Source: Pseudomonas oryzihabitans
Lineage (GTDB): Bacteria > Pseudomonadota > Gammaproteobacteria > Pseudomonadales > Pseudomonadaceae
NCBI RefSeq assembly: GCF_024652905.1
Contig: NZ_CP102428.1
Coordinates: 2,182,501-2,246,500 of the forward strand
Reading direction: 5' to 3'
DNA: 64,000 nucleotides
The first letter of the stretch is position 1, and every line of letters begins with the position of its first letter. The notes below the pieces were generated by a model. It searched no databases and had not been told where the DNA came from. It saw only the letters and a program-made list of their open reading frames with translations. Shown one piece after another: positions 1 to 64,000 of the stretch. The position numbers and the translations under genes are program-made.

Positions 1-39
1 TCTGCCCAGAAAGCGCCTCTAGGGTGATATTTTCGTAAA

Positions 40-67
40 TTGACTTTCAAATTTATCCCTCTATAGT
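40..67 (+). promoter_or_regulatory. Candidate sigma-70 promoter of gltA
   Basis: A TTGACT -35 element (40-45) and a TATAGT -10 element (62-67) are separated by 16 bases. They lie about 60 bases upstream of the citrate synthase start codon. A strong AAGGAGG ribosome binding site follows at 115-121, four bases before the ATG. This is inferred from sequence only. Confidence 0.6.
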
Positions 68-125
68 GGGCGAGGCCCTGAGTGGAGGGTTTATTGATGA
101 TTTCAAAGCAAAATAAGGAGGCCTA

Positions 126-1406
126 ATGGCTGACAAGAAAGCGCAGTTGATCATCTCGGGAGCGGATCCGGTTGACCTGCCCGTTATGTCCGGCACCCTC
201 GGCCCGGACGTGATCGATGTTCGCAACCTCACCTCCACTGGTGTGTTCACCTTCGACCCGGGCTTCATGTCCACTGCCTCGTGTGAGTCCAAGATCACTT
301 ACATCGACGGTGACAAGGGCATCCTGCTGCATCGTGGCTACCCGATCGAGCAATTGGCGGAGAAATCCGACTACCTCGAGACCTGTTACCTGCTGCTCAA
401 GGGTGAGTTGCCGAACGCGCAAGAAAAAGTGCAGTTCGTTGACACCATCAAGAACCACACTATGGTTCACGAGCAACTGAAGAACTTCTTCAACGGCTTC
501 CGTCGCGATGCGCATCCCATGGCCATCATGTGCGGCGTGGTCGGTGCCTTGTCGGCCTTTTATCACGACTCCCTGGACATCACCGATCCGCAGCACCGCG
601 AGATTTCGGCGATGCGCCTGATCGCCAAGATGCCGACCCTAGCCGCCATGGTGCACAAGTACTCCATGGGTCAGCCGATGATGTATCCCCGCAACAACCT
701 GGGCTATGCGGAAAACTTCCTGCACATGATGTTCAACACCCCGTGCGAGGAAAAACCCATCAGCCCAGTGCTGGCCCGTGCCATGGATCGCATCTTCATC
801 CTGCATGCCGACCATGAGCAGAATGCTTCCACCTCCACCGTTCGCCTGGCCGGCTCTTCGGGCGCCAACCCCTTCGCCTGCATCGCTGCCGGCATTGCCG
901 CCCTCTGGGGTCCGGCGCATGGTGGTGCCAACGAAGCCGTGCTGAAGATGCTGGACGAGATCGGCGATGTCGCCAACATCGACAAGTTCGTGGCCAAGGC
1001 CAAGGACAAGAACGATCCGTTCAAGCTGATGGGCTTCGGCCACCGGGTCTACAAGAACTTCGATCCCCGCGCCACGGTGATGAAGCAGACCTGCGACGAA
1101 GTCCTGGCCGAGCTCGGCATCAACGATCCGCAGCTGGAGCTGGCCATGCGCCTGGAAGAACTGGCCCGCAAGGACCCCTACTTCGTCGAGCGCAACCTCT
1201 ATCCGAACGTGGACTTCTACTCTGGCATCATCCTCAAGGCGATCGGTATTCCGACCAGCATGTTCACCGTGATCTTCGCCATGGCGCGGACCGTTGGCTG
1301 GATCTCGCATTGGCAGGAAATGCTGTCCGGCCCCTACAAGATCGGCCGGCCGCGCCAGCTGTACACCGGCGTTGTCCAACGTGATATCTCGGACGATCGC
1401 GGCTGA
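126..1406 (+). CDS. gltA: Citrate synthase
   Basis: This enzyme condenses acetyl-CoA with oxaloacetate to give citrate, the entry step of the TCA cycle in the cytoplasm. The 426-residue length fits the hexameric, NADH-regulated citrate synthases of gammaproteobacteria. The [14 protein letters not shown] segment near residue 305 carries the active-site His and the CoA/oxaloacetate-binding Arg region typical of the family. The start is fixed by AAGGAGG four bases before the ATG. The gene has its own promoter and a strong terminator, so it is probably monocistronic. The family assignment is secure; NADH inhibition is known for the family and cannot be seen here. Confidence 0.97.
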
Positions 1407-1422
1407 TCGATCCGTAAAGAAG

Positions 1423-1446
1423 AACCCCGCTTCGGCGGGGTTTTTT
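1423..1446 (+). terminator. gltA intrinsic terminator
   Basis: A perfect CCCCGC / GCGGGG stem with a TTCG tetraloop is followed by six T residues, 17 bases after the gltA stop codon. Confidence 0.92.
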
Positions 1447-1494
1447 ATGCCTGCAGTGCCTGGATCTACGTCTGACGCCAAGAACGTCAGGCAT

Positions 1495-1522
1495 GAAAAA
1501 GCCCGCACTAGGCGGGCTTTTT
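1495..1522 (-). terminator. oprF intrinsic terminator (probably bidirectional)
   Basis: A GCCCGC / GCGGGC stem is flanked by A5 on the left and T5 on the right. It can therefore terminate transcription of oprF on the minus strand and act as back-up for gltA. A second small inverted repeat (CTGACG / CGTCAG) lies at 1472-1490. Confidence 0.88.
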
Positions 1523-1541
1523 CACGTCTGGATCAGGCAGA

Positions 1542-2597
1542 TTACTTGGCCTGAGCTTCGACTTCGGCTTCTACGCGACGGTTAACAGCGCGACCGGCTT
1601 CGGTAGCGTTGTCAGCAACCGGGCGGGACTCACCGTAACCAACAGCGTTCACACGGCCACCCTGCACGCCGTACTGGTTGACCAGCACGTTACGCACGGC
1701 GTTGGCACGACGCTCGGACAGCTTCTGGTTGTAGGCGTCAGTGCCGACGGAGTCGGTGTGGCCTTCAACGGTGGTCGAGGTCTGCGGGTACTGCTGCATG
1801 AAGTCAGCCAGGTTCTTGATGTCGGCGTAGCTGTTGGGCTTGACCACGGCCTTGTCGAAATCGAACTTCACGTCCAGCTCGACGCGAACGGTTTCAGCGG
1901 CAGCCGGGCAGCCGGTAGCGTCAACGGTGACGTTGGCCGGGGTGTTCGGGCACTTGTCGACGTTGTCGCAAACGCCATCGTTGTCGGAATCGGTGCAGAC
2001 GTCAGCAACGGGAGCCGGAGCCGGAGCCGGAGCGACTTCTTTCTTGGTGGAACCACCGAAGTTCAGACCAACACCAACAGCAGCGCTCCACTCGGTGTCG
2101 CCGTAGTCGATGTTGTAGTTGGCTTGCACGCCGGTACGGGCATACAGGTTCTCGGTGAAGTAGTACTTCAGGCCGGCACCCAGGTTGGCGTAGGTGGAGT
2201 GATCACGACCACCTTCGTTGATGTCGCGGTTGCTGATGGACTGGTGAGCGAAACCACCGGACACGTACGGACGCAGGCCGACGCCGGGCTGACCGAAGTG
2301 GTAGTAGGCATCCAGAGCGGCCAGGCTGCCCTTGATGTTCTTGTGGCCCAGGTCGCGGTCGCCACGAGCGTTATGGTACTCACCGTAGGACAACGCCAGC
2401 TCAACGTCGTCGGTCAGGAAGTAGCCAACGGAACCGCCGTACAGGTCAGCGTTGGTCATGTTGCGCTGGCTGTCGGTGAACAGACGGCTGCCGAACAGCT
2501 CAGTCTCGACGGCGCCTTGACCTTGTGCCAGGGCGCTCAGCGAGGCGCTTGCCAGCAGGGAGCCGATCACGACGCCCAAGGTGCTCTTCAGTTTCAT
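1542..2597 (-). CDS. oprF: Major outer-membrane porin OprF (OmpA family)
   Basis: OprF is a general porin and structural protein that ties the outer membrane to peptidoglycan. A signal peptide (about residues 1-24, ending ALAQG) is followed by an eight-stranded beta-barrel half. Then come an Ala-Pro hinge, a calcium-type DSDNDGVCDNVDKCP repeat with paired cysteines (about residues 200-225) and a C-terminal OmpA peptidoglycan-binding domain with VEGHTDSVGTDAYN and LSERRANAV. I chose the start MKLKSTLGVVIG because it gives the signal peptide and has AAAGG just upstream. A longer reading frame to 2657 lacks these. The gene lies downstream of sigX, as in other pseudomonads, where SigX contributes to oprF transcription. 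Confidence 0.96.
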   Translation of the reverse strand: MKLKSTLGVVIGSLLASASLSALAQGQGAVETELFGSRLFTDSQRNMTNADLYGGSVGYFLTDDVELALSYGEYHNARGDRDLGHKNIKGSLAALDAYYHFGQPGVGLRPYVSGGFAHQSISNRDINEGGRDHSTYANLGAGLKYYFTENLYARTGVQANYNIDYGDTEWSAAVGVGLNFGGSTKKEVAPAPAPAPVADVCTDSDNDGVCDNVDKCPNTPANVTVDATGCPAAAETVRVELDVKFDFDKAVVKPNSYADIKNLADFMQQYPQTSTTVEGHTDSVGTDAYNQKLSERRANAVRNVLVNQYGVQGGRVNAVGYGESRPVADNATEAGRAVNRRVEAEVEAQAK

Positions 2598-2655
2598 CCT
2601 TTGTATCCCCATTTTAGTGGTACTAATTCCGGCAATCTCCGGAGGCTTCGACAAC

Positions 2656-2680
2656 AAGTTTTCGTGAAGTTCAAAAACTT
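2656..2680 (-). promoter_or_regulatory. Inverted repeat between sigX and oprF
   Basis: Seven-base perfect arms AAGTTTT / AAAACTT flank an 11-base loop in the 100-base sigX-oprF gap. The region is AT-rich against its surroundings. It probably holds the oprF promoter region or a weak sigX terminator; no exact sigma-factor motif can be assigned. Confidence 0.35.
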
Positions 2681-2697
2681 ACAGCTGACACATCCGG

Positions 2698-3300
2698 TCA
2701 GCCCTCAACTTCAGCTGCGAACTTGTCACGCAGTTTGTCGAGTGCCCGCTTGTATCGCATCTTGGTGGCGCTGAGCCCCATGTGCATGATGTCGGCTATC
2801 TCCTGGAACTCCAGCTCCGCGACGAAACGCAGCACCAGGATCTCCCGATCGACCTGCCCCACATGGACCAGCCAGCGATCCATCCCTCCCTTTTCTTCCA
2901 GCTTCGGCGCCCGTTCCTCGGAGGCTTCCTCCATCGGATCCAGACTTAATGCCTCCACCAGCCGCCGCTTGCGGCGTTCCTTGCGGTACTGAGTGATGCA
3001 CTCGTTGTAGGTGATGCTGTACAGCCAGGTCTTGAATTTCGATTTCCCCTCGAAATTCTTCAAACCGTAAAGCACCTTCAGCATGATCTCCTGGCAGACA
3101 TCGTCGGCATCCCGGTCGTTCCCCAGGTAACGGGCGCAGACGTTGAACAGGGTGCGCTGATAGCGGCGCATCAGTTCTTCGTAGGCTCGCGTCACGTGGA
3201 AGAGTTCACCATGCGCGCGCTGGACCAGCTCTTCATCGCTGAGCGTGGTCGGATCGTAGGCATGAGGGGCAGGCTTGTTCAAGACGGAATTGGCTACCAA
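2698..3300 (-). CDS. sigX: ECF sigma factor SigX
   Basis: This extracytoplasmic-function sigma factor controls envelope and fatty-acid-related genes, including oprF, in Pseudomonas. Region 2 (AYEELMRRYQRTLFNVCARYLGN, with DADDVCQE and KTWLYSI) and region 4 (DREILVLRFVAELEFQEIADIM ... KMRYKRALDKLR) are both clear. No anti-sigma gene is adjacent, as expected for SigX. The start is uncertain. The TTG at 3300 gives 200 residues. A TTG at 3282, reading MNKPAPH, would match the start I remember for P. aeruginosa SigX better. Neither has a good ribosome binding site. The gene sits between cmpX and oprF on the same strand. Confidence 0.93.
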   Translation of the reverse strand: MVANSVLNKPAPHAYDPTTLSDEELVQRAHGELFHVTRAYEELMRRYQRTLFNVCARYLGNDRDADDVCQEIMLKVLYGLKNFEGKSKFKTWLYSITYNECITQYRKERRKRRLVEALSLDPMEEASEERAPKLEEKGGMDRWLVHVGQVDREILVLRFVAELEFQEIADIMHMGLSATKMRYKRALDKLRDKFAAEVEG

Positions 3301-3337
3301 AAAGTGGCGGGCATGATAGCCATCTCCGCGGCGCCTG

Positions 3338-4162
3338 TCAGCGGCTGCGGACCTGAGCCTCCAGCAATAGACGGTTCGGAACCGAAACGATGTCGCCCTC
3401 CTCGGTCATGATGAGGGTCTTGGCGGTACCGATCTCCTCGATCTCGCCTTCGACGTCCGCCAAGGTCACCCACTGGCCGACTTCGTAGAGTTCGCGCACG
3501 TAGATACCGGCCAGAATCTGCGACACCAGTCCCCGGCTACCCAGCCCCAGGGCCAGGGCTGCAGCCAGGGCGAAGGCGGTGAGCACGATGGCGATGACCA
3601 GGTTCAGCAGTTCGGTCTTGATCTCCAGCTGACCGACCGCGACCGAGATCGCAATGATGATGACCAGGCCCTGGGCCAGACGCCCCAGCCCTGCGGCGTA
3701 ATCCAGGCCGACGCCCTCGGCGGCGCCGTGGACCAGGCCGCTGACCAGTTGCGCCAGCAGCACCCCGACGATGAGCACCAGGGCGGCGCCAAAGATCTTG
3801 GGCACATAGAGCGCCATGACGTCCAGGGTGGAGGAAACGCGCTGCAAACCCAGGGACTCGGCCGCCGACACCAGGAACACCAGCAGGACGAACCAGTAGA
3901 CGATCCGGCCGATCAAAGTGGTGACCGGCATGCGCATGCCGATCTTGGCCAGTTGCTTGGTCACGCCGGCACCGGCGAGCACGCGGTCCAGGCCGAGCTT
4001 GGCGAGCACCTTCGACAGCACGGTGTCGAGAATCTTGGCAACCGCGAAGCCCGCCAGGATCACCACCAGGGCGCCGAAGACGTTGGGAATGAAGCCGGCC
4101 ACCTTGCTCCACAGGGTGGTCATGGCGGACAGCAGACTCTGGGTCCAGATATCGAATTCCAT
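3338..4162 (-). CDS. cmpX: MscS-like mechanosensitive channel protein CmpX
   Basis: This is an inner-membrane protein of 274 residues. Four to five hydrophobic helices come first, including glycine- and alanine-rich segments such as GALVVILAGFAVAKI and AAALALGLGSRGLVSQILAGIYVREL. A short beta-rich MscS-like domain follows (GQWVTLADVEGEIEEIGTAKTLI). In Pseudomonas this gene lies directly upstream of sigX and affects SigX activity, membrane fluidity and c-di-GMP signalling. Its ATG abuts the stop codon of crfX, so the two are translationally coupled. Confidence 0.9.
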   Translation of the reverse strand: MEFDIWTQSLLSAMTTLWSKVAGFIPNVFGALVVILAGFAVAKILDTVLSKVLAKLGLDRVLAGAGVTKQLAKIGMRMPVTTLIGRIVYWFVLLVFLVSAAESLGLQRVSSTLDVMALYVPKIFGAALVLIVGVLLAQLVSGLVHGAAEGVGLDYAAGLGRLAQGLVIIIAISVAVGQLEIKTELLNLVIAIVLTAFALAAALALGLGSRGLVSQILAGIYVRELYEVGQWVTLADVEGEIEEIGTAKTLIMTEEGDIVSVPNRLLLEAQVRSR

Positions 4163-4426
4163 CTACTTCAGGATCTCCGGGGAAGATTCGCTACGTGCGG
4201 TACGGCGCGAGCGCGGCTTCAGATGAGGGGCGCCGTTGCCCAGTGCCAGCAGCAGCGCCGATGCCCAGTGCCGCCCGATCAGATCGAACAGCGCACCCGC
4301 GCCCACCTGACGATTGGCGGTCTTGAGCACACGGTGCAATCGTGCCTGATCATCGCCCTCCTCGTCCTGGGCATTGGCCGGGGTATTGAGGAGCGCTTTG
4401 AGGGACGCTTCGAAGGGATCGTGCAT
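4163..4426 (-). CDS. crfX: Small conserved protein CrfX
   Basis: This small protein of about 87 residues begins MHDPFEASLKALL and lies between the CorA-like gene and cmpX, the position of crfX in other pseudomonads. It is charged and mostly soluble, with a short hydrophobic patch (ASALLLALG near residue 60) and a basic Ser/Arg-rich tail. GAGG five bases before the ATG at 4426 decides the start over an in-frame GTG two codons upstream. Its biochemical role is unknown. Synteny is the main basis for the name. Confidence 0.8.
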   Translation of the reverse strand: MHDPFEASLKALLNTPANAQDEEGDDQARLHRVLKTANRQVGAGALFDLIGRHWASALLLALGNGAPHLKPRSRRTARSESSPEILK

Positions 4427-4474
4427 AGGCACCTCGCTGGTCGTTTCCTCTTGACGCAGCGAGGTGGAGACGGG

Positions 4475-5476
4475 TCACAGCCAGCGCAGTCGGCGAAACA
4501 GCCAGACCTGGAAGACCGCCACCGCGCCGATCAGCAGGCAGGCAGCCACGAAACCGAAGGCGGATGACGAACCCGGCATGCCCCCCATGTTCATCCCGAG
4601 CAGACCGGTGATAAAGCTGATGGGCAGGAAGAAGCCAGTGATGATGGCCAGCAGATAGAGGGTGCGGTTGGTCTTTTCCGTGGTCGCCCGTTGCTCGGCG
4701 TCCTGCAGCAGCGCGACCCGCTCGCGCATGACCTCGAGCTCTTCCAGGTTGCGCACCAGACTGTTGTGCAATTCGCTCCAGTAACCCTGACTGGCCGCCT
4801 CGACGAACCAGGCCGGCTTGCCACGAGCCAGATCGCCATAGATGTCACGCTGCGGGGCCAGATAACGGCGCAGCCCGGTGGCGCGGCGCCTGAGGGTCAG
4901 CACCTGGGCATGGTCGGGCAGGCTGCCCTCGTCCTGGTCGACCTGCTCCTCGAGACTATCGAGTTGATCGGACAGGCCACGCACCAGGTCATCGACCCGA
5001 CTGGTCATGTAGCTGGCGAGGTAGAGCACCAGCTCCTCGGCATTCTGGGCGCCGATGCCCGCCTCCAGGTCCTCTTGGACTTCGGCGGCAGCCTTCATGG
5101 GCCTCATGCGCAGCGAGATCACCCGGCGTTTATCGACGAATACCCGCAGCGACACCATGTCTTCGGGCACGGCGCCAGGATTGAGGTTCACCCCGCGCAG
5201 GAACAGCAGGAGGCTGTCGTCGGGCTGATTGACCAGGCGTGGGCGGGTCGCTTCTTCCAGCAGCAGATCGCAGGCGAATTCGCTCAGACCACTGGATTGC
5301 CGGAGCCAGGCCTGGGCCTCGGGCACACTGCGATCCCAGTGCAGCCACAGCACCTCGCCGGGACCCGGCTCGACCTCGGCCAGTTCACGGCGACTCAGGC
5401 GCCGTCCACCACCGCGGCCTTCGAGGAGATAGCCATAGACGAGGCCCTGTTCCACATCACTGTCGTACTGCTGCAT
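4475..5476 (-). CDS. cmaX: CorA-family divalent cation transporter CmaX
   Basis: This is an inner-membrane protein of 333 residues. It has a long soluble N-terminal funnel domain, a coiled alpha-helical stalk (DDLVRGLSDQLDSLEEQVDQDEG region) and two C-terminal transmembrane helices. The first helix ends in the diagnostic GMN selectivity motif (LLGMNMGG). It resembles ZntB/CorA proteins, which move Mg2+, Zn2+ or Co2+; the true ion is unknown. It heads the cmaX-crfX-cmpX-sigX-oprF block, all on the minus strand with short gaps. Confidence 0.88.
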   Translation of the reverse strand: MQQYDSDVEQGLVYGYLLEGRGGGRRLSRRELAEVEPGPGEVLWLHWDRSVPEAQAWLRQSSGLSEFACDLLLEEATRPRLVNQPDDSLLLFLRGVNLNPGAVPEDMVSLRVFVDKRRVISLRMRPMKAAAEVQEDLEAGIGAQNAEELVLYLASYMTSRVDDLVRGLSDQLDSLEEQVDQDEGSLPDHAQVLTLRRRATGLRRYLAPQRDIYGDLARGKPAWFVEAASQGYWSELHNSLVRNLEELEVMRERVALLQDAEQRATTEKTNRTLYLLAIITGFFLPISFITGLLGMNMGGMPGSSSAFGFVAACLLIGAVAVFQVWLFRRLRWL

Positions 5477-5587
5477 CTGGTGTCTCGTGCAAGGATCCTG
5501 CCCCCGTGTGGTGAGGCGATCCGGCGAACGTGACTCCAGCTGGGCAGGGCCACGCTCGTGGGGAATGGGGGATTAATCCTGGAAAGA

Positions 5588-5616
5588 GTCACCCTGCCTC
5601 AGGCAGGCAGGGTGAC
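5588..5616 (-). terminator. ppsA terminator hairpin
   Basis: A perfect 12-base inverted repeat (GTCACCCTGCCT / AGGCAGGGTGAC) with a five-base loop lies nine bases past the ppsA stop. On the minus strand only a weak T-rich tract (CTCTTTCC) follows, so termination may be partial or factor-assisted. Confidence 0.65.
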
Positions 5617-5624
5617 CCCTGGGA

Positions 5625-7994
5625 TCAGGCGTTGCCTTCAGCCAGGAAGAACCAGGTGTCGAGCACGGAGTCGGGGTTGAGCGAGACGCTCTCGATGCCC
5701 TGCTCCATCAGCCACTTGGCCAGGTCCGGGTGGTCCGAGGGACCCTGACCGCAGATGCCGATGTACTTACCGGCCCGGTTACAGGCCGCGATGGCATTGG
5801 CCAGCAGCTTCTTGACCGCCGGATTACGCTCGTCGAACAGGTGGGCAATGATGCCGGAGTCCCGATCCAGGCCCAGGGTGAGCTGGGTCAGATCGTTGGA
5901 GCCGATGGAGAAGCCGTCGAAGTGCTCGAGGAACTCGTCCGCCAACAGGGCGTTGGAGGGCAGCTCGCACATCATGATGACGCGCAGGTCGTTCTCACCG
6001 CGCTTGAGGCCGTTCTCGCCGAGCAGCTCGACCACCCGCGCCGCCTCGTCCAGGGTGCGCACGAAGGGCACCATGAGCTCGACGTTGGTCAGGCCCATCT
6101 CTTCGCGCACCTTCTTCATGGCGCGGCATTCCAGCTCGAAGCAATCGCGGAAGTTCTCGCTGATGTAGCGAGAGGCACCGCGGAAGCCCAGCATGGGGTT
6201 CTCTTCCTCAGGTTCGTAGAGTTTGCCGCCGATCAGATTGGCGTACTCGTTGGACTTGAAGTCCGATAGGCGCACGATGACCTTTTTCGGCCAGAAGGCG
6301 GCGGCCAGGGTGGACACCCCTTCCACCAGCTTTTCGACATAGAAGCCGACCGGATCCGAGTAACCGGCGATGCGCTTGTCGACGCTTTCCTTCACCTCGA
6401 AGGGCAGGCTGTCGTAGTTGAGCAGCGCCTTGGGGTGCACGCCGATCATGCGGTTGATGATGAATTCCAGGCGGGCCAGGCCCACGCCAGCATTGGGCAG
6501 CTGGGCGAAGTCGAAGGCGCGGTCGGGGTTACCGACGTTCATCATGATCTTGAATGGCAGCTCGGGCATGGCATCCACCGAGCTCTGGCGGATGTCGAAG
6601 TCCAGTTCGCCTTCGTAGATCAGGCCGGTGTCACCTTCGGCACAGGAGACGGTGACGGTCTGGCCGTCCTTGAGCAGGCTGGTGGCGTTGCCGCAACCGA
6701 CCACGGCCGGGATCCCCAGCTCGCGGGCGATGATGGCGGCGTGGCAGGTACGGCCGCCGCGGTTGGTGACGATGGCGCTGGCGCGCTTCATCACCGGCTC
6801 CCAGTCGGGATCGGTCATGTCGGAGACCAGGACGTCACCGGGCTGGACACGATCCATCTCGCTCACGTCGCGGATGATCTTGACCTTGCCGGCGCCGATG
6901 CGCTGGCCGATGGCGCGGCCTTCCACCAGCACCAGGCCCTTGTCCTTGAGCAGGTAGCGCTCCATGACGGTGGCGCTGGCCCGGCTCTTCACCGTTTCCG
7001 GGCGCGCCTGGACGATGTAGAGCTTGCCGTCGTCGCCGTCCTTGGCCCATTCGATGTCCATCGGCCGACCATAGTGACGCTCGATGATCAGCGCCTGCTT
7101 GGACAGTTCGGTGACCTCGGCATCGGTGATGGAGAAACGCGCGCGATCCGCGGGCTCGACATCGACGGTGCGCACGGAGCGACCGGCCTTGGCTTCTTCG
7201 CCATAGACCATCTTGATGGCCTTGCTGCCCAGGTTGCGTCTGAGGATGGCCGGGCGACCGGCTTCCAGGGTGGGCTTGTGGACATAGAATTCGTCCGGGT
7301 TCACCGCGCCCTGCACCACGGTCTCGCCCAGGCCATAGGCAGCGGTGACGAAGACCGCATCGCGGAAACCGGATTCGGTATCCAGGGTGAAGAGCACGCC
7401 AGCGGCGCCGGTTTCCGAACGCACCATGCGCTGCACGCCGGCGGACAGGGCGACCAGCTTGTGATCGAAGCCCTGGTGCACGCGGTAGGCGATGGCGCGG
7501 TCATTGAAGAGGGAGGCGAAGACTTCCTTGGCCGCGCGGATGACGTTGTCGACGCCGCGGATATTGAGGAAGGTTTCCTGCTGACCGGCGAAGGAGGCAT
7601 CCGGCAGGTCTTCGGCGGTCGCCGAGGAGCGTACGGCGACAGCGAGATTGGGGTTGCCTGCCGAGATCTCGGCGAAGGCCCGGCGGATTTCGGCGTCCAG
7701 GCGCTCGGGGAAAGGCGCGTCCATTACCCACTGGCGGATCTGGGCGCCGGTCTTGGCCAGGGCGACGACGTCGTCGACATCCAGGGCATCGAGGGCCGCG
7801 TGGATACGCTCGTTCAGCCCACTCTGCTCAAGGAAATCGCGATAGGCCTGGGCCGTGGTGGCGAACCCGCCCGGCACGGAGACGCCCGCGTTGGCCAGGT
7901 TGGCGATCATCTCGCCGAGGGATGCGTTCTTGCCGCCCACGCGCTCGACGTCGTGCACGCCAAGCTGCTCCAGTGAAATTACATACTCGTCCAA
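5625..7994 (-). CDS. ppsA: Phosphoenolpyruvate synthase
   Basis: This enzyme converts pyruvate, ATP and water to phosphoenolpyruvate, AMP and phosphate for gluconeogenesis. Three domains are in order: an ATP-grasp-like nucleotide-binding domain ([35 protein letters not shown]), the swivelling phosphohistidine domain with the catalytic His in [15 protein letters not shown] (about residue 420), and the C-terminal PEP/pyruvate barrel ([19 protein letters not shown]). At 789 residues it is full length. I chose a TTG start ([11 protein letters not shown]) because GGAG lies six bases upstream and related proteins begin here. Upstream in-frame codons encode no family sequence. It diverges from ppsR, whose product controls its activity. 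Confidence 0.96.
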
Positions 7995-8120
7995 GGTCTT
8001 CTCTCCATCTTGTGTCTTTGTGGGAAAGCAGTACGCCTCGGCGCTCGCCCCATGGACAGTGGACGGCGGTAGGTTACAGTGCAGCGATCCCTGCCCCGTA
8101 CGCCACCAGGACGTCCCTCC

Positions 8121-8939
8121 ATGCAACGAACCGCCTTTTTCATTTCCGACGGTACCGGCATCACGGCCGAAACCCTCGGTCAGAGCCTCCTGGCCCAGTT
8201 CGGGGACATCACCTTCAGGAAGGTCACCCGCCCCTACGTGGATACGCTGGACAAGGCCAGGGCGATGGTACAGCAGATCAATGCCGCCGCCGTCCAGGAC
8301 GGTGCGCGACCCATCATCTTCGATACCATCGTCAACCGCGACATCCGGGCCATTCTGGACCAGTCGAACGGGTTCATGATCGACATCTTCTCCACGTTTT
8401 TATCCCCGCTCGAACGGGAACTTTCCGCCGAATCTTCGTATTCGGTAGGGAAGTCACATTCGATCATGCACAATAGTCACTACATGGAGCGGATCGAGGC
8501 CGTCAATTTCGCACTCGAAAACGACGACGGCGCCCGCACGACCCACTATGCCCAGGCCGATCTGATCCTGGTGGGGGTCTCGCGCTGCGGCAAGACGCCG
8601 ACCTGCCTCTACATGGCACTGCAATACGGCATCCGCGCGGCGAACTATCCGTTGACCGAGGAGGACATGGAGCGCCTGCAACTCCCCGCCTCGCTCAAGA
8701 CCTATCGCGACAAGCTGTTCGGGCTGACCATCGACGCCGAGCGGCTGGCGGCGATTCGCCACGAGCGCCGGCCGAACAGCCGCTATGCGAGCTTCGCCCA
8801 GTGCGAATTCGAACTACGCGAGGTGGAGAGTCTGTTCCGCCGCGAGAACATCTCCTTCATCAACACCACGCATTTTTCCGTAGAGGAGATCTCGGCGAAG
8901 ATTCTGGTGGAGAAAGGCGTGGAAAGACGGTTTAAATAG
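8121..8939 (+). CDS. ppsR: PEP synthase regulatory protein (kinase / pyrophosphorylase)
   Basis: This is a bifunctional DUF299-family enzyme. It inactivates PEP synthase by ADP-dependent phosphorylation and reactivates it by Pi-dependent dephosphorylation. A P-loop GVSRCGKTP sits at residues 152-160, the N-terminus is [19 protein letters not shown], and the 272-residue length is usual for the family. The start MQRTAFFI is placed at the conserved N-terminus; an upstream ATG at 8079 adds unconserved residues. It is divergent from ppsA with 126 bases between the starts, so the two promoters probably lie back to back. Confidence 0.95.
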
Positions 8940-8988
8940 CCGACCACCCTTCCTCTTCGGCGCCCTCGCGGCGCACCAGGCGACCGCC

Positions 8989-9618
8989 ATGAATCTCGTC
9001 GATGCCCTGCTGTTCTTTCCGGTCGCCCTGCTCATCGCCCTGACACCCGGCCCCAACAACTTCTGCTCGCTCGGCAATGGCATCCGTCACGGCGCGGTGA
9101 CGGCGGGACTGGCGGCCCTGGGTCGCAATGTGGCCTTCGTGATCTTCCTGGTGATTTCGGCGGTGGGCCTGGGCGCCATGCTGCTGGCCTCGGAAACGGC
9201 CTTTACCGTCATCAAGTGGATCGGTGCGTTCTATCTGCTCTACCTGGGCGTGAAGAGCTGGCGCAGCCGGGCCTTCGACGGCCTGGACCTGAGCGAGAAC
9301 GGCGCAGCGCAACCACGCGCGCTGCATCGGTTGATGCTGCAGGAATTTCTCATCGGCATCAGCAACCCCAAGGCGATCCTGCTGTTCGCCGCGGTCTTTC
9401 CGCAATTCATCGACCCCACCCAGCCGACCACCCAACAATTCGTCTACCTGGGTGGTACCCACTTGTTCGCGGAAATGGTCGCGGCCTTCATCTATGGCCT
9501 GTTCGGCCGGCAAATCCGCCGCTTCATCCGCGGGCCCCGCGGAGTGCGCCGCCTCAACCAGGCCACCGGCGCCTTCTTTGCAGGCGCAGGCGGCCTGCTG
9601 CTGACCGCTCACCGCTAG
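8989..9618 (+). CDS. LysE/RhtB-family amino-acid exporter
   Basis: This is an inner-membrane protein of 209 residues with about six hydrophobic segments. It carries the LysE-family signatures near the N-terminus (ALTPGPNNF) and in the middle (GISNPKAILLFAAVFPQFI). Family members export amino acids or homoserine lactones using the proton gradient. The substrate cannot be read from sequence. The gene stands alone between ppsR, 49 bases upstream, and the convergent MetE-like gene, whose stop is 2 bases away. Confidence 0.85.
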   Translation: MNLVDALLFFPVALLIALTPGPNNFCSLGNGIRHGAVTAGLAALGRNVAFVIFLVISAVGLGAMLLASETAFTVIKWIGAFYLLYLGVKSWRSRAFDGLDLSENGAAQPRALHRLMLQEFLIGISNPKAILLFAAVFPQFIDPTQPTTQQFVYLGGTHLFAEMVAAFIYGLFGRQIRRFIRGPRGVRRLNQATGAFFAGAGGLLLTAHR

Positions 9619-9619
9619 C

Positions 9620-10684
9620 TCAGGACGTTACCAGGTGGGACTGGGCAGCGCCCAGCTTCGCCAGGGCCGCCTCTATCGCCGACCAAGGCCTTTCCGGGCG
9701 CACTGCTGGCCTGCCTATGGCGGCCTGGCGAGCGGCCCGCACCAGGCAAGCGAATTCGGCCGCCACCGCATCGGCCTGCGTCACGTCGGCGTCCCTGGAA
9801 AGGACCGCGGGTGACAGCCAGAGGCGCTCCTGCAGGCGTTCGCCGGCCTGGCGAACGAAGTGCAGCCGCCGTTGCTGGCCTACGGGTCCGGCTTCAGTCT
9901 CTTCGATCAAGCCCAGCGACAGCGTCTTGTAGGCCGGCAGTCGATCGAGCAGCCCCTGCTGGGCCTGGACCGACCGTGGCCAATCGACATGCAGCCCCTC
10001 CAGCGGCAGACCGGCAGCCAACCCCAGGTTCTCGATCAACTCACCATGACGCACACCCAGCAGCTTCTTCAGCGGCTCGCGTTGCAGCAGGTTGTAGGCT
10101 CTTTCGAAGGCGGTACGCCAGGCCAGCGGCAGTTCCAGCGTCAGCAGCGGCTCGTCGATCTGGATCCATTCCACGCCCTGGGCGGCCAACCGCGCGAAGA
10201 TCTCGCCGTAGACCGGCAGCAACGCTTCCAGCAGTTCGAGGCGATCGAAGGCCGGATCGAGCGAGCGACCGAGCCATAGATAGCTCAGGGGTCCGAGGAT
10301 CACCGGCTTGACCAGCAGACCGAGCGCCTGGGCCTCGGCGACCTCGTTGAACAGCTGCTCCCAGCCGATGGCAAAGGACTGGTCCGCGGTGAATACCGGG
10401 ACCTGACAGGGGCCGGCGAATCCCAGATCGTCTGCCGCCTCGGTGCGAGTGGCGGCGCCGACCAGATACGAATGCGCCAGAACCCGATCGCCCCAGCCGA
10501 AGTCGCCTACTGCGAGCCACTCACAACCCGCGGCCTGCTGGGCGCGCCACGCCTGCTGACGCTGCTGACGTCCCTGGGCGATCAGGGCGGCCCGGTCGCA
10601 ATCGTCGAGAGACGCCATCGTCGCCAGGGACGCGTCACCCTGTTGCTCGCGCCGCGCGGAACTCTGGGAATGAATCTTGACCAT
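9620..10684 (-). CDS. Free-standing MetE N-terminal-domain protein
   Basis: This 354-residue protein matches only the N-terminal barrel of cobalamin-independent methionine synthase. WLAVGDFGWGDRVLAHSYLVG corresponds to the LPVGDFAWYDHVL region, VKPVILGPLSYLWLG to VKPVLLGPVTWLWLG, and GVEWIQIDEPLLTLELP to GIEWVQIDEPALVLELP. The C-terminal half, which carries the zinc ligands and homocysteine site, is absent and the frame ends cleanly. It is therefore not a normal MetE. GGAGG six bases before the ATG fixes the start. The function is unknown; it might work with a separately encoded catalytic core or have a new role. Confidence 0.75.
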   Translation of the reverse strand: MVKIHSQSSARREQQGDASLATMASLDDCDRAALIAQGRQQRQQAWRAQQAAGCEWLAVGDFGWGDRVLAHSYLVGAATRTEAADDLGFAGPCQVPVFTADQSFAIGWEQLFNEVAEAQALGLLVKPVILGPLSYLWLGRSLDPAFDRLELLEALLPVYGEIFARLAAQGVEWIQIDEPLLTLELPLAWRTAFERAYNLLQREPLKKLLGVRHGELIENLGLAAGLPLEGLHVDWPRSVQAQQGLLDRLPAYKTLSLGLIEETEAGPVGQQRRLHFVRQAGERLQERLWLSPAVLSRDADVTQADAVAAEFACLVRAARQAAIGRPAVRPERPWSAIEAALAKLGAAQSHLVTS

Positions 10685-10739
10685 TGCACACCTCCACCAG
10701 ACAAGGTGAAGATTGTCGTCGCGCATGACCCATGAAAAA

Positions 10740-10772
10740 AACTCAGGTTTCTTGTGGTGAACTCAAGTTTCT
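10740..10772 (-). promoter_or_regulatory. Tandem operator-like repeats upstream of the MetE-like gene
   Basis: Two 13-base units, AACTCAGGTTTCT (10740-10752) and AACTCAAGTTTCT (10760-10772), match at 12 of 13 positions and have a 20-base period, two helical turns. Each is itself partly palindromic (AAAC...GTTT; AACT-CA-AGTT). They lie 56-88 bases upstream of the MetE-like start codon, where a dimeric regulator would bind. No known motif is matched exactly. Confidence 0.5.
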
Positions 10773-10786
10773 CTCATACACCGCGA

Positions 10787-11287
10787 TCAGGGTTTGAAGC
10801 GCGCCATGCTGTAGGCGTCGACGAACACCCCATCGCGCAGGGCATAGCGCCGCAGCAGCCCTTCTTCTTCGAAACCCAGCTTGCGATAGAGCGCCAGGGC
10901 CGGCTCGTTGTCGCTGAAGACGGTCAGTTCGACCCGTTGCAGATTCATCCAGTTGTCGGCGAGGTCGAGCAGGGCCGTCAGCAGCTGGGTACCTATGCCC
11001 TGCCCCTGGCAATCCCGGGCCACGCCCATGCCGAGGGCGCCACAGTGCTGGCGGCGAATGCGCTGCTGCTGTTCGAGACTGGCGCTACCCACCACCTGCC
11101 CCTGCCGCAGGGCGACCAATCCTATCCGCCCTTCGCGCTCGCCGCTCAGACGCTGCCGCCATTGTTCGGCGCTCTGATAGGGTAGCTGCAGCACCTGCCG
11201 CGCCACGGCCGGATCGCCATAGAGGGCAGCGAGACCCTCGGCATGGCGATCAGCATAGCGTTCCAGATGGACGATCGGGCTGGACAT
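10787..11287 (-). CDS. GNAT-family N-acetyltransferase
   Basis: This protein of about 166 residues has the GNAT fold. The acetyl-CoA-binding motif A is GMGVARDCQGQGIGTQLLTALL (Q/R-x-x-G-x-G/A type), followed by the conserved VFSDNEPALALYRKLGFEEEG segment. It resembles PhnO/RimI-like acetyltransferases acting on small amines or protein N-termini; the substrate is unknown. AAGGAG eight bases before the ATG at 11287 selects this start over a longer frame. It lies on the same strand as the MetE-like gene, separated by about 100 bases that hold the tandem repeat. Confidence 0.85.
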   Translation of the reverse strand: MSSPIVHLERYADRHAEGLAALYGDPAVARQVLQLPYQSAEQWRQRLSGEREGRIGLVALRQGQVVGSASLEQQQRIRRQHCGALGMGVARDCQGQGIGTQLLTALLDLADNWMNLQRVELTVFSDNEPALALYRKLGFEEEGLLRRYALRDGVFVDAYSMARFKP

Positions 11288-11315
11288 GGGCGGCACTCCT
11301 TCGCAGAAGTCCGCA

Positions 11316-11353
11316 GCTTCGCCCAAGTCCGGTGGGTCGGACAAGGGCGAAGC
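11316..11353. repeat. Inverted repeat between the GNAT gene and the TonB receptor
   Basis: Nine-base perfect arms GCTTCGCCC (11316-11324) and GGGCGAAGC (11345-11353) enclose GGTGGGTCGGACA-like sequence. The segment looks like a degenerate copy of the dispersed palindromic repeats common between Pseudomonas genes. It could also act as a transcript-end hairpin for the receptor gene. Confidence 0.45.
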
Positions 11354-11379
11354 GTGAGCCCGCTAACGGAGTCGCGGGA

Positions 11380-13782
11380 TCAGAGGGTCCACTTCAGGCT
11401 GAGCATGACGTTGCGGGGATCGCCGTAGACGCCGGTACCAGTGCCCGTTGGAATGCCCTGCCAGTATTTCTCGTCGAAAATGTTGTTGAAGTTGACGCGA
11501 CCATCCCAGTGCTCGTTGAAACGATAGCCCGCCATCACGCCCACCAGCGCATAGCTATCCTGTTTGGCTTCGCCATTACCGACACGCTCGAAGGTCCCGC
11601 TCTGAGCCAGCAGATCGGCGCCAATGCGCCACTTGCTCAGCTCGCCGGTGAGCTGATAGCTGGTGGCGGCCTTGAACAGGTGCTTGGGCTGCTCCGGCGC
11701 GAAGCGGCGGTCTTCGTAAACAGCGTCTTTCGTGAACTCGCTCAGCACCAGGGTATAGGCCGCCGACGCCTGCCAGTTGGGTGCGAATTGACCGGAGATT
11801 TCCGCATCTATGCCGCGACTGCGAACCTCGCCAGCGGCGGTGTAGCAGCTTTGCACCGGATAGCCCGGGCAGAAGGTCGCCTGGTTGCTCGGCAGGTAGG
11901 CGCGATTTTCCTGGACGGTGTCGAAGAGCGCGACGGAAGCGTTCAAGGCGCCATCGAAATAGGCGCCCTTCAGCCCGATCTCGTAGCTTTTGCCGGTCCG
12001 GGGTTCAAGTACCGAACCTCCGGTGTTCTGCTCGCTTTGCGGCTTGAAGATCTCGGTATAGCTGGCATACACCGAGTAGGTGTCGTTCAGGTCATAGATG
12101 ATGCCGGCATAGGGCGTGAATTCGCGTGTGGCCTTGTAGTCGTTGTCACTGTAGAGATTGTCGAAGTCGTACCAGCTGACGCGTCCCCCAACGATGACGT
12201 GCAGGGGATCGATCGGATTGAGACGCGCAGCAGCGTAAATCGCTTCCTCGGTGGTGGTGTTCTTGCTGGCGTAAGGCGTCAAGCTGTCCTTGGCCGGCTT
12301 GGGAATGCTGCTGGGACGGAAGTTGTAGATGTCGACCGGGGTTGCGCCGGAAAAGCCCCCGCGCTGGTAGAACTTTTCCTGACGCCGACTGATGCCCACC
12401 ATCAACTCATGCTCTCGACCCAGCAACTGGAAGGGGCCGCTCACCGAGGCATCGAGGTTGAGCTGGTCGGAATCCGTCCGATAGGCACCGGAGGCGGTGG
12501 CCAGATCGCTGACGGAGGAATAGCTGAAGTCCGGCGCTACAGAGGTCAGGTAATTGGAATAGGTATCCGAATTCGCCCAGACCTGCTGCGCTGCCAGCTT
12601 GGCCTTCCAGCCGTTGTCGAAGGTGTGGGTGATGTCCGAGAACAGGGTGTAGGTGTCCTGATCCCAGTACGCCCAGTCGCCGCTCAGGAAGGTGGAGCGT
12701 GACAGGTGCAGGTCTTCGCCATTGGGACCGCTGGGCAGGCTGCCCCAGTCGGAGGTCTTGTCCTCGCGCTGCTTGGAGGCGCCGATGGTCCAGGTGGTAG
12801 CGTCGCTGAGATCCGCTTCGAGCACGCCATAGAAGGTCTGGCGTTTGCGCTCGCGGACGTCCTGGAAGCTGTTGCTGTCTTCATAGGCAGCCACGGCGCG
12901 GCCGCGCAGGGTGCCAGCTTCATTCAGCTTGTTGGAGGCGTCGACCTCGGTACGATAGCGATCCCAGCTGCCGGCGCTGGTGGTGACGCTGACCTGCGGA
13001 AAGGCGGTCGGGCGTTTGCGCACCAGATTCAGGGTGGCCGAGGGATCACCAGCGCCGGTCATAAGGCCGGTGGCGCCGCGTACCACTTCGACGCGGTCGT
13101 AGATGGACAGGTCGGCCGAAGACAGGGTGTCGAGGGTAAAGGTCCCCGCCGTGGTGGGCAGACCGTCGTACATGATGTTGTCGATGCGGAAACCGCGCGA
13201 CAGGAATTCCTGACGATCGCCACCGAACTTGTTCAATGTCACGCCCGGGGCATACTTCACGACGTCATTGAGGTCGGTCATGCCCTGGTCTTCCATGCGT
13301 TGCCGGGTGATGACACTGACCGACTGGGGCGTCTCGCGGATGGACAACGGCAGGCCGGTAGAGGTGCTCATCGCCCCGGTCGTGTAGGAGCGAGTGCCCT
13401 CGGTGCTCGCTCGTCCCACGAGCGAGCCATCGTCGGCGGTGATGGTGGTGGCATCCAGCGCCACGCTACCGGTCCCGGCCTGGGTGGCTGCCGGGGCGAC
13501 GGTGGCGACGTTGCCGGACAGCGAGGCGGCCAAGCCACTGCCGGCCAGCAGCCGCTGCAAGGCAACGTCCGGCTCCATCCGCCCCGACAGCGCCGGCGCA
13601 CCTTTGCCGGCCAGGGCCGCGGGATCGTAGTTCACCTTCAGGCCGCTGGCGCGCGCAAAGCTCTGCAGGGCATCGGCCAGCGGCTGCGCCGGTTGCGACA
13701 GGGCGATGGGTGCTGCCTGGGCCAAGGCTGTCACGCCCAGGGAAACGGAGAGCGCCAGGGCGCGAAGAGTGAAGTGCTGCAT
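11380..13782 (-). CDS. TonB-dependent siderophore receptor with STN domain
   Basis: This 800-residue outer-membrane receptor should import a ferric siderophore using TonB energy. A signal peptide (about 1-23, ending AQAA) precedes a secretin/TonB N-terminal (STN) signalling domain (about 25-95: PLADALQSFARASGLKVNYD). The plug follows (about 145-260: RETPQSVSVITRQRM, DRVEVVRGATGLM), then a 22-strand barrel. The family is FpvA/FoxA-like; the ligand is not predictable. The STN domain normally signals to an anti-sigma/ECF sigma pair, but none lies beside it. The last residue is Leu rather than the usual aromatic. A candidate Fur box lies about 140 bases upstream. Confidence 0.93.
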   Translation of the reverse strand: MQHFTLRALALSVSLGVTALAQAAPIALSQPAQPLADALQSFARASGLKVNYDPAALAGKGAPALSGRMEPDVALQRLLAGSGLAASLSGNVATVAPAATQAGTGSVALDATTITADDGSLVGRASTEGTRSYTTGAMSTSTGLPLSIRETPQSVSVITRQRMEDQGMTDLNDVVKYAPGVTLNKFGGDRQEFLSRGFRIDNIMYDGLPTTAGTFTLDTLSSADLSIYDRVEVVRGATGLMTGAGDPSATLNLVRKRPTAFPQVSVTTSAGSWDRYRTEVDASNKLNEAGTLRGRAVAAYEDSNSFQDVRERKRQTFYGVLEADLSDATTWTIGASKQREDKTSDWGSLPSGPNGEDLHLSRSTFLSGDWAYWDQDTYTLFSDITHTFDNGWKAKLAAQQVWANSDTYSNYLTSVAPDFSYSSVSDLATASGAYRTDSDQLNLDASVSGPFQLLGREHELMVGISRRQEKFYQRGGFSGATPVDIYNFRPSSIPKPAKDSLTPYASKNTTTEEAIYAAARLNPIDPLHVIVGGRVSWYDFDNLYSDNDYKATREFTPYAGIIYDLNDTYSVYASYTEIFKPQSEQNTGGSVLEPRTGKSYEIGLKGAYFDGALNASVALFDTVQENRAYLPSNQATFCPGYPVQSCYTAAGEVRSRGIDAEISGQFAPNWQASAAYTLVLSEFTKDAVYEDRRFAPEQPKHLFKAATSYQLTGELSKWRIGADLLAQSGTFERVGNGEAKQDSYALVGVMAGYRFNEHWDGRVNFNNIFDEKYWQGIPTGTGTGVYGDPRNVMLSLKWTL

Positions 13783-14193
13783 CTAGGTTCGTCCTCAGAA
13801 TGGAAGCGGTCCGTCCATACCCCACGTAAGGACTCGACAGACCCGGCTCCCGGGTCCATGGACCTGCATCCAACGCCGCCAGCGGCGGGCTGAAAGACTA
13901 TGAGATGATGTCCTATCTGTAAATGCAAATTAGTATCATGAATATACGCGAACGTTACCCATTGGCGTCCGTGCGCTCTAGGCTGCGGTTCCGTGAAGTT
14001 GCAGGAGCTGGGTGCACTTCAGGCAAAAGCTGCCTGATCCATTGCATCCAATACACTGGCGGAACATGGGTACCAGGGCTGGAGCAAAGACAAGAGAGCG
14101 GGCAAGCTACTCCCAGACGAAAAACGTGACGCAATTTGCAAAAAGCCCTCCATTGCCGCAGAGTTGCTCTCGCTTGAAACAAGGAACGTTTTG
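13783..14193. other. Intergenic region between the TonB receptor and the CHASE2 gene
   Basis: This is a 411-base divergent promoter region. It holds a GACCCGG / CCGGGTC hairpin (13840-13856) in the receptor leader, a candidate Fur box (13919-13937) in an AT-rich island, and AAGGA at 14181-14185 as the ribosome binding site for the CHASE2 gene. No convincing small gene was seen. Confidence 0.6.
13919..13937 (-). promoter_or_regulatory. Candidate Fur box for the TonB receptor
   Basis: On the minus strand the 19 bases read GATACTAATTTGCATTTAC and match the GATAATGATAATCATTATC consensus at about 12 positions, within an AT-rich island. Its placement upstream of an iron-siderophore receptor supports iron-dependent repression by Fur. 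Confidence 0.45.
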
Positions 14194-15507
14194 ATGTGCC
14201 AAGGAATGCCACCAAGGTCCATGACCCGTCTGCGTCGTGGGCTGCTGCTAGGCGTACTAGGGCTGCTGATCCTGGCCTGTGATCCCTTGGGCTTGTCCAG
14301 CGCCACGGACAAGGCCAGCGAACAATTCTTCAATCGACTGCTGTCGGCCTTCTACTCCGATCGCGGCCAGCAACAGATCGTTTTGCTGTTGCTGGACGAT
14401 GCCTTTCTGCTTCGGCACGATCTGCATTGGCCTCTGCCTTATCAGGAACAGGCCAAGGTGTTGGCGCGGCTGCTGCATTATCGGCCCCAGGCGGTATTCG
14501 TCGACCTGCTGTATAGCCATGATCACTCCCGGGCGAACGAGACGCCGCAGGTACTAGCCAACGTCTTCGCCCGCTATGCCCAGCAGGACATTCCAGTGTT
14601 ACTCGCCAGCACCGGGCAGACGCTCCCGCAGACGAATCAGGCGGATACCCTGTCTGAGCTGGCGAAGGTGACGAAGCCGGCCATCATCCAATGGGATGAC
14701 CAGGGGGACCGCTATCCCCTCACCGTAACCGGCAGCGACGGTCAGCCGCTGCCTACACCTGCCCAAGCGCTCTATCAGGAATACTGTCAACGCCAGACTT
14801 GCGAGCTGCGTGAGATGGCAGCGGATGCGCCTCCCATCGCCGTGCAATGGGGACTGCATACGGCTAGCCAGCAGCCTTTGCTCAGCAACAGCCAGCATTG
14901 CCAACTGCGCTCCAGTGCCCTGGCGGAGACCTTCCAGATGGTGCTGACGGCGTTGTTCTGGCGCTTCTCCACTCCCGCGACCCTGCCCTGCCCCTATACC
15001 CTCACCCTGAATGCAGCGGAACTGGAAACGACCCTGCCCGAGGAGCGGGCGCTGCTGCGCAGCGTATTACAAGGGCGCCTGGTTCTGGTGGGTGCCGACA
15101 TCACGGGGGCGGCGGATCGCATCCATTCACCGGTTCACGGACAGATCCCGGCGGTCTATCAGCACGCCATGGCCTTGGATAATCTCATTACCTTACAGGC
15201 CGACTACTACCGAGACCCGCCAAGCCTGGGCGATACCTCACTGGATGTCATCAGTATCGTCGGCCTGGTGTTTGCAGCCGCCATCCTCGCCATCGTCCTG
15301 GTTCGCGAGCAAGGTTGGTTCACTAGGCTCTACCTGAGAACGGTGCTGGCAATCCTCCTGTTGGCCGCCATGGCCGTCTGCTACCTGCTGAGCCTGACGC
15401 CGCTCAACGTGGTCGGTCTGGGACTGCTCAGCCTCACCCTTTTTCGCAATCACCTAGAAGCTCGGGCGGAGACCCGAGATCACATCCGGCAAGGAGAACA
15501 ATCATGA
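14194..15507 (+). CDS. CHASE2-domain membrane protein without output domain
   Basis: This is a sensor-like envelope protein of about 437 residues. An N-terminal hydrophobic segment (RGLLLGVLGLLILACDP) precedes a periplasmic CHASE2 domain. Its features are a dimer-type IVLLLLDDAFL strand, YRPQAVFVDLLYS, and a C-terminal GRLVLVGADITGAADRIHSPVHG motif. Three transmembrane helices follow (about 345-365, 375-395, 400-415). After them only a short charged tail remains, so there is no kinase, cyclase or HD-GYP output. AAGGA eight bases upstream supports the ATG at 14194. A start at 14221 would give a 20-residue signal ending ILAC-D, a possible lipobox. The stop overlaps the next gene by four bases. 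Confidence 0.78.
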   Translation: MCQGMPPRSMTRLRRGLLLGVLGLLILACDPLGLSSATDKASEQFFNRLLSAFYSDRGQQQIVLLLLDDAFLLRHDLHWPLPYQEQAKVLARLLHYRPQAVFVDLLYSHDHSRANETPQVLANVFARYAQQDIPVLLASTGQTLPQTNQADTLSELAKVTKPAIIQWDDQGDRYPLTVTGSDGQPLPTPAQALYQEYCQRQTCELREMAADAPPIAVQWGLHTASQQPLLSNSQHCQLRSSALAETFQMVLTALFWRFSTPATLPCPYTLTLNAAELETTLPEERALLRSVLQGRLVLVGADITGAADRIHSPVHGQIPAVYQHAMALDNLITLQADYYRDPPSLGDTSLDVISIVGLVFAAAILAIVLVREQGWFTRLYLRTVLAILLLAAMAVCYLLSLTPLNVVGLGLLSLTLFRNHLEARAETRDHIRQGEQS

Positions 15508-15863
15508 TCAAAGCCTGGCTCACCAGCGCAATTCTCGTGGTATCGCTTGAGCTTCAGGCCGCTCCCCTCACGGTCGTGGCGATCGAGAGCGACCCCTTGA
15601 GCCTGCTCGACCCACTCGGCAAACCCTTGGGTAGCCTGTCTCGGGATCGCCTGCCCCAGCTGCCGCTGCCGGTCTTGTCCACCAACGAACTGGATCTAGT
15701 GGAGGTACAACTGGATGGCCGGCGAGTCTGGCTGGACCGGATGGACGTGCGCCTGAACCAGGGCGCAGAGGTAAAGATGCCGTGCGCCAAGCTGGCCAGT
15801 GGCACGGCCGACCGCAGCAGTGGGGCCACCTTGGGCTACGGCGCCGGCTGCGCTAAGGAGTAG
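15504..15863 (+). CDS. Small exported protein, unknown function
   Basis: This 119-residue protein has a signal peptide (about 1-20, MIKAWLTSAILVVSLELQAA). The rest has short alternating hydrophobic strands (LTVVAIESDPLSLLD, DLVEVQLDGRRVWLDRMDV) that suggest a compact SH3-like beta fold. Two cysteines near the C-terminus could form a disulphide. No known family was recognised with confidence. AAGGAG lies seven bases upstream. It overlaps the CHASE2 gene by ATGA and ends two bases before the M48 gene, so the three are surely one operon. Confidence 0.7.
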   Translation: MIKAWLTSAILVVSLELQAAPLTVVAIESDPLSLLDPLGKPLGSLSRDRLPQLPLPVLSTNELDLVEVQLDGRRVWLDRMDVRLNQGAEVKMPCAKLASGTADRSSGATLGYGAGCAKE

Positions 15864-15865
15864 CG

Positions 15866-17449
15866 ATGAACACCGCCCGCGCTGTCCTACCGCTGCTCTT
15901 TGGCTGCCTCGTGCTGAGCGGATGTGGGACGCTCACCGGGGCGCCCGATGCCCTGGCCAATCTGTCAGGAAAGCATACGTATGCCACCTTCGACGGCCAC
16001 TATCTGGATCAACCGGATGTGCGAGCCCACCGCACGCTCGATGCCCGGCACGTCGAAAACCTGCGCCTCAGCTACGATGGCCGCAGTCTTCCAGCCAATG
16101 AGGTGCGCCAGCAGAACCTCGTCGCCATTGCTCCGCTACAGGAGTATCTGGATGGCATCGTGCAAAAACTCGGGCGGGGCTGGCCGGGTGAGATGCCATC
16201 CCTCAAGATCGGCCTGGTCGACAGTTACGCCTTCGGCCCTTCGGCCGATCCCTACGGCAACATCTTCGTGCCCCTGGGGATGTTGGAAAACGTCGCCAGC
16301 GAAGATGAAATCGCCGCCATGCTGGCTCATGAAATGAGCCACGTTCTGCTGCGGCACCATGATCGCCGTAAGGCGTTCATCCAGCAGAAAGAGAACGTCA
16401 CTCGCATGGCGACCTTGGCGATCTTGGGTGCGACAGTGGCCGACACGCGCATGGATCGCGCTGGCGATCAGGTCCGCTTCAACCAGAAGAATCCCGCTGA
16501 AACCGGCAAGATCATCAACCGTACCCTCCTCTACAGCGCCTTGATCAACAGCTTTTCCGACAATGTCTGGAACACGGCCTGGGGCCGCGTCCAGGAGGAT
16601 CAGGCAGATCTGCTCGGCGTCGACCTACTGATCCGTGCTGGCTATGCACCGCGGGCCGCCAGCCACAGCCTGCAACGCCTGGACGACTACCAGGGCAAGC
16701 AGACCCCGCTGATGGCCACCTTTCTTCAGGAACGCCAGTTGGGCCTCACGGCGGCGGTTACCAAGCTGGATGTCAATGGGGTGCTCAAGGAAGCTCAGAC
16801 ATTCCTCAATCAAGGCATGCTGGTAAGCATTACCACGGCCAGTGACTACCTGCAGCGCTCGCACATGTCGCCCATGCAACGTGATAAGGACCTGCGCCAG
16901 TACCTGCAGCGGGAGTATCAGGGCGAGCGGCGCGCCCAGGTGGAGCGCTCGCGCTGGTCGCACCTGCGTGAGGATCTTCGGGTACGGGCCGCACTCAGTG
17001 CCTACCGCGATGCCTATGGCGCCAATGTGGCCCTGGAACGCAAGGATCTGCGAGGTGCTCAAGCCCTGGTCGAACGTGCCCTGTCATCACCGGTAGCCAA
17101 CCAACCCGGCATCCGCCGTGCAGCCTTCAATCTTCACCTGGCCCAGGGTAATCGGCAGCAGGCGGCGGCAACCCTGCAGGCCATCGAGAACTGGCGCCTG
17201 GCGAGTCCGGAGCTTTACGAGCTGGCAATTTCCGCACGCCTGAACAACGGCGATCCCCAGGGTGCGCTCGCCTTGATCGATCAAGGCGAGCAGAACTTCG
17301 GCTCCGAAGAAATGTTCATCGTGCAGAAGATCCATGCTGCGCGACAACTCAAGGACCAGCCCGCCCAGCAGCGGCTGGGTAAGAAATGCCTGACCTATCC
17401 CAGCGTCAAAGCCAATTGCGTGAAGTTGGTGCCAGGGCTGAAGGCTTGA
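15866..17449 (+). CDS. M48-family zinc metalloprotease, lipoprotein, with TPR-like C-terminus
   Basis: This is a periplasmic, membrane-anchored protease of 527 residues. A lipoprotein signal ends in the lipobox LSGC (Cys20). The M48 catalytic motif HEMSH lies at residues 155-159 and the third zinc ligand falls in EDQAD (Glu244). The C-terminal third (about 370-520) consists of helical repeats (GAQALVERAL, GNRQQAAATLQAIEN, GDPQGALALIDQGE) typical of TPR-bearing BepA/LoiP-like quality-control proteases. It may act on outer-membrane or envelope proteins. It is the third gene of the CHASE2 operon, which suggests that the CHASE2 sensor and protease work together. Confidence 0.85.
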   Translation: MNTARAVLPLLFGCLVLSGCGTLTGAPDALANLSGKHTYATFDGHYLDQPDVRAHRTLDARHVENLRLSYDGRSLPANEVRQQNLVAIAPLQEYLDGIVQKLGRGWPGEMPSLKIGLVDSYAFGPSADPYGNIFVPLGMLENVASEDEIAAMLAHEMSHVLLRHHDRRKAFIQQKENVTRMATLAILGATVADTRMDRAGDQVRFNQKNPAETGKIINRTLLYSALINSFSDNVWNTAWGRVQEDQADLLGVDLLIRAGYAPRAASHSLQRLDDYQGKQTPLMATFLQERQLGLTAAVTKLDVNGVLKEAQTFLNQGMLVSITTASDYLQRSHMSPMQRDKDLRQYLQREYQGERRAQVERSRWSHLREDLRVRAALSAYRDAYGANVALERKDLRGAQALVERALSSPVANQPGIRRAAFNLHLAQGNRQQAAATLQAIENWRLASPELYELAISARLNNGDPQGALALIDQGEQNFGSEEMFIVQKIHAARQLKDQPAQQRLGKKCLTYPSVKANCVKLVPGLKA

Positions 17450-17567
17450 TCCGTTACGCGAGGGACGCTTCCTGACCATGGGGCATCTCCGATTCGGCAT
17501 CCGAACACCCTGTACAGGACCGCCCGTCCGGCTTGGCGATGTCACAGATAGTCGGTGCCGCACCCGT

Positions 17568-19565
17568 TCAGACCAGGCGCCGACTTCCCCCCGCCCCTTC
17601 ATCGCGAAAATGCTGGGCGATGGTCAGGATCTGCGGCTCGATGGCCAGGAAGGCATCGAGCACCTGGGGATCGAAGGTGCTGCCACGCATCTCGCGCATC
17701 ATCTGCAGCGAGTCTTCGTGGCTGAAAGGCTCCTTGTAGCAGCGACGACTGATCAGCGCATCGTAGATGTCGGCCACCGCCATGATTCGCCCGGCCAAGG
17801 GAATGTCTGTACCGGACAGCCTGTTGGGATAGCCGCTGCCGTCCCATTTCTCATGGTGGGTACTGGCGATCTCGGCGGCCAGGGCGAGGAAGTTGTCATC
17901 CTCCAGATGGCTGGCGGTGCTGAGGATGATCTGGCGACCGAATTCGGCGTGCCGTTGCATCACCTGCATTTCCTCGGGCGTCAGCCGCCCGGGCTTGAGC
18001 AGGATGGCATCCGGCACCCCGACCTTGCCGATGTCATGCAGCGGCGCGGACAGGAACAGCAGCTGGATATAGTCCGGCGTCAGCAGGTCCGCCGCCTGAC
18101 CGGTGCGTCTCATCTGCTCGGCGATGGCACGGACATAGTGTTGGGTGCGCTTGATATGGGCACCGGTCTCGGGATCCCGGGTCTCGGCCACCGCGGCCAT
18201 CGACTCGATGGTGACCTGGCGTGACCGTTCCAGTTGCCGGCGCCAACGCTCTTCGTACTGGCGCGCCAGGATGATCCGGGTGACCAACGCCAGGCCCGAC
18301 AACATCGCCACCAGCAGCAGGAGCGCGGCCAGGGGCAGGAAGACGTCGTAGCGCACGAACAGCCAGATGCCCAGCAGCTGTGGCAGGATGATCAACGCTG
18401 CCGCCAACAGGGCGAAGCGGCGCTGATTGCGGTTGTAGAAAAACCCGGCGGACAACAATAGGCCGCCGATCAGGCACAACGCCAGTTGCAGTACCCCGGC
18501 GAACTGGGGGATCCGCACCAAGGCGTCGTCCAGCAGGTCCTGGGTCAGGGCGGCCTGCAGCCTGACACCGGAAAAGGTCTGGCCCAGGGCCGTCGTGTGC
18601 AGATCATTGAAGCCCGCGGCAGATACGCCGACGAAGACCACCTTGCCCTTGAGCCTGGCGGGCGCCGCCGCGCCGCTGAGCACCGCCAGCGCCGAGACCT
18701 CAGGATAATGCTCGGCAGTGCTGTGCAGGTGCAGCAGCGCCTGGCCTCGGCTGTCGAGCGGCAGACGGTGATCGCCAAGCCGCAGCACCGGTCCGGTGAC
18801 GCTGGTCTCCACTACGCCCTCGGTCAGCCCCAGGGCGCGCATGGTGGCGGCCAGGGCCAGACTGGGATGGATGATGCCCTGATGACTGAGCAGCAGGGGG
18901 GCGCGCCTGAGGATGCCATCGCTGTCACGCTGGCTGTTGATGAAGCCGCTGAAGCGCGTTTGACTGGCGATAGGGGCTACGTTGTCCAGCGCGCCAGTGG
19001 CCTCGGGCAGCGCCAGGGCGTCGAGGGCACCGCTGAAGCCAACCCCGGGCCGTAGGCCGCTGGAAGCGGGCTGGTGCAGATCGAGGAAGAAGAAGCGGGC
19101 GGCGATGGCCCCCGTCTGTCCCATAACGTAGCCAAGATAGCCATCGTTGTCCTGCAACTCCGCAGGCACACCGGAAAAGCTCAGGTCCATGCCGAAGTCG
19201 TCTTTGAAGCTCTGCTGCAACGCCTTGAGCGAGGTGCGGTCCGGCTCGCTGAACAAGACGTCGATGGCGATCGCGGCGGGCTCGGCTTCGGCGATGCGGG
19301 AGAGCAGCTCGGCTACCCGATAGCGGGGCCAGGGCCACTGGCCCAGTGCCGCCAGGCTGGCTTCGTCGATGCTGACCACCTGTACCCCGGTCGCCTCCTC
19401 GTCGCTGGCCGAAAAGCGGCTCAGCTGATCGTAGGCGAGGCGGTCGAGATGCTGCAGGGGCGTCCATTGCAGCAAGGCGGCGAAGCCAAAGGCCAGTGAC
19501 AGCCCCAGACTGACCAGGAACATCCAGGGCGCGCGACGACGCAACGGGTGGGTGACGGATTTCAT
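17568..19565 (-). CDS. CHASE2 sensor with HD-GYP c-di-GMP phosphodiesterase output
   Basis: This is a 665-residue inner-membrane signalling protein. A transmembrane helix (about 13-32) is followed by a periplasmic CHASE2 domain (about 40-345: VQVVSIDEASLAALGQWPWPR, KGKVVFVGVSAAGFNDLH). Three more helices (about 356-376, 385-403, 408-430) lead to a cytoplasmic HD-GYP domain. HDIGK lies at 510-514, then THHEKWDGSGYP around 569-580, so the metal ligands and GYP signature are intact. It should hydrolyse cyclic di-GMP in response to a periplasmic cue. It is the last gene after the FecR and OmpA genes, ten bases from the OmpA stop, and converges on the M48 operon. Confidence 0.92.
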   Translation of the reverse strand: MKSVTHPLRRRAPWMFLVSLGLSLAFGFAALLQWTPLQHLDRLAYDQLSRFSASDEEATGVQVVSIDEASLAALGQWPWPRYRVAELLSRIAEAEPAAIAIDVLFSEPDRTSLKALQQSFKDDFGMDLSFSGVPAELQDNDGYLGYVMGQTGAIAARFFFLDLHQPASSGLRPGVGFSGALDALALPEATGALDNVAPIASQTRFSGFINSQRDSDGILRRAPLLLSHQGIIHPSLALAATMRALGLTEGVVETSVTGPVLRLGDHRLPLDSRGQALLHLHSTAEHYPEVSALAVLSGAAAPARLKGKVVFVGVSAAGFNDLHTTALGQTFSGVRLQAALTQDLLDDALVRIPQFAGVLQLALCLIGGLLLSAGFFYNRNQRRFALLAAALIILPQLLGIWLFVRYDVFLPLAALLLLVAMLSGLALVTRIILARQYEERWRRQLERSRQVTIESMAAVAETRDPETGAHIKRTQHYVRAIAEQMRRTGQAADLLTPDYIQLLFLSAPLHDIGKVGVPDAILLKPGRLTPEEMQVMQRHAEFGRQIILSTASHLEDDNFLALAAEIASTHHEKWDGSGYPNRLSGTDIPLAGRIMAVADIYDALISRRCYKEPFSHEDSLQMMREMRGSTFDPQVLDAFLAIEPQILTIAQHFRDEGAGGSRRLV

Positions 19566-19575
19566 GCACCAGACC

Positions 19576-20208
19576 CTAGAGAATCAGGACTTCGGCACGG
19601 CGATTGCGCGGCTCCGACTTTCCCGGACGAGACGGCACCAGTGGCACCGTGTCGCCGAAGAACTCGACGTTGATACGCAGTTTGGGATCGAGCCGCTGCA
19701 GCAGACCGGCCACCTTGCGGGCGCGCTGCCCCGAGAGGTCGAGATTGTAGGAAGGCGTACCCGACGCATCCGCGTGGCCGAATACCGAAATCTCGGTAGG
19801 CATGCGCTGGCGCGCAGCGTCCAGCACCTCTGGTAGCAGCGCTTTGGATTGCGGTGTCAGCTCCATACTGTCGGACCGGAAGTTGAGCACGAAGGTCTTT
19901 GGCGGCGAGGGCTGGGCCGCCAGCACCTGGCGGTGCTGCTGCTCGAAGAGCGGCTGGGCCACTGACTGCGCGGCAGTCGGCGCCTGATTCGGTCCGGCTA
20001 CCGTAACCTCGGCAAAGCCCTGGTCGATTGCCTGGCGCCCGGCGGAGCTGGTGACGGAGACGGCACCGACGTGCCCATCCTCGTCGGGCATCAGGGTGAC
20101 CCTGGTCTGGGGCAGCGGCGGGCTGGCACAGCCGCCCAGCACCAGCGCCGACAGCAGGACACCTAGCAGCAGGCGACCCTGGGACGAGGCAGCGATCACG
20201 GCGCTCAT
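19576..20208 (-). CDS. OmpA-domain lipoprotein
   Basis: This 210-residue protein has a lipoprotein signal (LVLGGC, Cys27). A linker of about 75 residues is followed by an OmpA/MotB peptidoglycan-binding domain (about 105-210) with the motifs VFGHADASGTPSYNLDLSGQRARKVAGLL and EPRNRRAEVLIL. It should anchor the outer membrane to the cell wall and may relay wall status. Its ATG overlaps the FecR-domain stop by four bases (translational coupling), and the CHASE2/HD-GYP gene follows within ten bases. Confidence 0.88.
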   Translation of the reverse strand: MSAVIAASSQGRLLLGVLLSALVLGGCASPPLPQTRVTLMPDEDGHVGAVSVTSSAGRQAIDQGFAEVTVAGPNQAPTAAQSVAQPLFEQQHRQVLAAQPSPPKTFVLNFRSDSMELTPQSKALLPEVLDAARQRMPTEISVFGHADASGTPSYNLDLSGQRARKVAGLLQRLDPKLRINVEFFGDTVPLVPSRPGKSEPRNRRAEVLIL

Positions 20209-20654
20209 TGGGCCTGGACCAGGAAGCGGGTGCCACGCACGCCGATGGTGGCGGAAGGCGTCTCGATCTTCACCGAGTCGGGCGAGACCTTGCCGATCTT
20301 GCCGGACGAGTAGATGGCCGCGCCTTTGGTGAGGTAGACCGAGAAGCCATAACGGCTGCTCTTGGGTTCAAACAGGTAATCGCGCAGCTGCACATCGGCG
20401 TCGTTGCCCAGGGTGAGCAGGGTACCGTCGAGAAAGACGATGGCCGCGGTGGATTCCGGGCCCGCCTGCAAGCGATCGGCCACCTGCAGGGTGGTGCCGG
20501 CCTGGGCCTGGAAGGTCGTCGTCTGACGCAGCACCTTGACGCTGCCCGACACGCTCTTGATCAGCGCGACGTGGGACTCTTCCGCGGCAGTCACCAGTGG
20601 TGATCCCAGCACCTGCACACCGAGCAGCGCCAACGCGCACAGTATTCTTTTCAT
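20205..20654 (-). CDS. Exported FecR-domain protein
   Basis: This 149-residue protein has a signal peptide (about 1-23, ending VTAA) and a FecR domain in the periplasm. Its motifs include GSVKVLRQ, LQVADRLQAGPESTAAIVFLDGTLLTLG and ETPSATIGVRGTRFLV. It lacks the N-terminal cytoplasmic anti-sigma part of true FecR, so it is a FecR-like wall or surface sensor module, not an anti-sigma factor. It is the first gene of the FecR-OmpA-CHASE2/HD-GYP operon. No iron-uptake genes are linked to it. Confidence 0.87.
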   Translation of the reverse strand: MKRILCALALLGVQVLGSPLVTAAEESHVALIKSVSGSVKVLRQTTTFQAQAGTTLQVADRLQAGPESTAAIVFLDGTLLTLGNDADVQLRDYLFEPKSSRYGFSVYLTKGAAIYSSGKIGKVSPDSVKIETPSATIGVRGTRFLVQAQ

Positions 20655-20928
20655 GCTTTCCTGTCCTTGGATGGACGACGTGCTTGGACGGTCTCTGACT
20701 AGGCAACGCGGGTTGCAGCAGGCGCCCAGGCAACTTCCCGAAGCAGCCTGCTACCCAGCGAGCCGGGCACTAGGCTCGTGAACCCAATCACCTTCTACCA
20801 GATAAACAAGCCAGGCGGCATAGCCAGCAGCACAAGTGGCGATTTGATATCACCATTACGGGGCGGGACAGCGCGAGACGAACGCTGATAACTGCGGTCT
20901 AGTGACCATCTTTCCCAGGTCGCCTTCC

Positions 20929-21495
20929 ATGCACATCATTTTGGTCCGTCACGGCAAACCCGATCTTTCCAGTAAGGCTCGCTGCACCCCGCGGGAGATG
21001 AAGGACTGGGTCGCGCGCTACCAGGAGGCGCCGGTGCCGGCAGGCCAGGAGCCTGCGGAAACACGGCGGCTGGCGCAGGAGGCGGGCTATGTGGTGAGCA
21101 GCCCCCTGGGACGTTGCGTACGCTCGCTGGAATACCTGATGGGGCGCACGGACAGCCCGGTCGATGAGGTCTATGCCGAAGCGCACCTGCCTTATCTGGA
21201 ACTCGATGCGCCGCGGCTGCCGGTCAAGGCCTGGCGCCTGCTGTTCAGATCCGCCTGGTTCCTGGGCTTCGCCGCCCATACCGAATCCATCGGCAGCTCT
21301 TCGGTGCGCGCTGGCCAGGCGGCCGATCGACTCATCGAACTGGCCGAACGCCACGGCTCGGTGCTGTTGCTAGGGCACGGCATCATGAACGTGCTGATCG
21401 CCTGGCAGTTGCGCAAGCGCGGCTGGCGCGGTCCACTGCATCTGCTGCTGAAGGACTACTGGAAGCCGAGCCTCTATCGCAAAGAGCAGCGCTAG
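20929..21495 (+). CDS. Histidine phosphatase family protein
   Basis: This 188-residue protein begins MHIILVRHGKPD, the RHG phosphohistidine motif of the phosphoglycerate-mutase-like superfamily. A second catalytic His lies in LLLGHGIMNVLI near residue 153. The fold and size fit small-molecule or protein phosphatases such as SixA/CobC/GpmB relatives; the substrate is unknown. The start is placed at the conserved N-terminus. It is divergent from the FecR operon (274 bases apart) with no operon partner. Confidence 0.82.
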   Translation: MHIILVRHGKPDLSSKARCTPREMKDWVARYQEAPVPAGQEPAETRRLAQEAGYVVSSPLGRCVRSLEYLMGRTDSPVDEVYAEAHLPYLELDAPRLPVKAWRLLFRSAWFLGFAAHTESIGSSSVRAGQAADRLIELAERHGSVLLLGHGIMNVLIAWQLRKRGWRGPLHLLLKDYWKPSLYRKEQR

Positions 21496-21605
21496 GACGC
21501 GGCGCCTGGCTTCGGTCACACCGGCCACGTCCGACGGCGGCAAGGTGACCGGTAATAGCCAGGCAACCTGCCCTCTTGCCTCTTCGTTCCGCCGGAACTG
21601 TCCGC

Positions 21606-22874
21606 TCACTTGTCCAGCGAAGGCCCTACCAGCGCGGCGAGCTGATCGTAGACGCCGGGCGCTGCCACCAGCAGGGGATTGCCATTGACCAGGCCCTCGT
21701 TACGCAGGAAGGCGTTGTGGCGGCCGCCCGCCTCCTGGATCAGGACCAGGCCCGCCAGGCAGTCCCAGCCATGGATCAGGGTCTCGTAGTAGCCGATCAG
21801 CCGGCCGGCGGCGACGTAGGCGGTCATCAGGGCGCCCGAGCCATTGCGAAAGAACTGCCCGCCTTCGGCCAGCAGACCGGTCACGAAGGGCAGGAAGTTT
21901 TCCTTGCCACGTCTGTGGGTGGTACCCAGGCCGGTCAAGCCCTGGCGGATCTCGGTGGCGGGATGGACACGCAGTGGCTGATCGTTGACGAAGGCGCCAT
22001 GCCCCCGCAGGCCATGGAAGAGTTCGTCGTGATTCGGATCCATGATCGCGCCGAGCAAGGGCTCCCCCTCGTGCATCAGGCCGATGGACACGCACCAATT
22101 GTGCAGTCCATTGAGAAAGGGCGCGGTGCCGTCGATGGGATCTATGACCCAGAGATAGGGGGCAGCCAGATCGGTTGCACCGCCCTCCTCGCCCAGCAGG
22201 CCATCCTCCGGAAAGCGCTCGCTCAGGCGTTGGCGGATGAGCTCCTCCAGCGTCTTGTCGGCGATGCTCACCACGTCCTGCAGGTCGCTGCCCTTGTGGT
22301 CCACCTGCAGCGCGCCGCGCCGGTGATAGAAGTCGAGGCCGAGTTGCGCCGCTTCCCGGGCGATCTCCTGGACGGCGCGGTAGCGTTCGGCGATGGCGGG
22401 GGCAATGTTGACCATGAAGACTCCTGGAGCAGTTGAAAAGCGCCAGGGTGCCAGCTCGGAACCAAGATGCAAATCCTCCATACGGGACGGCACCAGGTCA
22501 TCGTCCTCAAGCAGAATTACGGCGTCCGGCAACCAACCCGTGTCTCCAGTCATAGTGGTACAGAATACAAATCCGCTCTCACTGTAATGCAATCTCAATT
22601 GGTCGCCTTCGCGGACATTCAATTCCAAGGCTGCGAAATCGCGCTTGAGTTGCCAGCCATCGGCGCAAGGCTGGCACCAGGCGTTGGGCACCCAACCAGA
22701 ACGACCATCCACAGCTTTGCACCATGTCCAGCCCAGCATATCCGTGATCTCTTGCGAGCCATCGATTACCGGCTGAACGATATCGCCGCCTGCAACTGCC
22801 AGCGGATTTGGATAAGGTCGTTGATAGGCGAGACTGGCGCTACCTAAGGTGCCAGGAGGAAAGCGATAGAACAT
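21606..22874 (-). CDS. SH3-domain / inositol-monophosphatase in-frame fusion
   Basis: The 422-residue frame has two parts. Residues 1-150 form two SH3-type repeats (GWTWCKAVDGRSGWVPNAW; TGDTGWLPDAV). Residues 154-422 form a complete inositol-monophosphatase-family enzyme with GEEGG, the metal-binding DPIDGTAPFLNG motif and GWDCLAGLVLIQEAGG. The phosphatase would hydrolyse inositol phosphate, 3'-phosphoadenosine phosphate or a similar substrate. An internal ATG at 22415 has CAGGAG about seven bases upstream and gives a normal 269-residue phosphatase. The enzyme may therefore be made alone, as a fusion, or both. No stop codon separates the parts. Confidence 0.8.
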   Translation of the reverse strand: MFYRFPPGTLGSASLAYQRPYPNPLAVAGGDIVQPVIDGSQEITDMLGWTWCKAVDGRSGWVPNAWCQPCADGWQLKRDFAALELNVREGDQLRLHYSESGFVFCTTMTGDTGWLPDAVILLEDDDLVPSRMEDLHLGSELAPWRFSTAPGVFMVNIAPAIAERYRAVQEIAREAAQLGLDFYHRRGALQVDHKGSDLQDVVSIADKTLEELIRQRLSERFPEDGLLGEEGGATDLAAPYLWVIDPIDGTAPFLNGLHNWCVSIGLMHEGEPLLGAIMDPNHDELFHGLRGHGAFVNDQPLRVHPATEIRQGLTGLGTTHRRGKENFLPFVTGLLAEGGQFFRNGSGALMTAYVAAGRLIGYYETLIHGWDCLAGLVLIQEAGGRHNAFLRNEGLVNGNPLLVAAPGVYDQLAALVGPSLDK

Positions 22875-23066
22875 ATGACTAATCCTTATTGACGCCGTCC
22901 TTACTCTTTAAGCTCTACCAGTACCAGGCGGTCACCACCATGTCATCTGCAAGCTGCAGGCTGTCGGGTATTGGCAGTCGATACGGCGAAATGTGGAAGC
23001 GGACCGCACCAAATCCGCCAGCAGCCGGTCAGAACATTCAAGCGCTCGATGTACCGGGAGGACGCC

Positions 23067-23507
23067 ATGACCGCACAAACTTCGCTATTCCACGGCAATG
23101 GTCAGTTGCAGCAGTTGCGCCGACTGATTCCCAGAAAGCACTTCGAGTGTCTGGAGCGCCATCTGGAGCTGTTGTCGAGCGAATTCCCACTCTTCGATCA
23201 TCCGCCACTGATGATCGACTGTCCCATCGCCGAAACCCTGGAAAACCTCGGCATCCGTGCCTTCCAGTGGCAAGGCAGCTGCGACCTGCCGCAGCGGATG
23301 GCCCTGGGTAGCGCGCTCATGGGTGAGGGGTTCATGGCCCAGTCCAGTACGCCCGAATACACCCTCTACCTCAATGCGCGTGGTGAAAAAGTCCTGTTGC
23401 GACAAGAGCCCGCTGCCAGCCAGACCTTGGTCAGCCTGGTCTCGGATTGCCCGCCGCTCTTCGCCTATCTGGCAGCCAAGCACCGCGAGCTGCTATCGGT
23501 TGACTGA
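23067..23507 (+). CDS. Hypothetical protein
   Basis: This 146-residue soluble protein has a good ribosome binding site (GGGAGGACGCC directly before the ATG), which supports the start MTAQTSLFHG. It has no signal peptide or transmembrane segment and no motif I recognise. The N-terminal half is helical (QLRRLIPRKHFECLERHLELL); the C-terminal half has strand-like segments (TPEYTLYLNARGEKVLLRQ). Codon use matches the neighbours. It stands between the SH3/phosphatase gene, which diverges from it, and two small exported proteins. Confidence 0.6.
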   Translation: MTAQTSLFHGNGQLQQLRRLIPRKHFECLERHLELLSSEFPLFDHPPLMIDCPIAETLENLGIRAFQWQGSCDLPQRMALGSALMGEGFMAQSSTPEYTLYLNARGEKVLLRQEPAASQTLVSLVSDCPPLFAYLAAKHRELLSVD

Positions 23508-23620
23508 ACGGTTCGGCATCCGGTTGTCGGTGGTGTGACCGACCGGTACTCAGGATGACGAACGGGATCACAGTTACGCAGTAACGTCAGACTAAGAAGG
23601 AACCAAATAGGCAGGGTAAT

Positions 23621-23645
23621 GGTAGATTCGCGCTTCGGATCTACC
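23621..23645 (+). promoter_or_regulatory. Leader hairpin abutting a ribosome binding site
   Basis: Seven-base arms GGTAGAT (23621-23627) and ATCTACC (23639-23645) are followed at once by AGGAG, the presumed ribosome binding site of the small exported protein. The last C of the stem touches the site, so the hairpin could modulate translation. A second small repeat, GTTAC-GCA-GTAAC, lies at 23573-23585. Confidence 0.35.
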
Positions 23646-23659
23646 AGGAGACCCAAGGA

Positions 23660-23905
23660 ATGGGAATTCGTATTCTGGCCAGTGTCATTGCGACCTTTGC
23701 AGCCCTTCACGCCCAGGCTGCCACCCTTCCCGCCGTACCGCCGCTCAAGCTGGCGGATCTTACGCTCAAGGCTCCCGCCGCAAGTACCGAGGTTCTCCCT
23801 AGCAGAGCCGACGCCCAGCCCCGTGACACTCGACAGCCAATCAATAGCGCCCGCTGGCTGAACGAACGTCAGACCTTTGTTCAAGAACAGCGTTGGGTAT
23901 TCTAG
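23660..23905 (+). CDS. Small exported protein, unknown
   Basis: This 81-residue protein begins with a plausible signal peptide (MGIRILASVIATFAALHAQAA). The rest is proline-, alanine- and serine-rich and ends in ARWLNERQTFVQEQRWVF. It has no known domain. GGAG lies nine bases before the ATG. An overlapping frame from 23619 has no such signal and is less likely. The gene call rests on the signal peptide and ribosome binding site only. Confidence 0.5.
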   Translation: MGIRILASVIATFAALHAQAATLPAVPPLKLADLTLKAPAASTEVLPSRADAQPRDTRQPINSARWLNERQTFVQEQRWVF

Positions 23906-24048
23906 TCCGTTCGATTGATGTCGACGGATGGCTTCCAATTCGTATGCTTTTTAATCCCGCCCAGGGAATGAATCGCCGTTTTCCAGGTCCGTCTGGTTCT
24001 ATGGGCAGCTCACCCCGTCTGCCCTTTCGACCTGCATGCGGAGCCGTC

Positions 24049-24363
24049 ATGAAACGCCTGTCCCTTCTCCTGTTCGCCGCGCTGTCGGCATGCAGTTCGG
24101 CGCCGACCTCTCCTCCGGCCGACCCCTCGCAATTCGGCGGCCGTACCCAGGAGCAACTCCGGCAGAGTTTCGGCTCGCCGCAGCGAGTCGCGCAGCTCGA
24201 TCGCCTAGTGGTCTACGAATATCGCAACCTGCGCGCCCCGGGTAGCGCGACGCCGGTCTATTCCTTCCTCATCGAAAACGAACGGGTGATCGAATCTACC
24301 CCCGGAACCTTGCAGCTTTATCGCGAGGACGGCATCACCAAGGTCAAGGCGGAAAGCCTCTAG
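24049..24363 (+). CDS. Small lipoprotein (SmpA/OmlA-like), unknown
   Basis: This 104-residue protein has a lipoprotein signal (LLLFAALSACSS, Cys16). A short domain follows with QFGGRTQEQLRQSFGSPQRVAQLDRLVVYEY and a GTLQLYREDGITKVKAESL end. The 'T-x-E-Q-L-x-x-x-F-G-x-P' pattern recalls the helix-strand unit of BamE/OmlA-like small outer-membrane lipoproteins. GGAG five bases upstream supports the ATG at 24049 over an upstream in-frame start at 23893. It is probably anchored in the outer membrane. There is no operon partner. Confidence 0.7.
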   Translation: MKRLSLLLFAALSACSSAPTSPPADPSQFGGRTQEQLRQSFGSPQRVAQLDRLVVYEYRNLRAPGSATPVYSFLIENERVIESTPGTLQLYREDGITKVKAESL

Positions 24364-24579
24364 GCAGAGCGGACGCCCTTGCCGGAGGTTAACGCACGGC
24401 CTGGAAGGGATGTGCAAAAAAATACCGATTTTGGTGTCTTCCAGCATTTGTTTCCCAGGCGGCTACGGGCTGTAATCAGTCCGAGGCTTCCGCTGCCAAG
24501 GCCGCAATAGCCGGTCGCGTAGTGGGTTACAACAACAAGAAAAGCGTCTGCTGCATTGGCACGGGACGCGGAGTGCAAG

Positions 24580-25905
24580 ATGAAAACCACACCAAAAGCG
24601 CTTTTATTGTCCGCTGTCACCCTCTCTGCAGGCCTGACCTTTTCACTGGCCCTTCAGGCCGCTGAAACGGTCACCATCGCCACCGTCAACAACAGTGACA
24701 TGATCCGCATGCAGCGGCTGTCCAAGACCTTCGAAGAACAGCATCCCGACATCAAGCTCAACTGGGTGGTGCTCGAAGAAAACGTGCTGCGCCAGCGCCT
24801 GACCACCGACATCGCCACCCAGGGCGGTCAGTTCGACGTCCTGACCATCGGCATGTACGAGACCGGCCTCTGGGGCGCCCAGAACTGGCTGGAGCCCATG
24901 AAGGACCTGCCCGCCAACTATGACCTGGACGACCTCTTCCCGTCGGTTCGCGAAGGCCTGTCGGTCAAGGGCACCCTCTATGCGCTGCCCTTCTATGCCG
25001 AAAGCTCCATCACCTACTACCGCAAGGACCTGTTCCAGCAGGCCGGCCTGACCATGCCCGCCCAGCCCACCTGGACCCAGATCGCCGAGTTCGCCGGCAA
25101 GCTGCACCAGCCGGACAAGGACCAATACGGTCTCTGCCTGAGAGGCAAGGCCGGCTGGGGCGAGAACATGGCCCTGGTCACCACCATGGCCAACGCCTTC
25201 GGCGCGCGCTGGTTTGACGAGAAGTGGCAGCCGGAATTCACCGGTCCGGAATGGACCGCGGCGGCCAACTACTACGTCACCAACATGAAGAAGTACGGCC
25301 CGCCCGGCGCCTCCAGCAATGGCTTCAATGAGAACCTGGCGCTGTTCAACAGCGGCAAGTGCGCCATCTGGGTCGATGCCAGCGTCGCCGGCTCCTTCAC
25401 CATGGACAAGAGCCAGAGCAAGGTCGCCGACAGCGTCGGCTTCGCCGGCTCGCCGCGCGAGGTCACCGACAAGGGCTCCTCCTGGCTGTACGCCTGGTCC
25501 TTGGGTATCCCGACCTCCTCCAAGCACAAGGATGCCGCCAAGACCTTCGTGACCTGGGCCACCTCCAAGGACTACGCCAAGCTGGTCGCGGACAAGGACG
25601 GCATCGCCAACGTGCCGCCGGGTACCCGCAAGTCCACTTACAGCCAGGCCTACATGGACGCGGCGCCCTTCGCCAAGGTCTCCCTGGACATGCTGCAGCA
25701 CGCCGACCCGGCCCACCCTTCGGCCAAGCCGGTGCCCTATGTGGGCATCCAGTACGTGACCATTCCCGAGTTCCAGGCCATCGGCACTTCGGTGGGCAAG
25801 CTGTTCGCCGCGGCCCTTACCGGGCAGATGTCGGTCGAGCAGGCCCTGCAGGCGGCCCAGCAGTCCACCGCCCGGGAAATGAAGCGCGCCGGCTATCCCA
25901 AGTAG
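24580..25905 (+). CDS. mtlE: Polyol ABC transporter substrate-binding protein
   Basis: This 441-residue periplasmic protein belongs to the extracellular solute-binding family 1. It begins with a signal peptide (about 1-27, ending LALQAAE), followed by TVTIATVNNSDMIRMQRLSKTFEEQHPDIKLNWVVL. It should bind mannitol, sorbitol or arabitol and deliver it to the permeases encoded next. The ATG at 24580 has GGAG six bases upstream. It is first in a six-gene cluster with two permeases, an ATPase, a polyol dehydrogenase and a xylulokinase, the layout of the Pseudomonas mtl operon. The gene symbol rests on that context. Confidence 0.9.
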   Translation: MKTTPKALLLSAVTLSAGLTFSLALQAAETVTIATVNNSDMIRMQRLSKTFEEQHPDIKLNWVVLEENVLRQRLTTDIATQGGQFDVLTIGMYETGLWGAQNWLEPMKDLPANYDLDDLFPSVREGLSVKGTLYALPFYAESSITYYRKDLFQQAGLTMPAQPTWTQIAEFAGKLHQPDKDQYGLCLRGKAGWGENMALVTTMANAFGARWFDEKWQPEFTGPEWTAAANYYVTNMKKYGPPGASSNGFNENLALFNSGKCAIWVDASVAGSFTMDKSQSKVADSVGFAGSPREVTDKGSSWLYAWSLGIPTSSKHKDAAKTFVTWATSKDYAKLVADKDGIANVPPGTRKSTYSQAYMDAAPFAKVSLDMLQHADPAHPSAKPVPYVGIQYVTIPEFQAIGTSVGKLFAAALTGQMSVEQALQAAQQSTAREMKRAGYPK

Positions 25906-26027
25906 CGCTGGATACCGGGATCCGCCGCGCGCGGATCCCGGCCTAGCGGCTTTCCCTGCCTGATCCGCCACTGGCCTCGCGAGACGCCAGTGCCTCGTCA
26001 CGGCCCACTGCCTTGCGGAGCATCGCC

Positions 26028-26960
26028 ATGCAGACCTCCACCCTCAAGACGCCTGCCGTCGAAACTCCTGCCGCACCCGCCCGGCGTCAACGCCGTCGTG
26101 CCGGTCCCGGCTGGTTCCTGATCAGTCCTTCGGTGGCCTTGCTGCTGGTGTGGATGCTGGTGCCCCTGGGCATGACCATCTGGTTCTCGCTGATCCGCTA
26201 CAACCTGCTGTATCCCGGCGAGCATGGCTTCGTCGGCCTGGAGAACTTCGAATACTTCGTCACCGATGCCGGCTTCTGGCCCGGCATGAGCAATACCTTG
26301 CTGCTGGTGGGCAGCGTGCTGCTGATCAGCGTGGTCTTCGGCGTACTGATCTCGGCGCTGCTGGAAGCCAGCGAGTTCCTTGGCCGCGGCATCGTCCGCG
26401 TCCTGCTGATCTCGCCCTTCTTCATCATGCCCACGGTCAGTGCCCTGATCTGGAAGAACCTGATCTTCCATCCGGTCTCCGGCATTCTCGCCGCGGTCTG
26501 GAAGCTGTTCGGCGCCACCCCGGTGGACTGGCTGGCCACCCATCCGCTGCTGTCGATCATCCTGATCGTCTCCTGGCAGTGGCTGCCCTTCGCCATTCTC
26601 ATCCTGATGACCGCCATGCAGTCGCTGGACCAGGAGCAGAAGGAAGCGGCTCGCCTGGACGGTGCCGGTCCGCTCGCCATCTTCTGGCACCTGACCCTGC
26701 CGCACCTGGCGCGCCCCATCGCCGTGGTGGTGATGATCGAGACGATCTTCCTGCTGTCGGTGTTCGCCGAGATCTACACCACCACCAGCGGCGGCCCGGG
26801 CTTCGCCTCCACCAACCTGGCCTACCTGATCTACAACCAGGCCCTGCTGCAGTTCGACGTCGGCCTGGCCTCCGCCGGCGGCCTGATCGCCGTGCTCATC
26901 GCCAACATCGCCGCCATCATCCTGGTGCGGATGCTTGGCAAGAACCTGACCCAACAGTGA
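26028..26960 (+). CDS. mtlF: Polyol ABC transporter permease
   Basis: This 310-residue inner-membrane permease (MalF/UgpA type) has six transmembrane helices. The ATPase-docking EAA loop appears as [27 protein letters not shown] near residue 205. A proline/arginine-rich cytoplasmic N-terminus precedes the first helix. GGAG seven bases before the ATG at 26028 supports the start over an in-frame TTG five codons upstream. It pairs with the next permease, ten bases downstream, to form the membrane channel. Confidence 0.9.
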   Translation: MQTSTLKTPAVETPAAPARRQRRRAGPGWFLISPSVALLLVWMLVPLGMTIWFSLIRYNLLYPGEHGFVGLENFEYFVTDAGFWPGMSNTLLLVGSVLLISVVFGVLISALLEASEFLGRGIVRVLLISPFFIMPTVSALIWKNLIFHPVSGILAAVWKLFGATPVDWLATHPLLSIILIVSWQWLPFAILILMTAMQSLDQEQKEAARLDGAGPLAIFWHLTLPHLARPIAVVVMIETIFLLSVFAEIYTTTSGGPGFASTNLAYLIYNQALLQFDVGLASAGGLIAVLIANIAAIILVRMLGKNLTQQ

Positions 26961-26970
26961 GGACCCTGAC

Positions 26971-27804
26971 ATGCTGACGCTCAAGCAATCCCGGCGCCTG
27001 CAGAGCCTGCTGCTGGGCCTGCTCGCCTGGCTGGTGGCCCTGGTGCTGTTCTTCCCGATCTTCTGGATGGTGCTGACCAGCTTCAAGACCGAGATCGACG
27101 CCTTCGCCACGCCGCCGCAGTTCTTCTTCACGCCCACGCTGGAGAACTACCTGACCATCCAGGCGCGTAGCGACTACTTCCACTTCGCGCTGAACTCGGT
27201 GGTGATCTCCTTTGGTGCCACCCTGCTCAGCCTGCTGTTGGCGCTACCGGCGGCCTACTCGATGGCCTTCCACGAGACCAAGCACACCCAGCGCCTGCTC
27301 TTGTGGATGCTCTCCACCAAGATGCTGCCGGCGGTCGGAGTGCTGGTACCCATCTACCTGCTGGCCAAGCAATTCGAACTGCTCGATAGCCGGCTGCTGC
27401 TGATCGCCGTCTACACCCTGATCAACCTGCCGATCGTGGTCTGGATGGTCTACACCTACTTCAAGGACATTCCCAAGGACATCCTCGAGGCCGCGCGCCT
27501 GGATGGCGCCACCACCTACCAGGAAATCGTCCGGGTGCTGCTGCCGATCGCCAAGGGCGGCATCGCCTCGACCATGCTGCTGTCGCTGATCCTGTGCTGG
27601 AACGAGGCCTTCTGGTCGCTCAACCTGACGTCGTCCAATGCCGCCCCCCTGACCGCGCTGATCGCCTCCTACTCCAGTCCCCAGGGACTGTTCTGGGCCA
27701 AGCTGTCGGCCGTCTCGACGCTGGCCTGCGCGCCCATCCTGATCTTTGGCTGGATCAGCCAGAAACAACTCGTCCGCGGCCTGTCGTTCGGCGCGGTGAA
27801 ATAA
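26971..27804 (+). CDS. mtlG: Polyol ABC transporter permease
   Basis: This 277-residue permease (MalG/UgpE type) has six helices and the EAA loop [22 protein letters not shown] near residue 170. It is the second half of the transporter's channel. The ATPase gene follows 19 bases later. Together with mtlE and mtlF it should import C5/C6 polyols at the cost of ATP. Confidence 0.9.
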
Positions 27805-27823
27805 GAACAAGAGGACTCCTGTC

Positions 27824-28921
<1,098 letters not shown>

Positions 28922-28985
28922 TCTCCCCTTCTCTCCTGGTCATGGCCGACCATGACCAGGAGCGCCTTCTGCCAGGATCCCTCTC

Positions 28986-30461
28986 ATGAAACTCAATCGC
29001 CAGAATCTCGACCAGCTTCCCGCATACATCGCCAAGCCCTCCTACGCCGCCTGCCAGCTGCGTCAGGGTATCGTCCACATCGGCGTCGGTGGCTTCCACC
29101 GCGCCCACCAGGCCATCTACACCGAAGCCCTGCTCAACCAGGGCCGCGACCTGGACTGGAGCATCTGCGGCGTCGGCCTGCGCGCCGAGGACCGCGCCAT
29201 GCGTGACGCCCTGGCCGGACAGGACTACCTCTATACCCAGGTGGTGCTGGCCGACGAGCCGGACACCGAGGTCCGCGTCGTCGGCGCCATCAGCGGCATG
29301 CTGCTGGCAGAGGAAGGCACCCAAAGGCTGATCGACAAGCTGGCCCATCCCAGCACCCGCATCGTCTCCCTCACCATCACCGAGGGCGGCTACTGCATGG
29401 ATGACAGCACTGGCGAATTCAACTTCAAACTGCCGCTGATCCAGCACGACCTGCAGCATCCCGGCGATCCGCGCAGCGTCTTCGGCTTTCTGCTGGCGGC
29501 CCTGGCCAAGCGCCGCGCCGAGGGCACCGGCCCCTTCACCGTGATGTCCTGCGACAACCTTCCGCACAATGGCCAGGTGACCCGCAAGGCCCTGCTGGCC
29601 TACGCCGGCCTGGTAGACGAAGAGCTGCACGGCTGGATCGCCGAGCACGTCAGCTTCCCTAACGCCATGGTCGATCGCATCACCCCCATGACCAGCACCG
29701 CCCATCGCGAGGCCCTGCTGGCCGAACACGGCGTCGAGGATGCCTGGCCGGTGGTCTGCGAGCCCTTCCTGCAGTGGGTGCTGGAAGACAGGTTCGTTGC
29801 CGGTCGTCCGGCCTGGGAAGACGTCGGCGTCCAGTTCACCGATGACGTCACCCCCTACGAGGAGATGAAGATCAAGCTGCTCAACGGCAGCCACCTAGCG
29901 CTGACCTACCTCGGCTTCCTCAAGGGCTATCGCTTCGTCCACGAGACCATGGCCGATCCGTTGTTTGTACGCTACATCCGCACCTACATGGACGAGGACG
30001 TGACCCCGCAGCTGGCGCCGGTTCCGGGCATCGACCTCGACCAGTACAAGGACACCCTGATCGAGCGCTTCTCCAATCGCGCGATCGCCGACCAGCTGGA
30101 GCGGGTCTGCTCCGACGGTTCCTCGAAGTTTCCCAAGTTCACCGTGCCGACCATCAACCGCCTGATCGAGGACGGCAAGGACCTGGATCGCGCCGCCCTG
30201 GTGGTGGCCGCCTGGGCGGTCTATCTGCGGGGCGTGGACGAGACCGGGGCGACCTATCGCATCCCCGATCCGCGCGCCAACTACTGCGAGGAACTGGTGC
30301 AGGATCAGAAGAACCTTACCGAGCGCCTGCTGGGCGCCGAAGAAATCTTCGGCAAGCACATCCCGAAATCCGCGGCCTTCGTTGCCGCCTTCGAGCGGCA
30401 GCTGTACAACTTGCGTACCCATGGGGTCAGCGCCACCTTGCAGACCCTGCTCGGCGACTAG
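28986..30461 (+). CDS. mtlD: Mannitol 2-dehydrogenase (polyol long-chain dehydrogenase)
   Basis: This 491-residue NAD-dependent enzyme oxidises D-mannitol to fructose, and probably arabitol to xylulose. The N-terminal nucleotide-binding region has HIGVGGFHRAHQA. The catalytic signature of the polyol-specific long-chain family is KIKLLNGSHLALTYLG around residue 295, containing the Lys, Asn and His of the active site. Its position directly after the polyol importer and before a xylulokinase matches the mannitol/arabitol pathway of fluorescent pseudomonads. Confidence 0.93.
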   Translation: MKLNRQNLDQLPAYIAKPSYAACQLRQGIVHIGVGGFHRAHQAIYTEALLNQGRDLDWSICGVGLRAEDRAMRDALAGQDYLYTQVVLADEPDTEVRVVGAISGMLLAEEGTQRLIDKLAHPSTRIVSLTITEGGYCMDDSTGEFNFKLPLIQHDLQHPGDPRSVFGFLLAALAKRRAEGTGPFTVMSCDNLPHNGQVTRKALLAYAGLVDEELHGWIAEHVSFPNAMVDRITPMTSTAHREALLAEHGVEDAWPVVCEPFLQWVLEDRFVAGRPAWEDVGVQFTDDVTPYEEMKIKLLNGSHLALTYLGFLKGYRFVHETMADPLFVRYIRTYMDEDVTPQLAPVPGIDLDQYKDTLIERFSNRAIADQLERVCSDGSSKFPKFTVPTINRLIEDGKDLDRAALVVAAWAVYLRGVDETGATYRIPDPRANYCEELVQDQKNLTERLLGAEEIFGKHIPKSAAFVAAFERQLYNLRTHGVSATLQTLLGD

Positions 30462-30533
30462 CCCTGGCAGAAAACTGCCGGGGCAGTGTCGATAGTCCAT
30501 ACAAGCCCTAACAACAACAAGGAGCGGTCAGGC

Positions 30534-32030
30534 ATGAAGTTTCTCGGGATCGACTGCGGTACCCAGGGCACCAAGGCGGTGATCCTGGATGTCGAGCGCG
30601 GCGTGGTACTGGGCGAAGGCAGTGCGCCGCACCCCTTGACCGAGGCCGCCAACGGCCGTCGCGAGCAGAATCCGGCGGACTGGATCAGGGCACTGGTAGC
30701 GGCTACCCGCGCCGCCCTGGCCCAGGCCGGCAGCGATGGCCAGGACATCCTCGGTGTTGGCGTCTCGGGCCAGCAGCATGGTCTGGTGCTGCTCGACGAC
30801 AGCGGCAAGGTGCTGCGTCCGGCCAAGCTCTGGTGCGACACCGAGTCCACCCCGGAAAACCAGCGTCTGCTGGAGCATCTCGGTGGCGCGGCAGGCTCCA
30901 TCGAGCGCCTGGGTCTGGCCATCGCGCCGGGCTACACCGTCTCCAAGCTGCTCTGGACCAAGGAACAGCACCCGGAGGTGTTCGACCGGATCGCCCAGGT
31001 GCTGCTGCCCCACGATTACCTGAACTTCTGGCTGACCGGCCGCGCCGTGGCCGAATACGGCGACGCCTCGGGCACCGGCTATTTCAATGTGCGCACGCGC
31101 CAGTACGACCTGGAGCTGCTGCGCCATATCGACCCCAGTGGTCGCCTGGAGCGCGCCCTGCCGGAGTTGATCGAAGCCGACCAGCCGGTCGGGCGGCTGC
31201 GGCCGGAGGTCGCCAGCCAACTGGGCATCAATCCCCAGGCGCTGGTCTCCAGCGGTGGCGGTGACAACATGATGGGCGCCCTTGGCACCGGCAACAGCCG
31301 CGCCGGCCAGATCACCCTGAGCCTGGGCACCTCGGGTACTCTCTATGGCTACTCCGACGAACCCCGCATCAGCGAGCACCCCGCCGTCGCGGGCTTCTGC
31401 TCGTCCAATGGCGGCTGGCTGCCGCTGATCTGCACCATGAACCTGACCAACGCCAGCGGCCAGATCCGCGAGTTGCTCGGCCTGGACCTGGCCGAATTCA
31501 CCCGTCTGGTGGCGGAGTCGCCCATCGGCGCGGAAGGGGTGCTGATGTTGCCCTTCCTCAATGGCGAACGGGTCCCGGCGCTACCGACCGCCACCGCCAG
31601 CCTGCATGGCCTCACCGCCACCAACCTGACCCAAGCCAACCTGTGCCGGGCGGTGGTCGAGGGAGTGAGCTTCGCCCTGAGATACGGCTTCGACCTGCTG
31701 CGCGACCTGGGCATGCCCGGCGACACCCTGAGACTCATCGGCGGCGGCGCCAGGAGCCCGGTGTGGCGCCAGCTGATCGCCGATCTGATGAACACCCCGG
31801 TGGTCTGCCCGATCCACGGCGAAGCCGCGGCCCTGGGTGGCGCCTTGCAGGCGGCCTGGTGCTGGAGTCGCGAACAGGGTCATCCGGAGTCGCTCGACAG
31901 CCTCACCGAACGCTGCGTGCACCTGGACCCGGCCAGCCGCGCCGAACCGGATCCCGCACGGGTCACCGAATACGAGGCGGCCTACCAGCGCTACCGGCAG
32001 CAGCTGCGTGAGAGCTACGGAATAGCCTAG
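30534..32030 (+). CDS. xylB: Xylulokinase (FGGY family)
   Basis: This 498-residue carbohydrate kinase has FLGIDCGTQGTKAVILD at the N-terminus, SGQQHGLVLLD near residue 80, SSGGGDNMMGALGTGNS near 235 and IGGGARSPVWRQLIADL near 400. It phosphorylates D-xylulose, the product of arabitol oxidation, feeding the pentose phosphate pathway; in the mtl operon it is called mtlY. AAGGAG lies nine bases before the ATG. It is the last recognisable gene of the cluster. A fructokinase (mtlZ) does not follow, unlike the P. fluorescens order I recall. Confidence 0.92.
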   Translation: MKFLGIDCGTQGTKAVILDVERGVVLGEGSAPHPLTEAANGRREQNPADWIRALVAATRAALAQAGSDGQDILGVGVSGQQHGLVLLDDSGKVLRPAKLWCDTESTPENQRLLEHLGGAAGSIERLGLAIAPGYTVSKLLWTKEQHPEVFDRIAQVLLPHDYLNFWLTGRAVAEYGDASGTGYFNVRTRQYDLELLRHIDPSGRLERALPELIEADQPVGRLRPEVASQLGINPQALVSSGGGDNMMGALGTGNSRAGQITLSLGTSGTLYGYSDEPRISEHPAVAGFCSSNGGWLPLICTMNLTNASGQIRELLGLDLAEFTRLVAESPIGAEGVLMLPFLNGERVPALPTATASLHGLTATNLTQANLCRAVVEGVSFALRYGFDLLRDLGMPGDTLRLIGGGARSPVWRQLIADLMNTPVVCPIHGEAAALGGALQAAWCWSREQGHPESLDSLTERCVHLDPASRAEPDPARVTEYEAAYQRYRQQLRESYGIA

Positions 32031-32040
32031 CGGGCGGAGG

Positions 32041-32070
32041 GGGTGGAAAACGCCAGGCGGTTTTCACCCC
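32041..32070 (+). terminator. Hairpin after the polyol operon
   Basis: GGGTGGAAAACGCC and GGCGGTTTTCACCC form a near-perfect stem just after the xylulokinase stop. No clear T-run follows, so it may be a processing or stabilising hairpin, or part of the palindromic repeat that starts at 32085. Confidence 0.5.
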
Positions 32071-32084
32071 ATGGAGACTCAGCC

Positions 32085-32171
32085 GTAGGTTGGGCTGAGC
32101 ACCGCGAAGCCCAACAAAACACAGCCGTACCTTTACATCGTTGGGCTTCGCTGCGCTCAGCACCAACCTAC
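32085..32171. repeat. Palindromic intergenic repeat element
   Basis: The element opens GTAGGTTGGGCTGAGC...GCGAAGCCCAAC (32085-32115) and closes GTTGGGCTTCGCTGCGCTCAGC...CAACCTAC (32140-32171). The two halves are inverted copies around a 24-base AT-richer centre. This type of sequence recurs between genes in many Pseudomonas and related genomes as a REP/MITE-like unit. It has no coding capacity and sits between convergent genes. Confidence 0.75.
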
Positions 32172-32174
32172 GTC

Positions 32175-32645
32175 TCAGGCCTTGCCGATCGGCACGAAGG
32201 GCGCATCCAGCAGCCGGGCGAGGTCCGTCGGTGCCAGGGCCACTTCCAGTCCGCGGCGCCCCGCACTGACATGGATGCTCGGCAGCTCCGCGGCGGACTC
32301 GTCGATGAAGGTGCGCAGCCGCTTCTTCTGCCCCAGCGGACTGATGCCACCCACTAGGTAACCAGTGCTGCGCTGGGCCTGGTCGGGCTTGGCCATCTCC
32401 AGCTTCTTCACCCCGGCCGCCTGGGCCAGGGCCTTGAGATCCAGGGAGCCGGCGACCGGCACGATGGCCACCAGCAATTCCTGCTTCTCGCTCGCCGCCA
32501 GTAGGGTCTTGAACACCGTCGCCGGCGCCAGACCGAGTTTCTCGGCGGCTTCCAGGCCATAGGAGGCGGCCTTGGGATCATGGTGGTAGCTCAGCACCTC
32601 GTGAGGCACCTGGGCTTTCTTGAGCAGTTCTATCGCCGGGGTCAT
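32175..32645 (-). CDS. ybaK: Cys-tRNA(Pro)/Cys-tRNA(Cys) deacylase
   Basis: This 156-residue YbaK/EbsC-family editing enzyme removes cysteine mischarged on tRNA(Pro). Family features are VFKTLLAASEKQELLVAIVPVAGSLDLKALA with the catalytic Lys of the FKTL motif, and RSTGYLVGGISPLGQKKRLRTFIDE. It partners ProRS, whose gene (proS) lies elsewhere in this window. Its ATG overlaps the end of the GGDEF gene by four bases, so the two are co-transcribed. Confidence 0.93.
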   Translation of the reverse strand: MTPAIELLKKAQVPHEVLSYHHDPKAASYGLEAAEKLGLAPATVFKTLLAASEKQELLVAIVPVAGSLDLKALAQAAGVKKLEMAKPDQAQRSTGYLVGGISPLGQKKRLRTFIDESAAELPSIHVSAGRRGLEVALAPTDLARLLDAPFVPIGKA

Positions 32646-33706
32646 GCCAGCACTCCTTGGGGATCGGCCACCTCAGCCCGCCCGCGGCCCTGCGCCTTGG
32701 CCCGGTAGAGGGCGAAGTCGGCAGCCTGCAGCCAGTGGGCAACGTCATCGTAGGCCCGGTCGAATCCGGCGACGCCGCAGCTCATGCCGACCCGCACGTT
32801 CTGGCGCTCGCCGGGGCTGCCCGCCTGCATCTCGTGGAGGCGCTCCTGCAGGCGGCGAATCAGATCCAGGGCCCGTTCGGGTGAGGTGTCGGGCAAGAGG
32901 ATACCGAATTCATCGCCACCAAAACGACCGGCCAGGTCGCTGGTGCGGATGGTCCGGGCCAGCAGGCCGGAAAACTGGCGCAGCATCTCGTCACCGGCCT
33001 GGTGGCCGAAGCGATCGTTGACCAGCTTGAAGTTGTCCAGGTCGATCATCACCAGGCTGGCCTCTGCGCCACTGCGCTTGCAGCGGGCGAACTCACGCTG
33101 CAGCAGCTGATCCCAGTGCGTTCTGTTGTGCAGACCGGTCATGCCATCCTGCTTGCTGATCAGCTCCAGCTCCTGCTTGCGCCGCGACAGCTGCTGCGCC
33201 AGGCGAAAGCTCACCAGGCCCAGGGCCCAGGGGTAGGCGATGATCATCGGCAGGCAGGCATAGATCTGCGCGGTGGAGGTCTGGATGGCGACCGGATGGC
33301 GCAGCACCACGAGACCGACGAGGACGCCCGCCAGCTGTGCGAGCAGCCCCCGGCGCCAGAACGCCAGGCCACCGGCGCCGAGCATGTTCATACCGGTCAT
33401 GGCGAGCAGGGTCACGCTGGGCAGGAGATTGAAGCCCATGCTCGCTGCCCAGAAGCCGGCCGAGCCGCAGTCCAGCAGCAGATTGCCCAGTTCGGTGCGA
33501 TAGGGGTCGCGAGCGCGCACCGCTCGCCAGTAGGCCAGCGGTGACCAGAGCAGCGCATTGGCCAGCAGCAGGATCCATAGCCCGATGGACACCGGCTGGG
33601 TGATCTGCACCGAGACGATGCAACTCAGGCTGAGCAGCAGACCGACCGCACGGGGTAGCCAGAGCCGCCGAGCGAAACCGCGGCCACGCGTGAGCACATC
33701 TGGCAT
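32642..33706 (-). CDS. Membrane diguanylate cyclase (MASE2-like + GGDEF)
   Basis: This 354-residue protein has five to six N-terminal hydrophobic helices (about 15-165, MASE2/AdrA-like). A GGDEF domain follows with the intact active site RFGGDEFGILLP near residue 268 and GLHNRTHWDQLL at the domain start. It should make cyclic di-GMP from two GTP. No RxxD inhibitory site is evident just upstream of GGDEF (the residues there are TSDLAGR). It overlaps ybaK by four bases, an unrelated partner, so co-expression may be incidental. Confidence 0.9.
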   Translation of the reverse strand: MPDVLTRGRGFARRLWLPRAVGLLLSLSCIVSVQITQPVSIGLWILLLANALLWSPLAYWRAVRARDPYRTELGNLLLDCGSAGFWAASMGFNLLPSVTLLAMTGMNMLGAGGLAFWRRGLLAQLAGVLVGLVVLRHPVAIQTSTAQIYACLPMIIAYPWALGLVSFRLAQQLSRRKQELELISKQDGMTGLHNRTHWDQLLQREFARCKRSGAEASLVMIDLDNFKLVNDRFGHQAGDEMLRQFSGLLARTIRTSDLAGRFGGDEFGILLPDTSPERALDLIRRLQERLHEMQAGSPGERQNVRVGMSCGVAGFDRAYDDVAHWLQAADFALYRAKAQGRGRAEVADPQGVLA

Positions 33707-33878
33707 TGGCGATCCCCACTGCGACGGACGATGGAAGGTCGCGCATTATCAGTGGATAAGGGCAAAACGCCAGCGACCCGCGACTTCAACGTCGCTTTCC
33801 GATCGTTGCGACGCGCCTAGACAGTGCCAGAAGGAAACATCGGGTGACACGCACACCGGACGAACAGCCTTGAACCTC

Positions 33879-33909
33879 GGCCTGACCGGCCTCATCCAAT
33901 GGTCAGGCC
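33879..33909 (+). promoter_or_regulatory. Leader hairpin upstream of the RaiA-like gene
   Basis: Nine-base perfect arms GGCCTGACC (33879-33887) and GGTCAGGCC (33901-33909) end about ten bases before the AGAGGA ribosome binding site of the ribosome-associated protein. It may be a 5'-UTR stem that affects mRNA stability or translation. Confidence 0.4.
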
Positions 33910-33929
33910 CGTCAAAAAGAGGAAGCCGC

Positions 33930-34367
33930 ATGCAAGTCCAAGTGAACAGTGACCACAACATCGAAAGCAGTGCCGGTTTGCAGAATTGGGTGGCGTCCGT
34001 GGTGGAAGACCGCCTGGATCGCTTCGACGAACTCCTGACCCGTGTCGAGGTGCACCTCAACGACGAGAACGCCGGCAAGTCGGGCGCCCAGGACAAGCGC
34101 TGCCAGATGGAAGCGCGCATCAAGGGCCATCAACCCCTCTCGGTCACCCACAAGGCCGAGTCTCTCGATCTGGCCGTGGATGGCGCGGCGGACAAGCTGT
34201 TGCGAGCCATCACCAACCTGTCCGGTAAGCTTGAGAAAAAGCGCCTTTCCGGTGGCGAACTCAATGACCCCCTGGCCCTGGAGGATTCCGCAGAGTTCCA
34301 GGACTCCTTGCGGCAGGACGAATTCCTTGAACGGGAGCAACTGGCTCACGATCATGAGTTGAAGTAA
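33930..34367 (+). CDS. HPF/RaiA-family ribosome-associated protein
   Basis: This 145-residue protein resembles the S30AE/YfiA family that binds the 30S subunit and inhibits translation or dimerises ribosomes in stationary phase. It has MQVQVNSDHNIESSAGLQNWVASVVEDRLDRF, then the strand RVEVHLNDENAGKSGAQDKRCQMEARIKG and the helix SLDLAVDGAADKLLRAITNL. An acidic tail follows in place of the long-HPF C-terminal dimerisation domain. AGAGGA precedes the ATG. It is a single-gene unit with a strong terminator. Confidence 0.85.
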   Translation: MQVQVNSDHNIESSAGLQNWVASVVEDRLDRFDELLTRVEVHLNDENAGKSGAQDKRCQMEARIKGHQPLSVTHKAESLDLAVDGAADKLLRAITNLSGKLEKKRLSGGELNDPLALEDSAEFQDSLRQDEFLEREQLAHDHELK

Positions 34368-34391
34368 GGCAACCTCGCGCTTCAGCCTACA

Positions 34392-34425
34392 ACCGGGGCC
34401 GCTCATCGAGCGGCCCCGGTCTTTT
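34392..34425 (+). terminator. Terminator after the RaiA-like gene
   Basis: A perfect 13-base stem, ACCGGGGCCGCTC / GAGCGGCCCCGGT, with a three-base loop is followed by CTTTT, 24 bases after the stop codon. Confidence 0.88.
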
Positions 34426-34449
34426 CCACCCCGGTAAAAAGGATGCTCC

Positions 34450-35508
34450 ATGCCCTCCCCCTTTCGCGTCGCCCTGATCGGCTATGGCTTCGTCGGTCAG
34501 ACCTTCCACGGCCCGCTGCTGCGTTCCATCCCCGGCCTCACCCTGGAACTGGTGGCCTCGCGGGACGCCGAGCGGGTGCACGCCGATCTGCCCGAGATAC
34601 GGGTGACTGCGGATTACCTGGCGGCCGTGCAGGATCCGGCCATCGACCTGGTGGTGATCGCCTCGCCCAACCAGACCCATGCGCCCCTCGCCAGCGCCGC
34701 CCTGGCCGCCGGCAAGCACGTGGTGGTCGATAAACCCTTTACCGTCACCCTCGCCGAAGCCCGACAACTGGCCGCCGAAGCCGAACAGGCCGGGCGGTTG
34801 CTGTCAGTGTTCCAGAATCGCCGTTGGGACAGTGATTTTCTCGGACTGCAGGAGGTGCTGGCCAGCGGCGCCCTGGGCGAACTGACCAGCCTGGAATCGC
34901 GCATTGAACGCTTTCGCCCCGAGGTGCGCACGCGTTGGCGCGAAGCGGCGCTGCCCGGCAGCGGTCTCTGGTTCGATCTTGGCCCCCATCTGCTGGATCA
35001 GGCGCTCTGCCTGTTCGGTCTGCCCGAGCGCCTGCAGGCGCAGCTGGTGCGGCAGCGTGCCGAGGCCCTCACCGACGACTGGTTCCAGGTGCAACTGGAC
35101 TACGGCGCCCGCCAGGTGACCCTGAGAGCCGGGATGCTGGCTGCTGGCGGTGTGCCGCGCTTTCTCGCCCAGGGTACCGCGGGCAGCTGGATCAAGCAGG
35201 GAGCGGATCGCCAGGAAGACGCGCTCAAGGCCGGCGTGCGCCCCGGTGGTCCGGACTGGGGCCAGGACCCTGATTCTGGCTGGCTCACCACGGGCGATGG
35301 CGAACGCCAGGCGTTGCCGACGCCAGCGGGCGATCACCGCCGCTACTACCTTGCCCTGGTCGAGGCTCTTGCCGGGCGCGCCGCCAATCCCGTCCCTCCC
35401 GCCCAGGCCTGCGCCCTCATGGCCCTGCTGGAAGCGGCACAGCGTTCCTCGGCGGAAGGTCGGGCGCTAGTGCCCGAGCTCACGGCTGCCGAACGCGCGT
35501 CCTACTGA
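34450..35508 (+). CDS. Gfo/Idh/MocA-family oxidoreductase
   Basis: This 352-residue NAD(P)-dependent dehydrogenase resembles E. coli YdgJ/YhhX. The Rossmann motif VALIGYGFVGQTFHGPLL is at the N-terminus, ASPNQTHAPLA near residue 77 and the catalytic VDKPFTVTL (EKP-type motif) near residue 98. SGLWFDLGPHLLDQALCLFG carries the conserved His. The substrate is probably a sugar or cyclitol, but this cannot be fixed. Its 3' end overlaps the convergent acyltransferase gene by seven bases. Confidence 0.9.
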   Translation: MPSPFRVALIGYGFVGQTFHGPLLRSIPGLTLELVASRDAERVHADLPEIRVTADYLAAVQDPAIDLVVIASPNQTHAPLASAALAAGKHVVVDKPFTVTLAEARQLAAEAEQAGRLLSVFQNRRWDSDFLGLQEVLASGALGELTSLESRIERFRPEVRTRWREAALPGSGLWFDLGPHLLDQALCLFGLPERLQAQLVRQRAEALTDDWFQVQLDYGARQVTLRAGMLAAGGVPRFLAQGTAGSWIKQGADRQEDALKAGVRPGGPDWGQDPDSGWLTTGDGERQALPTPAGDHRRYYLALVEALAGRAANPVPPAQACALMALLEAAQRSSAEGRALVPELTAAERASY

Positions 35509-36536
35509 CCCGCCACCCACTGCGGACGCCGTCCCGCCAGGCGTTCGCCCAGCTGGCGCAGGGTGCGCGAGAGACGCCGCTCGATCCACTCGTAGCTGCC
35601 CCAGGCCAGCAGCAGGATCACCGGCAGGCAGACCGCCAGGGTCTGGTAGGGGCTCAGCCCCCACTGCTGGTGCAGCCAGTAGTCGCCCAGCCAGAGCACG
35701 ATGACGTGCACCAGGTAGACCGAATAGGACCAGTCCCCCAGTGCCTTGCACAGGCGTGAGCCGGCGAACCAGGGTTCGAGGATCACGCAGGCGCCCACCA
35801 GGACCGCGCTGGGCACGCCCCAAGTCAGCAGCCGCCAGGGATGGTCCGCCGGAAAGGCCACCAGACAGACCAGTGCCGCCAGAGCAGCCGTCAGGGCCAG
35901 CGGCTTGGAGCCGCGCAGGGCGCCGCGCCGATAGAGCGCCGCCAGGCTCACGCCTAGCAGGAACTCGAAGATGATCGGATTGCGATAGAAACTGCTGACG
36001 AAGGACTCGCGGGCCAGCACCAGGCTGACGAGGATCACCAGCAGGCTGACCACCCCGATGCGCCAGCGCTCGGCCACGCCAAAGGACAGGGCGAACAGCA
36101 GGTAGAACAGCATCTCGAAGTTGAGCGTCCAGCCCACCGGCAGGATCGGGTAGTGGCCGAAGCCCGCCGGATTCTCGCTGGGAATGAAGAACAGCGAGAG
36201 CAGCAGTTCCCGTGCAGCGATCCCGTAGACCGGCATCACGTCGCTGGCCAGATAGAGGATCAGCGCCGTCACCGCGGTGTACAGCCAATAGGCCGGGACG
36301 ATGCGGGCGATACGGTGCCAGAGGAAGGTGCTGCGCCTGAGCGATCGGCCGGCGGTGGACAGGTAGATCACGAAGCCGCTGAGCACGAAGAAGATATCGA
36401 CCCCGACCTGCCCCCGGGTGGAGAGCAGATGGCCGCCGAAGCTGTCGGCGTGGAAGTCGAAGAACACCTGCATGAAGTGATGAAAGACCACCAGCCAGGC
36501 GGCCAGGGCCCTGAGAGCTTGCAGTGAAACCAGCAT
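35502..36536 (-). CDS. Acyltransferase-3 family membrane protein (OafA/YrhL type)
   Basis: This 344-residue inner-membrane protein has about ten transmembrane helices. It begins LQALRALAAWLVVFHHFMQVFF, where the tandem His is the catalytic signature of O-acyltransferases. RGQVGVDIFFVLSGFVIY follows, the typical second signature. Family members O-acetylate lipopolysaccharide, peptidoglycan or exopolysaccharide sugars. No polysaccharide cluster is adjacent, so the acceptor is unknown. Confidence 0.9.
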   Translation of the reverse strand: MLVSLQALRALAAWLVVFHHFMQVFFDFHADSFGGHLLSTRGQVGVDIFFVLSGFVIYLSTAGRSLRRSTFLWHRIARIVPAYWLYTAVTALILYLASDVMPVYGIAARELLLSLFFIPSENPAGFGHYPILPVGWTLNFEMLFYLLFALSFGVAERWRIGVVSLLVILVSLVLARESFVSSFYRNPIIFEFLLGVSLAALYRRGALRGSKPLALTAALAALVCLVAFPADHPWRLLTWGVPSAVLVGACVILEPWFAGSRLCKALGDWSYSVYLVHVIVLWLGDYWLHQQWGLSPYQTLAVCLPVILLLAWGSYEWIERRLSRTLRQLGERLAGRRPQWVAGQ

Positions 36537-36652
36537 TGTAGAACCTGTCCCTCCTCGTCCCGCCAGGCACGACCCAGCGCCGCGCCGTCATTGTGGACGG
36601 CATGGGCAGGTCGGGTGTTCCTGGGAAAAGGCGGGATTGCGCCGGATCACAG

Positions 36653-36683
36653 GCTGAACGGATCGATGCTCGACCCGTTCAGC
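36653..36683 (-). terminator. Hairpin downstream of rlmKL
   Basis: Nine-base perfect arms GCTGAACGG / CCGTTCAGC lie about 20 bases past the rlmKL stop on the minus strand. No U-tract follows, so termination is possible but not certain. Confidence 0.45.
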
Positions 36684-36703
36684 GGCAGTTCAGGCGGCTG
36701 GTC

Positions 36704-38875
36704 TCATTGCAGGCTGAGACGCCAGGCGCGGTGGATCTTGGGATTGCGCGCGAAATCCGGGTCCAGGGTGCTGGCGCTGATCTCTTCGACGCGATAACGC
36801 TCGGCGAGGCCGGCATCCAACTCGAACTTGCGGAAGTTGTTGGAGAAGTACAGCACGCCATTGCGACTCAGGTGGGCCATGGCGGAGTCGATCAGGGCGA
36901 CGTGATCGCGCTGGACGTCGAACACGCCTTCCAGACGCTTGGAATTGGAGAAGGTCGGCGGATCGACGAAGATCAGATCGTATTCGCCGCGATCGTTCTC
37001 CAGCCAGTGCAAGACATCGCCCTGCTCCAGGCGGTGTCGCTCGGAAAAGCCGTTGAGCGCCAGGTTGCGCCGGGCCCAGTCCAGGTAGGTCCGCGAGAGA
37101 TCGACGCTGGTGGTGCTGCGCGCTCCGCCCACTGCGGCCTGCACCGTGGCGGCGCCGGTGTAGCAGAACAGGTTGAGGAAGCGCTTGCCCTGGGCTTCCT
37201 GACGCAGGCGCAGGCGCAGCGGGCGATGATCCAGGAACAGGCCGGTGTCCAGGTAATCGGTGAGATTCACCAGCAGTTTGGCGCCCGCCTCCTCCACCTG
37301 CAGGAATTCACCCTGGGCGGCCTGGCGTTCGTACTGCTTGGTGCCACTCTGCCGCTCGCGCCGCTTGACCACCACCAGCGCCGGATCGATGTTCAGGGCC
37401 TGGGGAATGGCAGCCAGGGCATCGAGCAGGCGCGCCTGGGCCTTGTCCGGATCGATGGAACGGGGCGGTGCATATTCCTGCACGTGCACCCGGTCACCAT
37501 AGAGATCCACGGCCACCGCGTACTCGGGCATGTCGGCGTCATAGAGGCGATAGCACTGCACGCCCTGGTTGCGCGCCCACTTGCCGAGCTGCTTGAGATT
37601 CTTCTGCAGGCGATTGGCGAACATCTGCCCGCCTTCGCTGAGCTTGGCCGGTTCCGCCGCCTGATCGATGGCCGAGCGCTCGCCGCTGCGGCTGCCGGTG
37701 ACGAACTGGCGGGTCTCCACCTCGAACATCAGCAGCTTGCAGGGCAAGGCGCCGTTCCAGAAGGCGTATTGCTTGTGACTGCGGATCCCCATGCGCTTGC
37801 CCAGTTCGGGCGCACCGGTAAAGACCCCCGCGCGCCAGCCCAGGCAGGCTTGGCGCAACCGCTCGCCGAGATTCTGGTAGAGATACAGCAGACTGGCTTC
37901 ATCGCCCAGGCGCTCGCCATAGGGCGGGTTACAGATCACCAGGCCGGTCTGGCCCTTGTCGGGCCGCGGCTCGAAGCTGGCCACCTCGCCCTGGTAGACC
38001 TTGATCCACTCGGACAGACCGGCGCGCTCGATGTTGTTGCGCGCCGGCTGGATCAGTCGGGGATCGGCTTCGTAGCCGCGGATCCAAGCCGGTGTCCTGG
38101 CCAGGCCAGCCGCCGCCCGCGCTTCGGCTTCCTGATGCAGCTGCTGCCAGAGCGCGGGCACATGGCCCAGCCAGGCGGAAAAGCCCCAGCGCTCGCGGCG
38201 CAGGTTGGGCGCGATGTCCGCCGCCATCAGCCCGGCCTCGACCAGGAAGGTACCCACCCCGCACATGGGGTCGGCCAAGGCCCCGCCCGCCGCGGCCAGA
38301 GCCGGCCAGCCGGCGCGGATCAGCACCGCGGCCGCCAGGTTTTCCTTGAGCGGCGCCGCCCCCTGCTGCAGGCGATAGCCGCGTTGGTGCAGGCTCTGGC
38401 CGGAGAGATCCAGCGACAGGATGGCCTGACCCCGCTCCAGGTGCAGATGGACGCGCAGGTCCGGGGCGACCTTGTCGACCGTGGGGCGCTGCCCGGTGCG
38501 TTCACGCAGGCGGTCGACTATGGCGTCCTTGACCTTGAGGGCGCCGAAATGGGTGTTGTCGATGCCCGCGCCCTGGCCGCTGAAGCCCACCGCCAGGGTG
38601 CCGTTGGGCGCCAGGTGCTCTTCCCACTCCACGCCATGCACACCCAGGTACAGCCCCTGGGGGTCTTCCACCGGGAAGCGGGCCAGCACCAGCAGCACCC
38701 GGTTGGCCAGGCGCGACCAGAGGCAGAGGCGGTAGGCGTCCGCGAGACTCGCCTCGCCGCGCACCGCCGCGGTCTGGCTACGGGCTTCCTGCAAGCCGAG
38801 GCCCTGGGCCTCTTCCAGCAGCAGGGTCTCGAGCCCCTTGGGACAGGTGAGGATGAGTTGTTGCATCGCGGACAT
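36704..38875 (-). CDS. rlmL: Bifunctional 23S rRNA methyltransferase RlmKL
   Basis: This enzyme of about 723 residues methylates 23S rRNA at G2445 (N2) and G2069 (N7). The N-terminal half has a THUMP domain and a RlmL methyltransferase (LADPMCGVGTFLVEAGLMAADI; VICNPPYGERLG). The C-terminal half is an RlmK/RlmI-like methyltransferase (FLNLFCYTGAATVQAAVGGA; IFVDPPTFSNS). Length and domain order match the family. I placed the start at MSAMQQLILTCPKGLE because family members begin about seven residues before LTCPKGLE. Another ATG lies 12 bases upstream. It is divergent from rmf. Confidence 0.95.
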   Translation of the reverse strand: MSAMQQLILTCPKGLETLLLEEAQGLGLQEARSQTAAVRGEASLADAYRLCLWSRLANRVLLVLARFPVEDPQGLYLGVHGVEWEEHLAPNGTLAVGFSGQGAGIDNTHFGALKVKDAIVDRLRERTGQRPTVDKVAPDLRVHLHLERGQAILSLDLSGQSLHQRGYRLQQGAAPLKENLAAAVLIRAGWPALAAAGGALADPMCGVGTFLVEAGLMAADIAPNLRRERWGFSAWLGHVPALWQQLHQEAEARAAAGLARTPAWIRGYEADPRLIQPARNNIERAGLSEWIKVYQGEVASFEPRPDKGQTGLVICNPPYGERLGDEASLLYLYQNLGERLRQACLGWRAGVFTGAPELGKRMGIRSHKQYAFWNGALPCKLLMFEVETRQFVTGSRSGERSAIDQAAEPAKLSEGGQMFANRLQKNLKQLGKWARNQGVQCYRLYDADMPEYAVAVDLYGDRVHVQEYAPPRSIDPDKAQARLLDALAAIPQALNIDPALVVVKRRERQSGTKQYERQAAQGEFLQVEEAGAKLLVNLTDYLDTGLFLDHRPLRLRLRQEAQGKRFLNLFCYTGAATVQAAVGGARSTTSVDLSRTYLDWARRNLALNGFSERHRLEQGDVLHWLENDRGEYDLIFVDPPTFSNSKRLEGVFDVQRDHVALIDSAMAHLSRNGVLYFSNNFRKFELDAGLAERYRVEEISASTLDPDFARNPKIHRAWRLSLQ

Positions 38876-39193
38876 CGTTGAATCCATAGGTTAGCGAAAG
38901 GCGCTTCTCTGCCTTTGGTCGGATTGACCGGTAAGGACAGCGCCTCCCGTGAAAGTTTGACTGCGTCTCAACAAGCCGCAGTGACGGCATTCCAGCGGCG
39001 GTTTATCGCCATTTCATTTCGATTTGATTACGTCTTATAGCTAAAAGGTCGTTCCCAGCCAGGGTCTCATTGGTTAGTAATTGACCACCCGCAGCGCGAA
39101 GGTGCGGGGCGGATGTCAGAACGCCGGCTCTGGCATCCAGGCCTGCAACGGGCCATGGACAATCTGCAAGTCAACCTACGAGGGCACTACCCT
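38876..39193. other. Divergent promoter region of rlmKL and rmf
   Basis: This 318-base gap holds an AT-rich island at 39001-39047 (TTCATT at 39013-39018 and TATAGC at 39036-39041, 17 bases apart), the likely core promoter for rmf. The rmf leader would then be about 150 bases long, with only a weak GAGG ribosome binding site. No other gene was seen. Confidence 0.5.
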
Positions 39194-39409
39194 ATGAGAA
39201 GACTCAAGCGTGATCCAATGGAACGAGCTTTCCAGCGTGGTTATCAGCACGGCATTGTGGGCAAATCGCGGGACCTCTGCCCCTTCACCCAGGACGCCGT
39301 CCGGCAGGCCTGGCTCAATGGCTGGCGTGAGGGCCGTAGCGATCAATGGGATGGCTACGTAGGCACCGCCGGTCTTCAACGCGTGAATCAACTTCAAGCC
39401 GTAGGCTAA
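39194..39409 (+). CDS. rmf: Ribosome modulation factor
   Basis: This 71-residue basic protein dimerises 70S ribosomes into inactive 100S particles in stationary phase. The family core is clear: MRRLKRDPMERAFQRGYQHGIVGKSRDLCPF, then RQAWLNGWREGRSDQWDG. The start at 39194 gives the standard length; an in-frame ATG at 39113 adds unconserved residues. It lies between rlmKL and pyrD, the usual Pseudomonas position. Confidence 0.95.
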   Translation: MRRLKRDPMERAFQRGYQHGIVGKSRDLCPFTQDAVRQAWLNGWREGRSDQWDGYVGTAGLQRVNQLQAVG

Positions 39410-39423
39410 TTCGATTTCACTAG

Positions 39424-39441
39424 CGGAAGCCCGAGGGCTTC
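39424..39441 (+). terminator. Hairpin after rmf
   Basis: A perfect eight-base stem, GGAAGCCC / GGGCTTCC, with a two-base centre lies 14 bases after the rmf stop. There is no T-run. A second GC-rich hairpin (GGGGGCTC / GAGCCCCC, 39503-39523) lies near the pyrD stop. Confidence 0.5.
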
Positions 39442-39529
39442 CACCAGCGTTCTGGTTTCGTTCCAGTCAGATCCCTTCCCAGGATCAGGGACCCGGTCCC
39501 ACGGGGGCTCCCAGCGAGCCCCCTATCCC

Positions 39530-40549
39530 TCAGCGGCGTGCTGCCGCGATCGCATCCACGGCTTCGCGGATCAACGCCGGTCCGCGATAGATGAAGCCGC
39601 TGTAGAGCTGCACCAGACTGGCCCCTGCGGCGATCTTTTCCGCCGCATCTTCCCCCGACAGGATCCCGCCCGCCGCGATGATTGGCAGCCGGCCACCCAG
39701 TTCGCCCGCCAAGACCCGTACCACATGGGTGCTCTTTTCCCGCACCGGAGCGCCCGACAGGCCACCAGCCTCGGCGGCATAGGGCAGATTCTCCACCCCT
39801 TCGCGCCCCAGGGTGGTGTTGGTGGCGATGATGGCGTCCATCCCGGCATCGCGGATCGCCTGGGCGGTCAGCACGATTTCCTCATCGGTCATGTCCGGGG
39901 CGATCTTGATGGCGATGGGCACCCGCCGGCCATGCTGGACCGCCAGGTCTTCCTGGCGCTGGCGCAGGGCTTCCAGCAGGCTCTTGAGCGCATCACCGAA
40001 TTGCAGACTGCGCAGGCCGGGCGTGTTGGGCGAGCTCACGTTCACCGTGATGTAGCTGGCATGGGCGTAGACCCGGTCCAGGCCGATCAGGTAGTCGTCC
40101 ACCGCCCGCTCCACCGGGGTACTGGCATTCTTGCCGATGTTGATCCCCAACACACCCTGGAAGCGTGCCGCCTTGACCCGGTCGATCAGGGCATCGACAC
40201 CCGCATTATTGAAACCCATACGGTTGATGATGGCGTCGGCCTGTTCGAGACGGAACAATCGCGGCTTGGGATTGCCCGGCTGCGGCCGTGGCGTCACGGT
40301 GCCGATCTCGACGAAGCCGAAACCCAGGCCGGCGAAGCCGTCGATGGCGGCGCCGTTCTTGTCGAGTCCGGCGGCCAGGCCCACCGGATTGGGAAACTCC
40401 AGACCCATGACCTGGACCGGCAGCCGACCCGGCCGCCGTCCGAGACCGGTCAGGCCCAGACGACCGGCGGCACCGATCAGGTCCAGCGCCAGATCGTGCG
40501 ATCCTTCGGGAGACATTTTGAAAAGCAGAGGACGGAGCGCGTCGTACAT
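39530..40549 (-). CDS. pyrD: Dihydroorotate dehydrogenase (quinone), class 2
   Basis: This 339-residue membrane-associated FMN enzyme oxidises dihydroorotate to orotate in pyrimidine synthesis and passes electrons to ubiquinone. It has the class-2 N-terminal helix ([24 protein letters not shown]). [34 protein letters not shown] with the catalytic Ser, and the FMN site [19 protein letters not shown] follow. I placed the start at MYDAL by family comparison; a frame to 40582 adds unconserved residues. Confidence 0.95.
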
Positions 40550-40734
40550 GGCGGACTCACAGGCAATTCGGAAAACGCGCATTATACAGGCTTGCCAGCG
40601 GCCATACGTCGCTCGCGCCGGACTCGAACGGTCACTCGCACAAAAGATCCTACCTTTCGGGAATCATTTGACGATAGCGCGGTCTTTGCCACGCTAGAAT
40701 CGGCCGTGCAGTTCCTATCCGCCCCGGAGATCCC

Positions 40735-41610
40735 ATGAGCAACAATGCCAACCTCCTGGGCAGCCCCTGGTCTTCATTGGCCTTGCATCTGCATCCTTCC
40801 CTGGCCAGCCGCCGCATCCAGCGCTGCCTGGAGCGGCTGGCCGACGCCTTCGTCCCCTTGCCCGCGCCAACCGACAGCCTTTGGTGGGATGAAGGCCATC
40901 CGCTGCATCTGCTCCTCGGCCTGCCACGCGCCGCTCTGTCCGGACCGACCCAGGAGATCAAGGGCCGAGCCCATGCCCTGCTGAGTCAACTGGTGGTGGC
41001 TGAAACCGTTCAGGTCGCCGCTCTCGACCTGCGCGCCATCGATGGACTCTGCCAGCGTCTAGGCGACAGCACACCCGCGACAGTGGTGCAGCTGGAGGAG
41101 CTGGCCGCCCTGCCCGCGGCACGCGAGCAGGTGCGGATCATCGGCTATCGGGATTTTCAGGCGGCGCTCTATCGCACCCTGCCGAATCTGTCCGCGGAAC
41201 AGACTCTGCGTCTGCGCCAGGCCAGCTGGCGGGGTACTCGGCTATTCCTGGAAAACGACCCAGCCACCACGCTCGCCTTTGCCAGCATCATCGCCTATGC
41301 CCGGATTCGCGGCATCGCTGTGGAGGTGCCGGCGCAGATCCAGCGTCTGCGCCTGGACCCGGCGGCCATCGACCGCCTGCAAGAGGCCTTTGCCCTCTAC
41401 GCCCTGCCCAACGCGGTCTGGAATCACCCGGACTTCATCCAGGTGCTGCTGGGGCTGAAGCTCGACTATGCGCGCCTGCCACTGCCCGCACCGGGCCAGG
41501 ATCTGGAATGGCTGCTACTGCCCAACGAGGTGGCGAGCACCCGGGTCCTCGCCGAGATTCTCGAACGCCTGGGCGCGGCCGAGGTGATCGGCTACCTGCA
41601 GGCGCTCTAG
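40735..41610 (+). CDS. Conserved hypothetical protein next to pyrD
   Basis: This 291-residue soluble protein has no signal peptide and no motif I can name. It is leucine- and alanine-rich and mostly helical. Strand-like stretches include REQVRIIGYRDFQAALYR; further on are TRLFLENDPATTLAFASIIAYARIRGIAVEVPA and a helical C-terminus (VLAEILERLGAAEVIGYLQAL). The start follows a GGAG (ccggagatcccATG). It is divergent from pyrD and converges on bphO, with seven bases between the stops. Codon use matches the chromosome, which suggests an old resident gene. Confidence 0.65.
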   Translation: MSNNANLLGSPWSSLALHLHPSLASRRIQRCLERLADAFVPLPAPTDSLWWDEGHPLHLLLGLPRAALSGPTQEIKGRAHALLSQLVVAETVQVAALDLRAIDGLCQRLGDSTPATVVQLEELAALPAAREQVRIIGYRDFQAALYRTLPNLSAEQTLRLRQASWRGTRLFLENDPATTLAFASIIAYARIRGIAVEVPAQIQRLRLDPAAIDRLQEAFALYALPNAVWNHPDFIQVLLGLKLDYARLPLPAPGQDLEWLLLPNEVASTRVLAEILERLGAAEVIGYLQAL

Positions 41611-41617
41611 CGATCGC

Positions 41618-42187
41618 TCAGCAGGCGATGACCGCAGGCGCGTGACGCTGCCCCGCCGCCAGGAAGACCTCGAAGGCCAGCCGCTGGCCGGCCAGCATCG
41701 CCGGGTGCAAACGCGCATCGCGGCCGGCCTCGTCCAGGCGCTGCAGAAATCCCGGCCAGGCGCCCTGGGGGGGTACGTGGCCCAGATAGGCCCGGGCATC
41801 GCGTACCGCCTCATCGGGACTCTCGCCGGCATGGCGATCCAGCAACCGCGATCCCAGCCGAGATCCCTCCAGCACATAGGCCACTCCCCAGCACTCACCC
41901 TCATCGAGCAGACGCTCGAGGGCGACGGGTTCGGGCGGGGCGGCGGCCAGTTGCTGCAGATCTTCCCACAGCACTTCGGTACGGCGACGCTCGGCCCAAT
42001 CGGGCAGCAGACGCTGGATGCCGGAGCGCTCCAGGAGCGCTTCGAGGCCGATCAGCGCCTGGGCATGGGCCTGCAGAAAGGCGGTGTAATGGGGCCGGGT
42101 CTGCAGTGCATAGCGGCCGAAGGTCGCATCGACCTGCTCGTGCAGGGCACCGCCCTCGGCGCGCAACATTTCACGGATGGTGGACAC
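41618..42187 (-). CDS. bphO: Heme oxygenase (biliverdin-producing)
   Basis: This 189-residue bacterial heme oxygenase opens heme to biliverdin, the chromophore of the phytochrome encoded in the same operon. The proximal heme ligand is His16 in GGALHEQVDATF. The distal-helix segment WGVAYVLEGSRLGSRLL carries the family's YVLxGSxLG pattern. It is the last gene of the operon, 27 bases after the hybrid kinase. Its product also releases iron and CO. Confidence 0.92.
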   Translation of the reverse strand: MSTIREMLRAEGGALHEQVDATFGRYALQTRPHYTAFLQAHAQALIGLEALLERSGIQRLLPDWAERRRTEVLWEDLQQLAAAPPEPVALERLLDEGECWGVAYVLEGSRLGSRLLDRHAGESPDEAVRDARAYLGHVPPQGAWPGFLQRLDEAGRDARLHPAMLAGQRLAFEVFLAAGQRHAPAVIAC

Positions 42188-42214
42188 GCAAATACCTCAT
42201 GGTGACGGCGGCCT

Positions 42215-44725
42215 TCAGAGGGGCGAAGGCTGGGGCTTCTCGCCGCGCAGGGCTGCCTGCAGCCGTGCTGCCAGGTCCGCTTCGCGAAAGGGCTTGGGTA
42301 CGATGAATGATTGTTCCGGATCGAGCTCGCCCAGTTCGGCGTAGCCGGTGATGAAGACCACCGGCAACTGTGGCAGCCGCTTGCGCACCTGACGGGCCAG
42401 TTCGGCACCGTTCATGCCGGGCATGGCGAAGTCCGCCAGCAACAGATCGATCTGCGGATCACGCTCCAGCGCGCTCAACGCCGCGAAGCCGTTGCTGGCT
42501 TCCACCACCTGATAGCCGAGATCAGCCAACAGGGCGGCGGTCACGTTGCGTACCGCGTGATCGTCGTCGACCAGCAGAATGCGGCGTTCGGCGGCCTGTT
42601 CGTCACGATCCATGGCGGGCAGCCCGATCGGATCCAGGGCATCCTCCGCCTCGGTACGGGGCAGATAGACCAGCACCGTGGTACCGCTGCCCATCTGCGT
42701 CTCGATGCGCACACCGCCACCGGACTGCTTGGCGAAGCCGAACACCTGGGCCAGGCCCAGACCGGAGCCCTTGCCCACCTCCTTGGTGGTGAAGAAGGGT
42801 TCGAAGGCCTTGGCCAGCACCTCTTCGCTCATGCCGGTGCCGGAATCCTGCACCGCCAGCAGTACGTACTCACCGGGTTCGGGTTCTTCGGGACGTTGAG
42901 GCGGCTCGCTGATGGTCTGGTTGGAGGTGCTCAGGCGCAGGGTACCGCCGACCGCCATGGCATCCCGGGCATTGATCGCCAGGTTGAGGATGATGAGCTC
43001 GATCTGGGTCGGATCAACCAGCGCATGCCAGCAATCGGCGCGCAGATGGGTCTCGATCCAGACACTGCCACCCATAGTGCTGCGCAGCAGTTCGAGCATG
43101 CCCTCGACGGTTTCGTTGAGCTTGACCGGTTTGGGCGCCAGGCGCTGGCGGCGGGAGAAGGCCAGCAGCTGGGCGGTGAGCTTGGCGCCCCGCTCGCCCG
43201 CTTCGCGGATGTTCTGCACCCGCCCCTGGGTCTTGTCGCTGGCCGCCAGGCGCGTCAGGTCGCGCTCGAGGAAGCTGGCGCTGCTGAGCACCACGGTGAG
43301 CAGATTGTTGAAGTCGTGGGCCACGCCCGCGGTGAGCTGGCCCACGGCCTCCAGCCGCTGCATCTGCTGCAGGGTCGCCTCCACCCGCTCGCGCTCGTCG
43401 ATCTGCTCGCGCAATTGGCGATTCGCCGCGGCCAGCTCTTCCATCGCCAGGACTTCCGAGGAGATGTCGCGACCCGAGCAATAGGTCATGCCCGCATCCG
43501 GCACCGCCGTCCAGGAAATCCAGCGATAGCTGCCGTCGCGGTGACGGATACGGTTGACGAAGCGCTGGCTGGTCGCGCCATTGGCCAGCTGCTTGAGTTC
43601 GTTGTCGGTGATGAAGCGTTCGTCGGGATGCACCAGCGTCAGCAGCGAGGAATCGAGCAGCTCCACGCGGGACCAGCCGAGATTCTCTTCCCAGGCCGGG
43701 TTGAGCGCCACCAGGGTGCCATCCGGCTTGCACACCAGCAGCAGATCGCGGGTGAGATCCCAGGTCCGATCACGCTCGCGGGTACGTTCTTCGACGCGTT
43801 CGCCGAGACTAACGTTAAGCCGCTCGAGCTTTTCCGCGGCATCGCGCTGCTGGGTGATGTCGAGCATCACCCCCAGGAAGCGGGTGCAGACGCCGCTTTC
43901 GAAAAAGGGCTGGCCACGGGTCTCGACCCAGCGCTGGGCGCCGTTGTCCAGACGGATGCGGTACTCGCTGCGGTAGTCGTCGTCGCGCTCGTCGGCACCC
44001 GCCTGGCGGACCGTGTCGAGAAAGCGTTCGAGGCCGTCGCTGCCGCACAGCCGTGCGAACACCTCGAGATCGACCACCGCATCGGCTGGCAGGCCGAACA
44101 TGGCCTTGCAGCGTTCGTCCCAGACCAGGGTACGGCTGGCGGGCAGGTATTCCCACATGCCCAGTCGCGAGGCGTCCATGGCCAGGCGCGATCTGACCTC
44201 GAGACTGTGCAGGGCTTCTTCGGCCCGACGCCGCTCGCGGCGCTCGTGCACCACCAGCAGCGCTCGCTCGACGGCCTTGGCCAAGAGCTCCATGCTCTGC
44301 TTGAGCACATAGTCGTTGGCCCCTAGGCGCATCATTTCCACGGCGTGCACTTCACCGAAGATGCCCGAGACGAAGATGAAGGGCGTTTCCGGAGCCAGCG
44401 CTCGCGCCACCCGCAAGGCCTCGGCACCCGAGAAGCCTGGCAGGATGATGTCGGAGAGGATGATGTCGTAGGTCTGCTGGCTCAAGGCCAGGGTGAGACC
44501 GGTACGCTCATAGACGATCTTGGATTGCAGCTCGAATCCATGTCTTTCCAGCTCGATCAGAATCAGCTCGGCATCGAGCTTGCTGTCTTCTACCAGCAGG
44601 ATCTTGATCTGTTTCGAGAGAGGCATAAACGGGCGTCGGCCTTGAATCTGTTCGCTCAGGGGAACCGGTTCGCGCATGTCTGCCTGTCGCGGATAACTGG
44701 ATACGGATGAACTGAGCTTGCTCAC
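42215..44725 (-). CDS. Hybrid sensor kinase, REC-PAS-PAS-HisKA-HATPase-REC
   Basis: This 836-residue cytoplasmic protein has no transmembrane helix. An N-terminal receiver (about 38-160, phospho-Asp92) is followed by two PAS domains (about 185-295 and 320-430). Then come the histidine-kinase core with His470 in TAGVAHDFNNLL, the ATPase lobe (GTGMSEEVLAKAFEPFFTTKEVGKGSGLGLAQV) and a C-terminal receiver (phospho-Asp765 in LLADFAMPGMNG). The chosen GTG start lies four bases after the response-regulator stop. ATG codons at 44677 and 44626 are alternatives. It is in the phytochrome operon, so its first receiver may take phosphate from BphP. Confidence 0.9.
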   Translation of the reverse strand: MSKLSSSVSSYPRQADMREPVPLSEQIQGRRPFMPLSKQIKILLVEDSKLDAELILIELERHGFELQSKIVYERTGLTLALSQQTYDIILSDIILPGFSGAEALRVARALAPETPFIFVSGIFGEVHAVEMMRLGANDYVLKQSMELLAKAVERALLVVHERRERRRAEEALHSLEVRSRLAMDASRLGMWEYLPASRTLVWDERCKAMFGLPADAVVDLEVFARLCGSDGLERFLDTVRQAGADERDDDYRSEYRIRLDNGAQRWVETRGQPFFESGVCTRFLGVMLDITQQRDAAEKLERLNVSLGERVEERTRERDRTWDLTRDLLLVCKPDGTLVALNPAWEENLGWSRVELLDSSLLTLVHPDERFITDNELKQLANGATSQRFVNRIRHRDGSYRWISWTAVPDAGMTYCSGRDISSEVLAMEELAAANRQLREQIDERERVEATLQQMQRLEAVGQLTAGVAHDFNNLLTVVLSSASFLERDLTRLAASDKTQGRVQNIREAGERGAKLTAQLLAFSRRQRLAPKPVKLNETVEGMLELLRSTMGGSVWIETHLRADCWHALVDPTQIELIILNLAINARDAMAVGGTLRLSTSNQTISEPPQRPEEPEPGEYVLLAVQDSGTGMSEEVLAKAFEPFFTTKEVGKGSGLGLAQVFGFAKQSGGGVRIETQMGSGTTVLVYLPRTEAEDALDPIGLPAMDRDEQAAERRILLVDDDHAVRNVTAALLADLGYQVVEASNGFAALSALERDPQIDLLLADFAMPGMNGAELARQVRKRLPQLPVVFITGYAELGELDPEQSFIVPKPFREADLAARLQAALRGEKPQPSPL

Positions 44726-44728
44726 TCG

Positions 44729-45190
44729 CTAGCGGCCAGTCCGCCTGGTGACACGTCGCGATCCTGGGGGCGGCTCATTGAGCACAGCCCAGAATACGCC
44801 GAGATCACTGATCGCGGCGACGAAATCACGAAACTCGACCGGTTTGACCACGTAAGCGTTCACGCCCAGTTCGTACGCCTTCTCGAGATCAGGTTCTTCG
44901 CGTGACGACGTCAGCATGACCACGGGGATGCTGCACAATTCGGGGGTACCGCGCACCAGTTCGAGCACCTCGAGGCCATCGACCTTGGGCAGCTTGAGAT
45001 CCAGTAGCATCACCGCCGGATTACCAGGCTCCCGGTCAGCATGAGGCTCTCGCCGCAGCAGATAGTTCACCGCCTCGGCGCCGTCGCGGAGCACCACGAC
45101 ATCGTTGGCCAGCTGGCTGCGCTCCAGAGCTACCAGAGTGAGCTCCAGATCGTGCGGATTGTCTTCGACCAGCACAATGGGTTTGAGCAT
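44729..45190 (-). CDS. Single-domain response regulator (Rcp1/BphR type)
   Basis: This 153-residue receiver-only protein has IVLVEDNPHDLELTLVALE at the N-terminus, the phospho-Asp in MLLDLKLPKVDGLEVL near residue 63, VVMLTSSREEPDLEKAYELG and the Lys in AYVVKPVEF. It has no DNA-binding domain. It lies eight bases after bphP and four before the hybrid kinase. The obvious role is to receive phosphate from the phytochrome, as Rcp1-like regulators do, and pass it to the hybrid kinase or another partner. Confidence 0.92.
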   Translation of the reverse strand: MLKPIVLVEDNPHDLELTLVALERSQLANDVVVLRDGAEAVNYLLRREPHADREPGNPAVMLLDLKLPKVDGLEVLELVRGTPELCSIPVVMLTSSREEPDLEKAYELGVNAYVVKPVEFRDFVAAISDLGVFWAVLNEPPPGSRRVTRRTGR

Positions 45191-45198
45191 GAACAGAA

Positions 45199-47448
45199 CT
45201 ACCTTTTGTGTACCGGCGACGGTCGTTGTTTGGGAAGGGCGAAATAGAAGGTAGCGCCCTCGCCGATGGCGCCCTCTGCCCAGACACGACCGTCATGGCG
45301 TTCGATGATGCGTCTGACGCTGGCCAGGCCGATGCCGACCCCTTCGAATTCGTCGGCGTGGTGCAGGCGCTGGAAGACGCCGAACAGCTTGCCCACGTAA
45401 TCCATGTTGAAGCCGACGCCGTTGTCCCGGACAAAGACGATGTCCTCGGAATCGCTCGGCAAGGTGCCGATCTCGATCACCGCGGGGTCTTCGTAGCGAC
45501 TGTATTTGATGGCATTGGCCAGCAGATTGCGCAAGGCGAGATGGACAAAGGCGGCGTCGGCGATGACCACCGGCAGGGGGCCGATGTGCCACTCCACCTG
45601 ACGCTCTTCATAGTCCGGCGCCATTTCTTCACGGATGGCTTCCACCAAGGCCGTGAGGTTGACGTCGGAATAGCGAATAGCGGCCCGGCCCATCTGCGAA
45701 AAACTCAGCAGATTGTCGACCAGGCTGCCGGCGAAGCGCGCCGAGGAGCCAATGTTCTCCAGGAAGCGCCGACCGCGATCCGACAACTTGCCGCCTTCGA
45801 TGTCGCCCAGCAGCTCGGCATAGCCGGCGATATGGCGCAACGGCGCACGCAGATCGTGGGAGACGCTGTAGGAGAAGGCCGCCAGCTCCTTGTTGCTGCG
45901 TTGCAGCTCTTCGGCCAGCTCGGCCATTTCTTCGGCCTTGCGCAAGACGATCCCGCGCACCGCGTTGCGCAGTTCGATGGCGCTTTCCAACTCCAGGGGG
46001 GACCAGGGCAGCGACAGACCACGTACCGTCTCCTGCCACAGCGCAAAGCTCTGTCGCGGCGACAGGCGCCCATCGCTGCCTTCCTGCTTGGTCGGGCGCC
46101 CCGCCCAGTTGACCACCTGGACCAGCTCGCTGCGGAACCAGATCAGGTAGTGGGAATGCAGTTCGGAAATGGGTACGGCGAGGACTCCGGCGGCATACCC
46201 GGCGAGCTCGGGCAGCTCGGCGATGTCCTTGGCCACGTTATCGGTGACGTAATGATCCTTGACGTTGACCGACAGCCATTCGACCAGGCTGTCCACCACC
46301 TCGCGCGGCGGCACCTGACCGATCAGCTCGGTACCGTCGGAGGAGATGATGGCGGCACCCTGGGCCCGGGCGAAATCCAGATAGACCTGCGGCAGTTCCA
46401 GCAGCCCCTGGCAGACACTGTCGCGGTCGGCCATGGCCGACAGCATCTGCACCATGGATTGGCGCAGGGCCAGACGGCGGTCGGATTCCGCGTGGGTCTC
46501 GGCCGCATCGATCTGCAGCGACAGCACCCGGCCAAACAGCTCGCAGGCGGTACGCGTCTGGAACGACACCCGCTGGGGCTGACGATCATGGCAGAGCACC
46601 AGCCCCCAGAGGCGGTCGCCGACCACGATGGAGATGGACATGGATGCCAGGGTGCCCATGTTTCTCATGTACTGCAGATGCACCGGTGACACGCTGCGCA
46701 GCTGCGCGAAGCTGAGATCCAGCGGTTGCCCGGTCGATGGATTGATCGGCGGCTGCAGCGGCGAGGGCTGATAGCAGGCATTGCCGATCACCCGAATACG
46801 GTTGGCCAGGTACAGGCGCCGGGCCTGGGCCGGAATGTCCGAGGCGGGGAATCTCAGCCCCAGGTAGGTGGGTACCCCTGGCGCGCACTCCTCGGCCAGG
46901 ACCTGACCATGACCGTCGTCGTCGAAGCGATAGATCATGGTGTGATCGAAACCGGAGATACGCTTGGCTTCGCGCACGGCGAGCGTGGCGATGGCGTCGA
47001 CGGTTTCCGCCTGATGCAGTTGCTCGATGAACACCCGCACCATGGGATAGAGGGTATTGAGGCCGAGTCGGCTGTCCACCGGCGCCTCGAACTCGACGAT
47101 CAGCACCCCGCCGAAGCGATGCATGAACAGGGCGAAGGTCTGCTGTCGCGGTCCCAGGGTCACGTCGCCCTGATAGATGGGATTCTGCTCTTCCTGGGCC
47201 AGGGCGCCGAGCATCGCGGGCAGATCCCGATCCGGCAACAATTCGCCCAGGGTGCGTCCCAGCACCTCCTCCACGGCGATCCCGAGGTACTCGAGCACAT
47301 TGGCGCTGGCCTGCACGATGCGCAGATCCGGCTCTTCCACGGCGAACAGGAAGCCATGTTCCTGGATACTGCCGGGAATGTGGATCGGCTCATTGGCACA
47401 ATCGGCCAGAGCATCGGGCTGCGTCTTGGAGGGTGACTCGAGCGCCAA
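45199..47448 (-). CDS. bphP: Bacteriophytochrome histidine kinase
   Basis: This 749-residue red/far-red photoreceptor has a PAS domain with the biliverdin-binding Cys17 (ADCANEPIHIPGSIQEHG). The GAF domain has FPASDIPAQARRLY and the chromophore-pocket SVSPVHLQYMRNMG. The PHY domain has the tongue PRQSF motif (SPRQSFALWQETVRG). The C-terminal kinase has YSVSHDLRAPLRHIAGYAELL and VRDNGVGFNMDYVGKLFGVFQRLH. All photochemical key residues are present. The TTG start is supported by GAGG eight bases upstream and places Cys17 as expected. It heads the bphP-RR-hybrid kinase-bphO operon. Confidence 0.95.
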   Translation of the reverse strand: MALESPSKTQPDALADCANEPIHIPGSIQEHGFLFAVEEPDLRIVQASANVLEYLGIAVEEVLGRTLGELLPDRDLPAMLGALAQEEQNPIYQGDVTLGPRQQTFALFMHRFGGVLIVEFEAPVDSRLGLNTLYPMVRVFIEQLHQAETVDAIATLAVREAKRISGFDHTMIYRFDDDGHGQVLAEECAPGVPTYLGLRFPASDIPAQARRLYLANRIRVIGNACYQPSPLQPPINPSTGQPLDLSFAQLRSVSPVHLQYMRNMGTLASMSISIVVGDRLWGLVLCHDRQPQRVSFQTRTACELFGRVLSLQIDAAETHAESDRRLALRQSMVQMLSAMADRDSVCQGLLELPQVYLDFARAQGAAIISSDGTELIGQVPPREVVDSLVEWLSVNVKDHYVTDNVAKDIAELPELAGYAAGVLAVPISELHSHYLIWFRSELVQVVNWAGRPTKQEGSDGRLSPRQSFALWQETVRGLSLPWSPLELESAIELRNAVRGIVLRKAEEMAELAEELQRSNKELAAFSYSVSHDLRAPLRHIAGYAELLGDIEGGKLSDRGRRFLENIGSSARFAGSLVDNLLSFSQMGRAAIRYSDVNLTALVEAIREEMAPDYEERQVEWHIGPLPVVIADAAFVHLALRNLLANAIKYSRYEDPAVIEIGTLPSDSEDIVFVRDNGVGFNMDYVGKLFGVFQRLHHADEFEGVGIGLASVRRIIERHDGRVWAEGAIGEGATFYFALPKQRPSPVHKR

Positions 47449-47662
47449 ACCGGGAACCTCGTGTGATCGGGGAGAAACGCAGGAAAGAGGTGCGCAAAAA
47501 GGGAATCAAGAATCGTCCAGACTACCAGACCCTGGGCGGGAGGCGAAGCGAAACGGCACCCACCCTGACCACCTGCTCAAAAGGCGATAGCCCGTCCGGG
47601 GCAAGCCGGAATCTTCACCCCTGGCGTCTGGTCGGACCTGGTTTAGCCCCAGGAATCCATCC

Positions 47663-48688
47663 ATGTCCCTGCGCCTCGCCCTCCCCCTGGCCACCCTGTT
47701 GCTGAGCCCACTCACTCAGGCGCAGTCCGTCTATGGCGAACGTCTCGAAGGCTTCGACTACGACTTTCCGGTCAAGACCTTCAGCTTCGACTCTCAGCGC
47801 CAAGCGTTGGAGATGGCCTATCTCGATGTCGCACCGAGCGGAAAACCGAACGGCCGGACCCTGGTCCTGCTGCACGGCAAGAACTTCTGTGCCGGTACCT
47901 GGGCACAGAGCATCCAGGTGCTGAGCGCTGCCGGCTATCGGATCGTGGCCCCGGATCAGATCGGTTTCTGCAAATCCAGCAAGCCGGCGCACTATCAGTA
48001 CAGCTTCCAGCAACTCGCCGCCAATACCCGCGCCCTGCTCGACCACCTGGGCATCGCCCGGGCGACGCTGATCGGTCACTCGACCGGCGGCATGCTGGCG
48101 ACCCGCTATGCGCTGCTCTATCCCGAGGCCACCGAACAGCTGGTACTGGTCAACCCCATCGGCCTGGAGGACTGGAAGGCCCTGGGCGTGCCCTATCGCA
48201 GCGTCGACCAGTGGTACGCCCGGGAACTCAAGACCTCCGCCGATGGCATCCGGGACTACGAGCGCAGCACCTATTACGCCGGCCAGTGGTCGCCGGACTA
48301 CGACCGCTGGGTCGACATGCTCGCGGGTCTCAACAACGGGCCGGGCAAGGAGCGGGTGGCGTGGAACTCGGCACTGATCTACGACATGATCTACAGCCAG
48401 CCGGTGGTCTATGAATTCGCGCGATTGCGCATGCCCACCCTGCTGCTGATCGGCCAGCGCGACACCACGGCCATCGGCAAGGATGCCGCGCCAGCCGAGC
48501 TCAAGGCGCAGCTGGGCCGCTATCCCGAATTGGGCAAGGCGGCGGCGCGGCGTATCCCCCAGGCGACCCTGGTGGAATTCGAGGATCTGGGCCATGCGCC
48601 CCAGATGCAGGCGCCGGAACGCTTTCACCAGGCACTGCTGCAAGGGCTGAGTACCCTCAAGGCTCCCTCGGCGCCGTCCAAACCCTGA
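47663..48688 (+). CDS. Exported alpha/beta hydrolase
   Basis: This 341-residue protein has a signal peptide (about 1-20, ending LTQAQS) and an alpha/beta-hydrolase fold. It has the oxyanion loop VLLHGKNFCAGTW, nucleophile elbow GHSTGG (Ser about 142), a likely acid in LLLIGQRDTTAIG and the catalytic His in EDLGHAPQMQAP. Members hydrolyse esters or epoxides; the substrate is unknown. It stands alone, divergent from bphP, with a strong bidirectional terminator. Confidence 0.88.
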   Translation: MSLRLALPLATLLLSPLTQAQSVYGERLEGFDYDFPVKTFSFDSQRQALEMAYLDVAPSGKPNGRTLVLLHGKNFCAGTWAQSIQVLSAAGYRIVAPDQIGFCKSSKPAHYQYSFQQLAANTRALLDHLGIARATLIGHSTGGMLATRYALLYPEATEQLVLVNPIGLEDWKALGVPYRSVDQWYARELKTSADGIRDYERSTYYAGQWSPDYDRWVDMLAGLNNGPGKERVAWNSALIYDMIYSQPVVYEFARLRMPTLLLIGQRDTTAIGKDAAPAELKAQLGRYPELGKAAARRIPQATLVEFEDLGHAPQMQAPERFHQALLQGLSTLKAPSAPSKP

Positions 48689-48705
48689 CCCGCTTCCGCC
48701 GGTAA

Positions 48706-48739
48706 AAAAGGCGGCGCACCCGAGGGTACGCCGCCTTTT
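48706..48739. terminator. Bidirectional terminator between the hydrolase and gdhB
   Basis: AAAAGGCGGCGCACCC and GGGTACGCCGCCTTTT form a 16-base stem with one mismatch and a two-base centre. A-run and T-run flanks serve both converging genes. Confidence 0.9.
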
Positions 48740-48794
48740 CATGGCGCTGTCGGATCAGGGCGCCCGCGAGATCCAGTCGCGGGTACCCTTCGCC

Positions 48795-51700
48795 TCAGAC
48801 GCTGCTGCTGGCCAGATCCGCCAGTTCACGACTGGCGACGCTGTACATCGCATAGTCCTGCCCGCTGGCATTGCGCAGATCCACCAGCAGGCCCCGCCAG
48901 CGCTCCACCGCCGCCCTATGGCGTTCCAGCCACAGTGACAACCGGGCTTCCGGATCGCTCGGCGCCTCGCTCAGATTGAGCATGGCGACGGTGATGGTAC
49001 GCTGCTGCACATCCACCTCGTCGCGGAACGCCTCGCGGGCCAGGGCCTGCCAGGCATTGGCCACCGGCAGCTGGTTGAGTTGCTGCTGATACCAGGCTAG
49101 ATCCAGCACATCGCCCGCCGCGAACCAGGTGGCCGCCACCGCCAGCGGATCCTGGGCGGTGACCTCCGCCGCCTGGATCACCGGCAGCAGCGTATAGATG
49201 TGGTTGGTCCCGGCGACCACGCGCGCCAGCAGCTCGGGTACGCCCGCTTCGGTATAGGCGCGGAAGCGCTCTTCCCAGTCCTGACGCGGTTCGCCCTGCA
49301 GCAGTTCATCCAGGCGTACGCCCAGAGCGGCGATGCGTGGCCCGAAGAAGGCCGCCACGGCGCCGGCATCCAGACCACTGCGATGGCTGCGCAGGAACCA
49401 GCGGGAGGCCCGGCGCCCCAGGCGCATCAGTTCGCTCATCAGACGCAGCTGCAGGTCAGCCGGCACCTGATGATCCAGGGCTTCCACCTGACGCCACCAG
49501 TGCGGCAGGTGCAGCACGTCGCGCATCACCACATAGGCGCGGGCGACATCGGCCGCGCTCATGCCGGTGGATTCGCACAGGCGCTGCACGAAGGTGATGC
49601 CCATGTGGTTGATCAGGTCGTTGGCGATCTGGTTGGCGACGATCTCGCGCTTGAGGCGGTGGCGCGCCATGGCCTCGGGGAACTGCTCGGTCAGGCGTTG
49701 CGGGAAGGCGCCTTGCATGTCGCGGGCGAGGTAGTCATCATCCGGCACCGAAGAGGCTAGCAACTGTTCCTTGAGGTCGATCTTGCTGTAGGAAATCAGC
49801 ACCGACAGCTCGGCCCGGGTCAGCCCCTGTTCCTTGGCCGCGCGTTCGGCGAGCACCTCATCGCTGGGCAGGAATTCGAGGGTACGATCCAGCTTGCCGC
49901 GCCCTTCGAGATCCACGATCAGCCGTTGGTACTCGGCCAGGTGGGTCCGCGCGCGATACTCCGCCAGGGACAGGGCCCCGGTCTGCATGTAGTTGTTGGC
50001 GACCACCAGCTCGCCGACCTCGTCGGTCATCTCGCCCATCAGCGTATTGCGCTGCTTGACGGTCATGTCGCCGGCGGAGACCACATCGCCCAGCAGGATC
50101 TTGATGTTGACCTCGTGGTCGGAGCAGTCCACGCCCCCGGCATTGTCGATGAAGTCGGTGTTGCAGGCGCCGCCGTGCAGGCCGAATTCCACCCGCGCCA
50201 GCTGGCTCATGCCCAGGTTGCCACCCTCGCCGATCACCTTGGCACGCAGGTCGCAACCGTCCACGCGCAGACCGTCGTTGGCCTTGTCGCCGATATCGGC
50301 GTGGGTTTCGAAGCTGGCCTTGACGTAGGTGCCGATGCCGCCATTCCAGATCAGGTCCACCGGCGCCTTGAGCAGGGCGTTGATCAGCTCGTTGGGCGTC
50401 AGGTGATCGGCCTGCAGATCGAAGCGCGCCTTCATCTCGGGGCTGATGGCGATGCGCTTGGCACTGCGCGGGAAGATGCCACCGCCCTGGGAGATCAGAC
50501 TGGCGTCATAGTCGGTCCAGCTCGACCGCGGCAGATTGAACAGCCGCTCGCGCTCGACATAGCTGCGCTCGGCGTCCGGGTTGGGATCGATGAAGATGTG
50601 CAGGTGGTTGAAGGCCGCCACCAGCTCCAGGCTACGCGAACGCAGCAGGCCGTTGCCGAAGACGTCGCCGGCCATGTCGCCGATGCCCACCACGGTGACC
50701 GGATCGGTCTGGACATCGATGCCGCGCTCACGGAAGTGACGCTGCACGCTGACCCAGGCACCCCGCGAGGTGATGCCCATCTTCTTGTGGTCATAGCCCG
50801 CCGAACCACCGGAGGCGAAGGCGTCGTCGAGCCAGAAACCGTAGTCCTGGGCGATGCCGTTGGCGATGTCGGAGAAGGTCGCGGTGCCCTTGTCGGCCGC
50901 CACCACCAGATAGGGATCGTCGCCGTCGTAGCGCACCACCGCGGCCGGCGGCACCACCTCGCCATCCTTGAGATTGTCGGTGATGTCCAGCAGACCGCTG
51001 ATGAAGATGCGGTAGCAGGCGATGGCCTCGGCCTGGATCTCGTCACGGGAGCCACCGGTGGGTAGCCGGCGCGGCACGAAGCCACCCTTGGCGCCCACAG
51101 GCACGATCACCGAATTCTTGACCTGCTGCGCCTTGACCAGGCCCAGCACCTCGGTGCGGTAGTCTTCCTCGCGATCCGACCAGCGCAGGCCGCCACGGGC
51201 GACGTTGCCGAATCTGAGGTGCACCCCTTCCACACGCGGGCTGTAGACGAAGATCTCGTAGCGCGGCACCGGGCGCGGCAGCTCGGGAATGGCCTTGGGA
51301 TCGAGCTTGAAGCTGAAGTAGGCCTTGGGTTTGCCGGCGGCATCGGTCTGGAAGACGTTGGTTCTCAGGGTCGCCTTGATCAGGTCCAGATAGCGCCGCA
51401 GGATGCGGTCTTCGTTGAGCACCGCGACGTCGTCGAGGGCGCTGAGGATGGCCTGCTCCAGCCGCTGTTGCTTGTCGTCCAGGTCTTCGCTGGTCATGCG
51501 CCGCGCCAGATAGAACTTCATGCGGAACAGCCGCACCAGTTCCCGGGCGATATCGACATGGGCGTTGAGGGTGGCGGCGATGTAGCCGATGTCGAAGCCG
51601 ATGCGAATCTGCTTGAGATAGCGCGCATAGGCGCGCAGCACCGCGACGTCGCGCCAGGGCAGCCCGGCGGTCAGCACCAGGCGATTGAAGCTGTCGTTTT

Positions 51701-53642
51701 CCGCCTGGCCTTCCACCACCTGGACGAAGGCGTCCTGGAAGGTGTCGTTGAGTTGCTGCAGATCCAGCTCGAGGCCGGCCACGGTGGTGAAGGCGAAGTC
51801 ATGGATCCAGTAGCGGCGGCCATTGCGATGACGCAGCTCGTAGGGGAATTCGCCGAGCACGCGCAGGCCGAGATTTTCCAGGATCGGCAAGACGTCCGAC
51901 AGCGCCAGGGGCGTGTCGGCGTGGTAGAGCTTGCAGTGCAGAATGTTGTCGCCGGTCTGGGTCAGCGGCTGGTAGAAGCCCATGGCCAGACGGCGATCGT
52001 CCTTCAGGGCCAGCAGGTGCCGCATGTCCACCACGGCCAGGTGCGGCGCGAAGCGCTCGCGGTAGCCGGCCGGAAAGCCCAGCGGGTAATCGGCCAGGAT
52101 GGAGGTGCCCTGGGCTTCGCCGAAGCTGTCCACCATCAGGCTGGCGAAATCGTCCTTCCAGCTGCGGCAGGCCTGCACCATCTCCTGCTCCAGGCGCGCC
52201 GGATCGACATCCTGGGGCTGCAGGGGATCGACGCGCAGGATGAACTGCACCCGCGCCAGCACGGATTCGGAGAAGAAGGTCCAGAATTCGCAGTCGGTGC
52301 CGTGCAGGCGATCCATGAGGATCTGCTGCATGCGCTGGCGGACTTCGGTGGAGTAGATGTCGCGCGGCACATAGGCCAGGCAATAGAAGAACTGGCCATA
52401 GGGATCGCGGCGCAGGAAGACGCGCACCTTGCTGCGTTCCTGGATCTGCACGATGGCCATGGCGGTGCTGAAGAGATCGTCCACCGGGGTCTGGAACAGA
52501 TCGTCCCGCGGCAGGCCTTCGAGCACCTGCGCCAGTTCCTTGCCCAGGTGGGCGCTGCTGTCGAAATCGGCGCGGCGGCGCACCTCGTCGACCTTGCGGC
52601 GGATGTAGGGGATCTCGCGCACGCTGTCGTTGTAGACGCTGGAGGTATAGAGCCCCATGAAGCGATGCTCGCGCACCACCCGGCCATTGGCGTCCACCTC
52701 GCGCAGGGAAACGAAATCGGGATAGGCCGGACGATGCACCCGGCTCGGGTCGGCCGCCTTGGCAAAGGACAGTAGCACCGGCTCGCGCAGGTAACGCAGC
52801 GGATCACCGGACAGGCTGATCTCGGCCGTCTCGGGACGGCCGCGCAGCCGCCGCGACAGCCCCAGCAGGGAGTCGGGCACATAGCGTTGCACCGCGGTCT
52901 CGCCATCGCCTTCGACGGTGAATTCCTCGTAGCCGAGGAAGGTGAATCTGTCGTTGCGCAGCCAGTCGAGGAAGGCCTTGACCTCGGCCAGCTCCCCCTC
53001 CTCCACGCCCGCCGGACGCCGATCCAGCCAGGTCAGCAGGTCGCCGACCTTGGCCTTCATGGCGGCGAAGTCACCCACGGTCAGGCGGACCTCGCCGAGG
53101 ATCTCCTGCAGCGCTGCCTCCAAGGCGCGCAACTCGCTGGTTGCCGCGCAGCGGTCGATCTCAAGGAACATCAGGGCTTCGCGGGTCACTCCTTCGCCCT
53201 GCTGGCCCTTAGGCAGCAGCTCGAGCAGACGACCCTGGGCATCTCGACGGACGCTGAGAACGCTGTTCTGCAGGGTATGGACACTGTAGCCCTGGCGATT
53301 GAGTTCCATGCGCACCGAGTCCACCAGGAACGGCGAATCGGCGTGCAGTACCTCGACCACAGTGTGGCTCGATTGCCAGCCGTGTCGCTCGTAATCCGGA
53401 TTGAAGACCTGCACCCGCGGCTCGGCCGGATCGAAGACGTCCAGCAGGCGCCAGGCCGACAGCACGCAGCCGACCAGATCGGACAGCCGACGTTGGGTGA
53501 GTTCTTCCAGCGGGACGATGCCGAAGAACTGGGCGGTGAAGCGATCCAGTTGTTCGAGGGCATCCCCTTCGACATGGGCCGCGAGGGCATTCTTAAGTTG
53601 TTGTTGGAAATCCGCTTGGCTGGCAGCGGTGAAAAACGCCAT
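48795..53642 (-). CDS. gdhB: NAD-specific glutamate dehydrogenase, large (about 180 kDa) type
   Basis: This 1615-residue catabolic enzyme deaminates glutamate to 2-oxoglutarate, used when arginine or glutamate is the carbon source. A long N-terminal ACT-like regulatory region precedes the dehydrogenase core. There GNVARGGLRWSDREEDYRTEVLGLVKAQQVKNSVIVPVGAKGGFV carries the catalytic Lys region, and VVGIGDMAGDVFGNGLL the NAD-binding segment. The start MAFFTAAS has GGAG seven bases upstream and matches the family; a frame to 53750 is not supported. In P. aeruginosa the homologue is arginine-induced through ArgR. I did not identify an ArgR site here. Confidence 0.96.
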   Translation of the reverse strand: MAFFTAASQADFQQQLKNALAAHVEGDALEQLDRFTAQFFGIVPLEELTQRRLSDLVGCVLSAWRLLDVFDPAEPRVQVFNPDYERHGWQSSHTVVEVLHADSPFLVDSVRMELNRQGYSVHTLQNSVLSVRRDAQGRLLELLPKGQQGEGVTREALMFLEIDRCAATSELRALEAALQEILGEVRLTVGDFAAMKAKVGDLLTWLDRRPAGVEEGELAEVKAFLDWLRNDRFTFLGYEEFTVEGDGETAVQRYVPDSLLGLSRRLRGRPETAEISLSGDPLRYLREPVLLSFAKAADPSRVHRPAYPDFVSLREVDANGRVVREHRFMGLYTSSVYNDSVREIPYIRRKVDEVRRRADFDSSAHLGKELAQVLEGLPRDDLFQTPVDDLFSTAMAIVQIQERSKVRVFLRRDPYGQFFYCLAYVPRDIYSTEVRQRMQQILMDRLHGTDCEFWTFFSESVLARVQFILRVDPLQPQDVDPARLEQEMVQACRSWKDDFASLMVDSFGEAQGTSILADYPLGFPAGYRERFAPHLAVVDMRHLLALKDDRRLAMGFYQPLTQTGDNILHCKLYHADTPLALSDVLPILENLGLRVLGEFPYELRHRNGRRYWIHDFAFTTVAGLELDLQQLNDTFQDAFVQVVEGQAENDSFNRLVLTAGLPWRDVAVLRAYARYLKQIRIGFDIGYIAATLNAHVDIARELVRLFRMKFYLARRMTSEDLDDKQQRLEQAILSALDDVAVLNEDRILRRYLDLIKATLRTNVFQTDAAGKPKAYFSFKLDPKAIPELPRPVPRYEIFVYSPRVEGVHLRFGNVARGGLRWSDREEDYRTEVLGLVKAQQVKNSVIVPVGAKGGFVPRRLPTGGSRDEIQAEAIACYRIFISGLLDITDNLKDGEVVPPAAVVRYDGDDPYLVVAADKGTATFSDIANGIAQDYGFWLDDAFASGGSAGYDHKKMGITSRGAWVSVQRHFRERGIDVQTDPVTVVGIGDMAGDVFGNGLLRSRSLELVAAFNHLHIFIDPNPDAERSYVERERLFNLPRSSWTDYDASLISQGGGIFPRSAKRIAISPEMKARFDLQADHLTPNELINALLKAPVDLIWNGGIGTYVKASFETHADIGDKANDGLRVDGCDLRAKVIGEGGNLGMSQLARVEFGLHGGACNTDFIDNAGGVDCSDHEVNIKILLGDVVSAGDMTVKQRNTLMGEMTDEVGELVVANNYMQTGALSLAEYRARTHLAEYQRLIVDLEGRGKLDRTLEFLPSDEVLAERAAKEQGLTRAELSVLISYSKIDLKEQLLASSVPDDDYLARDMQGAFPQRLTEQFPEAMARHRLKREIVANQIANDLINHMGITFVQRLCESTGMSAADVARAYVVMRDVLHLPHWWRQVEALDHQVPADLQLRLMSELMRLGRRASRWFLRSHRSGLDAGAVAAFFGPRIAALGVRLDELLQGEPRQDWEERFRAYTEAGVPELLARVVAGTNHIYTLLPVIQAAEVTAQDPLAVAATWFAAGDVLDLAWYQQQLNQLPVANAWQALAREAFRDEVDVQQRTITVAMLNLSEAPSDPEARLSLWLERHRAAVERWRGLLVDLRNASGQDYAMYSVASRELADLASSSV

Positions 53643-53834
53643 AACCGTACTCCGTCCTGAAGGTGCTGTGGGCTTCGCTCCGCAGAGGACAGGCCTCTCC
53701 CGGAGCGAGTTCCACAGGGGACGAGGCCGGACTGCACCAAAAAAGTGCAAGGATGCAGTGCCGCTAGAGTAGCCGGCAAAGCCGCCTGCGCACGTACGTC
53801 AGGGCGACAACAAGATTCAGCTGCGGAACGGATC

Positions 53835-54044
53835 TCAATAGTGTGGCGGCGGGGCTTCGTCCGGCATGCCGCCACCCCCTGCGCTCTGCAACTCCGCCTG
53901 GCGTTCGGCCAGCAGGCGGATCTGCGCCGCGCAACGATCCAGGGTCCGCTGCTGCTCGACGATGATGTCGTTGAGGGTCTGGATGGTGTCGTCCTGGAAC
54001 GCCTGGCGCATTTCCAGGTCGGCGATACGTTCTTCGAGGGTCAT
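53835..54044 (-). CDS. slyX: SlyX family protein
   Basis: This 69-residue acidic coiled-coil protein has LEERIADLEMRQAFQDDTIQTLND, then VEQQRTLDRCAAQIRLLAERQAEL, and the conserved C-terminal DEAPPPHY. Its function is unknown; it was found near slyD in enterobacteria. It overlaps the HIT gene by four bases (ATGA), a pairing common in Pseudomonas. Confidence 0.92.
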   Translation of the reverse strand: MTLEERIADLEMRQAFQDDTIQTLNDIIVEQQRTLDRCAAQIRLLAERQAELQSAGGGGMPDEAPPPHY

Positions 54045-54457
54045 ACCTGTGCCTCCTGTTCGAGCAGCCCCTGCCAGCGCTGCGCGGCCGCGCGGCCGGC
54101 GGCTTCGCCATAGGGCTCACGTGGCGAGTGCCCCCATACCGGGCCGGGCCAGGCCGGGTCACCTTCCTGCCGCAGCAAAACATGCAGGTGCAATTGCCTG
54201 ACGATGTTGCCCAGGGCACCGATGTTCAATTTTAGAGCTGGCTGAGCGCCACGCAACACCTGGGCAACAAGTGTCACCTCTCGCCACAGTTGCACCTGAT
54301 CCTGGGGTGACAGATCGAGGACCTCGGTAACACCTTCGCGCCGGGGTACCAGCACCAGCCAGTCATAGCGGCGATCGTTCAGCAGCAACACCTGGCACAG
54401 CGTCAAGGACGCCACTTCCAGGGAATCGCTCGCCAGTCGTGGATCGATTTGGAACAT
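54041..54457 (-). CDS. HIT-family protein
   Basis: This protein of about 138 residues, beginning MFQIDPRLASDSLEV, has a histidine-triad fold with GNIVRQLHLHVLLRQ. The first His of the usual H-x-H-x-H-x-x motif is Gln here, while the middle, catalytic His and the third His remain. HIT proteins cleave nucleotide phosphoramidates or dinucleotides; the substrate is unknown. It is divergent from the OprD-family porin and shares a transcript with slyX. Confidence 0.85.
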   Translation of the reverse strand: MFQIDPRLASDSLEVASLTLCQVLLLNDRRYDWLVLVPRREGVTEVLDLSPQDQVQLWREVTLVAQVLRGAQPALKLNIGALGNIVRQLHLHVLLRQEGDPAWPGPVWGHSPREPYGEAAGRAAAQRWQGLLEQEAQV

Positions 54458-54825
54458 CTCATCTCCTGCCAACACAGGTCAGCACTAAAAGTGTGCATGA
54501 CTTTGGGTGAATGAAACCTTTGGTGTCACAAAGGTGCAATCAGTCCTTCCGAAACTGCCCATTGCCTGGAGAACAACCGAGCGATAGACAGGCGGGCACA
54601 GGAATTGCCGTTTTGTGCACGCTTTTTGCTATCACGATCCGGGTACGACGATCGGAAGGGAACTCTTAAAGAATTTTCTTAAGAGTCTTGGTTAATACGC
54701 TCATCACACGCAAAATTTTGATGAAGCCTATCGCCCCTCCAAGAGAGGTGCTATATGTGCCGCCATTAGAACAAACAGCCACGGCTGACACGATGGCTGA
54801 CTTTCAACCCAAAGGAGCATTTCTG
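54458..54825. other. Divergent regulatory region upstream of the OprD-family porin
   Basis: This 368-base region is notably AT-rich between 54595 and 54730. It contains the inverted repeat at 54662-54686 and AAAGGAG eight bases before the porin ATG. It probably holds the promoters of the porin and the HIT/slyX unit. No further gene was seen. Confidence 0.55.
54662..54686 (+). promoter_or_regulatory. Operator-like inverted repeat upstream of the porin
   Basis: Perfect eight-base arms ACTCTTAA (54662-54669) and TTAAGAGT (54679-54686) flank a nine-base AT-rich spacer, about 140 bases before the porin start codon. The geometry fits a dimeric regulator. A leader hairpin is also possible, but a U-tract is lacking. 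Confidence 0.5.
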
Positions 54826-56142
54826 ATGCAAGCGATGAAGTGGAGCATTCTCGCCCTGGCCGTAGCCGCAGGGACCACTCAACTGGCTTTCGCCGACCAG
54901 CAGTCCGAATCCAAGGGCTTTGTCGAAGACAGCAAGCTGACCCTGTTGAACCGTAACTACTACTTCAACCGGGATCTCAAGAACGGCGCCAACGATCGTA
55001 AAGATTGGAGTCATGGCTTCCTGATGAACTACGCATCGGGCTTCACCCAAGGCACCGTGGGTGTCGGCGTGGACGCCTTCGGCTACCTGGGTCTGAAACT
55101 GGACGGCGGCCGCGGCCACGTCGGCTCCGGCAACCTGCAGATCGACAGCGACGGCCGCAACAAGGACGAGTACTCCACCGCGGGCGCCGCAGTGAAACTG
55201 CGCGTGTCCAACACCGTCCTGAAGTACGGCAACGTGCAGCCCACTTCCCCGGTCTTCGCCGTGGGTGGCAGCCGCCTGTTCCCGCAGACCGCTACCGGCT
55301 TCATGCTGACCAGCGAAGAGATCGAGAACCTGTTCCTGGAAGCCGGCCACATCACCGCTGCCCGTGACCGCACCAACACCTACCACGACGGCAACCTGGG
55401 CTCGACCTACGCTTCCGGCATTACTTCCAGTTCCGGCGACTACGTGGGTGGCAAGTACAAGATCAACGATCAGCTGAATGCATCGCTGTACTACGGCCGT
55501 CTGGAAGATCTGTGGAACCAGTACTACGCCAACGTCAATTTCGTGCAGCCGCTGAGTGCCAACCAGGCCCTGACCTTCGACTTCAACTACTACCACACCA
55601 AGGACACCGGCAGCGCCAAGCTGGGCGACTTCAGCAACAACGCCTACTCCCTGGCCGCTGCCTACAGCATCGATGCCCACACCTTCACCCTGGCCTACCA
55701 GGGCGTGAGCAGCGATGCGCCGTTCGACTACGTTGGCGTGGGTGGCAAGGGTACTAACACCGGCAACGGTGGCGACAGTATCTTCCTGGCCAACTCCATC
55801 CAGTACTCCGACTTCAACGCCTCCGGCGAGAAGTCCTGGCAGGCGCGCTACGACCTGAACATGGCGACCCTGGGCGTACCCGGCCTGAGCTTCATGGCCC
55901 GTTACATCTACGGCCATGACATCGACGCACCTAAGGCCAGCACTCAATACGCCAACATTGGCTACCAGGATGGCGACAAAGAGCGCGAGACCAACGTCGA
56001 AGCCAAATACGTCCTGCAGAGCGGCCCGGCCAAGGACCTGTCCTTCCGTATCCGTCAAGCCTGGCACCGTGGCGACGCCAGCACCGGCGGCACCGTCAAC
56101 GAGTTCCGTCTGATCACCGAGTACCCGCTGAACATCCTCTAA
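54826..56142 (+). CDS. OprD-family outer-membrane porin
   Basis: This 438-residue outer-membrane channel has a signal peptide (about 1-23, ending LAFAD). The OprD-family opening [19 protein letters not shown] and the following [38 protein letters not shown] segment are clear, and the terminal strand reads [15 protein letters not shown]. OprD porins take up basic amino acids, peptides or carboxylates. The place beside proS matches oprD in P. aeruginosa, but the exact paralogue is not certain. AAAGGAG eight bases before the ATG sets the start. A clear terminator follows. Confidence 0.93.
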
Positions 56143-56171
56143 TAGAGGTCAGCCCTACTCGCACGATCCAG

Positions 56172-56200
56172 CAGCCCGGCATTCGCCGGGCTGTTCTTTT
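56172..56200 (+). terminator. Porin gene terminator
   Basis: A perfect nine-base stem, CAGCCCGGC / GCCGGGCTG, with an ATTC loop is followed by TTCTTTT, 30 bases after the porin stop. Confidence 0.9.
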
Positions 56201-56296
56201 CCGGCCCTCAGTCGACGCCGCCCGCGTCCCTGTACGCCCTGCCCCACCCCACCGTACAATGCCGGTCCCGTCTCGATGCCGACAGACCGCCTAGCC

Positions 56297-58003
56297 ATGC
56301 GTACCAGTCAGTTCCTGCTGTCCACCCTCAAAGAAACCCCTTCCGATGCCGTGGTGATCAGCCACCAGCTGCTGCTGCGTGCCGGCATGATCCGTAAGCT
56401 GGCCTCCGGTCTCTACACCTGGTTGCCACTGGGCCTGCGTGTGCTGCGCAAGGTGGAAGCCGTGGTGCGTGAGGAAATGAACGCCACTGGCGCCCTGGAG
56501 GTGCTGATGCCGGCGATCCAGCCCGCCGAGCTGTGGCAGGAATCCGGTCGCTGGGAGCAGTACGGCCCCGAGCTGCTGCGTTTGAAGGACCGTCATCAGC
56601 GCGATTTCTGCGTGGGCCCGACCCATGAGGAAGTCATCACCGATCTGATGCGCAACGAGCTGAACAGCTACAAGCAGCTGCCGATCAACCTGTACCAGAT
56701 CCAGACCAAGTTCCGCGACGAGATCCGCCCGCGTTTCGGCCTGATGCGCGGCCGCGAGTTCGTAATGAAGGACGCCTACTCCTTCCACCTGAACCAGGCG
56801 TCGCTGCAGCAAACCTACGACGCCATGTACCAGGCGTACTGCAATGTCTTCACTCGTCTGGGTCTGAATTTCCGTCCGGTGCAGGCCGACAACGGCTCCA
56901 TCGGCGGCAGCGGCTCCCATGAATTCCACGTGCTGGCCGGCTCCGGTGAAGACGACATCGCCTTCAGCGACAGCTCCGACTACGCCGCCAACATCGAGAA
57001 GGCCGAGGCCCTACCGCGGGAAACCGCGCGTGGCGCCGCCACCGAAGAATTGCGCCTGGTCGATACCCCCGACACCAAGACCATCGCCGATCTGGTGGAG
57101 AAATTCGGTCTGGCCATCGAGAAGACCGTGAAGACCCTGGTGGTTCGCGGCGCCGAGGAAGGCAAGCTGGTCGCCCTGGTGGTGCGTGGCGATCACGAAC
57201 TCAATGAGATCAAGGCAGCCAACCTGCCGGAGGTCGCCAGCCCCCTGGTGTTCGCCACCGAGCCCGAGATCCGTGCCGCCATTGGCGCCAGCCCCGGCTC
57301 CCTGGGCCCGATGAATCTGTCGATTCCCTGCGTCGTCGATCGCTCGGTCGCCCTGATGAGCGACTTCGGCATCGGCGCCAACCAGGAAGACAAGCACTAC
57401 TTCGGCGTCAACTGGGAGCGCGATCTGCCGCTGCCCCAGGTCGCCGACCTGCGCAACGTGGTGGCCGGCGATCCGAGTCCGGATGGCCAAGGTACCCTGG
57501 TGATCAAGCGCGGCATCGAAGTGGGTCATATCTTCCAGCTGGGCACCAAGTACAGTGAGGCCATGAAGCTGTCGGTCCTGGGCGAGGAAGGCAAGCCTAC
57601 CCTGCTGACCATGGGCTGCTACGGCATCGGGGTATCCCGCGTGGTCGCCGCCGCCATCGAGCAGAACCACGACGAGCGCGGCATCCGCTGGCCGGCTGCC
57701 CTGGCGCCCTTCCAGATCGCCCTGGTGCCGATGAAGTACGAGAACGCCGCGGTCAAGGAAGCCACCGATCGCCTCTATGCCGACCTCAAGGCGGCCGGCT
57801 TCGACGTGCTGCTGGACGACCGCGACAAGAAAACCAGCCCTGGCGTGAAGTTCGCCGACATGGAGCTGATCGGCATCCCCCATCGTCTGGTGGTGGGTGA
57901 GCGCGGCCTCAATGAAGGCCTGGTCGAGTACAAGGGCCGTACCGACAGCGACAGCCAGAACGTCGCCCTGGCCGAGATCGTCGGCTTCCTCAAGGCCCGC
58001 TGA
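56297..58003 (+). CDS. proS: Prolyl-tRNA synthetase
   Basis: This 568-residue class II synthetase charges tRNA(Pro). It is the bacterial type with an INS editing domain between motifs 2 and 3 (about residues 225-405, with [26 protein letters not shown]). Motif 1 lies in the [16 protein letters not shown] region, motif 2 contains [28 protein letters not shown], and motif 3 contains [18 protein letters not shown] class II anticodon-binding domain ends the protein. The start [13 protein letters not shown] is the conserved one. Confidence 0.96.
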
Positions 58004-58019
58004 GGGCTACCGTTCCAGG

Positions 58020-58307
58020 TCAGGCGTCCGTGCGCCTGACCTGGAAGTCGGTGAAGCCTGCGCAGGCCACCTCCTCCAGCTCCACCCCGGTCACCCGCGA
58101 CGCTGCCGGTCCCTGCCAGAGCCACGCTTCCAGTCTGGCGAGCGCCTCGGCCGGGCCTTCCAGATGGCACTCCACCCGGCCATCGGCCAGATTCCGCACC
58201 CAGCCCGTGACGCCCAGCCGCTGCGCCTCCTGCCGCGTGCTCTCGCGATAGTAGACACCCTGAACGTGGCCACTGACCAGGCCGTGACGCGCCGCTCTGT
58301 CCATCAT
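58020..58307 (-). CDS. acyP: Acylphosphatase
   Basis: This 95-residue enzyme hydrolyses acyl phosphates to carboxylate and phosphate. The signature [34 protein letters not shown] holds the catalytic Arg (YYR) and Asn (VRN). It overlaps the BrkB-like gene by four bases, so the two are co-transcribed. Confidence 0.92.
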
Positions 58308-59554
58308 CGCGAGGCTCCCCGCTCTTCCAGCACTGGCGCGACCTTGAGCCAGTGAGCCACGCTCCCAGCCAGCAGTTCATGACGCTGCGCCTGCAGTCGG
58401 GTGAAGGCCTCCTGCAGCTGCGGATACCAGTCACCGGGAAAGCGTTCGGCGGGCGGCCAGCAATCCGGCGCGGGCGGCGCCCAGGGCGCGCGATCCAGCA
58501 GGTCAAGCAGCGCATAGCCATGCAGATCGCGGCAGAGCACCCAGTGACCGCTGTCGTTCTGGCAGACCAGGCGCTCCTGCTGCAGGAAGGCCAGCACCGC
58601 ATGCCATTCGTGCTCCGGTAGCTTCCAGCCCGCCTGGTGCAAGCGCCCCAGGTGCAGACTGGAACCGCTTTGCTGACGCTCCAGAAAGGCGCGCAGCACG
58701 GCGAGCAGGATGAAAAAGGCCGGCAGCGGCGCGCGGCGCCAGTGGTGGGTGGTGGACAGGCTGCAGACCACCTCCGCCCCCAGCAGCACGATCAGCCAGC
58801 AGACATAGATCCACACCAGGAACAGCGGCACCGTGGCGAAGGCGCCATAGATCAGCTGGTAACCGGGGAAATAGAAGACATAGAGACCGAACAGACTCTT
58901 GGCCGCCTCGAACAGCACCCCGGTCAGGGCACCGCCGATCAGCGCATGGCGTAGGGGTACCCGGGTGTTGGGCACGGCGGCATACATCAGGGTGAAGGCG
59001 GCAATGCTGAACAGCAGCGGCGTGACCTTGAGCAGCATCTGGGCGCCGGACATCCCGTAGGAGCCAAAGACCAGGGCCACCGAGGCCAGATAGGTGCTCA
59101 TGGCGAAGCCGGCGCCCAGCAGCAGGGGGCCCAGGCTGAGCACCGCCCAGTAGAGCAGGAAGCTGGAGACCCCACGCCGCGGAATGCGTACCCGCCAGAT
59201 GTCGTTGAAGGTCTTTTCCACCGTCACCAGCATGAAGAAGGACGTCACCGCCAGCAGGGCCACGCCTAGCCAGGTCAGGTGCCGCGCCTGCTCGATGAAG
59301 TTGCGCAGGTATTCTTCCAGGGTCGCCCCGGTGGAGGGCACGAAATTGCGGAAGATAAAGGCCTGGATCTGCACTTCCGTGCCCTGGAAGGCGGGTATCG
59401 CCGAGAGCATGGCGAAGGTCACGGTCATTACCGGGACCACGGCGAACAGGGTGGTATAGGTCAGGGCCGCGGCATTGTTGGGCGCGCGGTCTTCGATGAA
59501 GCGGTCGGCGAGGTAGCGAACGAAGGACAGCAGTTCACGCAAGCGGGCCGGCAT
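58304..59554 (-). CDS. YihY/BrkB-family membrane protein
   Basis: This 416-residue inner-membrane protein has about six transmembrane helices in residues 30-290. The family signatures are [50 protein letters not shown] and a conserved [28 protein letters not shown] soluble C-terminal extension of about 110 residues has no recognised domain. The family was once called ribonuclease BN, but that activity is not supported. The start [11 protein letters not shown] is placed at the conserved N-terminus; a longer frame to 59623 is not supported. The function is unknown. Confidence 0.88.
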
Positions 59555-59645
59555 TGGCGGTTCCTCGAAAGGCACGGTCAAGGGCTGGCGCGGCAGTCCT
59601 CGCCAACCCGCTACAATGGCCATCTTACCTTCTATGGATCAGCCC

Positions 59646-60595
<950 letters not shown>

Positions 60596-60610
60596 CGGTA
60601 GCCGGCACGG

Positions 60611-61315
60611 CTACCAGCCCATGATTTCCTTGACGAAGGGAATGGTGAGCTTGCGTCGCGCCTGCAGCGAGGCCTGATCCAGGCGTTCGAGCATGTCGAA
60701 CAGGGCGTCCATGCTGCGGGTGTTGCGCGAAAGGATGAAGCGGCCGACCTCGTCGGTCAGGTGCAGGCCGCGCCGAGAGGCGCGCAGCTGCAGGGCACGC
60801 AGCTTGTCTTCGTCGGACAGGGGTCGCAGCTGGAAGACCAGCGCCAGGGTCAGGCGCGATTTCAGATCGGCAAGTTGCACCGGCAACTGCCGTGGCGCCG
60901 CGGTGCTGGAGATCAGTAGCCGCTTGCCGGCATCGCGCAGGCGATTGAACAGATGGAAGAGCGCCTCTTCCCAGCGTCGTTGCCCGGCCAGGGCGTCGAG
61001 ATCGTCGAGGCAGACCAGCTCGCACTGTTCGAGGTTGTCGAACAACTCCACGCCATAGTCGGCCAGTTCACCCATGGGCAGGTAGATGGCCCGCTCGCCC
61101 AGTTCCTCCAGGCGGTGGCAGGCCGCCTGCATCAGATGACTGCGACCGGCGCCGGCGCCACCCCAGAGATAGATCAGACTTTCCGTCCAGCCGGCATCCG
61201 CATCGCAGAGACGCTCGACATAGCCGAGCGCCGCGGCATTGGCGCCAGGATAGTAATTGACGAAGGTGGCGTCGTCACGCAGACGAATGCCCAGGGGCAG
61301 CTGTAAAGGCATCAT
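60611..61315 (-). CDS. hda: DnaA regulatory inactivator Hda
   Basis: This 234-residue AAA+ protein resembles DnaA domain III and, with the DNA clamp, stimulates ATP hydrolysis on DnaA after replication starts. The N-terminal clamp-binding QLPLGIRL motif follows the start. The Walker A region is YLWGGAGAGRSHLMQA, modified as GAGAGRSH, and the Walker B is LVCLDDLDALAG. A sensor region (RLLISSTAAPRQLP) is present. The start MMPLQLPLG matches the family length; the upstream in-frame extension is not supported. Confidence 0.94.
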   Translation of the reverse strand: MMPLQLPLGIRLRDDATFVNYYPGANAAALGYVERLCDADAGWTESLIYLWGGAGAGRSHLMQAACHRLEELGERAIYLPMGELADYGVELFDNLEQCELVCLDDLDALAGQRRWEEALFHLFNRLRDAGKRLLISSTAAPRQLPVQLADLKSRLTLALVFQLRPLSDEDKLRALQLRASRRGLHLTDEVGRFILSRNTRSMDALFDMLERLDQASLQARRKLTIPFVKEIMGW

Positions 61316-61412
61316 GCCAGCTCGAACGGCTCTTGGCAGTTTCGCGAGGGCGCCAAGTCTAACCAAATCCCAGGTCCCTCGCAGCAGCCGCTTCAGTCTT
61401 GGGTGTCGGCCC

Positions 61413-62501
61413 TCATGGCCACCGGAAATACAGGGTGGTACGCGCCGGCTGGGCGGACGGCGCCGGCTGGGCCACAGGCGCGCTCGGCGCGGCCGTGGCG
61501 TCGACGGCTGCACCCTGGGTCGCCGGTGCCGGAGTGGCAGGGGCGACCGACGCGGAAGCGGGCTGCAGGCCGGCGAGACCGAGCTGTGCCTGCAACTGGT
61601 CGGGATTGGCGGTGAGGTCGTAGGTCAGCTGGGTCCCCTCGACCTTGACCAGGCGGCTCGACAAGGGCTCCAGGACTTTCTGCAGCTGGGCATAGCGCTC
61701 GAAGTTGGAGTTGTCGGCCACCAGCGTCAGCGGCTGGGTGGTGCCCGGACGGGAAACGAATTTCTTCGACAGGCGCGCGGCCACGTCCTGCAGGACGGCG
61801 GCGGCCAGGGCGTCCTGATCGGCCGCCTGGCTGCTGCCTTGCTCCGCGGCGCCGTTATTCCACAGGCGCCACTGGGCCTGCCAGCCACTGCCCTGGGGCT
61901 TGGCGTGCACCGCCAGCAGGGCATTGGCGCCATAGCGCTCGGAGGCCTGGCGCAGGGCGGTCGGATCGCTGGCGTCGATGTTGGCGGCGGTACCGGCCAG
62001 TTGCTCGTTGAGATCGGCCAGCGGCAGGCGGATCGGCAGGCCGGCGCGTTGGGCGCCACGCTGGACGCCGGTGCTGGCAGGCTGGCCATCACCTACCAGG
62101 GTCGCCCCGCTGTCGGCGTCGTTGAGCCACCAGATCATCACCACCGGACGATTGGCGCCCCATACCGAGAGCCCCGCCTGACCCAGGGCCCGCTCGGTGG
62201 CGGCCGGGTCGAAGTTGGCCACCAGCACCTCCGGCGGGCCGGCGTCATAGCTGTACTGGCTGATCAGGGATTCGGGTGCCGCCAGGGCACTGGCGAGACC
62301 CGGGGTCTGGCCGGCCTGGGGGTTGCCGGTCAGGCGTCCGGCTAGCACCTGCAGGGCGCGCTTGAGGGCGGCATTGCGCTCGTCCGGTTGTTGCGAGGTC
62401 ACCGGCTCGCGGACCTGGTAGAGGTTGTCCACCACCTCGGCATGGGCGAGCGGACTCAGGACCAGCAGCGAAGCGAGCAACGGAAGGACGAGACGGCGCA
62501 T
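61413..62501 (-). CDS. Exported DUF2066-domain protein
   Basis: This 362-residue protein has a signal peptide (about 1-21, ending LAHAE). A DUF2066 domain follows (about 22-150: NLYQVREPVTSQQPDERNAALKRALQVLAGRLTG; NRPVVMIWWLND). The last 60 residues are Ala/Pro-rich with low complexity. It is periplasmic and of unknown function, and is conserved beside purM in Pseudomonas. It diverges from purM, with 285 bases between them. Confidence 0.88.
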   Translation of the reverse strand: MRRLVLPLLASLLVLSPLAHAEVVDNLYQVREPVTSQQPDERNAALKRALQVLAGRLTGNPQAGQTPGLASALAAPESLISQYSYDAGPPEVLVANFDPAATERALGQAGLSVWGANRPVVMIWWLNDADSGATLVGDGQPASTGVQRGAQRAGLPIRLPLADLNEQLAGTAANIDASDPTALRQASERYGANALLAVHAKPQGSGWQAQWRLWNNGAAEQGSSQAADQDALAAAVLQDVAARLSKKFVSRPGTTQPLTLVADNSNFERYAQLQKVLEPLSSRLVKVEGTQLTYDLTANPDQLQAQLGLAGLQPASASVAPATPAPATQGAAVDATAAPSAPVAQPAPSAQPARTTLYFRWP

Positions 62502-62735
62502 GGCGATTCCATAGAAAGGGCAAGGGGCATACCTTAAAAGCCGCCCGACCCGCGAGCAAGGGCACTGGGTCGCGGGTGGCGCAGAAGGTAGTAGCGAACA
62601 TTGCCCACCCGGCGAACGGATGGGCGATCAGGCTCAGACCCCAGGGCGCTGGCCGGGTGCCATCGCCACCCGGACCGGAGGCCGCGGCGGGCCGCGTGCT
62701 TTGGCACGGCTTCTGGTAAAATCGCCCGCCTCATT

Positions 62736-62755
62736 GCCGGCTGGCGCCAGCCGGC
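62736..62755 (+). promoter_or_regulatory. 20-base perfect palindrome in the purM leader
   Basis: GCCGGCTGGC / GCCAGCCGGC is a perfect palindrome 31 bases before the purM ATG, after a TAAAAT -10-like element (62717-62722). It could be an operator or a leader hairpin. No T-run follows, so it is not a standard terminator. Confidence 0.5.
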
Positions 62756-62786
62756 TCGTTTCGCCATTAGCCAAAGGCCAGGATTC

Positions 62787-63848
62787 ATGAGCAAACAACC
62801 CCAGCTGAGCTACAAGGACGCCGGTGTAGACATCGACGCCGGTGAGGCTCTGGTAGAACGCATCAAGGGCGTCGCCAAGCGCACCGCCCGCCCGGAAGTC
62901 ATGGGCGGCCTGGGGGGCTTTGGTGCCCTGTGCGAGATCCCGGCAGGCTATCGCCAGCCCGTGCTGGTCTCCGGTACCGACGGCGTCGGCACCAAGCTGC
63001 GCCTGGCCATGAACTTGGCCAAGCACGACAGCATCGGCATCGACCTGGTCGCCATGTGCGTTAACGACCTGGTGGTCTGCGGCGCCGAGCCGCTGTTCTT
63101 CCTCGACTACTACGCCACCGGCAAGCTCAACGTCGACGTCGCCGCCCAGGTGGTGACCGGCATCGGCACCGGTTGCGAACAGGCTGGCTGCTCCCTGGTG
63201 GGTGGCGAGACCGCCGAGATGCCCGGCATGTACGAAGGCGAAGACTACGACCTGGCCGGCTTCTGCGTCGGCGTGGTGGAAAAGTCCGAGATCATCGACG
63301 GTTCCAAGGTGACCACCGGCGACGCCCTGATCGCCCTGCCCTCCTCCGGCCCGCACTCCAACGGCTATTCGCTGATCCGCAAGATCATCGAGGTGGCCGG
63401 CGCCGACATCGAGAACATCCAGCTCGACGGCCAGCCGCTGACCGAACTGCTGATGGCGCCCACCCGCATCTACGTCAAGCCGCTGCTCAAGCTGATCAAG
63501 GACACCGGCGCGGTCAAGGCCATGGCCCACATCACCGGCGGCGGCCTGCTGGACAATATCCCACGGGTACTGCCCGAGGGTGCCCAGGCGGTGCTCGACG
63601 TCGCCAGCTGGCAGCGTCCGGCGGTATTCGACTGGCTGCAACAGCAGGGCAACGTCGACGAGACCGAGATGCACCGTGTGCTGAACTGTGGCGTGGGCAT
63701 GGTCATCTGCGTGGCCCAGGATCAGGTCGAAGGCGCCCTGCAGGTGCTGCGCGCCGAGGGCGAGCAACCCTGGGTCATCGGCCGTATCGAACAGGCCGCC
63801 GAGGGCGCCGACCAGGTCGTGCTGAACAATCTGAAACAGCACGGATGA
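62787..63848 (+). CDS. purM: Phosphoribosylformylglycinamidine cyclo-ligase (AIR synthetase)
   Basis: This 353-residue enzyme closes the imidazole ring (FGAM + ATP to AIR) in purine synthesis. It has [21 protein letters not shown], then [15 protein letters not shown], and [31 protein letters not shown] and [14 protein letters not shown], all PurM signatures. The start [11 protein letters not shown] has AGGA upstream and the family N-terminus. Its stop overlaps the purN start by four bases. Confidence 0.96.
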
Positions 63849-64000
63849 GCCCTGCCGACTGCGCCGTGGTGGTGCTCATCTCCGGCCACGGCAGCAACCT
63901 GCAAGCTCTGATCGACGCCGCGACCCCGCCCGTGCGGATCGCGGCGGTGATCGCCAACCGCGCCGAGGCCTATGGCCTGGAGCGGGCCCAGCAGGCCGGG
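63845..64000 (+). CDS. purN: Phosphoribosylglycinamide formyltransferase, 5' part only
   Basis: The first 52 codons encode [20 protein letters not shown] and continue [32 protein letters not shown]. This is the PurN N-terminus with the GSNLQA phosphate-binding loop and the VISN-like strand. The enzyme transfers formyl from 10-formyl-THF to GAR in purine synthesis. The gene is cut by the window end, not truncated in the genome as far as can be seen. It is coupled to purM by the ATGA overlap. Confidence 0.92.

Follow-up and report, generated by a model that had tools for sequence, protein, structure and literature searches.

Why should two short operons that converge on each other each encode a protein with a CHASE2 sensor domain? 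The initial annotation of this locus, part of a 64,000-nucleotide stretch of Pseudomonas oryzihabitans DNA (the window), read the two as one module that senses the state of the envelope and answers by proteolysis and hydrolysis of c-di-GMP. The question is whether they are one system or two, and what each could do.

Two convergent operons with CHASE2 receptors

Reading the open frames bore out the six genes and their convergent layout, and every domain and motif was where the initial annotation had put it (Table 1). Genes A, B and C lie on the forward strand and F, E and D on the reverse strand. A and B overlap by 4 nt, as do F and E, while 2 nt separate B from C and 10 nt separate D from E; with such overlaps and tiny gaps, each trio can be taken as an operon. 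The 118 nt between them yielded no site resembling a terminator, and a promoter search gave no excess over shuffled sequences. We chose the start of A at 14194, which has AAGGA upstream. Hydropathy predicts, for A and D, a membrane stretch near the N terminus and several more towards the C terminus, and for B, C, E and F a single N-terminal one. The 5.2-Mb genome holds no other CHASE2 matches at E ≤ 0.001 beyond A and D. The closest relative with a name, Pseudomonas sp. EpS/L25, fits an assignment to Pseudomonas in the broad sense. Third-codon-position GC is lower in A (0.73) and C (0.74) than in B and D to F (0.80-0.84), a weak hint towards horizontal arrival.

Table 1. Features of the two convergent operons, in window coordinates.
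Feature	Position	Strand	Description and basis
A	14194-15507	+	CHASE2 membrane protein, 437 aa, no output domain found
CHASE2 domain of A	14284..15267	+	Residues 31-358; Pfam
B	15504-15863	+	Small exported protein, 119 aa; predicted SH3-like barrel (structure model) and C-terminal tail
C	15866-17449	+	M48 metalloprotease, putative lipoprotein, 527 aa; Pfam M48, lipobox LSGC
HEMSH zinc-binding motif of C	16328..16342	+	H155-H159; motif
Putative active-site plug of C	16862..16882	+	H333-x5-R339 (HMSPMQR); motif comparison with BepA HPX4R
Convergent spacer	17450-17567		118 nt between the operons
D	17568-19565	-	CHASE2 receptor with HD-GYP output, 665 aa; Pfam
E	19576-20208	-	OmpA-domain lipoprotein, 210 aa; Pfam OmpA, LGGC
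F	20205-20654	-	Exported FecR-domain protein, 149 aa; Pfam FecR

The reverse-strand trio is readily classified. D matches both CHASE2 (181.5 bits, cut-off 26.3) and HD_5 (121.5 bits) in Pfam, and its intact motifs HDIGK and HHEKWDGSGYP fit the HD-GYP pattern HDxGK and HHExxDGxGYP. E matches OmpA at 51 bits, and F matches FecR at 43.6 bits and no other family. The arrangement is not of the FecI/FecR type, as no ECF sigma gene was found beside the FecR gene: the nearest neighbors, which were scanned, encode a TonB receptor, a histidine phosphatase, an inositol-phosphatase-like protein and one protein without a family, and the other frames were read by eye.

Co-occurrence of A-B-C and F-E-D

Across genomes, the two operons are usually found apart. 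Among 13 genomes of the window's genus, D is present in 10 and A in two, and in the eight that carry D without A, a TonB receptor gene directly follows D. Conversely, F-E-D adjoins A-B-C in one of 43 named pseudomonad loci and is absent nearby in the other 42, and all 18 sampled loci (L043-L060) have A-B-C without F-E-D. In the tree of D, the two genomes of the genus that carry A fall into different clades, each near species that lack it: G010 is sister to a species without A (support 100/100), and G000 sits beside three without A (82/88). On this co-occurrence and on the D tree we rejected the reading of both operons as one functional module, which we now consider very improbable. It draws some support from G000 and G010 themselves, where F-E-D lies next door to A-B-C in the same orientation, and from the recurrence elsewhere of a CHASE2-M48 pair with a GAF-HD gene. 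The smaller groupings within the initial annotation hold up together with its gene calls, motifs and envelope-facing sensors: A-B-C holds tightly together, and FecR-OmpA-CHASE2 recurs as a set whose output varies. The six-gene grouping does not.

How the operons became neighbors bears on the same question. The identity between G000 and G010 is 86-87% for A, B and C against 76% for D, which led us to consider that A-B-C might have come to lie beside F-E-D by recent horizontal transfer. Divergence at fourfold sites gives this scenario no clear support: it is 0.31 for A, 0.38 for B, 0.37 for C and 0.43 for D, and 0.52, 0.41, 0.44 and 0.375 for E, F and two neighboring genes. That A, B and C have diverged about as much as D to F and their neighbors also favors the one-module reading to some degree, since the adjacency may be old. 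An old presence of A-B-C followed by losses is at least as likely as a recent arrival. We conclude that the two operons are independent modules that are neighbors in a few species.

A conserved triad of CHASE2 protein, predicted SH3-like protein and M48 protease

In thinned samples of genomes, where many loci come from closely related genomes and some of the named loci duplicate records of the genome sets, A, B and C keep together. Of 248 Pseudomonadaceae genomes, 27 carry A, a patchy distribution, 24 carry B and 25 carry C (E ≤ 1e-17); all 24 B genomes and all 25 C genomes also have A, and the coordinates are adjacent. All three genes exceed their cut-offs in 22 of the 27 A genomes, and four of the other five proved complete when the locus was read (L044, L046, L052 and L058). 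L180 has A and C and lacks B at E ≤ 1e-5, and B was likewise not found in L128. The order and strand of A-B-C are the same in 43 of 43 named pseudomonad loci, with A interrupted in one; this set was collected with two short C patterns and so excludes distant triads. Five Arsukibacterium M48 loci among the 48 that the patterns returned had no A or B match and were set aside. Additionally, the triad occurs in four other gammaproteobacterial families (L124-L127), at 25-28% identity to the window for C and 24-30% for A; these come from a search in which seven of eight non-window A matches were read as loci, all except G656. The trees of A and C share their main clades. A-B-C is thus a tight, conserved three-gene module.

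A has a clear CHASE2 domain (65 bits, Pfam PF05226, curated cut-off 26.3) and no second Pfam family, and therefore no detected cyclase, kinase, GGDEF/HD-GYP or other cytoplasmic output domain. None exceeded the cut-off in nine divergent homologues either, among which L129 is cut by a contig end and L128 has a CHASE2 score below the cut-off. The C-terminal transmembrane cluster is retained and followed by a short tail. A structure model of moderate quality (mean pLDDT 69.6, compared with 49.6-57.2 for the other four models) contains a helix at residues 10-29 and three C-terminal helices within 352-436; searched against the PDB it gave no fold match at E ≤ 0.001, and a PDB sequence search returned nothing. 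The missing output domain might mean that A is a decaying receptor and that A-B-C only expresses C, with no further signaling role. Consistent with this, an in-frame stop breaks A in one record (listed as both L054 and L096). Against it, an alignment of 27 A sequences, 25 of them 38-46% identical to the window's A, preserves many invariant residues, and the A-B-C linkage is maintained across families. We regard decay as most improbable.

B matched no Pfam or NCBIfam model, and a PDB sequence search gave a single weak match (E 0.22). Its structure model is confident, with seven strands and residues 21-80 in blocks at pLDDT 92-96. A Foldseek search with this model returned a list rich in SH3 domains, none at E ≤ 0.001; the top three matches have probability 1.00 and E values of 0.02-0.04, and the second is named as an SH3 domain. 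We therefore describe B as a candidate SH3-like protein, on Foldseek matches of E 0.02 or weaker. Alignments reveal two conserved cysteines, C94 and C116, in its tail.

C is a member of Peptidase_M48 (PF01435; 56 bits, cut-off 20.3) in which HEMSH is followed downstream by a glutamate-ligand motif, EDQAD. H155, E156 and H159, as well as H333 and R339, are invariant across an alignment of 21 rows. By pattern, HExxH, the glutamate-ligand motif and H-x5-R are present in 27 of 27 C sequences, a set that includes the window's own and some near-duplicates. The HExxH and glutamate-ligand elements are shared with BepA and with other M48 proteases (LoiP, YcaL and HtpX), and the pair H333/R339 would correspond to the His/Arg of the active-site plug, described as HPX4R for BepA (PMC7950410). 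The plug is assigned by motif and some C sequences have more than one pattern match; as assigned, the proline after the histidine is kept in one of 27 (L127) and is methionine in the window. The C-terminal half is weakly TPR-like (TPR_19, 18 bits, cut-off 25) and would correspond to BepA's TPR domain; a PDB sequence search returned 3c37 and BepA entries. However, C falls far below the cut-offs of the NCBIfam models for BepA (equivalog NF052400, 43.4 bits against 570) and LoiP (NF052399, 25.6 bits against 365), and unlike either it has a replaced plug proline and is encoded with a CHASE2 protein and B. Its lipobox resembles those of the lipoproteins LoiP and YcaL. Only 16 of the 27 C sequences show the lipobox pattern, and all of L124-L128 lack it, so these distant homologues may have no lipid anchor.

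A role in membrane-protein quality control, ascribed to M48 proteases in PMC7950410, raises the alternative that A, B or both are substrates or clients of C, through regulated proteolysis of A or with C as its dedicated chaperone. The tight linkage of the three genes would fit an enzyme-client pair equally well. In our judgement, though, a protease dedicated to a single membrane protein without known output would be unusual, and B is left unexplained; we think this account distinctly unlikely.

Related CHASE2 loci and a model for two modules

In 18 loci of another clade (17 from a single genus), a CHASE2 protein of another type is paired with another M48 protein, and a GAF-HD gene lies convergent to them; 14 of the 18 were picked by open-frame size after the first four had been read. 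This second pairing makes a functional CHASE2-M48 link likelier. One part of the initial annotation's idea gains some support from these loci. Seven further long-CHASE2 loci (L061, L136, L137, L140, L143, L178 and L179) have no M48 and no OmpA gene, and FecR only in L137; the CHASE2 proteins of L061 (670 aa) and L140 (660 aa) are similar in size to those of the 18 loci.

In a cyclase scan that covered L132, L138, L141 and L061, the CHASE2 proteins of the second pairing (L138 and L141) proved to be cyclases, which implies that their signal goes inward. This invites the converse assignment for the window, with C and B as the sensor side and A as the reporter: C or its product would act on A, and A would signal through its transmembrane helices to a separate cytoplasmic partner encoded elsewhere, such as a cyclase or phosphodiesterase. 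The other CHASE2 proteins that we scanned do bear cyclase, kinase or HD-GYP outputs. Yet among the 16 largest clusters of flanking frames, no cytoplasmic signaling partner was seen to travel with A-B-C: 15 clusters belong to just one of the two groups, Stutzerimonas-type loci or other Pseudomonas loci, and the only one that spans both resembles a transporter ATPase. We view this assignment as rather unlikely.

F-E-D has its own relatives. The same three families meet in L131-L135, L184-L203 and L145. The first 25 of these were drawn from the 29 top-scoring CHASE2 rows; in them, unlike in F-E-D, the CHASE2 gene is convergent to FecR-OmpA, and L132, the one scanned for output, encodes a cyclase. 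In L145 the CHASE2 gene is co-directional with FecR-OmpA, but the output is a hybrid kinase in place of HD-GYP. Among 342 gammaproteobacterial genomes, 135 have a match to D at E ≤ 1e-40, and among the matches listed, the window's own is the only full-length CHASE2-HD-GYP protein like D; the match in G516, part of a hybrid kinase, extends over residues 27-452. The BiofilmReg operon of Burkholderia, which PMC5192318 gives as a response regulator, a LysM-FecR protein, a CHASE2 kinase and DUF4136, also places a FecR-domain periplasmic protein beside a CHASE2 receptor. Compared with that description, OmpA takes the place of LysM in F-E-D and HD-GYP that of the kinase, and the trio has no response regulator and no DUF4136 gene. 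The BiofilmReg set of response regulator, LysM-FecR protein and CHASE2 kinase was not found in the trio, as D has no kinase and F has FecR only.

Taken together, these comparisons lead us to a model of two independent envelope modules, in which we place about even confidence. In one, an output-less CHASE2 receptor and SH3-like B would govern a periplasmic M48 protease; in the other, FecR, OmpA and CHASE2 would form a receptor unit with HD-GYP output. We infer contact among A, B and C, control of C, the signal, the substrates, sidedness at the membrane and the activity of D. A, in the inner membrane, and periplasmic B would hold, place or switch a lipid-anchored C. By analogy with BepA, C may be latent, its zinc covered by the His/Arg plug, and become free to respond in the periplasm, by proteolysis or as a chaperone, once an envelope signal arrives or a substrate binds. 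In the second module, E would provide a tether to peptidoglycan and, with F, relay the state of the wall or envelope to the CHASE2 domain of D, and D, judging from its intact motifs, would hydrolyze c-di-GMP.

A precedent for a partner in the outer envelope comes from Sinorhizobium meliloti, where PMC13001267 presents NsrA as an outer-membrane protein that relays a signal to the CHASE2 cyclases CyaD1, CyaD2 and CyaK. A resembles these in its CHASE2 sensor and putative outer-envelope partner, but no output domain was found in it, and it is linked to B and an M48 lipoprotein. A could still signal inward through its C-terminal transmembrane cluster and another partner. We found no description of A-B-C in literature on CHASE2 with M48, metalloprotease, FecR and OmpA, or Pseudomonas, in a search that left most subscription papers outside its coverage.

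Tentatively, and with more doubt than confidence, we propose that A-B-C is a sensor module whose output lies outside the cytoplasm: across several gammaproteobacterial families, a CHASE2 receptor lacking any cytoplasmic enzyme would use a dedicated SH3-like adaptor to gate an M48 protease that is lipid-anchored in the periplasm, and M48 proteases, as the second locus type suggests, would partner CHASE2 sensors in general. The operon supplies a context for the otherwise orphan SH3-like protein B. It occurs in many ordinary species of Pseudomonas and Stutzerimonas and offers a small, testable system in which to ask what CHASE2 senses and whether a receptor in the membrane can produce its response in the periplasm.

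Layout of the convergent locus

The locus consists of two gene trios: A (CHASE2 membrane protein), B (small exported protein) and C (putative M48 lipoprotein) on the plus strand, and F (FecR protein), E (OmpA lipoprotein) and D (CHASE2-HD-GYP) on the minus strand. All six genes lie where the initial annotation had placed them, and the named domains exceed Pfam cut-offs in every protein but B, for which no Pfam family matched. Because the genes within each trio are tightly spaced, with one 4-nt overlap apiece, its description of two converging operons is fair; the convergent gap is 118 nt. At E≤0.001, A and D are the only CHASE2 genes in this genome.

Genes neighbouring the two trios (window positions)
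Position	Product	Domain	Remark
11380-13782	TonB-dependent receptor	STN	Upstream of A
21606-22874	Inositol-phosphatase-family protein	N-terminal variant SH3	Unusual pairing near the locus

Separate distribution of the two trios

The initial annotation had also inferred that both operons form a single envelope-sensing module. CHASE2 occurs in 10 of 13 genomes of the genus. D is found in 10 and A in two, namely the window's own genome and G010, and A adjoins D in both. In the eight D genomes lacking A, the TonB receptor gene comes directly after D; it was not found at the corresponding place in G010 (locus L062). In the D tree the two genomes with A fall in different clades, with G010 sister to a species without A (support 100/100) and the window's genome beside three species without A (82/88), within a six-species clade (100/99).

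Across the wider family, 144 of 398 genomes contain CHASE2. All 18 short-CHASE2 loci taken from this set (L043-L060, 14 kb each) match A and C; E and F gave no match in any of these stretches, and D matched nothing but the CHASE2 of A itself. A C-profile search of the named genome collection returned 48 loci, 43 from pseudomonads and 5 from Arsukibacterium, the latter having an M48 match without the other A-B-C parts. The 43 pseudomonad loci all match A, B and C in order on one strand, and F-E-D adjoins them only once, in Pseudomonas sp. EpS/L25 (whose contig is that of G010); a weak OmpA match (28%) at locus L091 was left out of this count. The co-occurrence check proposed in the initial annotation thus found the operons occurring independently, and the single module is largely refuted.

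A-B-C as a unit and its proteins

A, B and C were each searched in a 248-genome sample of the family and were found in 27, 24 and 25 genomes, respectively (C at E≤1e-17). Every genome with B or C also has A, at adjacent coordinates. Five A genomes missed one part at these cut-offs, four of which were complete on reading the locus (L044, L046, L052, L058); at L180, A and C are present and B was not found at E≤1e-5. Among 370 gammaproteobacterial genomes, A matched in nine at E≤1e-5, the window's included, and we fetched seven of the other eight matches (L124-L130). Loci L124-L127, from four other families, contain A-B-C at 25-28% identity to the window's C and 24-30% to its A. L128 has A and C, with B not found, L129 is cut by the contig end, and L130 represents a different type of CHASE2 locus, with a weak match to FecR. 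When flanking open reading frames were clustered, 15 of the 16 largest clusters shown were confined to one of two main groups, a transporter ATPase being common to both, and the main clades of the A tree recur in the C tree. Given this co-occurrence, the recurrence in other families, the differing flanks and the agreeing trees, we conclude that A-B-C behaves as a unit.

Two records deserve mention. An in-frame stop interrupts A in L054/L096, one record seen twice (Pseudomonas pseudonitroreducens in L096), where B and C give full-length matches. The name of L071, Pantoea sp. Ap-967, looks doubtful, since the A tree and the C tree alike place this record with P. entomophila and P. faucium.

Protein A has the usual CHASE2 layout, with one membrane stretch before the domain and a cluster after it, modelled with moderate confidence as three helices. 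No output domain was found in A, nor above cut-off in nine divergent homologues scanned (that of L129 ends at the contig end); in the L128 homologue CHASE2 itself falls below cut-off. B, an exported protein, carries two cysteines that are conserved in alignments, and its model shows a barrel of seven strands and a disordered tail. SH3 domains are frequent in its Foldseek list, with no match reaching E 0.001.

C is predicted to be an M48 lipoprotein from its LSGC lipobox. Some form of lipobox pattern was found in 16 of the 27 C sequences, with no such match in L124-L128. Across 21 aligned rows, H155, E156, H159 and E244 never vary, and neither do H333 and R339, which stand at the spacing of HPX4R, the plug motif that covers the zinc of BepA and is said in PMC7950410 to be conserved in the family. 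C has Met where BepA has Pro: by pattern match, His-x5-Arg follows HExxH in 27/27 C sequences and Pro is kept in one. By NCBIfam cut-offs, C is neither BepA nor LoiP.

Related CHASE2 loci and a model for A-B-C

FecR-OmpA-CHASE2 is a recurrent trio. From the 29 best-scoring wider-family CHASE2 rows, 25 loci were fetched at length (L131-L135, L184-L203); in all of them FecR and OmpA share a strand convergent with a long CHASE2 gene, and a GAF-HD gene lies inside the fetched stretch in 15. The L132 CHASE2 protein, the sole one of these scanned, carries a cyclase, and L145 has a co-directional trio with a hybrid kinase output. Among the matches listed, the HD-GYP version occurs only in the window's genus. 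BiofilmReg of Burkholderia, as described in PMC5192318, is a related published case, which the CHASE2 kinase beside a FecR protein at L137 resembles.

At 18 further loci (L138, L139, L141, L142, L164-L177), the gene for a shorter M48 protein comes after that for a CHASE2 protein, and the pair converges with a GAF-HD gene. Both of the two CHASE2 proteins scanned carry a cyclase. The M48 proteins have HPx4R in 18/18 cases and a lipobox pattern in 12/18. The GAF-HD proteins keep HHExxxGxGYP; none matches HD[VILM]GK, so we are unsure from these motifs whether they are active. Since open-frame size was the basis for choosing 14 of the 18 loci, following the initial four, 17 come from one genus, and L061 and L140, CHASE2 loci of similar size, have no M48 match, the arrangement represents one or a few evolutionary events. 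It nevertheless provides a case in which the M48 partner gene of CHASE2 belongs to another subfamily.

In searches of openly licensed PubMed Central papers we found no description of A-B-C. Its families are all known except that of B. CHASE2 receptors with a partner in the outer envelope have precedent: NsrA, an outer-membrane protein, mediates the response of S. meliloti CHASE2 cyclases (PMC13001267), and in magnetotactic bacteria a CHASE2-cyclase gene comes after mtxA, which encodes a TPR protein (PMC4439547). The most cautious reading is that A, B and C work jointly in the envelope. We favor a model in which A and B would control C, and we offer the direction of that control as a proposal.
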